A stretch of DNA of 64,000 bases from Lepiota brunneoincarnata (taxonomy: Eukaryota; Basidiomycota; Agaricomycetes; Agaricales; Agaricaceae), in assembly GCA_023014365.1 (NCBI GenBank), contig JAEBUN010000006.1, positions 1,488,001 through 1,552,000 on the forward strand, written 5' to 3'. This document shows, piece after piece, positions 1 to 64,000 of this stretch. Position numbers and translations under genes: made by a program. The notes under the pieces were generated by a model. The model was not told the DNA's origin. It searched no databases and saw only the letters and a list, made by a program, of their open reading frames with translations. Every line of letters begins with the position of its first letter. Within the stretch, counting starts at the first letter, position 1.

Positions 1-1774
1 ATATCACATTATGGCTGGTGCTAGGTGGTAGACTGGTGATAAGGTCCCATGAGATCTGGGCAAATGGGCATTTAGAGGATGGTGGAGGGATCAGTTGAGT
101 CGGTGCATGATCCAGTCTGCATATGATCTTGTGTTGCTGACATTCGGGACAGCCTTTGACATAGTTCTTTATGAACGTTGACATTCCTGGCCAATATATT
201 TCTTTCTTGGCGAGGTGGTATGTTTCTTGTTCTCCAGGGTGGCCACGTGTAGGGTGGTTGTGGTATCTTGCGATAATATCGTGTCTGAGTTGAAGGTCTT
301 CTGGAATGATGACACATTCTTGGAATGTGAGGAGTGAACCATTTGGGGTTGGAACTGTTCCAAAGTCTTTATCAGCAGTGTTAGGGTGGGCTTCTTTTAG
401 GAGTTTGAATGCTTTGGTGGTTCTAGTGTTGTATTTGGGTGATTCCGTAATTCTTTCTTGGAATTTCATATCAACGGTGGCAATAAAGAGGTGTTCTGGG
501 AGTACTGTGACTAAGTCTTGATCTTCTACATCGGCAGCAGCAACAAAAAGGTTGTTTGGAAGCATGGTGACGTCTTCGTTATCATTATCCTCATCGGGGA
601 TGTGGTCTGGATGACTTGAAAAGGCGTCTGGTGCAGGAATCTTTGATCCTGGGACGTGTTCCAATTTGAAGTTGTAGTTGGCGAGGGTCTGGACCCATCG
701 TGCTTGTTGGAGGTTGATCTTCTGGGGTTGACACCAGTATGTGAGGTTTTGGTGGTCTGTTCTGATACGGACAGTATGGGGACTGCCAAGGAGATAGTGG
801 CACCATTTTTCGAGGGCTCGGATAATTGCAAGGAGTTCCCTGTCATAGATATCATAATTACGTTCTGCTGGTCCAAACATCTTTGAATAGAATGATACAG
901 GTTTCCATATTCTGTTGATGTCATATTGTTACAGGACCGCTCCTGATGCGAATTTGGAAGCATTGGCTTCTATTTCGAAGGGTTTTGTGGAGTCAGGCAT
1001 AAGGAGTACTGGTTCCTTTAGGAATTCACTCTTGAGTGTTTTGAACACTTTTTGTTGTTCTTCTTTCCATTCAAATTTGTTTGATTTGGATAGGAGTTGG
1101 TTAAGGGGTTTGGTGTGATGGTAGCTGCGGATGAACTTCTGGTAGAAGTTACAGAATCCGATGAATTTCCGAATATGTCAGACTGTTTTCAGCACTGGCC
1201 AGTCTTCTATTCCCTTGAGTTTTCTGGGATCCATTTTGATCTCGTCTGGTGTGATGATCATGCCAAGATATTTGAGTCGTTGTTTGTTGAACTCACATTT
1301 CTCCATTTTGAGGTAAAGGTCATTTTCCTGCAGGATTTGCAGTACTTTTTCCATAAGTCAGTCGGTTTCTTCCTGAGTTTTACCATAGATTAGGATATCA
1401 TCCATATAAATGATGATTCCTCCTTTTTCCATTATTTCGGAGAATAGTGTGTCCATCATATGTTGGAATGTCATGGGACTGTTGCAGAGTCCGAAAAACA
1501 TGACAGTCAGTTCAAAAAGACCCATGGAAGTCTTGAATGCTGCTTTCCATTGGTCGCCATCTTTGATTCTGACATTATTGTATCCTAGGCAGACATCGAG
1601 CTTAGTGAAGTATTTAGCTCCTTTGAGTTTATCCATGATAGAGGAAATCATGGGGATTGCATAGGCATTTTTGACGGTATGATTGTTGAGGTAACAATAG
1701 TCTTGGCAGGGTCAGAAGTCTCCTCCTTTCTTGGTAACAAAAAAGAAGGGTGATGCCATAGGGGATTTTGAGGG
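1..1774 (-). pseudogene. gypsy-A reverse transcriptase, RNase H and integrase N-terminus
   Basis: The RT domain is clear: [23 protein letters not shown] and the catalytic IYMDD (1397-1408). The thumb/connection follows (FIGFCNFYQKFI), then RNase H with FEIEANASK (an Asp-to-Asn change at an expected acidic position) and RELLAIIRALEKW. An HHCC integrase zinc-binding region follows (H-X3-H ... GCPECQQHK) and the first core block before the window ends. Stops occur, for example in TKKGGDF*PCQDY. The integrase catalytic core lies mostly outside the window. Confidence 0.88.
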
Positions 1775-1778
1775 GTGG

Positions 1779-3024
1779 TGAAAAGCAGATGAAACGTTTG
1801 TGGGTTTTAATATAGATAAATGGCTTGTTCTCACTAAGCTTAGTCAAAATTTGATAAGCTTAAGTTAATACAAGTAGTATGAGATAGATAATGAACAGTT
1901 TCGTCTTTTAGGGTGTTCTGGGGGTGCATTCTGACAGCAAAATTCAAGAGAATAGTGTTTTAAGAGGTTAACAAACAGCTGTTGAAGTTATCTTAGCCAT
2001 ATGGTGCAACAGTGAAAGGACAATCCCTGTCAATTCAAAGCGCAGGGTCTCTAGTCTCTGGTCTCTGGTCTCTGAACTCTGTTCTCTGTCTCTGTCTCTG
2101 GGTTGGTTGACGACCGAAGAAATCACACTTAACGATGCACACTAAGTAGTCCTCTGAAACCATTCTTAATCATGGCTCACAGACTTGCATGTGGAAGTGG
2201 GGGTGAGACCTCTCCTTCTCCACGAACAAGCGCAACTGTATTTATATTGTTTAGATACATGCAAGAGATAGTAAATATGAAATAGAAAACAATAAGCTTA
2301 ATTGTTATAGGTACTGCAGAATATTTTGGAAGGTTTGGCAGCATTTCTACCTTGCCCTGGGTTATGGGTTTTTCTCTGATTGACAAATGGCAATCCAGCC
2401 AGACATGTTCTGTGCTCATCTGCATTATTCTGCATCCACGCAAGCGTGTTAAGCCTTTGGATCAATTATGATTGGAATGTATGGTGTATGGACAATCCCT
2501 TGATCCATTGTAATTAATCTCAGTCAGGCAATATGCCGAGGTGCCGGGACCCACAAAGCACTTGTTAATTATGAGTCTTTGATATGTCTAGGGTTTTGGG
2601 CATCGGGTGTCACCTCCCGAATGTTGGATGTTCCGTTCTGTGGTCTGGTCATCATTATTGGGCTCGCTATGGGCATAATACACCTGCGACAGCCGCTATG
2701 TACATTCTTTAGGTTCCAACAAATCCGAGTTCATCAGAAAACTGCTCATAAGGTTTCTGGATGTGACCAGAGTATACTCGATAGGCTATGTAGAGTCCGG
2801 AATCCCTTCAGAGAGCATTCTGATAGCTTGGTTCACTAAGCTTAGTGTTAATGAGCTGGTTTGAACACTTCTGAGGCTTGAATATCCTTAGTTCGGTCGA
2901 ACTGGCTACTATGGGACATAGTGCCAATCCTCTATAGGGTTCTTTAATGATATAGCCAATGATTCTATGTAGAGAATCGTACTGGAGTATGGAATTCATG
3001 TATAGGCGTGAAATCAGTGTATCA
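1779..3024 (-). repeat. solo-LTR-like repeat, family X copy A
   Basis: A 1246-bp repeat with TG...CA ends, present as copies A, B (6427-7682) and C (50540-51824). On its own strand it starts TGATAC and ends TTTTCA. It interrupts gypsy-A pol. The flanks are CCGC upstream and CCAC downstream (plus strand 3025-3028 and 1775-1778), a 4-bp target duplication with one CpG-type change. Inside are a TATA-like AATATAAATAC, a CAGAGA-rich microsatellite and two palindromes around CTAAGCTTAG. No coding region is recognised. I read it as a solo LTR because no second LTR or internal region accompanies any copy. Confidence 0.75.
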
Positions 3025-3028
3025 GCGG

Positions 3029-3973
3029 ATGTACCCTTTTCAGATGTTTTCATCTATGAATTCTTTTAGTGCTTTTTCTTCGGCAGGTGCTACTTGATAG
3101 GGTTTCATCGATTTGCTTTGAATGTTGGCTTTAGTTTGATTCATGATCAAACATTCTTGATGGTGGGAATCGTTCAGAGGCTTTTTTATTGAATATTTCA
3201 GCCCATCGGGCAAATCTCCAAGGGATCTTGGGTGTTTCCTTGTTTGATTCTGGTTGTTTTCCTTTTTGGTTTGCCGATTTCGTTGGGTTATGTTGCTCAT
3301 TGTGGAGCATTGTGGCATGTGTCGCTTTGGCGTTTACTTCTAATGGGGTTAGAAGCATTGGGTTCATTTCTCTTTCTAAAGAGAAGGTGTCAAGGTCAAC
3401 ATTTGACAGGTTGACATATTCTTCAGGGTTTTCCTTGGGTTGAGAGCTTTTTCCAGCCATTATGTCCATGGTGATGGAGTTGAGTTCGACAGGTCGTTGT
3501 AGGGTTCTGAGGAGTTTAGAAAAGTCCTGGTGGTCGATTTGGGGTTTCCAAGAGAATGTCTTGGTCTTCCAGTTGATGTCAGGATTGTATTGTTCCAACC
3601 AGGGAAATCCAATGATGAGATCTTTCTCACCAGTGTTTGTGATGTATGCTTCTAGCATGCAGTCTCTTCCATTGATGATGGTTCTGATTTTGATGTATTC
3701 ATGGATCTTGCCATGTTGATTGTCAGTTTCATCAATGTTGCTGAGGGGGATTGGTTGGTCCAGCCATTTTGTTTGATAACCATGTCATTCAACAACTTTG
3801 TGGGAGATAAAGTTCCCTTGGGCTCCTGAGTCTATCAGGGTGGTGATGGCCACAGGTTTTGATGTCCATTCACTCCAAATCTTGATGGGTAAGAAAAGGG
3901 ATTGTTTATTTGGGGACAGTCGTAATTGTACAGAGTTTATTGAGAAAATGTCCTTTTGGGAGTGAGAGTACAA
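3029..3973 (-). pseudogene. gypsy-A aspartic protease and linker to reverse transcriptase
   Basis: The retropepsin active-site motif is visible as LIDSGAQGNFI (near 3810-3850), followed by a conserved downstream block DLIIGFPWLEQYNPDINW (about 3560-3620). The linker runs to KEFIDENI just before solo LTR-A, where the pol frame is cut between GYIR and PSKSP. Rejoining the two sides across the insertion gives the usual gypsy sequence block before the RT fingers. In-frame stops (for example TGA in place of Trp before KGYIR) mark it as dead. Confidence 0.8.
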
Positions 3974-3989
3974 AATGTCCTTCTGAGTT

Positions 3990-4783
3990 CTGGAATGTGC
4001 AGGGGCACATCAATCAACAGCATTCCTTTTTAAAAATCCTGGAATGGACGCATCTCCAGATCCTCAGCTAGCATGGAGTGGAGCTCTTGCTGGAGTTCAG
4101 GGTCAAGGTCATTGACCATTTGGCACATCTGAGATGCAACTTCTCTTCTGCAACAGCAAGGGAGTACTTGCATTGTGGTGATTGCTGGGCGTTCTGGTTT
4201 GGGAATCTGGGACAGGTATTTTGTTGTCCAGGGAAAGGATGATTGGGGTTTCTCATGGGGTGAGGGGATTGGTATGCATTCCTGGGAAGCGTCTAGCTGG
4301 TAGTGGTTGTGGGCATTTACTGACCCAGTGATCTTTAGCTCCGCATTGGAAGCATTCCTGGTTCTGATATGATTTCATTTGTTGTCCAGTGACAATGGCA
4401 TCTAGCTCCAATGGTTCTTGAACAGAGTCTTCTTTGGCGTATTCCGGTTGGGGTATTTTGGGGTAAGGATCTTCAAATCCTTCTTCTATGGTGGCATGGT
4501 CTATTTCCATGGCATGTGGGTCTCGTGGGGTGAAACATGGAGCGTTGCTCCTTTGATAGAATTGTGCATAAGGCACATTGTTGTTTGGACAGCTTGGTCC
4601 ATGGTTGGGTTGGTATTGGTTCCTTTGGGGGAACATGTTCCTGGGGGTGCCATAGAGGGCATTTATTTGGCAGAAATTGTTGTCGAGTTTATTGGCTTGG
4701 GTGTACCAAGTGGCGATAGTTGTTGGAGGATTTTCCGATTTGTCAATCTTCATGGCAATTCAGCGATTGATTGCCTTGTGGTA
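3990..4783 (-). pseudogene. gypsy-A gag, C-terminal part with CCHC zinc knuckle
   Basis: This is the continuation of gag downstream of the mariner insertion. A classic retroviral-type zinc knuckle, CFQCGAKDHWVSKC (C-X2-C-X4-H-X4-C), sits at 4313-4354 and would bind nucleic acid in the nucleocapsid. Before it is the spacer with TWYTQANKLD, typical of gypsy gag between capsid and nucleocapsid. The zinc-binding residues are all intact although the flanking frame has stops. Nothing indicates a host gene here. Confidence 0.85.
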
Positions 4784-4993
4784 CAGTGACCCACAAAACT
4801 GTTCCAATGTTTTGTACTTTTGACTTAAAGTAGTAATAGCTCAATAAATAAAATAGCTAAATTTGTGAATATATTTAAAAGCATAGCCAAATATGTCATA
4901 TCTGACCCTGCAAAGTTGTGTTATGTAATACTTCCAACTTAGGCAATTATGAATTTTGTAAGCATTTTAATTCATTGGAATAGTTTTGTCAAT
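4784..4993 (+). repeat. left terminal inverted repeat of the mariner element
   Basis: It matches the reverse complement of 6180-6389 with few mismatches. Its outer block CAAAACTGTTCCAATG (4794-4809) returns in inverted orientation near the inner end as CATTGGAATAGTTTTG (4973-4988). That gives two candidate transposase-binding sites per end, a layout like the IR/DR arrangement of some Tc1 elements but inverted. Confidence 0.9.
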
Positions 4994-5023
4994 GACATAT
5001 TATACTAGGCTATCCTATTATTT

Positions 5024-6040
5024 CTAGTACTTAGAGTAGCCTCCCCTGGCTTTGAGTACAGCTGCTACTCTTCTAGACATACTTTCAATTAACTTCTGAC
5101 ACTCAGAAGCTGGAATAGCATCCCACTCCTTCTCTACCCTCTGCCACAACTCCTCCATACCCTTGGGGCGAGATTCATACTCTCCCAGCTTTCTTTTCAC
5201 ATAATCCCATAAGTAGTCAATGAGATTGAGGTCAGGTGACTATGCTGGCCAGGTTAGGAGCCTAAAATGATTTTTTTGAAACCATTCTTTGGCCAATGTA
5301 CTCTTGTGTTTGGGGTCATTATCTTGCTGGAGGATAATATCTCAGGGTTTAAGCTTGTACCACCAGAGACTCTTCTTAAAATCTTCCTCCAAAATTTGCA
5401 CAAACAACTCTGCATCCATCCTTCCATCAATCCTCACTACATAGCCTGGGCCATCCCACAGCATACAACCCCAAACCATCACTGATCCTCCTCCATATTT
5501 CAGAGTTCCCTTGACCAATCTTTCACTAAGCCCCTCTCCCTTCTTTTTCCATCCCCACTTCCTCCCATCTGACCCCAAATAATTAATTTTGATCTTGTCA
5601 GACCATACAACCAGCTTCCAGTCCTCCACAGTCTAATGCTGGTGTGTCAGAGCAAAATCCAGCCTAGCCCTCCTATGCTTGTCAAAGAGTAAAGGCTTTT
5701 TTTGCTTGACTACAGCCTTCATTCCTGTCTGTTTGAGATGCCTTGCCACAGTCTGCAAAGAGACTGATGTCCCAATGATGGAAGCAAGAGATTTGGCTAT
5801 ATCTACAGCAGTTTTAGCCTTGCCAGCAGAGATAAGATAGATAGTATGCCAGATATTAGTGGTAGAGAGTTTTGAAGGACATCCTCCAAGTGATTTGGTA
5901 AGGCTGGAACAATTTTTAGAGGCTAGCCTGGATATGGTACTGTGCCCAACACCAGTAATTGCCTCAATTTTAGTATAGGAATGATGAGAATTTAGCATAG
6001 AGAAAATGGTTTGCTTTAGAGTAGAAGATAATGGCTTCAT
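5024..6040 (-). pseudogene. Tc1-family transposase, inactivated
   Basis: From ATG at 6038-6040 to the stop at 5024-5026 the frame spans 338 codons, the usual Tc1 transposase length. The N-terminus has the bipartite helix-turn-helix (KIEAITGVGHSTISRL, then VSLQTVARHLKQTG). The catalytic domain shows VVWSDK (first Asp), LQQDNDPKH (second Asp) and SPDLNLIDYLW (third acidic position). Three stops interrupt the same frame: TAG after LTHQH near 5630, TGA after LKP near 5340, and TAG in place of Gln in WPAQSPDLN near 5240. The copy cannot make transposase, although its ends look mobilisable in trans. Confidence 0.92.
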
Positions 6041-6179
6041 AGTAGGTAGGGGGGTTGAGAATGATGGGACATGGCTGTCAGCACATCTATTTATATGTCA
6101 AAGACACGTGGTCACATGACCTTGTTGATTCACAATCAACAGAGTCATGTGATTGCTTGGATTAGTATCAAAAATTACT

Positions 6180-6389
6180 ATTGACAAAACTGTTCCAATG
6201 ACTTAAAATGCTTACAAAATTCATAATTGCCTCATTTGATAATATTACATAACACGACTTTGCAGGGTCAGATACGACATATTTGGCTATGTTTTTTAAT
6301 ATATTCACAAATTTAGCTATTTTATTTATTGAGCTATTACTACTTTAAGTCAATAGTACAAAACATTGGAACAGTTTTGTAGGTCACTG
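6180..6389 (-). repeat. right terminal inverted repeat of the mariner element
   Basis: Partner of 4784-4993. It ends GGTCACTG followed by the TA duplication. The inner block is again an inverted copy of the outer CAAAACTGTTCCAATG. Confidence 0.9.
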
Positions 6390-6426
6390 TATAGATTGAT
6401 TAGAGTGCGATCTTCATTGAGTCTGG

Positions 6427-7682
6427 TGATATGCCGATTTCACGCCTATACATGAATTCCGTACTCCAGAATGATTCTCTACATAAAATCATTGGCTATA
6501 TCATTAAAGAACCCTATAAACCCTATAGAGGATTGGTACTATGTCCTGTAGTAGCCAGTTCAGCCAAACTAAGGATATTCAAGCCTTGGAAGTGTTCAAA
6601 CCAGCTCATTATCACTAAGCTTAGTGAACCAAGCTATCAGAACACTCTCCGAAGGGATTCCAGACTCTACATAGCCTATTGAGTATACTCTGGTCACATC
6701 CAGGGACCTTATGAGCAGTTTTCTGATGAACTCGGATTTGTTGGAACCTAAAGAATGTACATAGCAGCTGTCGCAGGTGTATTACACCCATAGCAAGCCC
6801 AATAATGATGACCGGACCACGGAATGGAATGCCCAATGTTCAGGAGGTGACACCTGATGCCCAAAACCCTAGACATATCAAAGACTCATAATTAACAAGT
6901 GCTTTGTGGGTCCCGGCACCTCAGCATATTGCCTGACTGAGATTAATTACAATGGATCAAGGGATTGTCCATACACCATACATTCCAATCATAATTGATC
7001 CAAAGGCTTAACGCACTCATGTGGATGCAGAATAATGCAGATGAGCATGGAACACGTCTGGCTGGATTGCCATTCGTCAATCAGAGAAAAACCCATAACC
7101 CAGGGCAAGGTAAAAATGCTGCTGAACCTTCCAAAATATTCTGCAGTACCTGTAACAATTAAGCTTATTGTTTTCTATTTCATATTTACTATCTCTTGCA
7201 TGTATCTAAACAATATAAATACAGTCACACTTGTTCATGGAGAAAAAAGAGGTCTCACCCCCGCTTCCACATGCAAGTCTGTGAGCCGTGATTAAGAATG
7301 GTTTCAGAGGACTACTTAGTGTGTGTTGTTAAGTGTGATTTCTTCAGTCGTCGACCAACCCAGAGACAGAGACAGAGAACAGAGTTCAAAGACCAGAGAC
7401 CAGAGACTAGAGACCCTGCGCTTTGAATTGACAGGAATTGTCCTTTCACTGTTGCACCGTACAGCTAAGATAACTTCAATGGCTGTTTGTTAACCTCTAA
7501 AAACACTATTCTCTTGAATTTTGCTGTCAGAATGCACCCCCAGAACACCCTAAAAGACGAAACTGTTCATTATCTATCTCATACTACTTGTATTAACTTA
7601 AGCTTATCAAATTTTGACTAAGCTTAGTGAGAACAAGCCATTTATCTATATTAAAACCCACAAACGTTTCCACCACTTTTCA
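6427..7682 (+). repeat. solo-LTR-like repeat, family X copy B
   Basis: Plus-oriented 1256-bp copy of the family described at 1779-3024. It starts TGATATG and ends TTTTCA. The flanks are CTGG (6423-6426) and CCGG (7683-7686), again a 4-bp duplication differing by one CpG transition. It sits in gypsy-A gag: the amino acids before and after (ELIHQSG and DSMKIALINL) join in frame once it is removed. Landmarks: palindrome CACTAAGCTTAGTG at 6613-6626, TATA-like box near 7213, CAGAGA repeats at 7362-7410, second palindrome at 7617-7628. Confidence 0.8.
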
Positions 7683-7686
7683 CCGG

Positions 7687-8701
7687 ATTGATGGATGAGT
7701 TCCTTGAACTGAGAATTGAATTCAGTCATTGGTTTACCTGCTTGATGCAGGGTTTGAAGTCTGGTATGCATGTATGCATGTTTGTCTGCCGGGGTGAAGT
7801 CGGCTCTGAGCCAGGCAGTGAAGTTGTCCCATGACTCCATGGCTATGGGTTGCCCTTGTTGGGTTTGGGCGTTTCTCTCATGGAGGTATTGTCTAGCCCA
7901 GGCTCAAGCATCTCCTGATTGCATTGTTGAAAGGACAAATAGAGTCCTAGCGAGGTCGGTGTTGTACGTGGTTGCATTGGCGAGCACGTAAACTTTGCAT
8001 TGGAAGATCCAATCTTCAAAGAGTCTTCTAGTTCCATCAAAGGCAATGGGTTTGAGGAGTCCTAAATCCTTTGGGGTCTGTGCAGCAGCCATTATTTGTA
8101 GTTGTCTGGGTGGTGGCGGTGGTGGTGGTGTTGGGGGTTGTATTGGTCATAGGGGAGGAGCCGGTAGGGCTAAGGGTACTGTTGGTGCAGGTAGTGTGGG
8201 TGGTTGTGGATTGGGATCCAATTGGTTGTCATCTGTTATATAGACATCGGAGTCGTTATCTGCTGGGGGAGTTCTTCCTTGATTTACTGCATATTCATGG
8301 TGTGTGAGTAAATTTTCTTCTGATTTGGAAAGTTCTCTTGGTTGCTTGAGAGCGTATTCAAGTTTTTGAAGTTTGTAATCGTTTAATGGGTCTACTTTGG
8401 CATGATATTCTTCGGCTTGTTTGCGTCTTCTTTCTTCTTGTTCATAATGTTCTTTTAGTTCCTTTTCATGTTGTATTCTTTGTCGTTCTGCTAGTTCTTC
8501 AGCAAAACTTGTTTGAGTACATGTTGATGTACTTGGAGTGGGTGAGTCAAATGGAGATGGGGGATAGAATGGAAATGGTGTCTGAGTGGGGATAGGGTTT
8601 CTTCTGGGATCTGGGTTTTGGGTTCCTGATCCTGAGATTCTACTTCTCGATTTGGGGGGAGGTGATGGAGTTTCTCAGGCCAAGAACTTCTTTGGAGGCA
8701 T
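7687..8701 (-). pseudogene. gypsy-A gag, N-terminal part
   Basis: The gag frame starts at the ATG at 8699-8701 (MPPKKFLA...) and meets a TGA at codon 9. It continues through a Pro/Ser/Thr-rich N-terminus, an acidic and glutamine-rich charged stretch (EELAERQRIQHEKELKEHYE), and a capsid-like helical region. Recognisable capsid blocks are FEDWIFQCKVYVLAN (about 7990-8040) and NFTAWLRADFTPAD (about 7780-7830), typical of basidiomycete Ty3 gag. Solo LTR-B breaks the frame at 7682/7683. The frame resumes after it at 6392-6426 and after the mariner element at 4783. Several stops and small frame changes make it a relic. Confidence 0.8.
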
Positions 8702-9513
8702 GGTGGCAGTTGTCTAGCAATCGATTATTGCTAGAAGAATGAAGAATTGGGTTGTGATGATGGATATCCCTGAATACAGGTTCCACGATCTAACGACACA
8801 GCAGTGACAAGGGCACATGATATGTTCAAGTTCTAAGGTGATGATTTGGTAGGTGATGAGGGTGGTGGTGGAGGTGAAGACGAAAATGAGTAGGTAAGCC
8901 AGGTCTTCTGGTGGGGAGAGGTTGAGGGACATAGCGATGGCTACACAGAGGGGTGGTTTTCTTTTGCATGTCGTTTTGAATGACCAGGGTACCTCGACAT
9001 GTTCAGTATGTTGGCAGAGTAAAGCAGAGTAGAGGGCAAGCAAGAGATAAGCAGCAAGATATCTTAGTGTTTTGTTACCCGGGTTAGGGGTTCGCTCTTG
9101 AGTAGCATGGGGTTCAACACAGGATGTCTATACAGACTTGGTCCTGTCCTACTGAGTGTGACTTGAAGACAATGGAGCACTATAGTCCAGCCGGTTTAGA
9201 GGCAAAGAGTTATAGGAGGCAAGAACTTTATAACACTAAGATAAGGATACAAGGTATTGTACTATATCCTTATATACTTCTAAGTGTGGCTGTACTCCCA
9301 CTATAATAGTCTGGACCAGAGTAGCTATGAGTCAGAGATACATAAGAAACATGAGGCATATGGTAATAATAGTCCTTCTGATGTACACTACTGATGGTTT
9401 CATAGTGACATGGGAATGTAGCTAAAAGTAACCATCCTTCTGATAAGACTTCTGATAACAGTAATGTTACCATTTTCCCTTTAGTTTTCCTGCCCACCTA
9501 TTTTTACCTATCA
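8702..9513 (-). other. gypsy-A leader and probable 5' LTR, ends unresolved
   Basis: No host gene is seen. On the minus strand a TATA-like GTATATAAGG lies near 9270, upstream of the gag start by a plausible LTR-plus-leader distance. A possible LTR start is TGTGATAGG at about 9513. A hairpin (CTAGCAAT/ATTGCTAG) lies near 8712-8732, just before gag. I found no convincing primer-binding site, so the LTR call is tentative. Confidence 0.4.
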
Positions 9514-9668
9514 CATGCTACTGCCTGCTGTCACCACCTGTCTTTATTTAATTATCACATGCCACCACCCATCTATAGTTAGCTTTCCCTAGCCTGTGAT
9601 TTCCACTTGTTTGCATGTGATTCTTTCCTTTATCACATGCCAGTACTCCTCAGTAGTATATATAGACC
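9511..9668 (+). promoter_or_regulatory. cluster of TCACATGC sites before a TATA box
   Basis: TCACATGC occurs at 9511, 9554 and 9633 and once inverted (GCATGTGA at 9613), followed by AGTATATATAGACC (9655-9668). The spacing and the TATA box suggest a plus-strand promoter or LTR U3. The downstream region (9750-9990) contains only a short frame with Gly/Pro and Ser/Asp repeats (about 9840-9900), not a recognised gene. Confidence 0.4.
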
Positions 9669-9950
9669 TAGCTAACAATTGTATTCCTTAGCTTTGTCTT
9701 GTTATACATTGTATTTGTTCCTGCTCTTTGGCATTGCCTTAGACTTGATTGCACTACTCAACAGTCTTACTAACACTTGATCACATTGAGCCTTGCAGAT
9801 GCCTAACCTGCATAACAGTATCAACACCAACCAGGACTACTATGACTGCTGGTCCTGGTCCTGGATCTGATTCTGATTCTGACTCAGACTCAGGCATCAG
9901 GCCAAGACCATTCCAAAAATTGCCCACCACTAAGAAAATCAATGAATGCA

Positions 9951-10029
9951 CTTATGGTGTGTCCTCCTTCAGGGTGAGGGTAGTGTGATGGCCACTTTTC
10001 TCAAAGAGGGGACCAGCATCTGTGTTCCA
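9951..10029 (+). pseudogene. NKAP C-terminal fragment, copy 1 (very short)
   Basis: This short stretch is homologous to 16132-16212 in the longer fragment and encodes the GEGS.MA.FL.EG block that precedes [10 protein letters not shown] in NKAP proteins. It stops abruptly where RIPRR should begin and is joined directly to sequence that lies about 470 bp further on in the second copy. Assignment depends on copy 2. Confidence 0.6.
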
Positions 10030-10140
10030 TCAAGTAATATATATTGGCTGACTGACAGGTGTTTTCTGAGTCAGCTTTCTTTTCAGCCCATGTTAGGATA
10101 TACCCATTGAACTTGAATCCATAGCCCAGGTGGGTTGTAG
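10030..10140 (+). repeat. repeat shared with 16682-16790
   Basis: ATCAAGTAATATA..TTGG, then a stretch ending in TTGAACTTGAA and CCCAGGTG, is shared with about 16684-16790. At both sites it lies downstream of an NKAP fragment. No function is recognised. Confidence 0.6.
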
Positions 10141-10628
10141 CATTCATGTGACATAGTCTCTCCTTTCTCTGACATGACCCACATTCTTTATGTTTGTTTT
10201 CTTATGTTTTCTCTTATATAACCAGTTGTCTAGTATATAAGCTGGGGATCTGGTTTGTAGTGGAACAGGTTTTGGAGTTGTGAGACTTATCCCTGTGATT
10301 GCTGTATTCTGAAGTCTTTAGTGTGAAATGACCAACATCACACTCACATTGACAAAGATGATCAGAAAAAAAGATAGATGTTGAATGATGGTTCCAGACT
10401 CCAGTCCCATGATTTTGTCACCAGATCTCTTCCAATCTTGCATAAAAACAACTCAGTAAACATTATGCAAGGGTACATCAGCCATGGAGATACATTCTCA
10501 TGATTTATCTTCAGTTTTATGGTGAAGGGAAATGTGTTAATTATGAGGAAAACTACTGAGCTGAACAACAGCATAACCAGGGAGTTCACTCTCTGGTTGT
10601 CCAGTTACAGATACTGCAAATGTTGATA

Positions 10629-10755
10629 GCACTAAAGCTGAAAGAAAACTAGTTGATGCAGTCCATGGAGTCAAGGAGGGCCAACTAAATGCATTCCAGG
10701 CTGCCAAAGCCTTTGGCATACCCCTTCGCAATCAGCTCAATGGAAAACGGCCACT
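10629..10755 (+). pseudogene. pogo/psq-type helix-turn-helix fragment
   Basis: The plus frame reads ERKLVDAVHGVKEGQLN followed by AFQAAKAFGIPLRNQLNGK. This is the pattern of the N-terminal Psq/pogo DNA-binding domain of Tigger/pogo transposases (KA..AVKEGKLS..KAAK.FGVP..TL..RL.G). Nothing of the CENP-B domain or DDE catalytic domain follows, so it is a transposase relic. Confidence 0.55.
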
Positions 10756-10843
10756 GACAAAACAATATTTTATATTTTTATTACGTAAGGGATGAGGTAT
10801 CAACCTTACATCATGACGCCTGAAATCTGGTGCTACACGAACA

Positions 10844-13800
10844 CTATTCTTCTTGGGGAACATTCAGTTGAAGTGCAATCTTCTTGAGAAGAGACTCGAA
10901 CGATGCCAGTTTCTCCTCAACCTTTGTCTCCAGATTGGCCATTCTAGTGTCTAGTTCTGTTAACCCTTCTTTAACAGAGCTTTCCATATCACTGATTCTC
11001 GCCATGGTAGGATCCACCTTCTCACGTTCGAATTGTTCGGGCAACAAGTTGTGAAGTCGAAGGAGAGGGTGATCAGTGCGGTGCGAGGGATTTTTGGGAT
11101 CACTCCCCAACGGAGAGACGCCCTTCTTCTCGCAATCCTCGCATATCAAAACATCAGATGCTGAAGCTGGATTGAGACGAGTGGGTATTAAGCGACTAGA
11201 GAAAACACCTACCACAAGTGATACAAGCCCAACAAGGAATAGTCACTGGCTTTGTGCAGCAGCTACACTGCAATTCCGGATGATTTCCCGACGATGTTAC
11301 TTGATGCTCCCCTATCCCAGGATTATCACTCTGACTACTCCTAGGGGATGCATCTATCAAGGCCTTCTTCAAACGTTCCGCCATGGATCTCGCTTCCTGG
11401 ATCAGCCAAGAGAAAGCGTATGGCTGCGTGTAACGGCGAGATCTGATCAAGCGTATGGTCGACGGTATGAATGAAGCCATCGCGCTTGGCCGATTTGTCT
11501 ATGCATTGAGGGCAAAGGTCGAAGGTATTGGACATTTCCGGGTCAATGCACGTCAAGCAAACGAAATCAACATCGAGGATAGCCCGAGAGCAACCATCGC
11601 AAGAAAAGGAACTGGAGGTGGAATGATCAATCTCAATCAACTGGATCCGCCTGGCAAGACGACGTACTAGTGGAACGACATCCTTTCGAGTGCCCAGGTT
11701 GCAGATGCTACACATGGGTTGATGTTGGATGGAGGTAGACGATACCGAACATCATGAAACACCGCTAAGTCATCTGCGCTCAAAGGATTTGGTTGGGAAA
11801 ACCCGAAACCCATGAGTCGATCCCTTGTGTAAAGATCGAGGAACCTGCGACGGTCATTACACCAGGCACGGATAGTACTCCGGCACCAGAGTCGATTTCG
11901 CACAAGATGCAAGACAGCCGCGCGAACGAAATCCCAGCGGGACTTTGCGTTAATTTGCACCCCAGAGTCTGGAAGGTCCCAAAATCCAACCACCTCAACA
12001 GGTGACCTTCGAAAAACGAACCTCGGCATACTTTCTGGGGGGATTAGTTGCGAGTCGGTGGGAGAGCCTGAGGCATCAGTGTCCGCAGACTCTGCGGCAG
12101 TCAACGGCTGGTCCTGACATGGAGGTTGAAGAGAAAATGGGTGGTCATCATAGCCTTTCCTGGCCTCGTCTTTCTGCTCAAACATCAGCCAGTTTCCGAC
12201 AAGAGTCTCGCTGTCTATAATGAACTTTCCAACAACCCTGATGCACAAGACTTCAGCATTGAATGGCAACAAGATGTCGAACTCCTCAACTCCATCAACT
12301 GTGCGTCGACGCCCATGCGCCTCGTGCTTTGCTAAGTATGTTACGGCATAGCCGTTAAGCGCTTGATTATCTTCAGGGTCGAAAACAATCTTGAGCTGTG
12401 CTAGTCCAAAGAGCAGAAAAGGGTCAGCGGTCGTTTCGCTCCTGGCCCAAAGGTGACCGGTCCAAAATCCATCCATTTTGCCAGTGAGAGGATTTGTGTC
12501 GAAGGAGTGGCGTGGCCACTCGAGTAGCTCATCCATGACGTCTATCCGACCAGGGGATTCGGATGAGAATAATGGTTTGGCGGCTTCGGGCGCTTCAATA
12601 ATTGCGTTCTCAATGGCCTCATTTTTGGTCGGTGAGGTATCCTCCCAGCTCATAACGAGACTGAGTTCCGGCCCATAGGCATAGGGAATCTGGGCGCCAA
12701 AATCTTGAATGTTGTAGTCGTGGAACTAGAAACGCTCGATTCTTGGTGGGAAAGCAGGGACTTGCAAGCATCATGCTTACCATCCCCAGCGAGAAACTTT
12801 CCAAATGTGCACTCAAATCTACACGTGCCTGTTTGTAGATCGCTGTACATAATGGCTTGTGAATGTCTCGAGGTGCTTGTGGGCGATCAGACTGACCTCT
12901 AAGACTATCGATTCGCTGCCTGACGACATCAAAGATCGAATCGAGAGAAACGGTCATCCGCGAAAATTCGTCTTCATCGACAATACGCTTTTGAGCATAG
13001 TGGACGGCTCCAAGGTGCCGCTTAAGGATCAGATAGAGGAGAGGGAATAGATACTATTTTGATATAAGTTGCTGTATGGGTATAGATAGGAAATAGAACT
13101 GACACGTTCGATCCTTCCGGGACCAGTTATGATCATAACGGTGCCAGGACTGTCTAAGTCGTAACCAATCTGTTCCAGATTCCGTTTCAGCCTTTCCTCC
13201 TCCACCGTTGTATACTCGTGGGTAATGGAGTGAAGCTCAGGAGCTATTGAGTCGTACTCGTGTACCACTTCAGTTGATTTCAAGATGAGATGAGCACTCA
13301 GGATTGTGGGACCTGAGAGGTACAAGTCCACGAAAGATCGGTTGTCGGGGAGGATGTCCTGTCGAAGTCGATCCATTTCCTGCAAAATCAAAATGATCTT
13401 GTTCTTGTAGTCCGCGAGACTGCTCTCCCATCCTTTGCCGATATGAGCAAGTAAAATTAGGACACATGGCCAAGGCAGCTTACCCTTCGCCCAGAATGCA
13501 ATCCAAGTTAATAATCTATCTCGGGGAGTCAATAATTAGTAGAGGTGCAGGAAGGAACGCGGACGAACCCCCAACCCTTTGGACGCTCATTTGCGAACGT
13601 GTTAGCCTCTTTGATGCTGATGAAGCCTGTTCCGTCGTCATCAATGGCTTCCAAGATAGTACCAAGGTGTGCAACATTGATATATTGAAGGGCCCAGTGG
13701 TCACCGTGAAGCACTGGTCGCGATATCGGCAGCGTCAATAAACGACTAGTTGGAGTGATGTTGTTGTTGGGTGAGGGAATTTGAATTGTAAAGTTGTTTG

Positions 13801-15397
13801 GATGAGGGGTATTAACGGAAAACTGATCGGTGAAGTAATCGCGGAGAGCCAACACAAAATGGCGGGCCTTGACACTGCCTTTCCAACCCTTGAACACTGT
13901 TTTCAGAAAATGAGCCTTTAAAAAATGAGAATGGACGTACCATTTCCCTCCACAGGTTTCGTAGGTCCTGAAGCAATTCGTCATCGTGACATCACGGATA
14001 TTAAAAGTAAGTCCTCACGGCGTCAATTATTTTGTCATGCGTTCCCGCCGCGAAGGCACTCGCGATATACTGCTCTTGTCTATCCAAAGCATCCAAAATA
14101 TTCCGACTTTGAATCTCGAGTTTGCGGTCGAAAATCGTAAAGTTTCGTTCGAAGACAACGTTAAGATCCTCTGCAACCTCTTTCTGCAACTTCTCCCGGA
14201 CGGAATCCAATTCCGACTTTCCACCAGAGCGAGCTTTATCCGAAAGGTTCCCCAATGTCTCCTCTGACTTTTCGACAAGTGCCTGGACTAGGTCATTGCG
14301 TTCGACGACGGCTTCTGGGCCACCACTTTTTCGAATAAACTCCATTACCTCCTTCTCACGGGCAGTATCGAGCTTTCGGAAAATGTTCATGAGCATGTTG
14401 AGATTCCCTTGGATCGATTCTAACTGTGATGATTGTATGTCTAGCTTCACATTGGCTGCATCAACACCTAGGGCGATGTGGACTGTAAGGGCCTTGTCAA
14501 AGGTCGTCTTTGTATCCCATGAATTTTGCTGCAAAACCGGCAAGGCGCTCTTCGTATATCTTCGACTTGAGTGTTTTGGCTGTATGAAGTGAGCTACCTA
14601 TCCCATCGCCTTGGGACCACAATACGTACCAATAAAACTCTTCTTCAGATAAACATCACATGCAGACCCACATCCTTTGATATCGCGGGCGATCTGTTCC
14701 ATCAGTGGCTGCATCCGATCCTTCAGCACCCTGCCGTCCGGCGCCACTTCGTCGGGGTCCTTGATTCGACGTAGCCTATAGTGACGTTGGCATTGAGAGC
14801 AGAAAAGAAACGTCGACAAATGCTCACTGAAAGAGCGTACACATCATTTGTTGCATCTGTACCTTGACGGCCAGAACTTTTTCATTGTTCCCGCGTCTTG
14901 TCAGGTCCAGAGTCACGACCAACTTGAACGCAAAGACGGCAACTAATTCTTGTGTCAAAATCCGACTACTTCAAAGGAGTTTGAGGACGCACCTCCAACG
15001 AAGGGATGTACAGCACCAAGGGCATCAAGTCCATTTATGACGACCTTGACAGTTTCAGAGAAGCCAGTGATGGCGCTGTCGATGTTTTTGTTGTCGAGGG
15101 ATGCAAAACCAGCGGCAGCGCCACTGAGCAGCGCACTGTTGGCTGTGTAGAACTCATTTAGGAAAGCGAGCGTAGGAGATTCGGGTGTGCTTGAGATAGC
15201 ATTTCCTTTGGATCAGAACAACCAGTCAACTAGCAAGTTAGGACTTTAAGGGGAGTGGAACAGTGATAGTCTGACGAACCGAGTCTATCGAATGCCTGCT
15301 CCTTCTTGCCCGGTCCTTCCTCTGAGCTTTTGAGCGTCAGATATGCGTCCTTGAGAGCAGCGTCTGTGTCAGGAGGGGGCGGCTCGACAGATGACAT
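10844..15397 (-). CDS. large EF-hand / ZZ zinc-finger protein with N-terminal helical bundle
   Basis: About 14 exons, from ATG 15395-15397 to TAG 10844-10846. Well-phased exons: 15280-15397, 14993-15205, 14828-14942, 14630-14775, 14019-14579, 13941-13967, 13569-13888, 13484-13515, then from 13432 down; introns about 40-75 nt. The N-terminus (GLDALGALHPF, LAVKVQMQQMM) resembles the helical bundle found at the front of Agaricomycete NLR-like and HeLo-like proteins. A coiled region follows, then one EF-hand loop DDDGTGFISIKE (residues D1, D3, T5, S9, E12). A ZZ-type zinc finger lies near 11.45-11.65 kb (CDGC..., CLTC, CPQC, paired His), followed by a Cys-rich segment (CSCC, CWACITC, CEDC). The C-terminus is a coiled coil (MESSVKEGLTELDTRMANLE). 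Two 1-nt shifts are needed, near 14502 and 11445, so it may be a pseudogene or contain sequence errors. Function unknown; calcium-linked ubiquitin or scaffold roles are only guesses. Confidence 0.75.
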
Positions 15398-16464
<1,067 letters not shown>

Positions 16465-16681
16465 ATTGCAGGTCCTTCAGAGGAATACGCGGGTTTATTG
16501 AATGCTCACACTTGGCTTCTGTGCTCTAGCTTCGCTTCAATCCGACATTCGCTAATCCCATTTTGTCTAAGCCAACTCGGCTTTTGGACCCACATACCTT
16601 TAGTATCAAATATGCTTCCTCCCAATCTTAACGTGCGCGTAATGCGCCGAACGCCTTCCCAAAATGCCCTTGCTGTCGTTT

Positions 16682-16790
16682 ATCAAGTAATATACATTGG
16701 TTGACCGACAGATTGCTTTCTGAGTCAGCTTTCTTGTTAGCCCGTGTCGGGATATTCCCTTTGAACTTGAATTCCGTGGCCCAGGTGCGT
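16682..16790 (+). repeat. repeat shared with 10030-10140
   Basis: Second copy of the block found beside the short NKAP fragment. Here about 220 bp separate it from the end of the NKAP fragment. The frame continues LNSVAQVRILIDHLRPASI to about 16895 without known motifs. Confidence 0.6.
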
Positions 16791-16899
16791 ATTCTCATAG
16801 ACCACTTACGCCCGGCCTCAATCTTAGCACACAGGAAACAAGAATGGAGGTATAAAAAACGCCCTCTGGTCCCAAAATCTGCAATCCCAAGTTGACTAG

Positions 16900-19800
16900 A
16901 CGTCGCCACATCGATAGTGGCTACTTGCGCTTGTTGGACGGTCTAATAGGGACGGCCTTTAACCAAGTAACGCCCCCGCCATCCCTTCGAGAGACTCGAA
17001 CTGTTTTGTGAAAGGCCAGGGAGAAAAGCCTGAGGGCAGTAAGACCTATACCCTGAGATGCCCTGGCTCCTCGGCGGAGAAATGATGAATTCTATCGGAT
17101 CACTGCTAGCCGAAAGACAATGGCTGAGTTCTTGCATCTAGAGCAAGAAGTAGTTTATCAAGCACAACTTCTGGTTCAATCTACAGTGAACCCCAGCTTA
17201 TTTTGGGACCTAGGGAACGTCCTGAACATTCCGCTTGTCCGATTCCATGATCAGTAGCAGAAATCCATGGAAGTGGATTATAAAATACCAGCCATCAACT
17301 GTCCCCCATCCCCATAACCACTTCTCAAGAAACAATTCAGTGTTTTATGTGCTTTCCGCTCTTGTCACTCATCATCTCACGCTTTCCATGATATCGCATA
17401 AGTTTGCTGCCTCCCAACAAACCCATTGCTTGCGCGTTGGATGCACTGACGACAGCCGTGTTAGGCGTGGGATACGCTTCTATCGCCACCACTGCTATCC
17501 TTTTTACAGTGGCCCAAGTTTTGCTAGCGAACCCCGTACCCCAGACAATCATTTCTTGTTTGGTCATCGATGATCCGGTCTGTCATCGTGGACCGCAAAC
17601 CTTGTGTTGGCGAGGAATGCTTCCCCCTACAAGATGATAGTGGTTGTTTGGAATGCTGCCGATTTACGTATTGAGAGAAGGGAAAGAGCCAGAGGGTCTC
17701 CCCGAAAATAGCTCCCAATGATAATGTAACGTGAATGAACTCACAAATTGAAAGAAGCTCTGAGGATAGTTCCCCCCCATTAATGTTTCACTTGAGCAAT
17801 ACAAGCTTCCATACACTTAGGCTGGGGACCTGGTTCTCGAACACTGTGGATCTACTGGAGCGTCTAACTCCATCACCCGAGGTTGACAACCTCCAGCAGC
17901 TTGCTCTCTGACAGTGCCTGTGATACGTGCTATATGCTGGGATTGACTTCTGTCCTATCATCTGACTTCCGAGACTCTGTTCCAATCCGTGCTTCAACCA
18001 CTTCTCGAGCTACTCCCTTCCGCATCAATCATGTCAGAATAAGTAAGTCGCAACGGGCCTTCTCGTAGTCGCAAGAACCCCACCGGACCTTGTTACATTA
18101 CAAAGCATAGGAACATGGCCCTAAAAATATCTTATATCTAGAAGCTGGTTGGTACGCGCTAACTTATATCCCTGGTTTAGTGCCCTCATGCATACATTTC
18201 GTCCCCAAGCTTTGTGCATTATCACTGTTATCCTGCCATCCCGGCGCAGCAGAGACTCATCAATCCAAAATGGACATACTCGATAGTATCCAGGCCTTAG
18301 GGCTGGTTCTGGTTATCGGCAGTGCTGGTCCATCGTCTAGAACCCGAGGGCTGCGTGCAGTGAGAAGACGCAGTGGGTCAAAAACCGCCGGGTACGGTTG
18401 CTATAACAAGGATTAGCTTAGACTCTTGTATCAGGAACTAGAATCTTATATATGGCTAGTGACGATTGATTGCCGCACCATTACTGAGTTCTACCATCGC
18501 AACGGACTCCACTGACGTGAGACTGACCGGTTTTTTTGTATTAATGTATTCGATTCACGACCAGAACATTTGGCATAGCGTTTCTCCAGGACGACACTTG
18601 ACTTCTGAATTTACACGAAGTCCGTAGAGAGATGTAGCTGTCTGAGTCCGACGTCAGGTCCCGTTTGGGGTAAATTGATTCAACGCTTATTCTTGACTTC
18701 TAGCTTCGGCTCAATTTGACGCTCACTAGCGCTCACTATTCAAATGGCATCCTGACTAACCTGGCACTAGACACCTTCAATGCCGGAGCATCCATTTTAA
18801 AAGGACGGCCAAAGGAACTTACGACACTCACGCCCCAGAATTTGCAGCAGTTAGCTTTGGAGGCAGATTTCACTGGTAAATCCTTGCATGATAACCAACA
18901 CTATAGGGCTTGCCCTCGCACCCATATCTCTCCTCCCTTCGATGGTTCATGATTATCAGTGGGCTCCCGCCTCTCGGGGAACGTCAGCTGTTAAGGATAT
19001 GTAAAAGTAAGCACGTCCATTACCCTGGTTATTGATGTTTGTTTGACTACCCAATGCAGCGTTGACGCGGACCTTGGCACTTGGCTTGCAGGGCATTTTC
19101 CTGTGTATTATCAACCTTGCTACACCGGAAACAGCTGACTACCAGCGTAATATTCAGCGACTGCAGCTCCCGAGCCCGATTGAGCGATTGCATCATTTCG
19201 CATCATCGAGGGTTAAACGTTAATGTCCAACGATCTCCCGACTTTGGGCCGTGTATACTCTTACAGTCCCGAAAGCCCGACCACCCTCATGAAGAACGCT
19301 CTCTCATTGCGTCTTCATGGATCATAATATCACGCTAAACTCGCAACGTGCGATTTTCTGACAATTTGTTGTGATGTATATCATGATATTCTCGAACAAC
19401 TGTGTCCTGGACTCAATTACAGCTGCTGCGATAGGTCTCCCTTTGGTAATGTGCATGGAGGTTCCTTCGAACATGCCACTTGGCACTCCCAGGGTCGGAG
19501 TTTGGGTACTTGCGAAAGGAAACTCGGCTGGCTGTTCGGATTAATTCCTGTAAGGTGAGACACGATTTTCGATAGCGGGGGGAAGGCTGATGGCGAGTGA
19601 TGCAAAGTATCCAGGACGCGACACGCTAGTCTGAGAATTAGGTGAATTTTCACTTGGACTGGACCCACATTGTTATGCAAGCGCATTCATTTGGGTGGCG
19701 TCATTCACGCGCTAAGACAACTCCTCCAAGGCTAGGGGAAAGCAGATGACTCACCACGCCACGCCGGGGCGAGGGGTCGCAGAAATTTCGTGGAATTTCA

Positions 19801-21250
19801 GACGGACATGCAGGTATGAAAAGACTACACCTGGGGCATCTGGTTCCCCACCTCTCCTGACTTTGATCGAACCACTCACTACCATGCGCACTTGGCGACT
19901 AACTTGGCATCGTTCACTCCTACTAGACAGGGTGCTGGTTGCGACGTTAGCCTCAGTGATCAGGCCTAGGACATTTCTTCATGGGGTGTGTGCTCTGCCG
20001 CTCTCTCCCAATGTCGTCGATTGTTCATTGTCTGCAGATATAGATGGTTCTCGGCGATCAACAGATAATTCTAACACGATGTCTACTGTCCGTCGTCGGT
20101 GGAACAAACGCTGACCGTTCGCCGTCATATAAATTTGACCCTCATTACGCGTTTTGTCATTCAATCTGATCTTGGCTGTGTAGTGAAGGGCAAATACCCT
20201 GGATCGCACGATCCTTTCCGTAGGTGACGATCTCTCATACAACGACCGACATCGCCGAGCACAAACCGACTCTGCAGCGGCCTAATGAGATAGCCTTAGG
20301 CTGAAGTAGGGCCGAGGCATAACGACCGTAAGTTGGCTGCCATTAAACATTCTCGCCACCGCAATGAGCTCAATGCTTGAACATCAGGCAACATCGTCAC
20401 TCATTCTCAGTGGTCGCCCAGCCCTTCGCCACTGCTAACTTTGAATCAGTTTGGTAGGCGGTAGCTCGACGGGATGGCTGCGGCTGAGGATTGGCAAGAG
20501 CCGACCGACCGTATGTGTTGTTTCGTCCGTTGATCTACATTTTTATTTATGCGTTGGTATAGGGTACCGAGGTTTGCTTGTGCAAGCAGGCTGTTCTGTG
20601 ACGATTACATTCCTTTCCATACCACCACTTCTCGCACATTGCTCTTTTTCTCTCTCCTCCGTTGCAGCAGTTCTGCCTGTCGAGAAAGCACTGGCGGTAG
20701 TGGGGGCTTCGATTACTCCAAGGTTGATATCTCGCACACCACAGCTGCTCCCAGTGGTCGAGCTCTCCTGGGGCTGTGGTGGGCGTGTCTGTCGACGGGG
20801 TGCCTGCGTGAGACGAAGGACGGCTGTTGCATTCATAATCATCCTCCCCTCTGTCACCCTCTGGGGGTCATGGTCGCAGGAGACTGACAGTGTCCTATCG
20901 CACATTGCAGGTGATTTTTACTTGAAAACAGAAAAAAAAAGAATTCCAAGTTACCTTTTTAAAACTTCTTTTCCACCATTTTTTCCCGGGGAGGGGTCTC
21001 TTGATCCTCGTGCTCCCTTGCCGTTGGGCCCCGGGCTTAAGATTGTGTCGGTAAGCGCAGTCGTACCAAAGCACGTCAATCCATCCTCCATCAGTAGCTC
21101 CGTTGATTTATACCATTGATGTACCTTCGTCTTTGGAATGACATTGAAACTTTGAACTTTGAATGTTCTTGAACTGATCGGATAGATATAAATCAGGTAA
21201 TGTCCAATGTGAGCTACGTCCGAACACGAGAGTCACAGCTGCAAGAGGCC
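16900..21250. other. 4.3 kb with no recognised gene
   Basis: Only isolated frames are seen. A TATA-like ATTATAAAATACC at 17277 precedes a hydrophobic frame (17404-17637). Two places encode a similar peptide ending NLQQLAL (near 17895 and 18845), suggesting repeat debris. The longest frame is 20451-21119 (plus, 222 codons); it is Ser/Leu/Val-rich with no family signature. Base composition is less AT-rich than the retroelements. Nothing here supports a confident gene. Confidence 0.35.
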
Positions 21251-21325
21251 CCAGTTTGGTGCAAGGTAAGCACTCGGCCTGTCACCATACTCGAGACCAT
21301 GTTTCAGAGTTTAGTGTAAGGAGAT

Positions 21326-22719
21326 TGTCCGGAGAATCAGGAAGCCATGGTGTCATGGTGGGGATAATTGGATTCAAATTGGGTCAGGGAATATATACGA
21401 AGGGATCAAGTCCCATATCACCAATGATGATAGCCGTGCGCTCAACATTTCGATTCCCCACCCTCCCCACCCTCTCCAAATGATCCAATCCTGTGAGCTT
21501 GACGGCTGAAACGCGATGGAGTTCTGGTCATCACAGGGTTTCTAAATTGGGCACCTCTCGAGATCCGTTCATGGATAACGAGGGCGAGGATGGATCGAAA
21601 GAGGCCACAACGTATGCGAGGGTGAGTCCTGGATCTGATGCACCCAGGTGCTGCCAACAGTCCCGGTAGCACTTTATTCTTACCAGTTTATTTTTTGGAG
21701 GGCGGAATCATGGGTGTGTAGACCCTGCATAAGCTGTGGTGACCGGGATCATTGGATCAATGATAGTGTGGCCAGATTAAACAGCCTTTAGGCGAGGGTT
21801 TGCCTCGCTAGGGCAAGATCTACCGCGGTCAACCCAACCATCGCTTCGGGTCCTCCGAAGGTTTCACCCTTACTTCTTCGACAGAACCTTAGATATATCA
21901 CTGCTCATTGAATCCCGAGTGATGGAAAATGTCCTTTTGACAGGTCCTACATTGCCTAGTGCTCCACTTGGTCTCCGAGTGTCGTGTTTAGTTCCACACT
22001 GTGAGGTATTGTTCAAAAGCCATAGAGAAGAGTCACTGCATGGCTCGATGACGTTCTCAGCACGCCGTCAATTTATATCTGAAATGCCCTCATCGGACAC
22101 TTATCTGCATTGTATTCCACTGAGGTACAGGCCGATTGGAGGTTCGTGCACTGATATCAGAGGTTCTATCAGATCTCCCTGGAACATCTGCAGAAAGGAC
22201 AAGAACACAAAGAGGCACAACTGCCAAGTAGCTCCGCAATACCAGATCGTCGGACAGAACCATGGAAATTCCTGGTGGATTACAGCATCATGGCCACTCA
22301 AGCCCATTCAAGCTGTGCAGCCAGCCCTCTGTGTGGGAGGGAGTTTTACTTGATGGCCCGATTATACTCTGTAACCGGTAGTTACATACATATCTCGATA
22401 CCCTTACTCGACCACTATTCTAATCTTAGAGACCGTTCGGATTCATTCTGACCTGTGCTTCTGAGTGTACTCAACTTCGGATCGCGAACACGTTTCATAC
22501 TGCATATTATAATTCCTGAGTCACACATATCCAAAACTGTGATCTGATGAATGCAGTATAGATCAATGGATCTTCGCTGATGGGAAAACAATGGTGTCCG
22601 TACAACTGCCATTGGGGTTAAAGATGCATAAAATAAGGACACAATATACTACAACAGAGGTTGCTGGAGTACGAGATCGTGGGGAGCAGTTCCAACCGGC
22701 GGAACCAACAGACCATTTC
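21326..22719. repeat. 7-TM locus spacer repeat, copy 1
   Basis: This region matches 24545-26231 with scattered indels. It begins at sequence equivalent to the start of the 7-TM gene (ATCAGGAAGCCATGG), and shares TGGAGTTCTGGTCATCACAG and CAAAAGCCATAGAGAAGAG. It is the promoter/spacer half of a duplicated unit whose gene half has been lost on the left side. Confidence 0.75.
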
Positions 22720-23780
22720 TCATATATTTTCTAGTGGCAGATTCTCACCCTCAACCGCTTGCTGCATCCCGCCGAATGTCTTTCCCTCTGCGACCTGATA
22801 AATAATCAGAAAGGAAGCTATCGTCTGCATCAGGGGGAAAGAATAATATTGTTTCAATATCACCAGACAGTCAACACTTAGGTGATAATGTCTTCTCTTA
22901 CCTGACACGGAATCGTGACCTGGAACGCAAGGGTTCCAAAGGGTCGTCCAAGCAAATTCCCCACAACTGCCTTGACGTTGAACGGAATGCTCACAACAGC
23001 GGACTCGACAAGTATGGTGATAACACGAAGATGAGGTCGCGGCTTTGTCGCTTCGGGTAGTGCCAGCTTCACCATCCGTCTATGCTTGAGTAGGCGTACG
23101 GTGACGTACAAAGCCACGAAGAGGTTCAGTACAACAACCGATATCAAGGCGACAATGAATGCGGTGAAGCTGACAAGAACAGATCCGATGATTCCTGAGG
23201 CTAAAGTGTGATACATATAAGGATCGAGTTCAGGACTGTGGCGAGTAGAATACTAACTTGCTGTTGTGACCAGGAGCAATGCTGGAATGATCCATGAGAG
23301 GTGTTGGAATATTGAACTATCATCTGACCTCAAGGCTTGGTTGATCTTATAACATCTCCAAGCCTGTGTCGATTGCAAGGCCACTGTGCGTGATTACTTG
23401 GGGTCATAGTAGGTGGAAAAGCGACGCACGAGGAACCCGTCGCTCATCAACGAGATCAAAAGAGCGATTACGTTGAAATGGGTGGCGTACACGTTGATTG
23501 TGGGGTTGAGGTCTGGTCCCATAGCAAAGATGGCCATGGCAGTGAGGTGAACATTGTTGATTTCTACAGCGGTGTTCAATACCAGGAGAGTGAGTATGTA
23601 AAGTCGGAAGAATCTCTGTAGTTTCGACACCGATTTTGTATGTGGGCTCAGTGTGAGGAAGAGGCAGGCGATCCCGAGTGTGGCCACGACGCTGTAGCCG
23701 ATGGCAGCCAGTGCCATTCCGATGAACCACCATGTTTCAGACTCTAGTGCTATGGGGTTTTCAGAAAATCGGGAAGCCAT
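22720..23780 (-). CDS. 7-TM membrane protein, intact copy 1
   Basis: Four exons keep phase throughout: 23430-23780, 23258-23363, 22902-23200 and 22720-22824. They give 286 aa from ATG 23778-23780 to a TGA at 22720. All introns are GT-AG. Hydrophobic segments are evident: WWFIGMALAAIGYSVVATLG, LYILTLLVLNTAV, FNVIALLISLM, WIIPALLLVT, VSFTAFIVALISVVVLNLF, VITILVESAVV and LAFQVTIPCQTIASFLI. The basic loop KHRRMVK lies between TM5 and TM6. The overall pattern is that of Agaricomycete-specific 7-TM proteins of unknown function with a receptor-like topology. No ligand or G-protein motif can be named. Exon 1 alone looks like an open frame ending DPK*, but splicing at GTGCGT removes that stop, as in the paralogues. 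Confidence 0.82.
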
Positions 23781-24045
23781 AGTGTTGGGGCGGGGATAGT
23801 TACAGTATATCCCGATTGCGCTGGAAGATATATATGAACGGGTCAAGTCCCACATCAATGATGATAGCTCAGCGCTCAGCACTCATTGGCTCTTCCAACT
23901 CGGAGCAATTCAATGTTGTGAGCTTTGCGGTTGACACCTGATGAAGTTTTAGGTCATCACAGGGTTCCTAGATCATGATCTAGGATCGCTCCAACCCTTT
24001 CGTAAAAGACGACCGAGCTCAGGGAATTGGCAGATAAAATACCAA

Positions 24046-24560
24046 CTCGCTACTGCCACCAGGAGAAATGCTGGAATGATCCATGAGAGATGTTGGAGTA
24101 TTGAATCGTCACCCGACCTTAAAGCTTCATTGATCTTATAATATATCCAAGCCTATTTCAATTGCAAGGCCATACAGCTGACTACTTGAGGTCATGGTAA
24201 CATAAGCGAAAAGCGACGCACGAGGAGCCCATCGCTCATCAACAAGATCAAAAACAGCAATTACGTTGGAATGGGTGATATACACGGTAGTTACGGGGTC
24301 GAGATCTGGTCCGATGTCAAAGATAGCGATGGCAGTGAGCTGAATATTGCTGATTTTAAAGACTGTATTCAACACCAGCAGGATGAATATGTACAGTCGG
24401 AAGAAGCTCTGCATTCGCAGTGCTGGTTGTGTCTGTGGGCTCAGTGCGAGGATGAGGCAAGTGATCCCAGGGTTGACCACGACACCATACTTAGCTGATG
24501 GCAGCCGGCACCGTTCCAGTGAACCACCATATTTCAGACTTGTCAGAAAATCAGGAAGTC
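24046..24560 (-). pseudogene. 7-TM gene remnant, copy 2
   Basis: Equivalent to exons 1 and 2 of the intact copy: RMQSFFRLYIFILLVLNTVF, then SHTVIAVFDL-type TM3 remnants, then the exon-2 block LSWIIPAFLLVA. The start codon region carries a deletion and the exons for the last three membrane segments are absent, replaced by spacer sequence at 24046. It lies between copy 1 and copy 3 on the same strand. Confidence 0.78.
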
Positions 24561-26231
24561 ATGGATTCGTGGTAGGGATAATTGGATCAAATTTTGTCGC
24601 GGGGAACATATACGAAAGGACCGAGCTCAATATCACCAATCATGGTGGCATTGCACTCAACACTTCGATTTTTAGCGCTCATTAGGCGCTCCATATAATT
24701 CAATCCTGAGCTTGACAGCTGAAACTCGATGGAGTTCTGGTCATCACAGGGTTCCTAAATTGGGGACCTCTCGAGATCCGTTCATGGACAATGAGAATGA
24801 GGATGAGTTGAAAGAGGCCACAACATATGCAAGGGTAAGTTCCAGAGCTCTGATGCTATTCATTGCACCTAAATGCTGCCAATGGCCCTGATAACACTCC
24901 AGTCTTACCGGTTTATCTTGTGGAGAGCGGGGCTATGAGTGAATAGACGCTGCATAGGCTGTGGAGAACGGAATCATCGGATCAGTGATGTGATCGGATC
25001 AAACAAGAGTTTTCCTCACTAGGGCAAGGTCGACCGGAGTCAACCCATCGACCATCCATTTGGGTTCTCTGTGGGCTTAATCAACCCTTGCCTCTTTGAC
25101 AGAACCATAGATATGTCACCACTCACTGAATTCCGAGTGATGGCAGATGTTCTTTTGACAGATCTTGCATTGCCGAGTGTGCTCCCTTGCCGGTCTCCGA
25201 GGGTCTTGTTTAATTCCACACTGTGAGGTATTATTCAAAAGCCATAGAGAAGAGTTACTAAAGCATCGCTGTCCCAGAGAGAGCGCTAAAATAGTTGTAA
25301 GCCCGGCCTTGGGGATTCCCCGAGCGGCCGGAGAAATCCAGGAAATTAAACGGCGTTGATTCTCTCATCGAGTCATCACCTTTCGGCTAACATTCCCTTT
25401 CGTCATATTCTTGCGGGAAGTAAGGAATAGAAAGGTCCCTCAGACCAATGGCCATGGCCCCCACTGCGACTCTGACTGAGATTGTGTTGAGTGCTCAGGA
25501 TGGTCACGCAACCAGCAAAACGTGCAAAATGATCCCGGTAAAAAGGGCTCTTCATGGTCTTGGTGGATGTGGATGTCATTGCATATTGTCATCCGCCAGC
25601 TTGACACCACAGTTTAACAACACTTTCAATACTGTCGTCAATTTATATCCTAGGTGCCCTCATCGGATACGTAGTGCTTTGCGCCCAAATATCCTGAGGT
25701 TCTATCAGATTTCTCTGGACCATTTGTGGAAAGGACAAGAATACAAAGAGGCACTACTGTCACGTAGCTCCAATTACGAAAATCGTCATACCGAACCATG
25801 AAAATTGCTGGGTGGATTACAGAAACATGGCCATTCAAGCTGCGCAGCCAGCCGTTTGTGTGGGAGGGAGTTTCACTTGATGGCCCGATGATACTGCATG
25901 TTATAGTTCCTGAGTCACACATCTGCAAAACTGCGATCTGATGATTGCCATATCGATCGATGGATCTTCGCTGACAGGAAAAGAGCGGTATTTGTACAAC
26001 TGTATGTCGTCCAAATGCGCCAAACCTATCGCCTTATGTGGTGTATCTTTCCATATTTGGTAGCGAAATTAACACATCTTCACGATTTCTCACTGTAATT
26101 TATTGCAGCCGACACGCATTGCATTTGTGTTCAAGATCTATAAAACAGGGGTACAGTATACTACAAGTGACGTTACTGGAGTACGAGATCGTGAGGAGCA
26201 GCCCCGGCCAGCGGAACCAACAGACCATTTC
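24545..26231. repeat. 7-TM locus spacer repeat, copy 2
   Basis: Second copy of the spacer at 21326-22719, with about 80-90% identity by eye in aligned blocks and several larger indels. No gene is recognised inside it. Confidence 0.75.
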
Positions 26232-27282
26232 TCATACATTTTCTAGTGGCAGTTTCTCACCCTCTTGCTGCATCCCGCCGACTGTCTTTCCCTCTGCAAC
26301 CTGATAAATGATCAGAAAGGCAGCTATCGTCTGTATCAGGGGGAAAGAATAATATCGTTTCAATATCACCAGACAGTCAACACCTAGGTAACAATGTCCC
26401 TTACCTGACATGGAATCGTGATCTGGAAAGCAAGAGTTCCAAAGGGTCGTCCAAGCAAGATCCCCACAACTGTCATAACGTTGAACGGAATGCTCTCAAC
26501 AGCGGACTCGACAAGTATGGTGATAACACGAAGATGGGGCCGGGGCTTTGTGGCTTCAGGTAGTGCCAGCTTCACCATCCGTCTATGCTTGAGTAGGCGT
26601 ACGGTGACGTACAAAGCCACGAACAGGTTCAAGACAACAATCGATATTAGGGTGACAATGAACACAGTGAAGCTGACCAGAACAAATCCGATGATTCCTG
26701 AGGCTAAAGTATGATACTTATAAGGTCCGAGTTTAGGGCGTTAAAAAATAAGGTACTAACTTGCTGTTGTAACCAGAAGCAATGCTGGAATGATCCATGA
26801 AAGGTGTTGGAATATTGAACTGTCATCCGACCTCAAAGCTTGGTTAATCTTATAACATCTCCACGCCTGTTTCGATTGCAAGGCCACTGTGCGTGATTAT
26901 TTGGGGTCATAGTAGGCAAGACAGCGACGCACGAGGAGTCCATCGCTCATCAACGAGATCAAAACAGCGATTACGTTGAAACGGGTGGTGTACACGTTGG
27001 TTGTGGGGTTGAGGTCTGGTCCCATAGCAAAGATGGCTATGGCAGTGAGGTGAACGTTGTTGATTTCTACAGCGGTGTTCAACACCAGCAGAGTGAGTAT
27101 GTAAAGTCGGAAGAATCTCTGTAGTTCGGCACTGATTTTATATGTGGGCCCGGTGTGAGGAAGAGACAGGCAATCCCGAGTGTGACCACGACGCCGTAAC
27201 CGATGGCAGCCAGTGCCATTCCGATGAACCACCATATTTCAGACTCTAGAGCCATGGGGTTTTCAGAAAATCGGGAAGCCAT
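26232..27282 (-). pseudogene. 7-TM gene, copy 3 with a 1-nt frameshift
   Basis: The exon structure matches copy 1: 26933-27282, 26761-26866, 26405-26703, 26232-26330. Exons 2 and 3 have identical lengths (106 and 299 nt). Exon 4 has a clean 6-nt in-frame deletion. Exon 1 is 350 nt instead of 351 because one A is missing near 27126 (GAAACT to GAACT), which shifts the frame after SVP. Apart from that base the protein would be complete. Either a very recent pseudogene or a single-base sequence error. Confidence 0.82.
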
Positions 27283-28167
27283 GGTGTCGGGGTGGGGATA
27301 GTTGGATTCGGATTGCGCTGGAAAATATATACGAACAGATCAAGTCTCATATCACCAATGATGATAGCTCAGCGCTCCAATACTTCGATTTTCCGTGCGC
27401 GCTGGCCCTTCCAAGCAATTTAATTCTGTGAGCTTGACGGCTGACACTTGATGAAGTTTTGGGTCATCACAGGCTTCTTAGATCATGATCCGGGATCGCT
27501 CGGCCCCGTTCGTAAAAGACGAGGACGAGTATGCATCAAAAGAGGACGCGGTATGTGGGAGGGGAAGCTCTGGAGTTCTGACGCCGTTCATCGCGCCCGA
27601 ACGCTATTGAGAACCCCGGTAACACCATGGGGAGGGGGGTTATAAGTGCTTATCTACCTACAGCGGGTTGGCGAGGGGGGGAGATCTTGGAGTCAGTGAT
27701 CATCTTTCAGGTGACTGGAATAAAAAGCCTTCGGAAGATGGCCACATGGACAAGAATTGTCTTACCAGGGTCAATATCTATCGAAATTGGGTCATCGATC
27801 GCGCCCTTGGATTTCCCGCGAGTTTCACCAGGTAGCTTGCTTCTTCGACAGATCCCTAAGATACACCAGTTATCTACGATGCTAACTGTCATTAACACTG
27901 CCCTAATCCCTTGTATGGAAGCAACGAGATGACTTCTTGCTATGACATTCGGGGCAAACAAATCCTCACGAACGCATGGATGTTTGATGGAATACCGTAT
28001 GTGAGGCGATTCTGAGGTCGGCTTCCTTTGATGATGTCCCTCTCATGGGCGACGCCCGTTTGCGAAAGCGCCACACTATTGAAAGAGTCTCTCGCAAACT
28101 CATGGAAAGATGGGGATGCCACTGGGAAAATCCAATTTCATCGCGATAAATACATGTATTCTGCAGT

Positions 28168-28827
28168 TCAAAGCTCCTCACGTCCGGCCGAGGGCGTCAA
28201 GCTAACGAGTTCGACGTCAAATACGAGGGCCGCATCGGGTGGAATAACATTGCCGGCACCACGAGAACCTGAAATTCCGGGATACGTCCTCGTGAGTAGC
28301 CGGGACAAGCAAAAAAAAAAGTCCTACGCACCATAGGCCATGTCTGATGGAATGGTCAGCGTGCGCTTCTCTCCAACACACATACCCTGAAGGCCCTTGT
28401 CCCAGCCTTTGATTACTTGGCCAATACCAACTTGGGGGCGATAGTTAGTAACTATATGTAAGAATTTATGGGGGGGGACGTACGAGTTAGACCAAGTGGT
28501 GAGTCGCGGTCGTGGCTATGTGACCACGTCAACTCAACATTCAGGCCCAAGCCATTCTTGCCAAGTAGCCTTACCTGGAATCGAATTTTTTCCCGTTGGA
28601 GAACAGTGTGCCAGTCTGCACCAAGTGTACATCAGACTATGCGTTATTCCTGCAAAACGAGGAATACCCACGTAGTGCACCTCGATTGAGTCTCCAGTCT
28701 TTGCCTTTGTCGTACAACTTTCGGGCTGGAAAGTTGTATCAATTTGCAATTCCTTGGGAGGTTCTTTTGCGAGAACGGGGAGGATTGCAGCAAGAAGAAG
28801 ACAAGAGAACCAGCTGAGCAATTGCAT
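28168..28827 (-). CDS. FKBP2: ER-type FKBP peptidyl-prolyl cis-trans isomerase
   Basis: Five exons in perfect phase (28672-28827, 28575-28615, 28484-28515, 28332-28430, 28168-28268) give 142 aa. The first 20 residues form a signal peptide ([18 protein letters not shown]). The FKBP fold follows: [82 protein letters not shown]. The C-terminus REEL resembles an ER-retrieval tetrapeptide. The family catalyses proline isomerisation in the secretory pathway and binds FK506. The aromatic pocket residues expected from the family (Tyr, Phe, Asp, Val-Ile, Trp) are present. The exon-3 loop is slightly unusual (SSHDRDSPL instead of SSLDRG.P). Confidence 0.93.
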
Positions 28828-30092
28828 GGTGGTGGTGCAAAGAGTATGAGAAGGGATGGAGGTGTATACGTGGATTTACAGACCCCTTGATCACTACCAC
28901 AAAAATGGCAAGCCCTAACTCCGGACGGCACGGCACCGGCTTGGAGTCGGAGTCGGAATATGCCGTGATCTGAAGAGCAAGATGGCAAGGAGCTATACAG
29001 TCCCATCACTAACCTTATTCTGTTCCCGTTCACAATACGCCCAGGAATCCCTCAATCTAGCCTCGATAACGACGATGGTGAGACCGTCTTCTTCTCCAGA
29101 AAGATGCTTGTTAAGCCCACGGCCGTGTAGCCTTCCCAAAAGACCTTCCGCATCAAGCAGAAACTCGCAAAGGCCGGACGCCAAAACCGGTATGTCTGGG
29201 GGGGATTCGTAGCAACCAAGAACTATGGTACTGATAAAATATTGCTAGACCCATCCCCTCCTGGTTCCGCCTCAAAAGTGATACCAAAATCCAAGTTGGT
29301 TTACCTAACATCTCGTCGGAGATTTCTAGGCATAGTTGCTGATCAATTGTAACAGTACAACACCAAACGCCGCCACTGGCGAAGGACAAAGTTGAACATC
29401 TAAAGTTTTACTATCACGATTTGACTGAGGGGGACAGGGGGAGGATCGGCGGACGGCGGGTTAGAGGGATGCCAGTGACAGTGCATGTATCATCCGCTTT
29501 TTTATCGTTTCTTTCGCATGCAATTATAAAAGACAACCACCATACATTCATGCAACCACACTCTGCTTGACCCGTCGGAACGTAGCCGCGTCAACCATTT
29601 TTACGGAGAGCTTGATCTGCCCAAGTAGATATTCTGTGCTCTCCTTAATTACACGCTACTTGTTGGAGGAATTGAGTGATAGGGTCTCACGTGCCTGAAC
29701 ACGACCTCTGTCCAGCCTCGACTTGCCACGATGCTCACCCACACCGTTCAGCGTCTCTTTCTCCTCCCCGCTGTCCATTCACTGGACCTTGTCATTGCTT
29801 CCTGTGTAACGCAAGGTATTGTATATTGAATGCTGGAGCACAAAATCGTCCACGTCAGCTTACTAGGACCATCCTTCCAGGTTAGCTTGTCCTACCCTTC
29901 CGTGGTCCATCCGGTTCTAGGACTCCTTCCTGCACACAAATTGTTGTCCGACCGCCTTCGTCCTCTTATTGAGACGTTTGTTTGGGACATCACCATCACA
30001 CCCTTCGGTTTTCGGTCACGTCAGTTCACGGACACTTTGCCAGACCCCCAAATTCTAGGGCTAGGACGCATATAGAGAGAGAAACAGCAGCC
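28828..30092. other. intergenic region between FKBP and GET1, one possible unknown gene
   Basis: On the minus strand the frame 28993-29184 (LLDAEGLLGRLHGRGLNKHL...) joins the frame 29153-29389 through plausible splice sites and ends at a donor-like GTTAGTG, so a small uncharacterised gene is possible. I do not recognise the family. A TATA-like ATTATAAAAGAC is present at 29523 on the plus strand. Confidence 0.3.
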
Positions 30093-30894
30093 ATGTCGCT
30101 GATTCTCACTTCTTTTCTAATCATCTTTGTTGCACAAGTAGTATCGTGGGTTGGAGAGAGTGTATTGAGCGGATTCGTCAGTCCATCCCCCCATTCCGCC
30201 TCTTAGCTTACTCACACCTCTAGCAGGCATATTCACTGTATCTATGGGCAACAAAAGGTTCGCTCGTGCAACGACAGAAGGACCTCAAAAAGGATATCCT
30301 GAAAAACAAGCAAGAACTCCTACAAACCAGTGCCCAGGACCAATTTGCCAAGTGGGCCAAACTACGGAGAAGTGTAGACAAAGGACTTGCTGAACTCGAG
30401 AAAACAAGTCAGTAGTCTCTTCGCCCCCGCTTTTGTTAAGCCTTCCGCCCTAACAACTCAATGATCATCACAGACTCCGACCTCGCCTCTGGAAAAACGA
30501 CGTTCACGCTCGTTTTTCGCGCCGTTCTATGGCTCATTGTCAACCTTCCTCAGTTCTATATCGCATGGTCATTCAGGTCTAAACCGGTGTTCTGGTTGCC
30601 ACGGGGATGGTTTGGCCCGGTATCGTGGTGGTTGTCCTTCCCGTTCGCACCAAAAGGCTCTGTTAGTATTATGACGTGGACATGGGCGTGTAGGCATGTT
30701 CTCAAAACTGTTGGGAAAGCTGTGGCGCAGGTTATTCGTGAGTGCAAGACAGACAGCCCTTTGTGGTGCCCGGTGCAGACGCTGACTGCCCAATAGTGCC
30801 TTTGATTATTTCAGCTCCAGCCGCTGAAGAAAAAGCGGATGAAAAGCAGCAAGAAAAAGTCGAGACCGAGCCCGTTGTCGCCGAGTTAGATTGA
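30093..30894 (+). CDS. GET1: GET1, receptor subunit for tail-anchored protein insertion
   Basis: Four exons in phase (30093-30176, 30227-30407, 30474-30737, 30797-30894) give 208 aa. The family (Get1/WRB) is an ER membrane protein that, with Get2, docks the Get3 ATPase and releases tail-anchored proteins into the membrane. Visible here: TM1 [18 protein letters not shown]; a cytosolic charged coiled coil of about 55 residues ([39 protein letters not shown]); TM2 [19 protein letters not shown]; and a C-terminal TM region after [19 protein letters not shown]. The tail is Lys/Glu-rich. No disruption is found. It converges with the Ohr gene downstream, 200 bp apart. Confidence 0.93.
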
Positions 30895-31093
30895 TCAACA
30901 TTACGTCACACTCGACTTGGGAACTGACAATAATACTCCCTACCTATAAATTGTTAAGCACTGGGTAATGCATATATCTCGTATATTATCGCATTGTGGC
31001 TTGTATTATCATCTCTTCCGCACAGCCTTTACGGCGACAGTAATTCGATGGAGGGGCATTGGGCATAAGACAGAACTTCTCTCTTTCTTCAAC

Positions 31094-31747
31094 CTACGCC
31101 GTCGAAATATTTACAACGGCACCGTGCTTCAGCGCACGACTATATGGGCAAATCTACAGGAAAGAGTCAGCTCTGTTACTGGCACGCAGCGCGCCAAAGT
31201 GACCAATCGCACCTCATGAGCACCCTTGAGCACTTCCTCATCAATGCCCTCAACCTTGATATCTACTGCCAACCCAAACCCGGGAAATTCATTGGGTTCG
31301 CCAAGGGAGACTGTCGTATGGACCTTGGCCGCCTTGGCTTGATCTGGTTTCTTCTGGCTTTGTGCGACACGTTGGACCGCTAGAAGGAGACAGGCTTTGA
31401 GAAAAGTTGATTAGTTGTCAATGATATGATAAGAGATTGAAAGACGCACAGGCATAACCCATGGCAAACAGTTGCTCGGGGTTCTGCCCATCCCCAACTC
31501 CAGGTAACGAGAGGTTGAGTTTGAACCCGTTGGACTCGACAGGGCCGCTCCGTCCTTCACCAGTAGCCGTTGCAGTGACTTGGTACTAATTCATAAAGGA
31601 GTGTTGAGAGGAGGTGCTATGTATGGGGCATATGCCTACTTTGACGTCTTTGAGAGTGAGGAGGGTTCTCCGAGTCGTGTGGCTCGCGTTCAAGCGCGCG
31701 AGTTGGATCGCTGGACGACGAAGGGAACGAGCGGTAGCGGTCAGCAT
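31094..31747 (-). CDS. mitochondrial Ohr/OsmC-family organic hydroperoxide resistance protein
   Basis: Four exons: 31640-31747, 31451-31585, 31213-31394, 31094-31153, coding about 161 aa. The family reduces organic peroxides with a two-cysteine centre. Both are present: GYASCLL (peroxidatic Cys, about residue 83) and ICPYSRA (resolving Cys). Family blocks GEGRSGPVESNGFKLNLSLPG and GQNPEQLF are clear. The first ~30 residues (LTATARSLRRPAIQLARLN) are Arg-rich without acids, as in a mitochondrial presequence. By my hand count exon 2 is 135 nt where 136 are needed for phase, so either a 1-nt deletion near 31500 or a counting error. It ends convergent to GET1. Confidence 0.88.
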
Positions 31748-32691
31748 TGTGGAGATTGTCAGAGTGAGGGTGGTGATGGCGCGGGGGGTGGTGGGAAGGT
31801 GAAGAAGGGCGGTAGCGAAGCGAACAGAACCGCTTACTTATAACATCCGGAACGTAGAAGGTAGCGAGGCTTCTTCCCATTCAGGGACGGGCTAGATTCT
31901 TTCTTCTGTCTTGCTTATCTCCCATCGCTTGGACAGGGAGGTTCAAGGTCAGGTATGAGCACACAGAGATGAGATGCGTGCTGGGGGCTTTCGACGCTCA
32001 AACTAGCACTCCTTCAGAGTTCTGCTACCCCTAAGGATGCTTTGCGGTGAGAATAGTTGCCCTTTTTCTTTCCAGAGGGACATCAACTTTGTAGGTGGAA
32101 CCTGATTATACACAGATAATGAGATGATACCGACAATGTTGGCAAGTTCAATGGGAAGTGCCATTGCGAACGCTTGGCGGGCGGTTATACTGGGTAGTAA
32201 TCTGGCTCTTCGTTGGTATCATGCCGGTTTTCCTTGCTCTACGAACACCAGTATTTATACCTCTCCATCCAGAGTTTGGTACAGGAAGGAATTTCATTAA
32301 TGAGGCAGTCCCGGGACGGTTTCCTAGGTTTCTGATTCATCCCCTCGTGAGTATCTTGTTTTCGCGAGGATAAGCTCACGGAGAGTACCATAGCCAGCCA
32401 CAACGTTCCTATCGAATGATAATAGTCTGCACGATCTATGACTTACCCCCAAATATACTCGGAATTGATTTCGACGCTCCAACCATCCACGACTCGTTCC
32501 GTGCTCATCGTATGTGGTGGTGGTTCCATCTAAGTAACGGCATGATCACGAATCGCTCGCAGCGTGAACTATATACCGATCATACGCACCAAGCGATAAG
32601 CCTCAGCGACGCTGACGCTTTCATTTCCGAACCTCCGTGAGTATTTATATATAGGCGGCTTTCACTGAATACAGATCATTGTCCAATCACA
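31748..32691. other. no gene recognised
   Basis: Intergenic stretch between the Ohr gene and the P450 cluster. Short plus frames (32158-32373, 32416-32640) lack family signatures and conserved splice context. Confidence 0.4.
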
Positions 32692-34255
32692 ATGGTTCCC
32701 CAAGATGTGTTGCGCTTCTTGCTCTGCATCACAATTTATTTCATTTATTGCTATCGCCGTAGGACACGGCTCCCATACCCTCCAGGACTGCTGCGGTTTC
32801 CCTCTTGGAACATGCTCTCTCTATCCCATTGGAAAACAATCATGCCCATTATAAGGAATTAGGAGAAAGGCTCGGCAGGAGGAAAGCGCAAATTGAAAAC
32901 CGGACAAGTAACTGACATCTTTGGAATAGGTTCGAAAATCATGTACTTTGGGACTCTTAGCCGGCCGGCCTTAGTTTTCAGTGACGCCCAAGACGCGAGG
33001 GGAGCTGCTCGAGAAGCGCTCTGCCTTATACCCCAGTACGGTAAGTATGCAGTTTAACTTAACGGAGAAGCTGAATGTAACGTACCAGACTGCGCACGAT
33101 AAAGATCTCAGATGTTTATGTTGCTTATCTTAAATCTTATTGGGTTATTGGTCGACACACCAATTTCTTATTCGGCGTAATGCGTATAGTGAGGAATGGA
33201 GAAACTGTCGTCGGCTCTTCCAGCGGGACTGAAGTTTGTCCGGAAGGTATTGTTACCGAATCTCTGCAGAACTCCTCGCAGCGTCTACGAACATATGCAA
33301 AGATGAATATTGGACTCATGGCGGTGAGCGCGACATCAATATGGCCCAAATTGATTTTTGAATGGCACCATGTGCATCAAAAACGACCGTTGCTGCCTGC
33401 ATGACCCTCTCACTAGTGACGCTCAAACATCCTTGACATCCAACGGTCCGCTCAGCAGAATATTGACTCTGTTGTTGGATGTGATCGATTACCGAGAGTT
33501 TCTCTGACAAATTTCATTTGTCATATCGTGCTACATATCCCTAAGAAAGTTCTGCGGCGAGAACGGTTACTGTTTTGTTTATCCAGTAGCCTAATAGGGT
33601 GCAGCCCAATCGCGGCACTTGGTACGAGACCTCTGAATTCGTGTAACATATGACAGGTGGCCCACATTCCATAAGCGATGGAGTCGTGTACCAAAAGCAC
33701 CATATTCTGGAGGGAAGTGTCGTCATGGAAAAACTAGTAATCTGGGTTTTCATATTCATGGTAGGCTTTCCGAACCACAAGAAATTCAATCCAGAAGGAC
33801 TCTTCAAGGACGGTTACACCCCCTGATGTTCCTGATCCAGACACGTTTGCGACCTTTGAGTTTGGAGGAAGGTGTGATTGACAGTGTTCTCTGTGATAAA
33901 CAATACTCCTTAGGTCTTCTTTTCCCAAGGTATACCCAGGATGCCACAACGGATTGTCAACCATGTACATCGTTACTTGCACCCATTCTTGCGGTATTTG
34001 ATTTCACACCTGGGCTTGATAAAGAAGGGAATCCTATTTGATGCAGCAGCCGAATGGTCGACTGCTTATATCATCCCGTGAGTGCCTAATTTCTGGAGCA
34101 CCACCAGCGTGATTTGATGGGGAGACACCAGTACGCACACGACGGTTCTTATTCCTCGCAGGGGAAATGATGCTGAGAATACGTTGAAGGAGTAGATGGA
34201 ATGTATCAGGGTTCGGTTACCGCTTTTTTTGTGCGACCTTTGAGCACTCTCTAGA
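32692..34255 (+). pseudogene. cytochrome P450, copy 1, degenerate
   Basis: It starts with a recognisable membrane anchor and hinge (FIYCYRRRTRLPYPPGL) and keeps pieces of most exons of its neighbours. The heme region reads FEFGGR instead of FGFGRR, and the cysteine ligand position is lost (RIPRMP-like where RICPGSH is expected). The I-helix and PERF exons are partly deleted. A dead member of the array. Confidence 0.85.
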
Positions 34256-34508
34256 TTCACACATCGACATCCGAATTAAATTGTTAGCCGAAGTTAGCCG
34301 ACGAGATTAACATGGGCTTATGTAATGGTATTGTTTTATTCCGCTTGCACTATGTATCTAATAATGTGACCGTCTGGAGAAGATAGGAACTCTGTGCTTA
34401 ATCAAGCTACCTCACACGGGAACGAGCTACTCCAAGACCCACATTGAACACGCTGATGTATACCATGCCATGATCGTGAGGGTTCCGAGTCGGAGATTTG
34501 CGAGCGTT

Positions 34509-34517
34509 CATAAAAAG
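34509..34517 (+). promoter_or_regulatory. TATA-like box of P450 copy 2
   Basis: CATAAAAAG, 37 bp before the ATG. The surrounding TTTGCGAGC(N)TTCATAAAA block is shared with P450 copies 3 and 4, so core promoters were duplicated with the genes. Confidence 0.55.
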
Positions 34518-34553
34518 CGCTTCCATTGAACCCAAGCCATTGCCCCAATCACG

Positions 34554-36724
34554 ATGGCTATTCTCTCCTCTCTAGATACATTCTTCCTCGTCCTCTGCAT
34601 CGCGGTTCACCTCATTTATCGCCGCCGCCGTAGGACACTGCTCCCGTACCCTCCAGGCCCACCGCGGTTGCCTGTCCTTGGAAATGCCCTTTCTGCCCCA
34701 TTGACCAATAATCATGTATTCTACAAACAATTGGGAGAAAAGCTTGGTGGGCAGAAAGCCAAGATAAGGCCTGACTGGTAACTGATATGTTTGAAATAGG
34801 ATCGAAAATCATCTATCTCGAGACTCTCGGCCGACCGATGGTGATTCTCAACGATGCGCGATATGCAAGGGATCTTCTTGAGAAGCGCTCGGCCTTGTAC
34901 TCCAGTCGGTAAGTATGCGCTGTAAATCAAGGAAAGACTGAATATACAGATATAATGCGCCAGACCACCCTCGACAATGATCTCAGATGTGTACGTTCCT
35001 GACCCCAAATTTTATTTGAATATCGATTTTATACATTTTCACCAGTGCACAAATCAACTTCTTTTTCGGCATGCTGCCCTATGGTGATGAGTGGAGAAAT
35101 CACCGCCGGTTATTCCAACAGTATTTCTCTCCAAAATCACTGGCCAGGGACCAGGAGAAAGAATTGGAATTTATCAGAAAGGCGTTATTACCGAGTCTCT
35201 ACCGTTTCCCTCATGACGTCCACGAGCATTTACAAAAGTGGGGCTATGACTTCCCAATGTATGTATCAGCCAATCGTCTCACATATTTTCAGCTGCGTGG
35301 GCGGCCTTGCTGCGGCTATGACCTACGGGATTCAAGTTCGGCGAAGCGATGATCCTATGGTACAACTTGCGGAGGAAGCCTTCGTGTATAGAAAGAGTGT
35401 CTCTACTCCTGGAAAATACCTCGTTGATTTCATACCTATGCTTAAGCATGTCCCGGAGTGGATGCCAGGGACAAACTTCCAAAGGTTTGCACGTAAGTGC
35501 AGAACAGTCGTGACCCAGGCGCGAGACCAGGGCTACCAAGCAACCCTCAAAGTTATGGTAAGTGCCTATTTCTTGTAGTGCGCACACTTTTGCTGAATTC
35601 TTGAATAGGAGGACGGGACCGCACGAGATTCGTTTGTTTCGACTCTGCTAGAACGTTACAGTGGTAGATCAGATTCCGGATACCAAGCCCAACACATTGC
35701 ACAGACAGCAGCACAGCTTCATGGCGGTGAGGGCATTTATTCGATATGACCTAAATGTATATCTGATTGATGTCAGCTGCAACTGGGACAACCGTTTCCG
35801 CCGCTATGACCTTCCTATTGGCGATGCTCAAGTACCCTGACATTCAACTTGCCGCTCAGCAGGAAGTTGACTCCGTTGTGGGACATGATCGATTACCGGA
35901 CTTCTCCGACAAAGCACACTTGCCATACCTTTCTGCTATCCTTAAGGAAGTTTTACGGTGAGTGTCGATGGCTACTCTATTTCTTTACCGGTGGTTTAAT
36001 AGAGTTTAGGTGGAATCCCTATCGCACCGCTTGGTCAGTCTTCGCGTGCAACGACGCCCACTAATTTGATGTGACATATGTATGTACAGGCGTACCACAT
36101 TTCACAAGCGAGGAAGACGTGTACAAAGGGTATTATATTCCGAAGGGAAGTGTTGTCATCGCCAATGCGTAGTAAGTAGTCATGGTTATCATAACGTTGT
36201 TGGCCCCCCCCCTTAACTTGTTAACACAGTGCTATGCTTCATGACCGAGAGATCTTTCCCAATCCTGAGGAATTCAAACCAGAAAGGTTCTTCAAGAAGG
36301 GCGGTACGTCCCCTGACGTTCCTGATCCGGAGGTATATGCGACTTTTGGGTTCGGAAGAAGGTAAACGATTGACGCCGTGCTCTCACGTGATGAACAATG
36401 TTTCATAACGCATTTCTGATTTTCTCAGGATATGCCCTGGATCTCACATCGCGTTGTCGACCCTGTACATTGTGGCCGCATCCATCCTTGCCTTGTTTGA
36501 TGTCTGTCCGGAACTCGATGCTGAGGGAAATTCCATTCGTGTAGTGGCTGAACGTTCGGCCGGTTCTATTATTCCGTGAGTGTCTAGTTTCTTGGTTGCG
36601 GCGGAGACAATCTTATAATGAGAACGCTAGTGAGACACGACCGTTCCAGTGTAAGCTTGTTCCTCGCAAAGGAAAGGATGTTGAGAATCTGTTGAAGGAA
36701 TATATGGATTTTGAAATGGTTTGA
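34554..36724 (+). CDS. cytochrome P450 monooxygenase, copy 2 (one apparent frameshift)
   Basis: A 12- to 13-exon gene with introns of about 45-75 nt. Order of motifs: N-terminal anchor FFLVLCIAVHLIYRRRRR, hinge PYPPGPPRLPVLGNA, WRNHRRLFQQYFSP (C-helix), I-helix GAATGTTVSAAMTF, EXXR as LKEVLR, FKPERF, and the heme loop FGFGRR-ICPGSHIA with the thiolate Cys. The C-terminus ends EYMDFEMV. The family performs NADPH-dependent oxygenation at the ER membrane; the substrate cannot be inferred. An extra C near 36018 turns WNPIAPLG into WNPYRTAW and would truncate the protein before the heme loop. Otherwise all splice phases agree with the paralogues, so this is either the best functional candidate or a very young pseudogene. 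Confidence 0.82.
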
Positions 36725-36950
36725 AGGTCTAGCCCGCGTAACAGTTCATACATAGACATTTTGTTTGAGGAGATGTGCTTGGCCAATAACATCCAGTCAG
36801 CAGGATGAGATGTTGGTCAAGTGACAGCTTCGAGATGCGAATCATTACATACACGGCTACGCCACGCAGAAGAAGAGCCAAGTGCATCACCTCCTCCACT
36901 CAACTCATGCCGCTCACGATCCGTAAAGAATCACGGGAGTTTGCGAGCAC

Positions 36951-36960
36951 TGATAAAAAC
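36951..36960 (+). promoter_or_regulatory. TATA-like box of P450 copy 3
   Basis: TGATAAAAAC preceded by TCACGGGAGTTTGCGAGCAC, nearly the same as upstream of copy 4 (39591-39623). Confidence 0.55.
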
Positions 36961-36988
36961 AGCGTTCCAATGAACACAGACAATCACG

Positions 36989-39199
36989 ATGGCCATTCTT
37001 TCTCCCCAAGATATACTCTTCCTCTTACTTTGCGTCACGGTCCATTTCATTTATCGCTACCGCCGTAAGACCCTGCTCCCCTACCCTCCAGGCCCACCAC
37101 GGTTGCCTTTCTTTGGAAATGCTCTTTCTATCCCTTCGACAAACGCCTATGGTTATTATAAGGAAATAGGAGAAAAGCTTGGTGAGGAGAAAGCAGAGTT
37201 AATGGGGCCTGACTGATAGCTGGCTTGTTTGGAAATAGGATCGAAAATCATATACCTTGAGGCTCTCGGTCGGCCGCTTGTGGTTCTCAATGACGTTCAA
37301 TATGCGAGGGATCTTCTTGAGAAGCGTTCGGCCTTGTACTCTAGTCGGTAAGTATGGAGTTAAAATCGGGGAGAGCTGAATGTAATGGATGTGATGTATC
37401 AGACCGCGCACGACAATGGTGTCAGATATGTGCGTTTCCTCACCCCAAATGTTATCGGATTATCGGCTCATACCTTCTGCTCAAGTGCTCAAATCGATTT
37501 CTTGTTTGCCATAATGCCCTATGGCAACGAATGGAGAAACCATCGCCGGTTATTCCAGCAGTATTTCTCACCAAAATCACTGGACAGGGATCAAGAGAAA
37601 GAATTGGAATTTGTCCGGAAGGTACTATTGCCAAATCTTTATCGATCTCCTGACAACATCCACGAGCATATACAAAGGTAAAAGTCTTGGTCCCCTTCCA
37701 GCGAATGTGCCACTTTTTTTATCAATCTATCCTCAGCTGCGTGGGCGGTCTTCGCTATTGCTCTAGCGTATGGGATTCAGGTTCGGCGAACTGATGATCC
37801 CATGGTACAATTTGCGGAGAAAGCTTTCCAATATCGACTGAGAGCTGCTTCGCCTGGAAGGTACCTCGTTGATATCATACCGATGCTTAAGCACGTCCCA
37901 GAGTGGATGCCAGGGGCTAACTTCCAAAGATTTGGGCGTGAATGCAGGACTCTTGCCAGGCGGGTGACAGAGGAAACTTACCAAGCAACACTGAAATCTA
38001 TGGTAAATTGATTTATCTCCGAGTGCTAGTGGCTACGCGTGCGCTGATTTTCTGGAACCCAGGAAGATGGGACCGTGCGAGATTCATTTGTCTCGAGCCT
38101 CCTGGAGCGATGTGGCGGTAGACCGGATTTCGAGTATCAAGCACAGCTAATTCGCGGAGACAGCGGGGCAGGTTCATGGCGGTGAGGGGAACCCTCGTTC
38201 TCGTTTCGCGTTCGCGTTCACCCCGTATCTGAAATGATGCGCTAGCTGCAACGCAGACAACTGCTACTGCCTGCATGACATTCCTATTGGCGATGCTCAA
38301 GTATCCTGATATCCAGCGGTCTGCTCAGCAGGAAATTGACTCTGTTGTGGAACATGATCGGTTACCAGACTTCTCCGATAAACCACACTTGCCATATCTT
38401 GCCTGCTATCCTTAAAGAAGTTTTACGGTGAGGATGGGTACTTCTGTTCTTTTACTGAGTGGCTTACTGGGCCTCCAGGTGGAATCCGATTGCGCCACTT
38501 GGTTAGTAGTGCACGTACAGCGAGACCTTTGAGTTGGTGTAATATGTGTGTCAGGTGTCCCACATTTGACAACCGAGGAAGACGTGTATAAGGGGTATTA
38601 TATTCCGAAGGGATGTATCGTCATTGCAAATACGTAGTAAGTGCTCAGCCCAGCATTTGTAGCTGTCATGATGTCGCTGCTCTCCCCTGACTTGTTTATA
38701 CTATAGTGCCATGCTTCAAGATGAGGAGATTTTCCCGAATCCCAAGGAATTCAAACCAGAAAGGTTCTTCAGGAAGGACGGTACGTCCCCTGACGTCCCT
38801 GATCCGGAGGTATATGCGACGTTTGGATTCGGAAGAAGGTGCGGCTTGACGGTGTTCCCATGCGATAAACTAAAAAGCCCCTTTTTTATTTTCCCAGGAT
38901 ATGCCCTGGATCTCATATTGCATTGTCGACCCTGTACATCGTGGCTGCTTCTATCCTTACCCTATTTGATATTTCTCCCGAACTCGATACAGAAGGGAAG
39001 CCCACTGACGTGGTACCTGAATGGTCGACCGGTACTCTCCTCTCGTGAGTGCCTTATTTTTCAGAGTGCCCGCGCGAAGGACTATCTTACGGAGAGAAAC
39101 CATAGCGAACCACAGCTGTTTAGGTGCAAGCTTGTTCCTCGCAAGGGAAAAGATGTCGAGAGTCTATTAAGGGAGTATATGAATTTTGAGTTTGTTTGA
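36989..39199 (+). pseudogene. cytochrome P450, copy 3 with three 1-nt insertions
   Basis: Same exon plan as copy 2: anchor ILFLLLCVTVHFIYRYRRK, PYPPGPPRLPFFGNA, WRNHRRLFQQYFSP, FKPERFFRKDG, FGFGRR and CPGSHIALSTLYI, ending EYMNFEFV. Compared with copies 2 and 4 there are single extra bases near 37750 (after CVGGL), near 38150 (QAQLI/ETAG) and near 38400 (LPYL/SAIL). Each shifts the frame inside an exon. All splice sites are still good, so decay is recent. Confidence 0.85.
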
Positions 39200-39613
39200 A
39201 CTTGTGTTCGTCATGATCGGAGAGGTAACTTATGCTTAGTCAATGATGTCCTGTCAGCAGAAATTTAGTCACGCTCTATCACGGTTGCCGAGTGAAGCCG
39301 CAGTTGATGGGGCCACCACCACTGATCTGCGCTGTCGCAAAATGCTACATGTCATTGACTCTGTGACTTACCCACCATCTTCCTGATAATTAACACTATT
39401 GACAACAAACCCAGAATCCTCGGACCAGGGGCCCAGGCAGGAAAATCGGAATTTCAACAAAACAGATGGATGGAGGGGGGGCGTGGGACTATGTGTGACT
39501 ATCCGAATCGCCACGATGCAAATTAGATTGTCAAGGGGCGCCACCCTCATGGTAATACTGGACGCACTGACTCCGCTACCACGACCATAAGCGTCACGGG
39601 AGTCCGCGAACAT

Positions 39614-39623
39614 CGATAAAAGG
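39614..39623 (+). promoter_or_regulatory. TATA-like box of P450 copy 4
   Basis: CGATAAAAGG within the GTCACGGGAGTCCGCGAAC context shared with copy 3, 35-44 bp before the start codon. Confidence 0.55.
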
Positions 39624-39657
39624 CGTCCACTAAACTCGGATTATCACCCAACCCGCG

Positions 39658-41877
39658 ATGGCCATCCTTTCTCCCCAAGATATACTCTTCCTCCTACTTT
39701 GCGTCGCGGTTCATTTCATTTATCGCTACCGCCGTAGGACACTGCTCCCCTACCCTCCAGGCCCACCACGCCTGCCTTTCCTTGGAAATGCCCTTTCTAT
39801 CCCTTCGACAAATGCCCATGTTTATTATAAGGAAGTAGGAGAAAAGCTTGGTAGGGGAGAGAGAAAGTCCAAAGCGATGTCGGATTGACAGCTGACGTTG
39901 TTTGGAAATAGGATCGAAAATCATCTACGTTGAGTATCTCGGACGGCCGATGGTGGTTCTGAACGACGTGCAATATGCAAGGGATCTTCTTGAGAAGCGC
40001 TCGGCCTTGTACTCCAGCCGGTAAGTATGACGCTATTCATCAAGGGAAGACTGAATGTGCGAATATGATGTGCTTAGACCTCACTCGACAATGCTCTTAG
40101 ATGTGTATGTTCCTTATTTCCAAAAATCTGATCGGACTTCCCAGCTGATAACGTCATACCGAAGCGCGAAAATCGGGTTCCTTTTTTCCCATATGCCCTA
40201 TGGCGATGAATGGAGAAACCATCGCCGGCTGTTCCAGCAGCATTTCTCTCCAAGATTACTGGCAAGGGACCAAGAGAAAGGACTGGAATTTGTCCGAAAG
40301 GTGCTCTTGCCAAACCTTTACCGATCTCCTAACAAGGTCTACGAGCATGTACGAAGGTGTGGAATCTTCGACTCCTCCCCCAGCGAATATATCACTCATT
40401 CTCTTCTTCTAACTCTCTCAGCTGCGTGGGCGGTTTTTCCACTGCTATAGCGTACGGGTTTCAAATCCAACGAGGCCGCGATCCTATGGTACAGCGTGCG
40501 GAGGAAGCTTTCGAGTATCGAAAGAGAGCCATTACTGGAACGCACCTCGTTGACTTCATACCTATGCTTAAGCATGTCCCGGAGTGGATGCCAGGGGCCA
40601 ATTTCCGACGGTTTGGACGCGAGTGCAGTACAGTCGTGAAGCAGGTACGGGAGGAAAGTTATCAAGCAGCATTGCAAGCCATGGTAAAATGTTTCTTTCA
40701 TGAATATCTACAATTTGACTGAATTCTTGGGACAGGAGGATGGGATCGCGCGAGACTCATTTATCCCAGACCTCCTGGAACGGTACAGCGGTAGATCGGA
40801 TTTCAAGTACCAAGCCCAGCACATTGAGCAGACTGCATCGCAGGTTCATGGAGGTGAGAGGGCCTTCAAAACCCCTCTGAACCTAAACCCCGTATCTGAA
40901 TGACTGCCCAGCTGCAACGCAGACAACTGTTACTGCCTGCATAACGTTCCTATTTGCGATGCTCAAGTATCCTGAGTGTTCAGCGGTCCGCTCAGCAAGA
41001 AATTGACTCTGTTGTGGAACATGATCGATTACCAGACTTCTCTGACAAGCCACACTTGCCGTATCTCACTGCTGTCCTTAAGGAAGTTTTGCGGTAAGCA
41101 GAGTCACTCTGTCTCCCCCGCCGGAAACTCACTAGGTTTTTAGGTGGGGTCCAATCACGCCACTTTGTGAGTCTTATCGTACACCGAGTCTTCTGAGTTG
41201 GTGTAATATATGACAGCTGTCCCACATTCGACAACCGAGGAAGACGTGTATAAGGGATATTATATCCCAAAGGGAAGTACCATTATTGCAAATACATAGT
41301 AAGTGCCACCGCCAGCCGTCAGAGTAATCTTGATGGTATTGTCCCCCTCCCCAACTTGTTTACACTAGTGCCATGCTTTATGACGAAGAGATCTTTCCAA
41401 ACCCCAAGGAATTCAAACCAGAAAGGTTCTTCAAGAAGGATGGTATACCTTCTGACGTTCCTGATCCAGAAGTATTTGCAACTTTTGGCTTTGGGAGAAG
41501 GTACGGCTGACAAGTGCTCTCATATAATGAAAAAAAAGGCTTTATAGCGCCCTTTCTGACTTTCCTAGGATATGTCCTGGATCTCATATTGCATTGTCGA
41601 CCCTATACATCGTTGCTGCATCCATCCTTGCCCTGTTTGATATCTCTCCGGAACTCGATGCAGAAGGGAATCCTATCATTGACGATGTGGTACCTGGGTG
41701 GGAGACCAGTTCTCATATCGCGTGAGTGCCATATTTCCGGAGGTGCTGCGAGGAACGATCTCATGTGGGGAGATGATCATCAGTAAACCGCAACTATTCC
41801 GGGGTAAACTTGTTCCTCGAGAGGGAAAGGATATCGAGAATTTGTTGAGGGAGTATATGGATATTGAATTTGTTTGA
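39658..41877 (+). pseudogene. cytochrome P450, copy 4 with one frameshift in the I-helix exon
   Basis: The exon plan and motifs are as in copy 2 (anchor FLLLCVAVHFIYRYRRR, PYPPGPPRLPFLGNA, WRNHRRLFQQHFSP, CVGGFSTAIAYGF, LKEVLR, FKPERF, FGFGRR, CPGSHIALSTLYI, ending EYMDIEFV). A 1-nt insertion near 40978 (CCTGAGTGTTCAG against CCTGATATCCAG in copy 3) shifts the frame after AMLKYP, just past the I-helix. The rest is open. Active-site residues are kept, so the loss is recent, or the base is a sequence error. Confidence 0.83.
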
Positions 41878-42046
41878 GGGAATCTACTATGCAGGGGATC
41901 TGTAGGAGTGCTCCATCCAACCAAAATTATGTTGTCTTGCTCTGACGCGTCGCCCATCTATGTTATTCGTTTCAAGCAGGCGTGTATATTAACATTGCCC
42001 GGGGTAGTCTATCAGTCTAAGCGACAAGCGAAAAAATACACTTGTT

Positions 42047-44228
42047 TCAGATAACTGTAACATCCAGATACTCCTCAGCAAGTTCTCAACAGTTCTTTCC
42101 CTTCCGGGGAGTGATATTACATCGGAAAGGGAGCGGTTCACTAAGATACCCCATCAATTCGCCTCTCGTCGAACATAAACGAATTTACTACTCACGAAAC
42201 AAGGGAATCAGCTACGAAGCCTGGATCCATATCAACGGGATTGCCGTTAGCATCAAGCACCGGGGTGATATCGAATACAGCAAGGACAGACACGGCAGCG
42301 AGGTACAGTATTGACAGTCCTACGTGAGCTCCCGGGCATATCCTGATAGTGGAGCAGGGTCAACCTTTCAGATGTCAATAATCTCGGACAAGCCGGGGCT
42401 CACCTCCTTCCGAAACCAAACGTTGCATAGGTCTCTGGGTTTGGTAGGTCATCGGATATCTTTCCATTCTTGAGGAACCTCTCGGGTTTGAATTCGCTAG
42501 GATCTTGGAAGATCTCCTCGTCGTGAAGCATAGCACTGGCAAATGCAAGACAGGCAAGGGTCAACAAGCGAAAACCCAAGTAAAAAGCGTGGGGTACTCA
42601 CTATGCATTAGCAATAACCACACTTTCATTCGGAATATAATATCCGTTGTACGAATCCTCACTGGTCGTGAGGTGCGGTACGCCCTTTGCATCTCCATAT
42701 CGGTTTAAGGGAACCCCATGATAGAATTTGATCTCACTCACCGAGTGATAGTGGTGGATTCCACCTGAGATCCTAAATGAGACTTCCTCGGTAATGACGC
42801 AAAGAAGAAAAATCCTCACCGGAGCACTTCCCTAAGAACTGCGGAGACATAAGGTAAATTGGACTGGTCCGAGAAGTCAGGTAATCGCTCGGCCCCAACG
42901 ATGGAGTCGATCTCTTCTTGAGCCTTCCTCTGGATATCAGGATATTTGAGCATCGCAAGGATAAATGTCATAACGGCAGCAGCGGTGGATGTCTCAGACG
43001 CAGCTACCGTGATAAATCCAGTGAGCAAGGCGAAAACAAAAAACCAATATCACAAGAACAACGTACCACCATAGTTCGCTACTGCTGCCTGTTTGATATT
43101 CAGGGCCTGGAATTCAAAATCAGTTGCGTCCTTGTATTGTTCTAGACCTTCCGAGACAAAGGATGCCCGAGCAGTTCCGTTTTCCTGTCGAGATTTCAGA
43201 AAGGAATGGATTGAGCTCACAGCTAAAAACCATACTATCATCATTAATGCTGCCTGGTACGGCTCCTCTGTGACTTGGTCTACAAGCGCTTTAGCCTCTC
43301 GTGCAATCTTCTTGAAACAGGCGCCTGGCATCCACTCCGGGACGTGCTTCAAAGAGGTATTACTTCAACAAGGTATTTTCCAGGGACGCAAGCACTCGTC
43401 GCAGCCGTAAAGGCTTGTTCGGCAAGGTACATCGTCGGGTCGTTGTTCCGCTGAACGGGAAGGCCGTAGACCATAGAAATAGAAATACCTCCTGTGAGAC
43501 TGGAGAGGGAATTGATCAGACAAAGGAATCGTTCCCTCAGGTTGTCACTTTTACCTTCGCACATGCCCATGTACATCCCCAGGAAACTGGTAGAGATTTG
43601 GCAGTAGCCCCTTCCGAACAAAGTTAGTATGATCTCCTCGTCCCTCGCGATGGCTTTTGGCGAAAAGTACTGCTGGAAAAGGCGGCGGTGGTGTCGCCAT
43701 CCATCATTATAAGGCATGAGAGTGAAGATGTAATCCATTTTCATACTACATGTCATATTAGACATGAGCTCAATGCGAACCAAGGTCAAGGTATGAAACG
43801 TACACATCGAAGACCATCACTACGCGAGGTCTGGAATGGCTCAGCCGAGGCACTTCTCGAATACGCCAAAACTCACCGACTCGAATATGACGCCGAACGC
43901 TTTTCAAGGAGATCTCGTGCTATTTCGGCATCATTAATGATTATAATTGATTGACCGAACGCCTTCAGGTGCATAATTTTCGATCCTGAGTCACAGTTAT
44001 CGGATATTACAGACAGGGACAATCGGACTACTCACCAAGCTTCCGCCCCAACTCCTTATAGGCCCTGTGCCTATATTTCGTCGGAATAGAGAGGGCATTC
44101 CCAATCAAGGGCCATTGCGGAAGTCCGGGGGGATAAGGAAGTGGCGTGCTCCGGCGGGAACGATACACAAAGTACGTCGCCACGCCTAGGCAGAGGAGGA
44201 CGATATCACTAAAGCCAAAAGCTCCCAT
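42047..44228 (-). pseudogene. cytochrome P450, copy 5, divergent and on the opposite strand
   Basis: Start ATG 44226-44228 with anchor IVLLCLGVATYFVYRSRR and hinge PYPPGLPQWPLIGNA. Later blocks: WRHHRRLFQQYFSPKAIARD, HVPEWMPGACF, I-helix GFITVAASETSTAAAVMTF, LREVLR, FKPERFLKNG, FGFGRR and ICPGAHVGLSILYL. Frames break near 43615 (between ARDEE and FVRKG), near 43345 (IPL followed by a stop before KHVPEW) and at the C-terminus (RKGKN followed by a stop, homologous stop at 42047). It is more distant from copies 2-4 than they are from each other. Confidence 0.83.
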
Positions 44229-44891
44229 GGTTATTTTGTTCGTGTAAACCTGAACGTGGGGTTTATATCTTCACCCACTGGTTGCAAAGTGCCTGCGCTT
44301 CTTCCGGAATTAGAGCGTGCGAGCTTCTCTTTGAGCAGATGAGTCGCCGCCGTGAGACCATAATCAACAGCAGTGGTCAATGGTCAGCAGTCGCGTTCCT
44401 TCCCGTCGGTTGATGGTCGGTAAGTAGATGATTTTATGATTAATAGATGGCTTTGGGTCGGCATGACGGCAAGCAGGGAAGCTGCTGTAGGCCAAGATCC
44501 AGGTGTTGGGACTAAGGAGGGGGGGGGCACGGTCGGGTCATCCAGAGACGTGTTACCACTCGGTCGCGCTTGAATCAAGTCATCAAGTGAGTGTGTACTT
44601 GTGTGAGAGGGATCACGGCGTCAGCCGTGGTAAATGTCATAGTGACCCTCGTGTTCATGATACGAGCAGATGTGTAATTAAGTATAGCTGGCATCTGATC
44701 TTCCCATCGCGAGGTGCGAATTAGACTCCACCTTTTGCCCGCGATGTGTCCCATCTTCAATCAGGGGATGTTTGAATTGAGATAACAATAGACATCAAAA
44801 CTACAGCTTTAGCGTTGGATGAACATTATGATGACGAGACCAAAACCGGAAAACTCAAGGCGTACACCAAGTGCAGCGTAGCGCGATCTTT
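44229..44891. other. no gene recognised
   Basis: Upstream region of P450 copy 5 and 3' flank of the RSE1 fragment. Short frames only. The minus-strand promoter of copy 5 should lie here. Confidence 0.4.
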
Positions 44892-46549
44892 TATCAGTAC
44901 CCACTCGCCGTAACCCTCGACTGTTTCGACTTCTTCAGCACCTCCCCAACCGCCCGATCCAACTCGCCCGCAATTGCACTTTGCCTCGACCCCGGTAATC
45001 CAGCATAATACGTCTCACACAGGTCCCCCATCCACGACCGCTTTCACAGGTACATAATACCCTCTCCACGCTAAGTCGTCCCGTCCTACCATGCTCACCT
45101 GCTCCGCCCTCAAGTGCTGTTCCAGTGTTGAAATAAAGTTCATGCCGTCTTTCGTCACGAACAGAATCCCAGTCGTTCCGTGAGGTCTTGTATAGAGCAG
45201 CACCTTGCGCCCACCAGCCACAAGAGACGATTTGTAAATCGAGGCGATAGGGTCTCCCACGTGGAAGTGACACAGCGTTTGTGTTTTGTGGCTCAACCAT
45301 CAGAAGGCTCTTCTCGTGTAGTATACTCGCGCCCGTTGGGTCAGCATCAATCTGTTCTGGGATATTGAATCTAGCCGATTCACGAAGATGTTTCCGAAAC
45401 GGTCAGCTACGGCGACAATGTTGTGGTTCACCATCGTCGCGGCGGTGATCCACCGCGGTTGGGAGTCGTCAGCGAAGACGAGTAATCGGTTTTCGGGAGC
45501 CTTGTAAACAGCAAAACACATTGATTTTTGCATGTCGCCCACAAGGATACGTGAACCTTGCGTCGAAAGGGTGACAATAGCTGAACCGAATTGCTGGTGG
45601 AATATCAGAATATGTGCCTTACGCGACGGGTTTCCAGTAAACCCACCTTGTTCTCCACCTTTCGCAGCATCTTTTTCTTTCCAATATCATAGATCCTCAA
45701 AGCTTTGCCAACACCAGCAACCAGCCTTCCTTGGAAGGCAAGCGGCACATCGTCGATCTCGGTCTACCCCCGTTTCAGCGTCCGCACGGGGCCCGCCTCT
45801 TCAAAAGTTTACTCACTACATGGATTAGCTCTAGCACAGCACCGTCGTCCTTGAATTGGTATCCCCTAGGAACCCACTCGAGCACGATCTCGGGACTGGG
45901 TGTGTTGTTTGCTGCTGTGCGGACAATCAAGGGTAGCTCATTTCCACGAGCAGCAAACGATACAACAGTAATCGAAAACGTAGCCTCATTGTCTTCCAGA
46001 GGATAAACCGAGACAGTTTTGCCCTGTCAAGCAGCAGTCCTGGTGAATGGCGAATCATTTATTGTCTAATTAAGTCGGCGACGTACCTCTACTGGATCTA
46101 TGATTCGAACATTTGAAGGCCACGTTCCTGCAGGAGCCCTCAGGTGTCCAAACACCTCTGGTGGGAGGTTCGGGTTTCCTTCATCAAACTTCTTGCCTTG
46201 CTGACGCTGCGGCAACGCCTTGTTAGTGTGAGGCAGAGTCAGTAATCAAATACTCACAAGCTCTGCCAGTTTTTTTTCCGCTGCTCCCTGTCCCATCACA
46301 CGATGATCACCCCTAATAAGATAGAGATAATTATTCGTCAGATGCGTGATGAAATTGCGAGGCGTGTGCGACAAAGGAGTCAAGCCCTGTTTCAGCTTGA
46401 TACCCAGTTTGGGTATCTGGAAGGTCCTACAAACGCAAGAGGTGTTACAATCCACTCGTGATGCTTCCGAAGAAAACTTACCGTAGCACAGACCGCGAAA
46501 TACCAATTACCAATCAACCCCTCAGGACCCAACTCTGCCGACATGACCT
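44892..46549 (-). pseudogene. RSE1/SF3B3 C-terminal part, truncated by an LTR
   Basis: Splicing factor 3B subunit 3 (Rse1) is a large beta-propeller protein of the U2 snRNP SF3b complex. Its C-terminal third is recognisable: SAELGPEGLIG at the LTR junction, then IPKLGIKLKQ, GDHRVMGQGAAEKKLAEL, PVEGKTVSVYPLEDNEATFS, ENRLLVFADDSQPRWIT, DRFGNIFVNRLDS, HFHVGDPIASIYKSSLVAGG, FISTLEQHLRAEQVSMVGRD, AWRGYYVPVKAVVDGG and the terminal ELDRAVGEVLKK..RVTASG. The N-terminal two-thirds is absent because the LTR at 46550 begins there. Internal frame breaks and missing stretches show it is not functional. An intact essential gene must exist elsewhere in the genome. Confidence 0.88.
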
Positions 46550-47251
46550 TGAAGAGAACTCGACTCTTCAGCACGTGAAAGGCGCCGAAACGAAACCGAA
46601 ACACGATCGAAACACGATCGAAACAGCGCTAACACGAACAAACAAAGGGGCGAGTGTGGTTGGCGGAACAACCACTGGGCTTCGAAAACCGGGAAAGACA
46701 AGATAATTGAGAGAGAGAGAGAAAGAGATCGAGAGGGAGTTTCTGGGTCGTAAATTGACTGCCGAGCTCATAAGTGAGCTCGGAACTTTATATACAAGTA
46801 AATTATTGTACTAGCTATGTTTTCTGTACCGAAACAGATCGAAAAATTGAGAGATAATTATATTAGAACAAATCTGGAGAATAAAGAACGTGAAACAGGA
46901 GAGATTGTGAAGTTTTCATGACTACGTTAACAGGGAATTGGGAAAACAGAATAGAAAAGATGAAAGGGGTGGTATGCGAGGCTCAGAGGAGTCTATATAT
47001 GGGGAAAAAACTTATGCTATGGTTCAAGTTCAGGGAAAGGAATAGAAAAGTAGTGAAAATTTATTTGTTAGGGAATGTAAGAGGTTTCAAGTGAAAGGGA
47101 TATGTTGCGAAATGATAACGGCTTCATTCAGCTGGGCGCTCCAAGTTTCTTGATCTGAGTTCAGTTTTCGGGCTCTGAGTTCGGGTTCCAAGTCCTACGA
47201 GAGGTGGCATAGGGCAGCCTTTGCAGGTGTAGCTGCTTGCCCACTTCTACA
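46550..47251 (-). repeat. gypsy-B 3' LTR
   Basis: 702 bp. On the minus strand it has TATA-like TTGTATATAAAG near 46788-46799. It is rich in CpG in its first 130 bp compared with the other LTR. A GA microsatellite occurs at 46711-46740. The middle (about 46830-47030) is clearly more divergent from the 5' LTR than both ends. Confidence 0.9.
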
Positions 47252-47419
47252 TCTCCTGGGTACTTAAGAAACTGACCTCCTGGTCAGAGCGACGGTGGGT
47301 TTGCAAGCATTTGAGGGGAGCCAAAATTGTGGGAAAGAGAGGTGGGAAGAGCATCAAAGAGTTATTGTGGGCAGGTACTGTGATATTGGCAGCAATGAGA
47401 GGAAGTGGTGAACAAGGTG

Positions 47420-48630
47420 GTTGAACACCTAATTCGGCTTGATGGGAGTTACGTCCCAAGATAGGATCGAGCCTTCGATATGCGGGGATTGGTCCTGGTC
47501 GGCTGTCACTCGCTGTAACTCATCTCGATGGGAGGGTTCCGTGTCATATGTGTACTCGAGGGCCTCAGGTGGCATATCTGTGATTTTCGTGACCGGTATC
47601 ATGCAAAGATTGTGTGGGTGATAAGGGATGAGCCGGAAGGCTGCAAAGCGAAGCTTGGAGATTGAGCCATCAAGCTCAGCAAGAATGTATGATCCTCCAG
47701 TTGTCTTCCTGAGTACCATGAGTGGCCTGTAATACCTAGGCTTGGTCTTGCTGCCCACACCGTGGTTGTATCGTGAATTTCTGACCAAAACAAGAGAGCC
47801 AGGTGAGAAATTGAAGTTCCGAATTGAATTAGAATACTTCTCGTTGAACTGTCGTATAGACTCAAAATGAGCCTTGAGTACCATATCCTTAACCTTTGTC
47901 AGGTCCTGTGGCCGCTTTTGAAGCTGAATTGCCCAGGCCGCAAGGAGATCGGCTGTTGAGAGGGGCTTGGTGAGATTTGGTGCAAGGTATGTAGCTTCAG
48001 CGAGATTGAAGGGAAGGAGGGGTTCAATGCCATGTGCTATGTAATAAGGTGAGTACCCCATAGATTTTTGAATGGATACTCATTCAGCCCAGAAAACGGA
48101 GGGTGCAACTGTAGTCCATCTTTTCTCGTCTCCCTCAGCTGCCTTTACCAAGGCCTCTTGGACATCAAAATGTTGACACTCCACAAGACCATTTGCTTGA
48201 GAGTTGTAGGGTGAGATCTGGATATGATTTATCTTGTATTTTTGCACAAGGAATTCGACTGCTTGTATGAAGGTGGGGCCATTGTCAGTTACTATTTCTT
48301 TGATAGCGCCCCATCTGCAGAGGATATCTTCAAAAACAAAGGTTCCAAGGGTTCAGGCATTCTCGAGACAAAGCATTCACCACTCGGGGTATGAGGATAG
48401 GGAGCAACATGTGTGGACAATGTAGCAGTAGCCATTTGACTTTGGCATGAACATTGTGTCTATGTAAGCTTTTCGGAAGAGGGTGAATGGGGTAGGGACC
48501 GTAGGGGGGATATAGAAATGATGGGAAAGCTTGTCTGGCACTTGTGGCATGTTTGGATGTACCAGTGTACATCCTGGTCAAGATGGGGCCACCAGAATCG
48601 TTCTAAAAGCCAAATTCGGACGGTAAACAT
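47420..48630 (-). pseudogene. gypsy-B integrase core and C-terminus
   Basis: After the zinc-binding domain (TVRIWLLERFWWPHL, WYIQTCHKCQ at 48520-48625), the integrase core is degraded. The C-terminal part (47429-48061) is open: YSPYYIAHGIEPLLPFNL, SPGSLVLVRNSRYN, KPRYYRPLMVLRKTTGGSYIL, AELDGSI. This is the usual gypsy pattern, and there is no chromodomain after it. The frame ends DVTPIKPN before the polypurine region and LTR. Confidence 0.82.
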
Positions 48631-48635
48631 ACCCT

Positions 48636-49333
48636 TGTTATGAACAGTCCAGACCGGGAGGAACAAGAATTATTGTTCGACTTTACAAGATGGGTACAGG
48701 AGACTACAGACCAATTACGGGCACAAGAATACGAAGACGAGGAAGGGGAATATTACACCGCCATGCAGGACCTGGCGAGAGAAGCAGGAATGGAGATAAC
48801 CTTGGAGGATATATTGGAATACCCCGAGGACGAGGAAGATAACCATGGATCAACCGATCCAACCTCCGATACGGATGGAAGCACCGAGAGAATGGAGAGC
48901 GAGAATGGAGAGGACTCCATGGAGATACAATCGGGAGAAGGAGATTATGAGTCAGAGGAAAGCGATGGAACATCGCACAGCAGTAGCGAGAGTACTGACT
49001 CATTGTAATATAAATAACACTAGGATGCCATCAGCCAGGATGTGCATCATGGTCAGGACTGCGCACGACCAGTAGAACAGCCAAGTAACCTATAACGAGT
49101 ATATAGCACCTCATAGGTATATAAGGCCTGTACAAGTAGAGATTAAAGCCTCAAGCTTTAATCTTGTTAACAGCAGTCGTTTACCTCTCTGCCTTAACTC
49201 GGCGTCTTCCCTCGTTATCTCATTGAGCGCGATCCACTAAGCTCTATAAGGCCAACCGTCTCGGACACCTTGTAGAGTGATTGAAGGCCGTCTCCAGTTA
49301 TCCTCGGATACAGAAGGAGCACGGATCATAACA
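48636..49333 (+). repeat. solo LTR of the gypsy-C family with an open reading frame in U3
   Basis: 698 bp, TGTTATGAAC...GATCATAACA, flanked by perfect 5-bp duplications ACCCT (48631-48635 and 49334-49338). It is almost identical to the 3' LTR of gypsy-C (61224-61921, opposite orientation), so the insertion is recent. From ATG 48640 an uninterrupted 122-codon frame (MNSPDREEQELLFDF..., very acidic C-terminus) lies in U3 upstream of the TATA box (TATATAAGG near 49117). A hairpin (GATTAAAGC/GCTTTAATC) occurs at 49141-49163. It interrupts gypsy-B integrase between GHKG and MFTVRI. Confidence 0.93.
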
Positions 49334-49338
49334 ACCCT

Positions 49339-50535
49339 TGTGGCCCAGATCATTGTGAGCCTGTTGTATGAGCCTGTATCTTTGGTTCTCCGGTATCATG
49401 AGCTTGTGCTTGAGCTTGGCATCCTTTTTCCATAGCCTAGCATCCCGTACAAAAAATCCTGCAGCAAAGTGAACAAGTTTCTTGAGCATATCTTCTGGCA
49501 TGGCACTGGGTCACTTTGGATCATTTAGGAAGATCTGGACTTGTTGTAGATTGCGGTTGCGTTGCTTTGCTTTTTCAGATTGTGGAATGATGGGCTCAGG
49601 AGGTGTGGTGGAGTCCAGGTGCTCACCTGACAGGATTTTGACTGGGTGAACACCACTGAAGTGATGGATAGGATTCGATTGTAAGATATAGGGGGAAGGG
49701 TAGGTTAGTTCTGTTTTGTTAATGAATTCAATAGCGAACGTGTTTGAGGTCCATATCCATCCCAGTTCCTCCTGGCAGGGTGGTATCTGTGGCCCATTAC
49801 CATGCATTGTTTGAAGGGTGAATGCATTTGCTGAATCAATCCAGTCTTCAAAATTGTCCATGACAGCAGGGTCTTCTGGGGCTTGGGGGCATCGTGACAA
49901 TCCATCAGGGCTGTGTTCCTTGCCAGGGACATGCCTAAGGTGAAAATCAAATAGTAGAATCCCTGATATCCATCAATTGATGGTTGCCAAGGGCTGAATA
50001 TCAGGGTTGTTGATCATACCCTTGATGTATTTTGCGTCAACCTCCACAGCTAGGTTCCCAACTCCTATAATCCATAATCGGACATCCTTTAAGGCTCTAA
50101 ACAACCCAAACAGCTCCAACTTGGCCTGGGAATAGCAAGATTCACGTTCATTGAGGGTGATGGAGCCAAACCTTGAGGGGTATCATTTCGCATCGTCTCC
50201 CAGTTGTGATAGAATGTATCCGACAGCAATCTTTGATGTGTCAATGCCTAGTATAACCTCATTAGTGCTCGAATAGTCTATTGCTTGAATGCAAGGTGAA
50301 TTCTTCGCTAATTCCTTTAGTGTATCCATCGCAGCCTGTTCTTCACTGCCAAACCTAAATTCCACTCCTTTCCTTGTCAACTTGACCAGAGGTTATGAGA
50401 TTGCAGCAAAATCCCAGAGACAAATTTGGAACGTGCCAAGGGTACCGAGAAACCCCCGCACTTCAGTGATGTTTGAGCATAATGGCCAGTCGAGGACCTT
50501 TTGGATGTGTGAGGTATCAGGAAGCCGTCCAGTAT
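49339..50535 (-). pseudogene. gypsy-B RNase H and integrase N-terminus
   Basis: Order on the minus strand: thumb LPDTSHIQKVLDWP, VRGFLGTLGTFQI, FGSEEQAAMDTLKEL, RNase H with ILGIDTSKIAVGYILSQ, RESCYSQAKLELFGLFRAL and VEVDAKYIKGM, tether HVPGKEHSPDGLSR, then the HHCC start AHNDLGHKG at the solo LTR. Isolated stops are present, but long parts remain open (for example 49511-49900). Confidence 0.85.
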
Positions 50536-50539
50536 ACGT

Positions 50540-51824
50540 TGATACGCCGATTTCACGCCTATACATGAATTCCGTACTCCGGAACGATTCTCTACATAGA
50601 ATCATTGGCTATATCATTAGAGAACTCTATAGAGGATTGGTACTATGTCCCATAGTAGCCAGTTCGACCGAATTGAGGATATTCGAGCCTTGGAAGTGTT
50701 CAAACCAGTTCATTATCACTAAGCTTAGTGAACCAAACTATCGGAACACTTTCCAGAGGGATTCAGGACTCTACATAGTCTATCGAGTATACTCCGGTCG
50801 CATCAAGGGACCTTACGAGCAGTTTTCTGATGAACCCGGATGCGTTTGAATATAAAGAATGTACCTAGCGGCTGTCGCAGGAGTATTACGTCGAAAGCGA
50901 GCCCAATAATGATGACCGGACCACGGAACGGAACGTTCAACGTTCGGGAGGCGACACCCGATGCCCAAAACCCTAGAAATATCAAAGACTCCTAATTAAC
51001 GAGTGCTTTGTGGGTCCCGGCACCTTGGCCTATTGCTTAACTGAGATTAATTACAACGGATCAAGGGACTGTCCATCCGCTATACATTCCGATCATAATT
51101 GATCTGGAGTCTTAACGCGCTTGCGTGGACGCAGAATAATGCAGACGAGCACGAAACACGTCTGGCTGGATTGCCATTCGTTAATCAGAGAAAAACCCAT
51201 AACCCAGGGCAAGGTAGAAATGCTGCCGAACCTTCCAAAATGTTCTACAGTGCCTGTAACAATTAAGCTTATTGTTTTCTATTTCATATTTACTATCTCT
51301 CGTATGTATCTAAACAATATAAATACGGTCGCACTTGTTCGTGGAGAAGCAAGAGGTCTCACCCCCGCTTCCACACGCAAGTCTGCGAGCCGTGATCAAG
51401 AACGGTTTCAGAGGGCTATTTAGTGTGCGTCGTTAAGTGTGAATTCTTCGGTCGTCGACCAACCCAGAGACAGAGACAGAGACCAGAGTTCAGAGTTTAG
51501 AGTTCCAGAGTGCTAGAGACAGAGACAGAGACAGAGACCAGAGACCAGAGACTAGAGACCCCGCGCTTTGAATTGACAGGGATTGTCCTTTCATTGTTGC
51601 ACCGTACGGCTAAGATAACTTCAATGGCTGTTCGTTAACCTCTAAAACACTACTCTCTTGAATTTCGCTGTCAGAACGCACCCCCAGAACACCCTAAAAG
51701 ACGAAACTGTTCCTTATCTATCTCATTCCACTTGTATTAGCTTAAGCTTATCGAATTTCGGCTAAGCTTAGTGAAAACAAGCCCACTATCCATATTAAAA
51801 CATACGAACGTTTCTACCTTTTCA
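50540..51824 (+). repeat. solo-LTR-like repeat, family X copy C
   Basis: 1285-bp copy of the family at 1779-3024 and 6427-7682, TGATACG...TTTTCA. It is flanked by ACGT (50536-50539) and ATGT (51825-51828). The extra length relative to copy B is an expanded CAGAGA microsatellite (51466-51545). It retains more CpG sites than copies A and B. It splits gypsy-B pol between IGHLYT and GRLPDTS. Confidence 0.8.
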
Positions 51825-51828
51825 ATGT

Positions 51829-53726
51829 ATATAAGTGGCCTATGACCACAGCAGATGAGGTGCAGAATCGTGATTTTGGCCCTGAAAATGTTCCTCCAGC
51901 ATGCTTGATCTGTTGTATAATTTGGTTGACATTCTGGAGATGTTCCCATACGAAACATTGAACTCCAGGATTCTCGGCTATGGTCTCATAGCCATCATTG
52001 ATTTCGTATCACGTTTTCGGCCCTTTAATTGGGACATCGTCGACGAAGGGAAGGGCAGTATGTGGAATTTCATCCTGGAGGAGGAACGTGAGATCACCTT
52101 GCTGAATTTGCATTGAGTTGGTGTATCCCATGGGGATCAAGGTGAGGCGTAGAGTCCCAAGAGGAGATTGAAATGTGGTAAGATTGCAAGATTCAGGTGC
52201 TAGAGCACGCTGGTCAAAGCCAACAAAGAGATCAAATATCCTGTAGCATCCACGACCACCAAAGGACTCAGCGTATGTTTCTACAATTGGTGGAACTCCT
52301 GCATCCTTGATTGTGACAGCATTGAGGGGCTGGAGATCATGTACAAGCCTAAGTGATTTGCCATCTTTTTTGAGCACACAGAACCATCATGATCGATAGG
52401 ACGAGTTTGAAGGCTAGTAAACACCTCCAGCAATCTTTGCCTTGATGACCTCAACTACTTGTTGGAAGTTTCTGGGAGGGATGGGTATGTTTTGGAGCGA
52501 CCAGGGGACATGTTTGATGGTGGGTATAACAATGGGATCGAAATATTCACTTGAGAACTTGCCCTTCTCGTCTTCGCTCCATGTGAACCCAAGTTCCTGG
52601 GTTCTGATTAGGTAATGGATCAATTTCTCTTCTTTGGGCCATAGGAACCCTTCAGGATTAATATTCATAGCTATTTTCCTTTCCAGCATGTAGTGGGTGC
52701 CAGGACTGAAGTTGGGTGGTGATGTGGGGAGAACTGGTATATTGTGAAGGGGATCTGTTGGTATCCGGCGAACGATCCGATAATTTTTGGGGAGCGTAGT
52801 AGCTACTGGTTTGACCTGGTTTGCGACCTTTTTGTAGGCATGGGTTGAGATTTCAGCTATTGGATAGGTTTCTGTGATGTCAATCTCATATATTTCTTGT
52901 GGGTGGTTTAATGGAGGGAAAGGGGAACTTGTAAAGGCCAGGGGTGAGATCATAGATAGGGACATTGAATTGATGGGAAAGGGATTATTCTGATTGGAAG
53001 GTGTGACGGTTGCGTGGGAATTGGTTGGTTTTATACTATCTCCTCGACTGCGGTGAGCCGAATCCTCGATATCTAAAAACCCGACCTAGAAGGGGCAGAT
53101 GGTTGTGTCCTTACCATGGTTGGAACTGTGATGGTCTCTCGTGTGTTGGGATTGAAGAGTGTGATATGGGAGTCGCCATTGGAGTAATGGTGGGTCCTAG
53201 CTTGGGTTAAGGTGAGGAATGGTCATCCTAGCAGCATTTCATAAGGTGCGTTCTCAAAGACCTGGACTTGGATATAAAAGATGCTGCTCCCTATACAAAC
53301 AGGAAGGTCTCACAGTAGGCCTAGAGTCAGTTCCTTGGTGGCATTAGTGGACTCCATCATGATACTTTGATCCCTGAGGAGAGGTAAGCCTAGTTTCTCC
53401 CAAATATCATGCCAGATCCCAATAACTTGTGATCCTTCATCCAGAATAGCATCGACCATGACCTTTTCATCAAGTATCAGAGGAATTGTCCAGAGTTCTT
53501 CGACAGGATTGGCCACAATGAGGGGATTTGAAGGAGGGGAAAGATGCTGATGGATAAATGAAGATGAAGTTGTTCCATCATTGTTTTCAGCATTTTCGAG
53601 CAAGGAAGTTGTAGCTGAGGGTCTAGTGGGCACCCTGTGAGTGGTAACCTGGTCCTTGATATGTTTCCTGACCTCTGGAGTGATAGCGAAGAGCTCTCTC
53701 TGGGTGAGAGTGACTGGACCATCCAA
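51829..53726 (-). pseudogene. gypsy-B protease and reverse transcriptase
   Basis: The protease-like segment reads VMVDAILDEGSQVIGIW, with DEG where DTG/DSG is expected. RT shows KDGKSLRLVHDLQPLNAV, FDLFVGFDQRAL, GTLRLTLIPMGYTN and FVDDVPI (52036-52047), the catalytic FVDD box. Numerous stops lie between the protease and RT fingers (52.4-53.3 kb). It is typical of a decayed Ty3/gypsy pol. Confidence 0.82.
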
Positions 53727-55382
53727 ACTTCATTGTATGACATTTTGGACTGTCTGTGGGTCCTCAATTGGTGCTGCAAATTGGTATTGCTGACTTTGCG
53801 AATGGGAATCAGGTATGGGAGCATTGGGATGGAAAGGTTTCAAAGGGGGGTTCATTTTTGAGGCAGGAGCATGTGGAACGATTGCTGGAGCATTCTGGGA
53901 GGCACTGGGCCTGTTAGAGATGGGTTTGGGGATTGTTGGCGAGTTTTTGGCTTTTCCTACATTCCCTGTGTGCTTTTTGATCTCTTCCTGTTGTTTCATA
54001 GTGGCTAATGCAATTGCTTCAAGTCTAGCAAGTTCCTCCTTGTCCTGGGAGGCATGAGAAGTGGAATATGGCATGGTGGATGGTACAGGAGCATTTAACG
54101 AGCTGGGGTTGGTAGGTTGTGATGGATATACTTGCAGGATATTCGCTTGGGCTGTAGCAGTCGATGGTGAGCAGTTTCTATGCCAGTTATCAATCCTTTC
54201 CTTCATATCTCAACCAGGAGCAACCTGGGGCAAGGCCTGAGTGCCATCAAGCATACAAACACAATTAGTGTTGTCCCGAATGCATAATCCACAATGGATG
54301 TAGTCATCAAGTCCAGGGCAGTGTCTGAACATATGCTCAGTGCTGGAACAGAAGCCACATGGCCAGGTCTGTTGGTTCTGCTGGGGATTTTGGTGGAACA
54401 AGGGCTGATATGGGGGCTGGGAGGTGTTATGGACAGGGCCAGCAAGTTTTCCAGCCAGACAGTTTAAAAACACGTCAGAGGTCAAGATCTGTTCAATTGA
54501 GGACATATCAAAGGTCTGGCGTGGTGACGAAAGTGTAGGAGCAGCAGGGGGAGGGGAATATGGTGATACTGGTGATATGGTAAAGGCATTTCCAGTCATC
54601 ATTCCTTCGAGCAGAAAGCGTGCTGCTTGCTCAATATCTGAGACATTCCAGGGCTCATCGATGGGATGCCTGGGGTCTTGGATACATAGCTGGGTGCGGA
54701 GTTGCTGCTGGAATTTGATATGAAAACCCCCAATGAAGAGCTTGTTGCATTCTCGTCGTGATATGAGGTCACGGTTGAGTAGCCAGGTTGATTTGGTGAG
54801 GAATTCCTGATAATATTCACCAAATTGAAGATGGTCTCACATAGGCATAGCAGCATGTCGTTCCACAAAGAGTTTGAAGTCTGTAACATTATAATGTGTG
54901 TCATCCTTGGCTCCTGGATACATGGACATGATATCTAATTTGAAATGGACCCAGCTTCCACCCATGGCCGATGGTTGGCTCCTCCAGATGTCGTAGTGTT
55001 GTCCATCTGGATAGCTGATAGTATGGGTAATCTGCTCCATATCAGTGAGTCCACATTCTTGAGCTAGCATTTCTACTTCCTCAAAGAATCATCAGAGTGA
55101 TTGTGGGTGTCCATCAAATTTTGGAGCATTTCGATCATAGCAAGAGGGCATATGGCGTATTTGGGGAGCATGGATAATGTATGGAGCTGGCTGGGGAAGG
55201 GGTGCTGGTGGGTTGGCTGGTGGGTTAGGGAGATGAGCTGGACCAAAAGCTGGTGGTGGTACTCCAGATCCGATATGGAAATATTGAGGTTGGTATGTGG
55301 GGGGGCCATTTGCTAGTTGTTGGGGCACCTGAGGAGGATTTCCTGCTGGTGCGTTATCTGCTGGGATTTGTAATTCAGCCAT
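53727..55382 (-). pseudogene. gypsy-B gag with zinc knuckle
   Basis: ATG at 55380-55382 (MAELQIPADNAPAGNP...), Pro-rich N-terminus, then APKFDGHPQSL and a capsid-like region (WRSQPSAMGGSWVHFKLDIM, FKLFVERHAAMPM, LTKSTWLLNRDLISRRECNKLF). A CGFCSSTEHMFRHC knuckle (C-X2-C-X4-H-X4-C) is at 54318-54359, followed by more Cys (CGLCIRDNTNCVC). Multiple stops. Confidence 0.82.
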
Positions 55383-55434
55383 GAGCTTATTGAGATATCA
55401 AGTAACAAATTTAAATTGAAATGGTTTTGAAGCC

Positions 55435-55451
55435 CCTCGCAGTGGGCTCCA
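55435..55451 (-). other. gypsy-B primer-binding site candidate
   Basis: On the minus strand TGGAGCCCACTGCGAGG begins two bases after the 5' LTR end. TGG at this position is the normal complement of a tRNA CCA tail. Which tRNA is used was not determined. Confidence 0.6.
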
Positions 55452-55453
55452 GT

Positions 55454-56155
55454 TGAAGAGAACTCAACTCTTCAGCATGTGAAAGGCACCGAAACAAAAC
55501 CGAAACACAATCAAAACACAATCAAAACAGCGCTAACACAAACAAACAAAGGGGCAAGTGTGGTTGGCGGAACAACCACTGGGCTTCGAAAACTGGGAAA
55601 GACAAGATAATTGAGAGAGAGAGAGAAAGAGATCGAGAGGGAGTTTCTGGGTTGTAAATTGACTGCCAAGCTCATAAGTGAGCTCAGAACTTTATATACA
55701 AGCAAAATATTTTACTGACTATGTTTTCTGTACCGAAACAGACCGAAAAATTCAGATATAATTATGCTAGGACAAATCTGGGGATAGTGAAGGTGAAACA
55801 GGGGAAGAATGAGAAGTTTTCAGTGGCTACAAGAACAGATATAAGGAAAGCTGAAGGGAACTAGTGAATGGGGTGGTGTGCAAAGCTCAGAAAGATCTAA
55901 ATAAGGGAGAAAAACTTATGCTATGGTTCAAGTTCAGGGAAAGGAATAGAAAAGTAGTGAAAATTTATTTGGTAGGGAATGTAAGAGGTTTCAAGTGAAA
56001 GGGATATGTTGCAAAATGATAACGGCTTTGTTCAGCTGGGCACTCCGAGTTTCTTGATCCAAGTTCGGATTTTGGGTTCCGAGTTCAGGTTCCGAGTCCT
56101 ACGAGAGGTGGCATAGGGCAGCCTTTGCAGGTGTAGCTGCTTGCCCACCTCTACA
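55454..56155 (-). repeat. gypsy-B 5' LTR
   Basis: 702 bp, same length as 46550-47251. In the first ~130 bp (plus coordinates) nearly every CpG of the other LTR appears here as CpA or TpG. A TATA-like box (minus strand) is near 55690-55701. Its right end truncates the HNH gene. Confidence 0.9.
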
Positions 56156-56865
56156 GCATCATATGAATGGCACGCACCATTAAGAACGCAACATCTTCAC
56201 CCAACACCCTGGTGAGTGTAGTTATTAAGCAGAAAACCATTCCGGACATTGTCAATGTCATGTATAACATCGGCTTTGGTTGGGTCTCAACTGCTGGTGC
56301 TGGGTATAGGTTGAGATATACTATTGCCATGACAGTGGTGAGTAAAGACGGACCAGGGCTAATAATGACGTACCACATTGCCCTTACTGTGTGCAATGAG
56401 GTGCACTGCATCGCAAAACACCTCTGGAAACTTCGACAAGATGCACTGCTTTCCATCCCACTCCACAACCTTGTCATAGAACTGGACCCTCCGAGTGGTG
56501 GGCTCACTAGAAGTAATGTGTGTCTGTGCCATATCAGGATCCACTGGAAACATCCTTCGCCTCTCCTCATTGCTGATGTGATAGTATAAGACAATGGATT
56601 TCGTTGGAAGGCAAGCATCATAATCCAGGGGATCTGGTGAATCTTGACTTGTAGAAAGAATGCCTTCCGTTCCAGTGACAACTCCAATGGCATAGCGGAT
56701 CCATTTGTATGGCCTGTGTGAGAGCTGGAGAGTACCAAGGACTTTGAGTGAGAAGACGAGGCAACAGATCCAACGCCAATGGGTGGGGTCAATGTTAAGG
56801 TCTGCACCAGGTGCCACGGTGAGAGGTAACAAAGCGTAGACGTCGATGTGAGGAGTTGGAGCCAT
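56156..56865 (-). pseudogene. HNH-nuclease-domain protein, 3' end removed by an LTR
   Basis: ATG 56863-56865 (MAPTPHIDVYALLPL...). The conserved Agaricomycete HNH-like block is seen: VVEWDGKQCILSKFPEVFCD followed by AVHLIAHSKGN, then after an intron YISTYTQH, and in a shifted frame VIHDIDNVRNGFLLNNYTH, then LGEDVAFLMVRAIHM. The conserved HLIAHSKG and NVRNGFLLN motifs are those of HNH proteins abundant in mushroom genomes; biochemical role unknown. Two frame changes occur and the stop codon (CTG-TAG) is supplied by the LTR end. A 283-codon shadow frame over the same DNA is not believed. Confidence 0.78.
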
Positions 56866-57114
56866 GATGGTAAGTTGGTTCGAAAAGTGTTGTGTTTCAT
56901 ATCTGCGAATGACCCCACAAGAGTTCTCATGGTGCACTGGCCTCCAGGACCGTCTTTCCCAATCACCATGGCTAGTCTCAATAAAAGGAAAAGTTCTGTC
57001 ATAGGAAATCCTTCAGCCGAGAAATAATTAGCTCACGACATAACGCATACCCAAATGTACGGGAAATGACTAATGAATGTTTGGCTCATGTCTCGTTTTA
57101 GTCAAAACATTGAG

Positions 57115-58058
57115 GTGCACCTGTACAACATAACCCTCCAACCACCGACCGCAGGCAGTCGTTGACAACTTCTTCGGTGCATGACAGCAGGAGATCATCG
57201 TCTCTCGTAGCACCCATCTTGAGCTCCTCCGTCCCGACTCTTAACAGGCAAAATCGTGATCATCATTGCTACAGATGTCTTTGGTTCTATATGATCTCTC
57301 GTCACATTCGGGTTGACAGGCGCGACCAAGGGTGAGCAACTCGTACGTATTATTTACTTGCAATATCCTTGACCCTCTGTTTTCTCAGACTACACAATAC
57401 TAGGGTCGCTCTTGGGCGGCATCATCATTCTTGATTATGACACCAAAACAAACAGCTTTGTGAAGCTGCACCAAGAGATGTCTGGAACATCTGGTGTCTG
57501 GTGCGCGTTGTATTGTTCCTAGTCAGTATCTCGCCACGGACCCAAAGGGTCGTAGTGTGATGATATCTACTATGGAAAAGACCAAGCTGATGTATATCCT
57601 CAACTGGGACGCTGGTGTCAATTTGACGATATATTCACCGCTAGAGGCACACAAGGACTCCGCCATTGTTCACCATATTGTTAGCTTGGATGTTGGGCTT
57701 GAAAACCCCGTCTCCGCAGCGCTGGAAGTTGACTACTCAGAGTCCGACCAGGACCCAATGGGGAGACGCAAGGTCAGTCTGCCTACCAAATGGGAAGCCA
57801 ATTATTCTTACCTGCATCAGATGCTTGTTTACTATGAGCTCGATCTTGGTCTGAATCATGTCCGAAAATGGAGCAAACCCACCAACAGGCGCACAAATCT
57901 CTTAGTACAAGTTCCCAGCAGCCAATTAGTGTCGTCCAAGAGATACAATGGTTCTTCCGGAGTGCTTGGGTGTTGTGAAGACCACATCATTTACCCCTAG
58001 CACCGTGATCCAATCCCCCCGAAGGCGACTACCACTAAAAGATAAAGATTACTTTATT
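57115..58058 (+). pseudogene. RSE1/SF3B3 N-terminal fragment
   Basis: It begins where the start should be, but ATG is GTG (57115): HLYNITLQPPTA, then degraded exons, then LGGIIILDYDTKTNSFVKLH and QYLATDPKGRSVMI, EKTKLMYILNWDAGVNLTIYS, ALEVDYSESDQDP, YYELDLGLNHVRKWSKPTN, NLLVQVPSSQL, SGVLGCCEDHIIY. These match the N-terminal propeller of Rse1/SF3b130. The start codon is lost and there are frame changes and a stop (near 57525). The fragment ends after PLKDKD and is directly followed by P450 sequence. It is on the plus strand, opposite to the C-terminal fragment at 44.9-46.5 kb. Confidence 0.88.
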
Positions 58059-58765
58059 AGGTGGTGCCCAGTCGCACCACTTGGTGAGCTCCCCCCTTTG
58101 ACCACACGAGGACCTATGACTTACCTAAAGTCTCAGGGCTTCCCCACTTCACAGATGATGACGACGTTTACGAGGGTTACTTTATCCCGAAAGGAAGCAC
58201 TGTCATTGCAAACACGAAGTAACTTCAGTCACCTGACAAGCACCTTATGAGCCCCTTCGTTTATTGTTCTATACATAAGCGCCATGCTACAAGATGAGGA
58301 CATTTACCCAAATCCGACGGAGTTCAACCCAAATCGATTCTATAACAATGGGGAATTGTCTTCCGATGTCTCTGATCCGGAAGTCTTCACAACCTTTGGT
58401 TTTGGCCAACGATGAGATACTGGCTTCAACAAACTCCCCACTACATTACTCATATGATACATTAGGCAATGCCCTGGATCTCATATTGCCATCTCGATGC
58501 TCTACATTGTTGCGGTATCCATCCTTGCCTTGTTCGACATTTCTCCTGAATTGGACAAGAATGGGAATCCTTTTGATCCACCAGTGGTGTTCGTAGGCTC
58601 GTCAGCTGTCTGGTTGGTTTGATTTGCAGGTTCTGATGGGGTGCACCACGTGCTTATATTTTGTGCGTCTAGTGAGCCATTGCCATACAGGTGCAAGATC
58701 ACCCCGCACCAAGGGAAGAATGTAGAGGGTTTGTAAAGGAATATCTCGATTTGGAAGTAATTTGA
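58059..58765 (+). pseudogene. cytochrome P450 C-terminal fragment
   Basis: Exons homologous to the end of the P450 cluster genes: RWCPVAPLG, DDDVYEGYFIPKGSTVIANT, AMLQDEDIYPNPTEFNPNRF, TFGFGQR and QCPGSHIAISMLYIVAVSIL, ELDKNGNPFDPP, ending ...EPLPYRCKITPHQGKN. The heme Cys is retained but the donor after FGFGQR is ATGAG instead of GT, and the N-terminal two-thirds is absent. It probably travelled with or was joined to the RSE1 fragment upstream. Confidence 0.87.
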
Positions 58766-59731
58766 GCAAGAAATTGGGGGCTGCCAATGCTGTCTTTAAC
58801 GACGACTTGGCATCGAACTGTGTTTGCGATAACCATTCCGAAACTCTGACTCTCGTTTGAGGAGCCGATCAATGTGGATCTATACCCCCTAGACAGAACC
58901 TTGGCGATACCATAGTCAACTAACCAAAATATGACAAGATTGATTTCATAATTAATGCCCTGCAGCCACTGGCTCATCCCATGGCAGATGCCTCAGATGA
59001 GTACATTGATTCGATCAACATAGCGTCTTCAAGGATTCTAATTCCTTGATATGTACGATGCAGCTCTCAGCCCATCCAGCTGCGTGAACTAGTCTAAGCG
59101 CGCAACAGTGTGGGATGATCCCGCAGTCCCTGCAGGGGCTCATCATTATCTTGTGAATATGCTGGGGTTTTACGATGGCGCTGTACATCAATTCGCCGGT
59201 ATAGTTGTTCGGCAGCCGTCCCATTTTCTTTTGGTTGGTTTCACCATGTGTGTAATGCGACTTTCTAGCGACCGTTCCCTATCAAAGTCGAGCCACGAGT
59301 GGTTGACCTGAGCTTCTGGCCCTCAACTCAGCAATCAACCTCTTCCCCCCAGCTACAATAACCTTAAGCTGGGGGGGTTGCTTGAACTATGCTGGTTATG
59401 GTTTCATTTGAACCCCTCTAGGCAGGGATATTCCCTTGCCATTATTTTGGTCGTATATATATCACAATTCAGCTTGGGAATACTCAGAGTTGCCGACACA
59501 ACACTCCAAGTACGGTGCGCCGTTAGTCCGAGGTTCATTTTCACGTGCGAGCACTTCACTCCCACGCTTAGCGCAGGCACCAGACATTATCACCTCGACA
59601 GAACATGAACATTGGCTGAAGAATTCATATATTAGGGGGGTTCTAAGTAAGATACGCATGGCAAAAACATTGGGAGAGGGGTGAAAACCCGGAAATGGCA
59701 CATTACATGCTGAAAGAACCTGCATCACTCA
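58766..59731. other. no gene recognised
   Basis: About 1 kb between the P450 fragment and the alpha-kinase. Only short frames without motifs. Confidence 0.4.
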
Positions 59732-61223
59732 TCAGTCTCCCCCATCCAATCCTGATTTACTAACAGCACTCTCATCATCACCAATGCCACCCTCGTTAGC
59801 ATCAGTTGAATCTGGGGCCGAGTTCTGGGCCTGAGTATCTATGAGCTTGAGGGGGACAGAGGAGTCAATGCCAAGGGACCTGCAAATCTCTTTACATCGG
59901 TGGTCCCTGATGAAGGCATTGATCCCCTCATGTCCGAAATCGCCAACACCCGAGTCATTGTTCTAGGAGGTGAGGATGTGATGCAAAAATTATGTTGAGA
60001 TGGTTGGCTCACCTGCTGGTTGTATGTGTCATCGGATCAAAGAGCATCAGGCCATCATGGCCTTTGATCTGGGCTGGACTGCCTAACAAGAACATGAGTC
60101 AGGGAGATGTCAAATACAAAGGGGAAACCTGTACCTTGAAGATCAGCGAACAAGAGACAGTTATTACTATGACCAAAAGCAAAATGGGTAAAGGCATAGA
60201 TTGTCAGGCTGCTTAGATCACGGTATGATGATGGGTAACTCAAGGTACCACTCCACCAGGTCACAGTGCTCAGACGGCATCTCTCAACAAGCCACATAAT
60301 CCCATATGGTTCACCTGTGTAGCTTTCTGTGCCAGATGCCGGACTTGGAGATTGGAATGTGTCCTCTTGTAACAAAAAGACATCTGCAAATTGAATATCT
60401 GTAGCAATAACCATGACAATGACATGTCATGAGCTTAACTGAATAAAGACAATAAGTAGTAGACTCACAAGTATCAACCGTTGTACCATTGTTTGCACAG
60501 CATGAGAAAAATGCCGATAGGAACCAATTTCCTTGGTATAAGCGGCAGCATTCAGCTTGAATCTGAGTATTATGTTCACTAATATCAATGCCATCAGAAC
60601 CCAGGACCAAGGACTCAGATTCAGCAGCCTTGTTGCTCATCCGAAAGAACCATTTCGCGACAAATTGACCAGCATGAGATGGATTGGAAAGGATCAACTA
60701 TTTAATAGCTATGAGTCATCAAGTCACCAAGTCCAAATCAGGGCTCTGTACCTCAAAAATGGCCTTCATGGTTCCCTTCGCAAATGGGGTATCATGCAGT
60801 AGGCCTGTTATCGTGCCAGGGAGCTCACTGAAGGTGATAGTTCCATCATCTTCTTTAACTGAGCAAGCAATCTTCTTGAATTGGACTGAGGTTATTTTCT
60901 AGATCGTGTGGGGGCTAGGACGTTGAGTAGGCAGCCAGAATAATGAGCCAATTGCCTTGCTGTCACCAAGTCCATGGCCGATTGAACCTGAAATAATCAG
61001 AGTGAGCCTACTTGAAATTTATGCCAAAGGTGTAGGGCAAACTGCTTGTAGTCCGTCATTGTTTGCTAATCACACTTTGACCAGCAGATAGGGTAATCGA
61101 ATCAGAGTGCAGACACCTGTGTGTTCTGTTGACTGGTGCATGATTGGGTTCATAGTTCTCCTCATCAGTGTGCCGCTCTGATTTGTAGCGTTGTTCATAC
61201 TAGATAGAGTGTATCAGCATTTC
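59732..61223 (-). pseudogene. alpha-type protein kinase, 5' end cut by an LTR
   Basis: Alpha-kinases (MHCK/EEF2K type) phosphorylate Ser/Thr in helical contexts and are expanded in mushrooms. Blocks in order: QRYKSERHTDEENYEP, then after an intron KITSVQFKKIACSVKEDDGT, TPFAKGTMKA, FVAKWFFR (nucleotide-binding Lys), ECCRLYQGNWFLSAFF, FADVFLLQ, SPASGTE, WLVERCRLSTVTWWSGTLS, FTHFAFGHSNNCLLFADLQG (catalytic loop), LMLFDPMTHT, GVGDFGHEGINAFIRDHRCK (zinc-binding C-terminus). Last exon 59732-59962; preceding exon ends at 60013. A 1-nt phase mismatch appears at that last junction. The 5' end (start codon and N-terminal residues) is missing because the gypsy-C LTR begins at 61224. Confidence 0.85.
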
Positions 61224-61921
61224 TGTTATGATCCGTGCTCCTTCTGTATCCGAGGATAACTGGAGACGGCCTTCAATCACTCTACAAGGTGTCCGAGACG
61301 GTTGGCCTTATAGAGCTTAGTGGATCGCGCTCAATGAGATAACGAGGGAAGACGCCAAGTTAAGGCAGAGAGGTAAACGACCGCTGTTAACAAGATTAAA
61401 GCTTGAGGCTTTAATCTCTACTTGTACAGGCCTTATATACCTATGAGATGCTATATACTCGTTATAGGTTACTTGGCTGTTCTACTGGTCGTGCGCAGTC
61501 CTGACCATGATGCACATCCTGGCTGATGGCATCCTAGCGTTATTTATATTACAATGAGTCAGTACTCTCGCTACTGCTGTGCGATGTTCCATCGCTTTCC
61601 TCTGACTCATAATCTCCTTCTCCCGATTGTATCTCCATGGAGTCTTCTCCATTCTCGCTCTCCATTCTCTCGGTGCTTCCATCCGTATCGGAGGTTGGAT
61701 CGGTTGATCCATGGTTATCTTCCTCGTCCTCGGGGTATTCCAATATATCCTCCAAGGTTATCTCCATTCCTGCTTCTCTCGCCAGGTCCTGCATGGCGGT
61801 GTAGTATTCCCCTTCCTCGTCTTCGTATTCTTGTGCCCGTAGTTGGTCTGTAGTCTCCTGTACCCATCTTGTAAAGTCGAACAGTAATTCTTGTTCCTCC
61901 CGGTCTGGACTGTTCATAACA
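61224..61921 (-). repeat. gypsy-C 3' LTR
   Basis: 698 bp, on the minus strand TGTTATGAAC...GATCATAACA. TATA-like GTATATAAGG is at about 61432-61441. The last 122 codons of the 523-codon frame occupy its U3. The flanking host sequence after the LTR (minus strand) is GAAAT; the other copy of the duplication is outside the window. Confidence 0.93.
61394..61416 (-). other. hairpin in the gypsy-C LTR just after the TATA box
   Basis: Perfect 9-bp stem GATTAAAGC/GCTTTAATC with a 5-nt loop, about 20-40 bp downstream of the TATA-like box. It should fall at or near the start of the transcript (R region). The same hairpin is intact in the solo LTR at 49141-49163. Confidence 0.6.
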
Positions 61922-63120
61922 TTATCCCCTTCGTAAGGTCTGATGTCCTCATCAGACATATCCTCAGTATAGTCCGACAGGCTCTCCTGTAATGTTTGAT
62001 TCGGCGATGGGGTCCCAGTCGAAGTATGGGTCGGGTTCTGGGGAGTCGCTTCGGTAGCTTGGTGGTCTGGGGATGGCGGGTCTTGGGTGAGGTCGATGAC
62101 GATGGGTTCTCTGGAGTGAATGGTGGCGGGTGTGCCGAAGGATCGATTCAGGAAGTCGGTGGCTTCCACTAGCAGATGTGGTGGTGGCGTTGGTGGTCGG
62201 AACGACGATGGGGGCATTTTGAATTCGGGTGCGGAGGGGTCTGGCTGAAGCGGGGCGCTGCTCGGTGCTTGCAACAATGTGTCGAATATTGTTGTTTGTG
62301 GTTTCGCGTGTGAGGGATCGAGCTCTGCTTGGTATTCCTCGTGGGCGGCGATACAGGCCAGGTACCATACTTGCGGGTTGATGCTGGTAAGGGTTTCTCT
62401 CGCAGTGCTTCTCGTAATGGCCTGGGGCAATCTTTCGACAATATCGACATTGGTAGCGCGGGCATCCTGCTTTGATATGGCCGAATCGACGGCAGCAATT
62501 GCAGCGAGTTCGGGTGGTGGATAGGTGAGTGGTGGTAGTCCCGATGGGGGCGTCATTAGAAGCAGATATAGCTTGTACAACACTTGATGGTTGGTTACTC
62601 GTATCCACCATGGGAGGGTTGGAAGGTTGGGTGGTGGTCCCGATAGGTAGGATAGGGCGGTCCTGACTTCCGCTTCCATTGCTCGGGCTTGGGATCGGAC
62701 TCTCGAACGGGAATTCGGTGAGAGCGGTTGATAGCATGGCAGAAATGGTATTGCGGTCCTGTTCCTCTGTTGCGCTAGAAAGAATAGTGGCGCATAGTTT
62801 TTCGAATTCTGTTGCTCGGTCGTGGACGAGGCGCTTGTGATACAGAAGAGCAGTAAATGTCTTCCAGCAGGTGTCGACCAGGGGTACCATCGCTGGACTG
62901 CGTTTAAGACGGGTTCCGGTAATATGAAAGGGAACTTCGTGTAAAAGGATGGATCGTATCTCGGGTTGGTTGGAGGGAAGGAAGGTATGCCGGATGATAT
63001 AAGGACTGTTGGTCCTGTCTGGTTGGTTGTCAGCGGTATCGGTGGCAGGGTTAGGTTGGCTATTTCCTTCGACGCGGTTCGCCAGGGATATGATTCTTTC
63101 CCGGATGAGAAGGCGTCCAT
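61549..63120 (-). CDS. gypsy-C ORF3, 523 aa, extends into the LTR
   Basis: A single open frame of 523 codons from ATG 63118-63120. It overlaps pol (63060-63120) and ORF2 (61964-63120) in a third frame. Residues 135-300 look like ordinary folded protein (MEAEVRTALSYLSG, ELAAIAAVDSAISKQDARA, ETLTSINPQVWYLACIAAHE), so it is not obviously a shadow. Near residue 340 is PIVIDLTQD, which fits a SUMO-interaction motif. Residues 402-523 (FDFTRWVQETTDQLRAQEYE, MEITLEDILEYPEDEED, then a Ser/Glu/Asp-rich tail) are encoded inside LTR U3. The same 122 codons are open in the solo LTR at 48.6 kb. Function unknown; acidic C-terminus and SIM-like motif are observations only. Confidence 0.75.
   Translation of the reverse strand: MDAFSSGKESYPWRTASKEIANLTLPPIPLTTNQTGPTVLISSGIPSFPPTNPRYDPSFYTKFPFILPEPVLNAVQRWYPWSTPAGRHLLLFCITSASSTTEQQNSKNYAPLFFLAQQRNRTAIPFLPCYQPLSPNSRSRVRSQARAMEAEVRTALSYLSGPPPNLPTLPWWIRVTNHQVLYKLYLLLMTPPSGLPPLTYPPPELAAIAAVDSAISKQDARATNVDIVERLPQAITRSTARETLTSINPQVWYLACIAAHEEYQAELDPSHAKPQTTIFDTLLQAPSSAPLQPDPSAPEFKMPPSSFRPPTPPPHLLVEATDFLNRSFGTPATIHSREPIVIDLTQDPPSPDHQATEATPQNPTHTSTGTPSPNQTLQESLSDYTEDMSDEDIRPYEGDNVMNSPDREEQELLFDFTRWVQETTDQLRAQEYEDEEGEYYTAMQDLAREAGMEITLEDILEYPEDEEDNHGSTDPTSDTDGSTERMESENGEDSMEIQSGEGDYESEESDGTSHSSSESTDSL
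61922..61932 (-). other. gypsy-C polypurine tract
   Basis: GAAGGGGATAA directly upstream of the 3' LTR on the minus strand, as expected for plus-strand priming. It lies inside the 523-codon frame (encoding YEGDN). Confidence 0.75.
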
Positions 63121-63178
63121 CGTTGTCTGGCTCTGGGAGGTCTGGAGTGGTTGCTCGAGTGTTGGGTGGTTGGGTCAT
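61964..63178 (-). CDS. gypsy-C ORF2, 404 aa zinc-knuckle protein downstream of integrase
   Basis: Open from ATG 63176-63178 to a stop at 61964, overlapping the end of pol by 119 bp in another frame. The first 165 residues contain helical, gag-like sequence (LVDTCWKTFTALLYHKRLVH, RATEFEKLCATILSSATEEQ, NTISAMLSTALTEFPFE). Two zinc knuckles follow: CNCCRRFGHIKAGC (C226, C229, H234, C239; canonical CX2CX4HX4C) and CRYCRKIAPGHYEKHC (C244, C247, H254, C259; CX2CX6HX4C). The rest is basic and Ser/Arg/Pro-rich. Position after integrase corresponds to an env slot, but no signal peptide or membrane segment is present. Likely a nucleic-acid-binding accessory protein; alternatively a displaced gag. Confidence 0.82.
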   Translation of the reverse strand: MTQPPNTRATTPDLPEPDNDGRLLIRERIISLANRVEGNSQPNPATDTADNQPDRTNSPYIIRHTFLPSNQPEIRSILLHEVPFHITGTRLKRSPAMVPLVDTCWKTFTALLYHKRLVHDRATEFEKLCATILSSATEEQDRNTISAMLSTALTEFPFESPIPSPSNGSGSQDRPILPIGTTTQPSNPPMVDTSNQPSSVVQAISASNDAPIGTTTTHLSTTRTRCNCCRRFGHIKAGCPRYQCRYCRKIAPGHYEKHCERNPYQHQPASMVPGLYRRPRGIPSRARSLTRETTNNNIRHIVASTEQRPASARPLRTRIQNAPIVVPTTNATTTSASGSHRLPESILRHTRHHSLQRTHRHRPHPRPAIPRPPSYRSDSPEPDPYFDWDPIAESNITGEPVGLY

Positions 63179-64000
63179 TGGTGGGGTTGTCTAGCTCGTG
63201 GGCCCTTTTATATTCTTCAATGACTTCCTTGGCGTTCTCCAGGTTTGCTTCTGGCTCCCAGGAATCCTCGGTGGGAAGGTATCCTTTCCATCTGACTAGG
63301 AATTGATACTTGTTCCGGAATTTTCTGTGGCGCAGTATTGACTCGACCTCGTATTCTTCTTCTCCATTTACAAGGTCGGGTGGTGGGGCTGTGTTGTATT
63401 CCCCATGTGTGTCGTTCTCTTCTGCAGGCATTAGGAGGCTCGCATGAAACTTGTTGTGGATCTTCCATTTGATGGGTAATTTTAGTTCGTAGGTAACAGG
63501 TCCGAGTTTTCTTGTTATGGTGAAGGGACCTTCTCGGCGTTGGGCCAGTTTCTTTGAGGCGTACTGAATTGGGAGGTTGCGGTTGTCGAGCCAAACCTTC
63601 TGTCCAACTTTTAGATTGATATCTGGCCGGTTATATCTTGCAGCCATTTTTAGTCTGGCTTGTTCATGCGCAGCTTGGGCTTCTTGGCGTATCTTGGCGA
63701 GGTATTTAAACTTCTCTCCTATTGCTGGAATGTTCGTTGGCTCCTCGGAGGTCGGAAATCCTTTGGGGCTTGATCCATAGAGGAGTTCAAATGGGGTATG
63801 TTGGTGTTCGGCATGTGTTTTCGAGTTGTGGACGTATTCCAGGAGTGGGAGTGCCTTTACCCATTTGTTCGGGTTCGATGAGCAATAGATGCCAAGGTAG
63901 AGTTCTATTTCTTGATTGAATCGCTCTGTTTGTCCGTCTGTCTGGGGGTGGTAGGCGGTAGAGAGTGCTTGTTCGATTCCGAGTTGTTTGTAGAATTCTT
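63060..64000 (-). CDS. gypsy-C integrase C-terminus with chromodomain (partial)
   Basis: Open from the window edge to the stop at 63060. The integrase core end is visible (YHPQTDGQTERFNQEIE, LYLGIYCSSNPNKW, LLEYVHNSKTHAEH, PFELLYGSSPKG), then the GPY/F-type module (REGPFTITRKLGPVTYELKL, HNKFHASLLMPAEEND). A chromodomain follows at 63198-63353 (YEVESILRHRKFRNKYQFLV, RWKGYLPTEDSWEPEANLEN). Chromodomains of chromoviruses bind modified histone tails and guide insertion into heterochromatin. All expected aromatic cage positions (Y, W, W/D context) are seen. No stops, so potentially functional. Catalytic Asp residues lie mainly outside the window. Confidence 0.92.
   Translation of the reverse strand, partial: EFYKQLGIEQALSTAYHPQTDGQTERFNQEIELYLGIYCSSNPNKWVKALPLLEYVHNSKTHAEHQHTPFELLYGSSPKGFPTSEEPTNIPAIGEKFKYLAKIRQEAQAAHEQARLKMAARYNRPDINLKVGQKVWLDNRNLPIQYASKKLAQRREGPFTITRKLGPVTYELKLPIKWKIHNKFHASLLMPAEENDTHGEYNTAPPPDLVNGEEEYEVESILRHRKFRNKYQFLVRWKGYLPTEDSWEPEANLENAKEVIEEYKRAHELDNPTNDPTTQHSSNHSRPPRARQRWTPSHPGKNHIPGEPRRRK

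Follow-up and report, generated by a model that had tools for sequence, protein, structure and literature searches.

Between the pol gene and the 3′ LTR of a Ty3/gypsy element, the window (the whole stretch of DNA analyzed, 64,000 nucleotides) carries two long minus-strand reading frames that run through the same DNA, which raises the question of whether both, only one, or some fusion of the two encode protein. ORF2 (404 codons, 61964..63178) starts within the pol end, and ORF3 (523 codons, 61549..63120) is in the +1 frame relative to it; the frames share 1,157 bp (61964..63120), and both were located where the initial annotation had placed them. That annotation offered either genuine overprinting or a +1 fusion of the ORF2 N-terminus to the ORF3 C-terminus. 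The favored reading, with a probability of about 0.7, is an overprinted accessory gene pair, placed after pol and before the 3′ LTR in a Ty3/gypsy chromovirus that was active recently, in a fungus that is probably an agaricomycete.

The host element and its extra frames

The element has the domain order gag-PR-RT-RH-IN-chromodomain, followed by ORF2/ORF3, and all of the features described here lie on the minus strand. Pfam matches in gag and pol were Retrotrans_gag, zf-CCHC, RVP_2, RVT_1, RT_RNaseH, Integrase_H2C2, rve, and Chromo, the pol search of the full copy (L031, the window copy) being run in two pieces. The hallmarks of a Ty3/gypsy chromovirus were found in its proteins (gag with CCHC, protease, RT, RNase H, integrase, and a C-terminal chromodomain), and at its ends (paired LTRs, TG..CA termini, and a 5-bp target duplication on both sides). 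The C-terminal part of pol (63060..63998), containing integrase, a Tf2-type SH3 domain (SH3_Tf2-1, 8.2e-15), and the chromodomain (Chromo, 3.6e-16), continues beyond the window edge. Its end overlaps ORF2 and ORF3, including the first part of the double-coding stretch, and its stop at 63060 lies upstream of the purine tract and 1.1 kb short of the LTR. The 3′ LTR (61224..61921, TGTTATG...CATAACA) is adjoined by the purine-rich stretch GAAGGGGATAA (61922..61932), which lies inside ORF3 and, judging by its position, is likely the polypurine tract. Because both 698-bp LTRs are 100% identical, and a GAAAT target duplication is present (61219..61223, with the second copy beyond the window), the element is young and recently active, in agreement with the initial annotation. 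The family comprises about 194 traceable, near-identical copies, plus older ones, in one genome.

The ORF2 protein is basic (pI 9.7), and consists of an N part with helices predicted at low confidence, a linker, two CCHC zinc knuckles, and a tail. The knuckles, also noted initially, span residues 226-259 (62402..62503), and their PDB match to AIR2 is weak (E=0.009). ORF3 is acidic (pI 4.4), and its frame is the -1 frame of pol. An env-bearing element of the errantivirus type was rejected as a classification, since neither frame contains env-type transmembrane segments (top 19-residue hydropathy 0.85 for ORF2 and 0.94 for ORF3) or gave a Pfam match. AlphaFold runs with ORF3 alone, and with ORF2 as a 3-row alignment, gave no usable model (mean pLDDT 40.7 and 37.6), and an Rfam search of 61200-64000 returned 0 matches. 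No homologues of ORF2 or ORF3 outside the family were found in Pfam, a protein database (7996 best candidates), PDB sequences, or IMG/VR viral contigs, by searches of a kind that miss distant relatives; the database matches of ORF2 were P0001 (a 99% identical ORF2 fragment) and the weak AIR2 knuckle match. In these searches, other fungi likewise yielded no homologue that would corroborate either protein.

The frames are more open than their codons would predict. Under synonymous shuffling of ORF2 codons, the ORF3 frame acquired a mean of 5.7 stops, compared to 0 observed (0/2000 shuffles reached 0), and the ORF2 frame acquired 6.6, compared to 0, when ORF3 codons were shuffled (1/2000). These statistics make the case look stronger than it is: fewer stops than in their own shuffles were also found in the third frame and in the pol shadow frames, and over gag a frame of 601 codons stays just as open without constraint. 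That frame was rejected as a second overprint (p=0.75, compared to p=1.7e-6 for gag itself, in 16 copies), and openness alone was rejected as proof of coding, since unconstrained frames also stay open in this element. The weight of the argument therefore rests on substitution tests.

Selection on two frames in the young copies

The young set consisted of 34 copies, L031 and 33 others from L001-L038, and is skewed to best-matching copies, because the best 40 of 987 candidates were scored and 30 were fetched; L001, L031, and L032-L034 (duplicates of L002, L003, and L005) were omitted from the young row set. The main four-class test (NN/NS/SN/SS) covered positions 7744-8837 of the L031 reverse complement, with the 117 bp shared with pol at the start of the overlap, and the 8 variants there, excluded. 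Changes altering both proteins were strongly depleted (NN, 10 seen and 38.4 expected), whereas changes silent in one frame were not (NS, 45 and 39.6; SN, 30 and 35.7; SS, 5 and 0.8). Conditional tests gave p=5.1e-4 for ORF2 (NN vs SN) and p=1.8e-6 for ORF3 (NN vs NS). Variants found in at least two copies showed the same pattern (NN 1 vs 38.4 expected, NS 16, SN 13, SS 4), and were sufficient for both frames (ORF2 p=6e-4, ORF3 p=2e-4); singletons alone gave p=0.059 for ORF2. Scaled to pol, silent change was suppressed to 0.47 for ORF3-silent sites (p=7e-7) and to 0.37 for ORF2-silent sites (p=2e-9), and the ratio returned to 0.86 in the ORF3 tail, where a single frame is left.

Controls behaved as expected of non-coding frames. 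The pol shadow frames showed no constraint (p=0.24 and 0.74, with p=5e-31 for pol itself), nor did the third frame over the overlap (p=1 and 0.99) or the ORF2 frame past its own stop (p=0.55). When ORF2 was paired with the third frame in place of ORF3, its constraint disappeared (p=0.61), which is read as ORF3 suppressing ORF2-silent change. The initial annotation would have regarded either frame as a shadow if relatives carried stops freely in it, or if its silent sites were unconstrained. Neither was the case in the young copies: stops occurred in 1/34 copies for the ORF2 frame and 1/34 for the ORF3 frame, and silent change in each frame was held down in the way that coding by the other would demand. 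For the young copies, the statistics thus show that the shared DNA is under purifying selection in each of the two frames, and the mutation pattern indicates that ORF2 and ORF3 are probably both real proteins.

Distribution of constraint and the LTR-encoded tail

Constraint was found to be segregated along the overlap, with ORF3 tightest in the 5′ half, ORF2 tightest in the zinc-knuckle half, and both frames constrained in places. Both were constrained in slice R1 (ratios 0.42 and 0.08, the latter for ORF2-silent change) and in slice R3 (0.11 and 0.32), with little or no constraint on ORF2 in slice R2 and on ORF3 in slice R4. ORF3-silent change was most suppressed (0.11) in R3, which holds the knuckles; the knuckle region was unchanged in 32/34 young copies. 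The N-terminal part of ORF3 largely lies opposite a loose stretch of ORF2, and the ORF2 knuckles lie opposite a more tolerant stretch of ORF3. Ratios near 0.4 are not decisive alone, because silent change is uneven along pol itself (windows 0.48-1.61).

This uneven pattern would in part fit a single protein fused across the frames by frameshifting or splicing, from ORF3-N to ORF2-C, and one CCCTTTC heptamer, at 7869, has the register that this would need. However, constraint on both frames in R1 and R3 argues against a single fusion in either direction, the ORF3 tail requires the ORF3 frame to be read through to its end, and no GTRNGT splice donor was found between the 5′ LTR and ORF2; a fusion is therefore very unlikely. 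The ORF2-N to ORF3-C product of the initial annotation runs in the direction opposite to the data: under it, the upstream part should be constrained in ORF2 alone and the downstream part in ORF3 alone, nearly the reverse of what was observed, so of the two original explanations overprinting is the one supported in the young copies.

ORF3 continues into the U3 of the 3′ LTR with an acidic C-terminal tail of 123 codons and a stop (61549..61921, within 61224-61921), as nef- and sag-like genes do. The tail was constrained in the young copies (N vs S, p=0.0027; 8838-9249 of the L031 reverse complement) and across 13 diverged LTRs (p=0.004), remained recognizable in diverged LTRs of 79-87% identity, and lacked an in-frame stop in 9/14 diverged copies over the part seen. 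Twelve LTR ends (L039-L050) have no internal family sequence before the LTR; they are thus solo or 5′ LTRs, and were used for the tail only. The non-coding LTR control consisted of one LTR, that of L003, because other stretches stop short of that region. The statistics show that the tail is continued single-coding sequence inside U3. An element in which ORF2 is the sole protein, and ORF3 a shadow that happens to reach into the LTR, is extremely improbable: the zinc knuckles do give ORF2 a recognizable domain, but NN was depleted relative to NS (p=2e-6), ORF2-silent change fell to 0.08 in R1, and the tail past ORF2 is constrained by itself.

The opposite alternative, in which ORF3 (N-terminal part plus LTR-encoded tail) is the sole protein and ORF2 a shadow held open by composition, bears on the older copies. 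The 37 fixed differences to 12 older copies, with the initial 307 bp of the tested region missing from one of them (L059), leaned the same way as the young variants without reaching significance (ORF2 p=0.087, ORF3 p=0.057; 0.11 and 0.12 without CpG changes; 0.53 and 0.28 without C>T/G>A). ORF2 was unconstrained in two old copies: in L052 (p=0.33 for ORF2), ORF3 gave p=0.017, and in L051 the overlap was unconstrained in both frames (0.40, 0.38), yet pol and the ORF3 tail were constrained. These two copies, the stronger constraint on the ORF3 5′ half (omega-like 0.10, a value inside the 0.06-0.28 seen for pol), the persistence of the tail in diverged LTRs, and the long shadow frames elsewhere in the element, for example over gag, favor ORF3 alone. 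Against this stand the depletion of NN relative to SN (p=5e-4, and similarly for shared variants), the drop of ORF3-silent change to 0.11 in the knuckle slice, and the ORF2 cysteines and histidines, intact in 34/34 young copies, making this alternative distinctly unlikely.

Expression, known systems, and possible function

How the pair is expressed is a best guess from sequence motifs. The most likely route would be a short 3′ transcript starting at TATAAAAG (63205..63212), a candidate internal promoter 34 nt upstream of the start codon of ORF2; no other TATAWA occurs on the sense strand of the internal region, and this one is identical in old copy L051 as well as in 33/33 other young copies. 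The ORF2 ATG has a weak context, and the ORF3 ATG, 58 nt downstream with no ATG in between, has a strong one, so that ribosomes may skip the former part of the time and initiate at the latter by leaky scanning, translating the two frames as two separate proteins. No CTRAY was found near the ORF starts. Alternatively, ORF3 might be made by extending pol, through a -1 frameshift or a fusion, rather than from its own ATG, which is unlikely, though less so than the alternatives above. Relative to pol, ORF3 occupies the -1 frame; a G_GGA_AAG heptamer lies in register at 7699 and is kept in 32/33 other young copies, and pol is fused to ORF3 by 1-nt insertions in L035 and L036, a different one in each. 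However, heptamers ending in G are poor eukaryotic slip sites, this one is missing in L051, RNA folding of the pol/ORF2/ORF3 start region gave no significant structure (z=-0.49), and L035 and L036 are not a fair sample, because they were fetched for their odd frame.

Overlapping genes are commonplace in viruses, and retroviral accessory genes such as HIV nef, MMTV sag, and foamy bet reach into U3; foamy virus and MMTV also have an internal promoter. An overlapping pair with one frame running into the terminal repeat is a layout better known from retroviruses, whose accessory genes likewise lie between pol/env and the LTR, end in U3, and include overlapping frames. In contrast, the pair described here has a fungal host, shows no env-like transmembrane segment, and gave no sequence match to any known accessory protein when compared with Pfam, PDB sequences, viral contigs, and the protein database (7996 best candidates), searches that distant relatives would escape. 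Boty and BcGypsy1 are two names of one Botrytis element.

With brtn, Boty/BcGypsy1 is a fungal gypsy element carrying an extra ORF (PMC8365987, PMC7264820), which is antisense (PMC7264820), unlike the sense ORF2 and ORF3. The initial annotation knew of no described pair of a zinc-knuckle and an acidic ORF in this slot. The slot itself is not new, since sense additional ORFs behind pol (aORF-3S) are known in plant LTR retrotransposons (PMC7264820), and ORF3s behind pol in bdelloid rotifers (PMC5408684); like the pair here, these lie between pol and the 3′ LTR, are kept in most copies, and are mostly of unknown function. In the available text of the two papers, such ORFs are env-like, GDSL, DEDDy, or antisense, and none is a pair of overlapping constrained frames. 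A coding frame reaching into the 3′ LTR is also known from CRM-clade plant chromoviruses, although there, in the text available, it is gag-pol with a chromodomain/CR motif (PMC3605345), whereas here it is a separate accessory ORF, with pol ending 1.1 kb earlier. What is unusual is thus the overlap of constrained frames together with the extension into the LTR; among the open-access literature matches listed, no overlapping pair with measured selection in both frames was found for a plain LTR retrotransposon. In overlapping HIV-1 genes, each nucleotide mostly answers to one gene (PMC9119678), and constrained parts similarly lie opposite tolerant ones; that segregation was tested by mutation in a lentivirus, whereas here it is deduced from copy variation alone.

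By analogy, the basic ORF2, with its two CCHC knuckles, may bind the RNA of the element, and may cooperate with the acidic ORF3 when that RNA is exported, packaged, or integrated, a role of the kind that accessory proteins have in retroviruses. The CERV protein of Cer1, a C. elegans LTR retrotransposon, acts on the genomic RNA of its element, the role proposed for ORF2, but is encoded by a spliced mRNA, according to the available text (PMC10309623), and no splice donor consensus was found here. If ORF2 does act on the RNA, fungi would have an accessory function of the Rev, Tat, or CERV type. A broader proposal is tentative, and rather doubtful as a whole: a retrovirus-style accessory module that would have evolved by overprinting without env, combining, in the same DNA, a zinc-knuckle protein that binds RNA and its acidic partner, with an internal promoter and a partner tail encoded by the LTR; U3 would at once be coding, flank the promoter, and form the integration end. 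With about 194 near-identical copies and older ones, the birth and upkeep of the overlap are measurable inside one genome, where the unselected open frame of gag provides a built-in control for overprinting. Since U3 contains coding sequence, divergence between LTRs of this family may depart from neutrality, with consequences for LTR dating.

Two features of the locus were absent from the initial annotation: the ORF3 C-terminus lies within the 3′ LTR, and pol of the window copy carries an in-frame stop, the only such copy among 34 over the part of pol compared.

Layout of the element and its terminal frames

The two overlapping frames that the initial annotation had placed behind pol were borne out, and had even been understated: ORF2 (404 codons) spans window 61964-63178 and ORF3 (523 codons) spans 61549-63120, both open on the minus strand. 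The whole element was taken from a native 10-kb stretch (L031, the window copy), in which the reverse-complement coordinate x corresponds to window 70801-x; the genome comprises 55.6 Mb in 95 contigs. The LTRs (x 1336-2033 and 8880-9577, the 3′ LTR being window 61224-61921) are 698 bp each and identical to each other, start with TGTTATG, finish with CATAACA, and are flanked by GAAAT. Pfam revealed gag with a CCHC knuckle, protease, RT, RNase H, integrase, and a chromodomain, a set that identifies the element as a chromovirus. ORF2 stops 42 bp short of the 3′ LTR. ORF3 ends inside it, with 123 codons and the stop, and is therefore complete solely at the 3′ end of the element, as are nef and sag. 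Downstream of the ORF3 end, TATATAAGG at x=9362 probably marks the LTR promoter.

The pol of the window copy carries an in-frame stop (on the same contig, outside the window) that is absent from the 33 other young copies, so this copy is probably non-autonomous. Elsewhere on the minus strand, a frame of 293 codons (window 56151-57032) overlaps one of 217 codons (56359-57012).

Constraint in the young copies

The young sample consisted of 30 copies from among the best DNA matches and 8 further copies, which left 33 copies and the window copy after removal of self and duplicates. With the window copy as reference, a given variant (site and base) entered the tally a single time and was scored as non-silent (N) or silent (S) in ORF2 (first letter) and ORF3 (second letter); expected counts used rates specific to base and CpG. 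In the overlap past the pol end (x 7744-8837), seen/expected counts were NN 10/38.4, NS 45/39.6, SN 30/35.7, and SS 5/0.8. The per-frame test of synonymous-site constraint proposed in the initial annotation was thereby run, with p=5.1e-4 for ORF2 and 1.8e-6 for ORF3. If ORF3 alone were real, NN and SN should drop jointly, and if ORF2 alone were real, NN and NS; NN was depleted without a joint fall of SN or NS. Omission of the CpG term left the picture unchanged. Variants present in at least two copies, probably those already inherited, gave NN 1, NS 16, SN 13, and SS 4 (p=5.8e-4 for ORF2, 1.7e-4 for ORF3), and singletons on their own gave p=0.059 and 0.0011, respectively. Ratios by ORF2 codon position were 1.19, 0.33, and 0.80, compared with 0.49, 0.30, and 2.40 in pol.

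The controls included pol, which was constrained (p=5e-31), and its two shadow frames, which were not (p=0.24, 0.74). The best control is gag, itself constrained (p=1.7e-6), with its overlapping 601-codon frame (x 2185-3990), which is not (p=0.75; 46 variants, 16 copies); of the 15 other copies, 14 lack a stop in the stretch of that frame available for comparison. The 601-codon frame, which lies outside the window, has 0 stops against 9.8 in synonymous shuffles, despite no detectable selection. The third frame of the overlap was unconstrained with either ORF2 (p=1) or ORF3 (0.99) as partner; paired with it, ORF3 was still constrained (0.011) and ORF2 was not (0.61). We read this loss of signal as suppression of ORF2-silent change by ORF3, so that ORF2 constraint is visible only with ORF3 held fixed. 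Past the ORF2 stop, its frame was unconstrained (0.55) and ORF3 constrained (0.0027).

Each frame was also tested through the silent change of its partner, expressed relative to silent change in pol. In four slices of the overlap, ORF3-silent change (testing ORF2) and ORF2-silent change (testing ORF3) were 0.42 and 0.08 in R1 (window 62785-63057), 1.06 and 0.32 in R2 (62512-62784; the Pro/Ser/Thr-rich linker of ORF2), 0.11 and 0.32 in R3 (62239-62511; containing the ORF2 zinc knuckles), and 0.40 and 0.75 in R4 (61967-62238). This pattern holds with CpG sites dropped, and ORF3-silent change is back at 0.86 past the ORF2 end. Equal-sized pol windows range from 0.48 to 1.61; a ratio of 0.4 alone is thus no proof, and 0.08 and 0.11 lie far beyond the range. 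The frameshift product suggested in the initial annotation, joining the ORF2 N-terminus to the ORF3 C-terminus, does not fit, because a fused protein in either direction fails to predict the constraint of both frames in R1 and R3. Along pol (x 5534-7444), silent variation drops from 1.6 to 0.5 of the mean, perhaps through gene conversion or recombination among copies.

Older copies and the LTR tail

Twelve older copies (88-90% identical) contain few indels in the overlap (none in 8 of the 12). The third frame has 9-16 stops per copy, compared with 2-8 in ORF2 and 0-4 in ORF3, counts that include ORF2's own terminal stop and a partial copy (L059) and omit insertions from the reading. The 37 fixed differences between old and young copies (NN 9/14.9, SN 12/10.0, NS 15/11.9, SS 1/0.2) gave p=0.087 for ORF2 and 0.057 for ORF3, becoming 0.11 and 0.12 without CpG changes, and 0.53 and 0.28 without any C>T and G>A. 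Rare variants among old copies, where neutral decay is expected, gave p=0.22 and 0.098. In the old copy L051, the overlap was unconstrained (0.40, 0.38) and the ORF3 tail strongly constrained (5.7e-7); in L052, which covers part of the overlap, p was 0.017 for ORF3 and 0.33 for ORF2.

In a diverged LTR (78.7% identical), the ORF3 frame reads VMNSPDKEELEQIFDYTRQVQETIDQLWAQEYEDKEKEYY... and is stop-free to the tail end. The diverged set of 14 comprises 13 LTRs plus the L051 end, some with gaps or frame changes; over the stretch covered, nine are free of in-frame stops, and L045, L046, L047, L049, and L051 are not. Non-silent against silent change across the 13 LTRs gave p=0.004, and the non-coding LTR end in the same frame, a control from one LTR only, gave p=0.44.

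Support for double coding is good in the young family; the old material is compatible with it and gives no independent proof. As a whole, an overprinted accessory pair is the best explanation, to which we assign a probability of about 0.7, having weighed in the ORF2 results in L051 and L052 and the third-frame pairing.

Predicted products, expression, and relatives

RNA binding is a natural guess for the role of ORF2, whose predicted product is basic (pI 9.7) and bears two knuckles. ORF3 is acidic (pI 4.4; tail 4.1). Neither contains a transmembrane-like segment, which disfavours an env reading.

The leader before gag (x 2034-2960, outside the window) has 0 ATGs in 927 nt, against 8.3 expected, and the gag ATG is the first. 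The only ATGs in x 7510-7681 are those of ORF2 (CCACCAATGAC) and ORF3 (ACAACGATGGA), spaced 58 nt apart, in contexts that we take, by the Kozak rule, to be weak and strong, respectively. TATAAAAG at x=7589, shared by all 33 other young copies, is the sole sense-strand TATAWA between the LTRs. No GTRNGT donor was found from the 5′ LTR to ORF2, and no CTRAY near the ORF2 and ORF3 starts. Judged from these motifs, leaky scanning on a transcript from an internal promoter is favoured over splicing: a short transcript would start at the promoter, and scanning would then reach both ATGs. A -1 shift from pol at x=7699, which would yield ORF3, is a possible alternative to internal initiation.

No fungal element with this overlapping-pair layout was met among the open-access papers retrieved. 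In the portions of each source available, the nearest comparisons are elements with additional ORFs (PMC7264820, PMC5408684, PMC11963269), CRM elements with frames reaching into the LTR (PMC3605345), CERV (PMC10309623), and segregated overlaps (PMC9119678). In the Podospora element crapaud, which carries two ORFs, variation clusters in U3, with no mention of a coding U3 in the available part of PMC10787394; text terms matched no "additional ORF" in that of a fungal LTR element survey (PMC3248453).

A chromodomain 32-mer (up to 3 mismatches) had 194 matches (106 + 88). ORF3 was stop-free in 79 of 82 scored copies (one TGA in each of the other 3) and ORF2 in 92 of 103 (one or two TGA in the other 11), in lists ranked by protein score and hence biased to intact frames. 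Among the best 120 of 1010 integrase relatives, identity was 62% over 72% of the query in Agaricus bisporus, 49% in Leucocoprinus, and 50% in Trametes, which points to an agaricomycete as host. Pieces of other relatives (68-91% identical) adjoin young copies at L028 5294-5777, L014 5277-5567, and L036 2-371. At x ~7646, L035 and L036 carry differing 1-nt insertions at one spot, each setting pol in frame with ORF3 and giving fused open frames of 828 and 769 codons.
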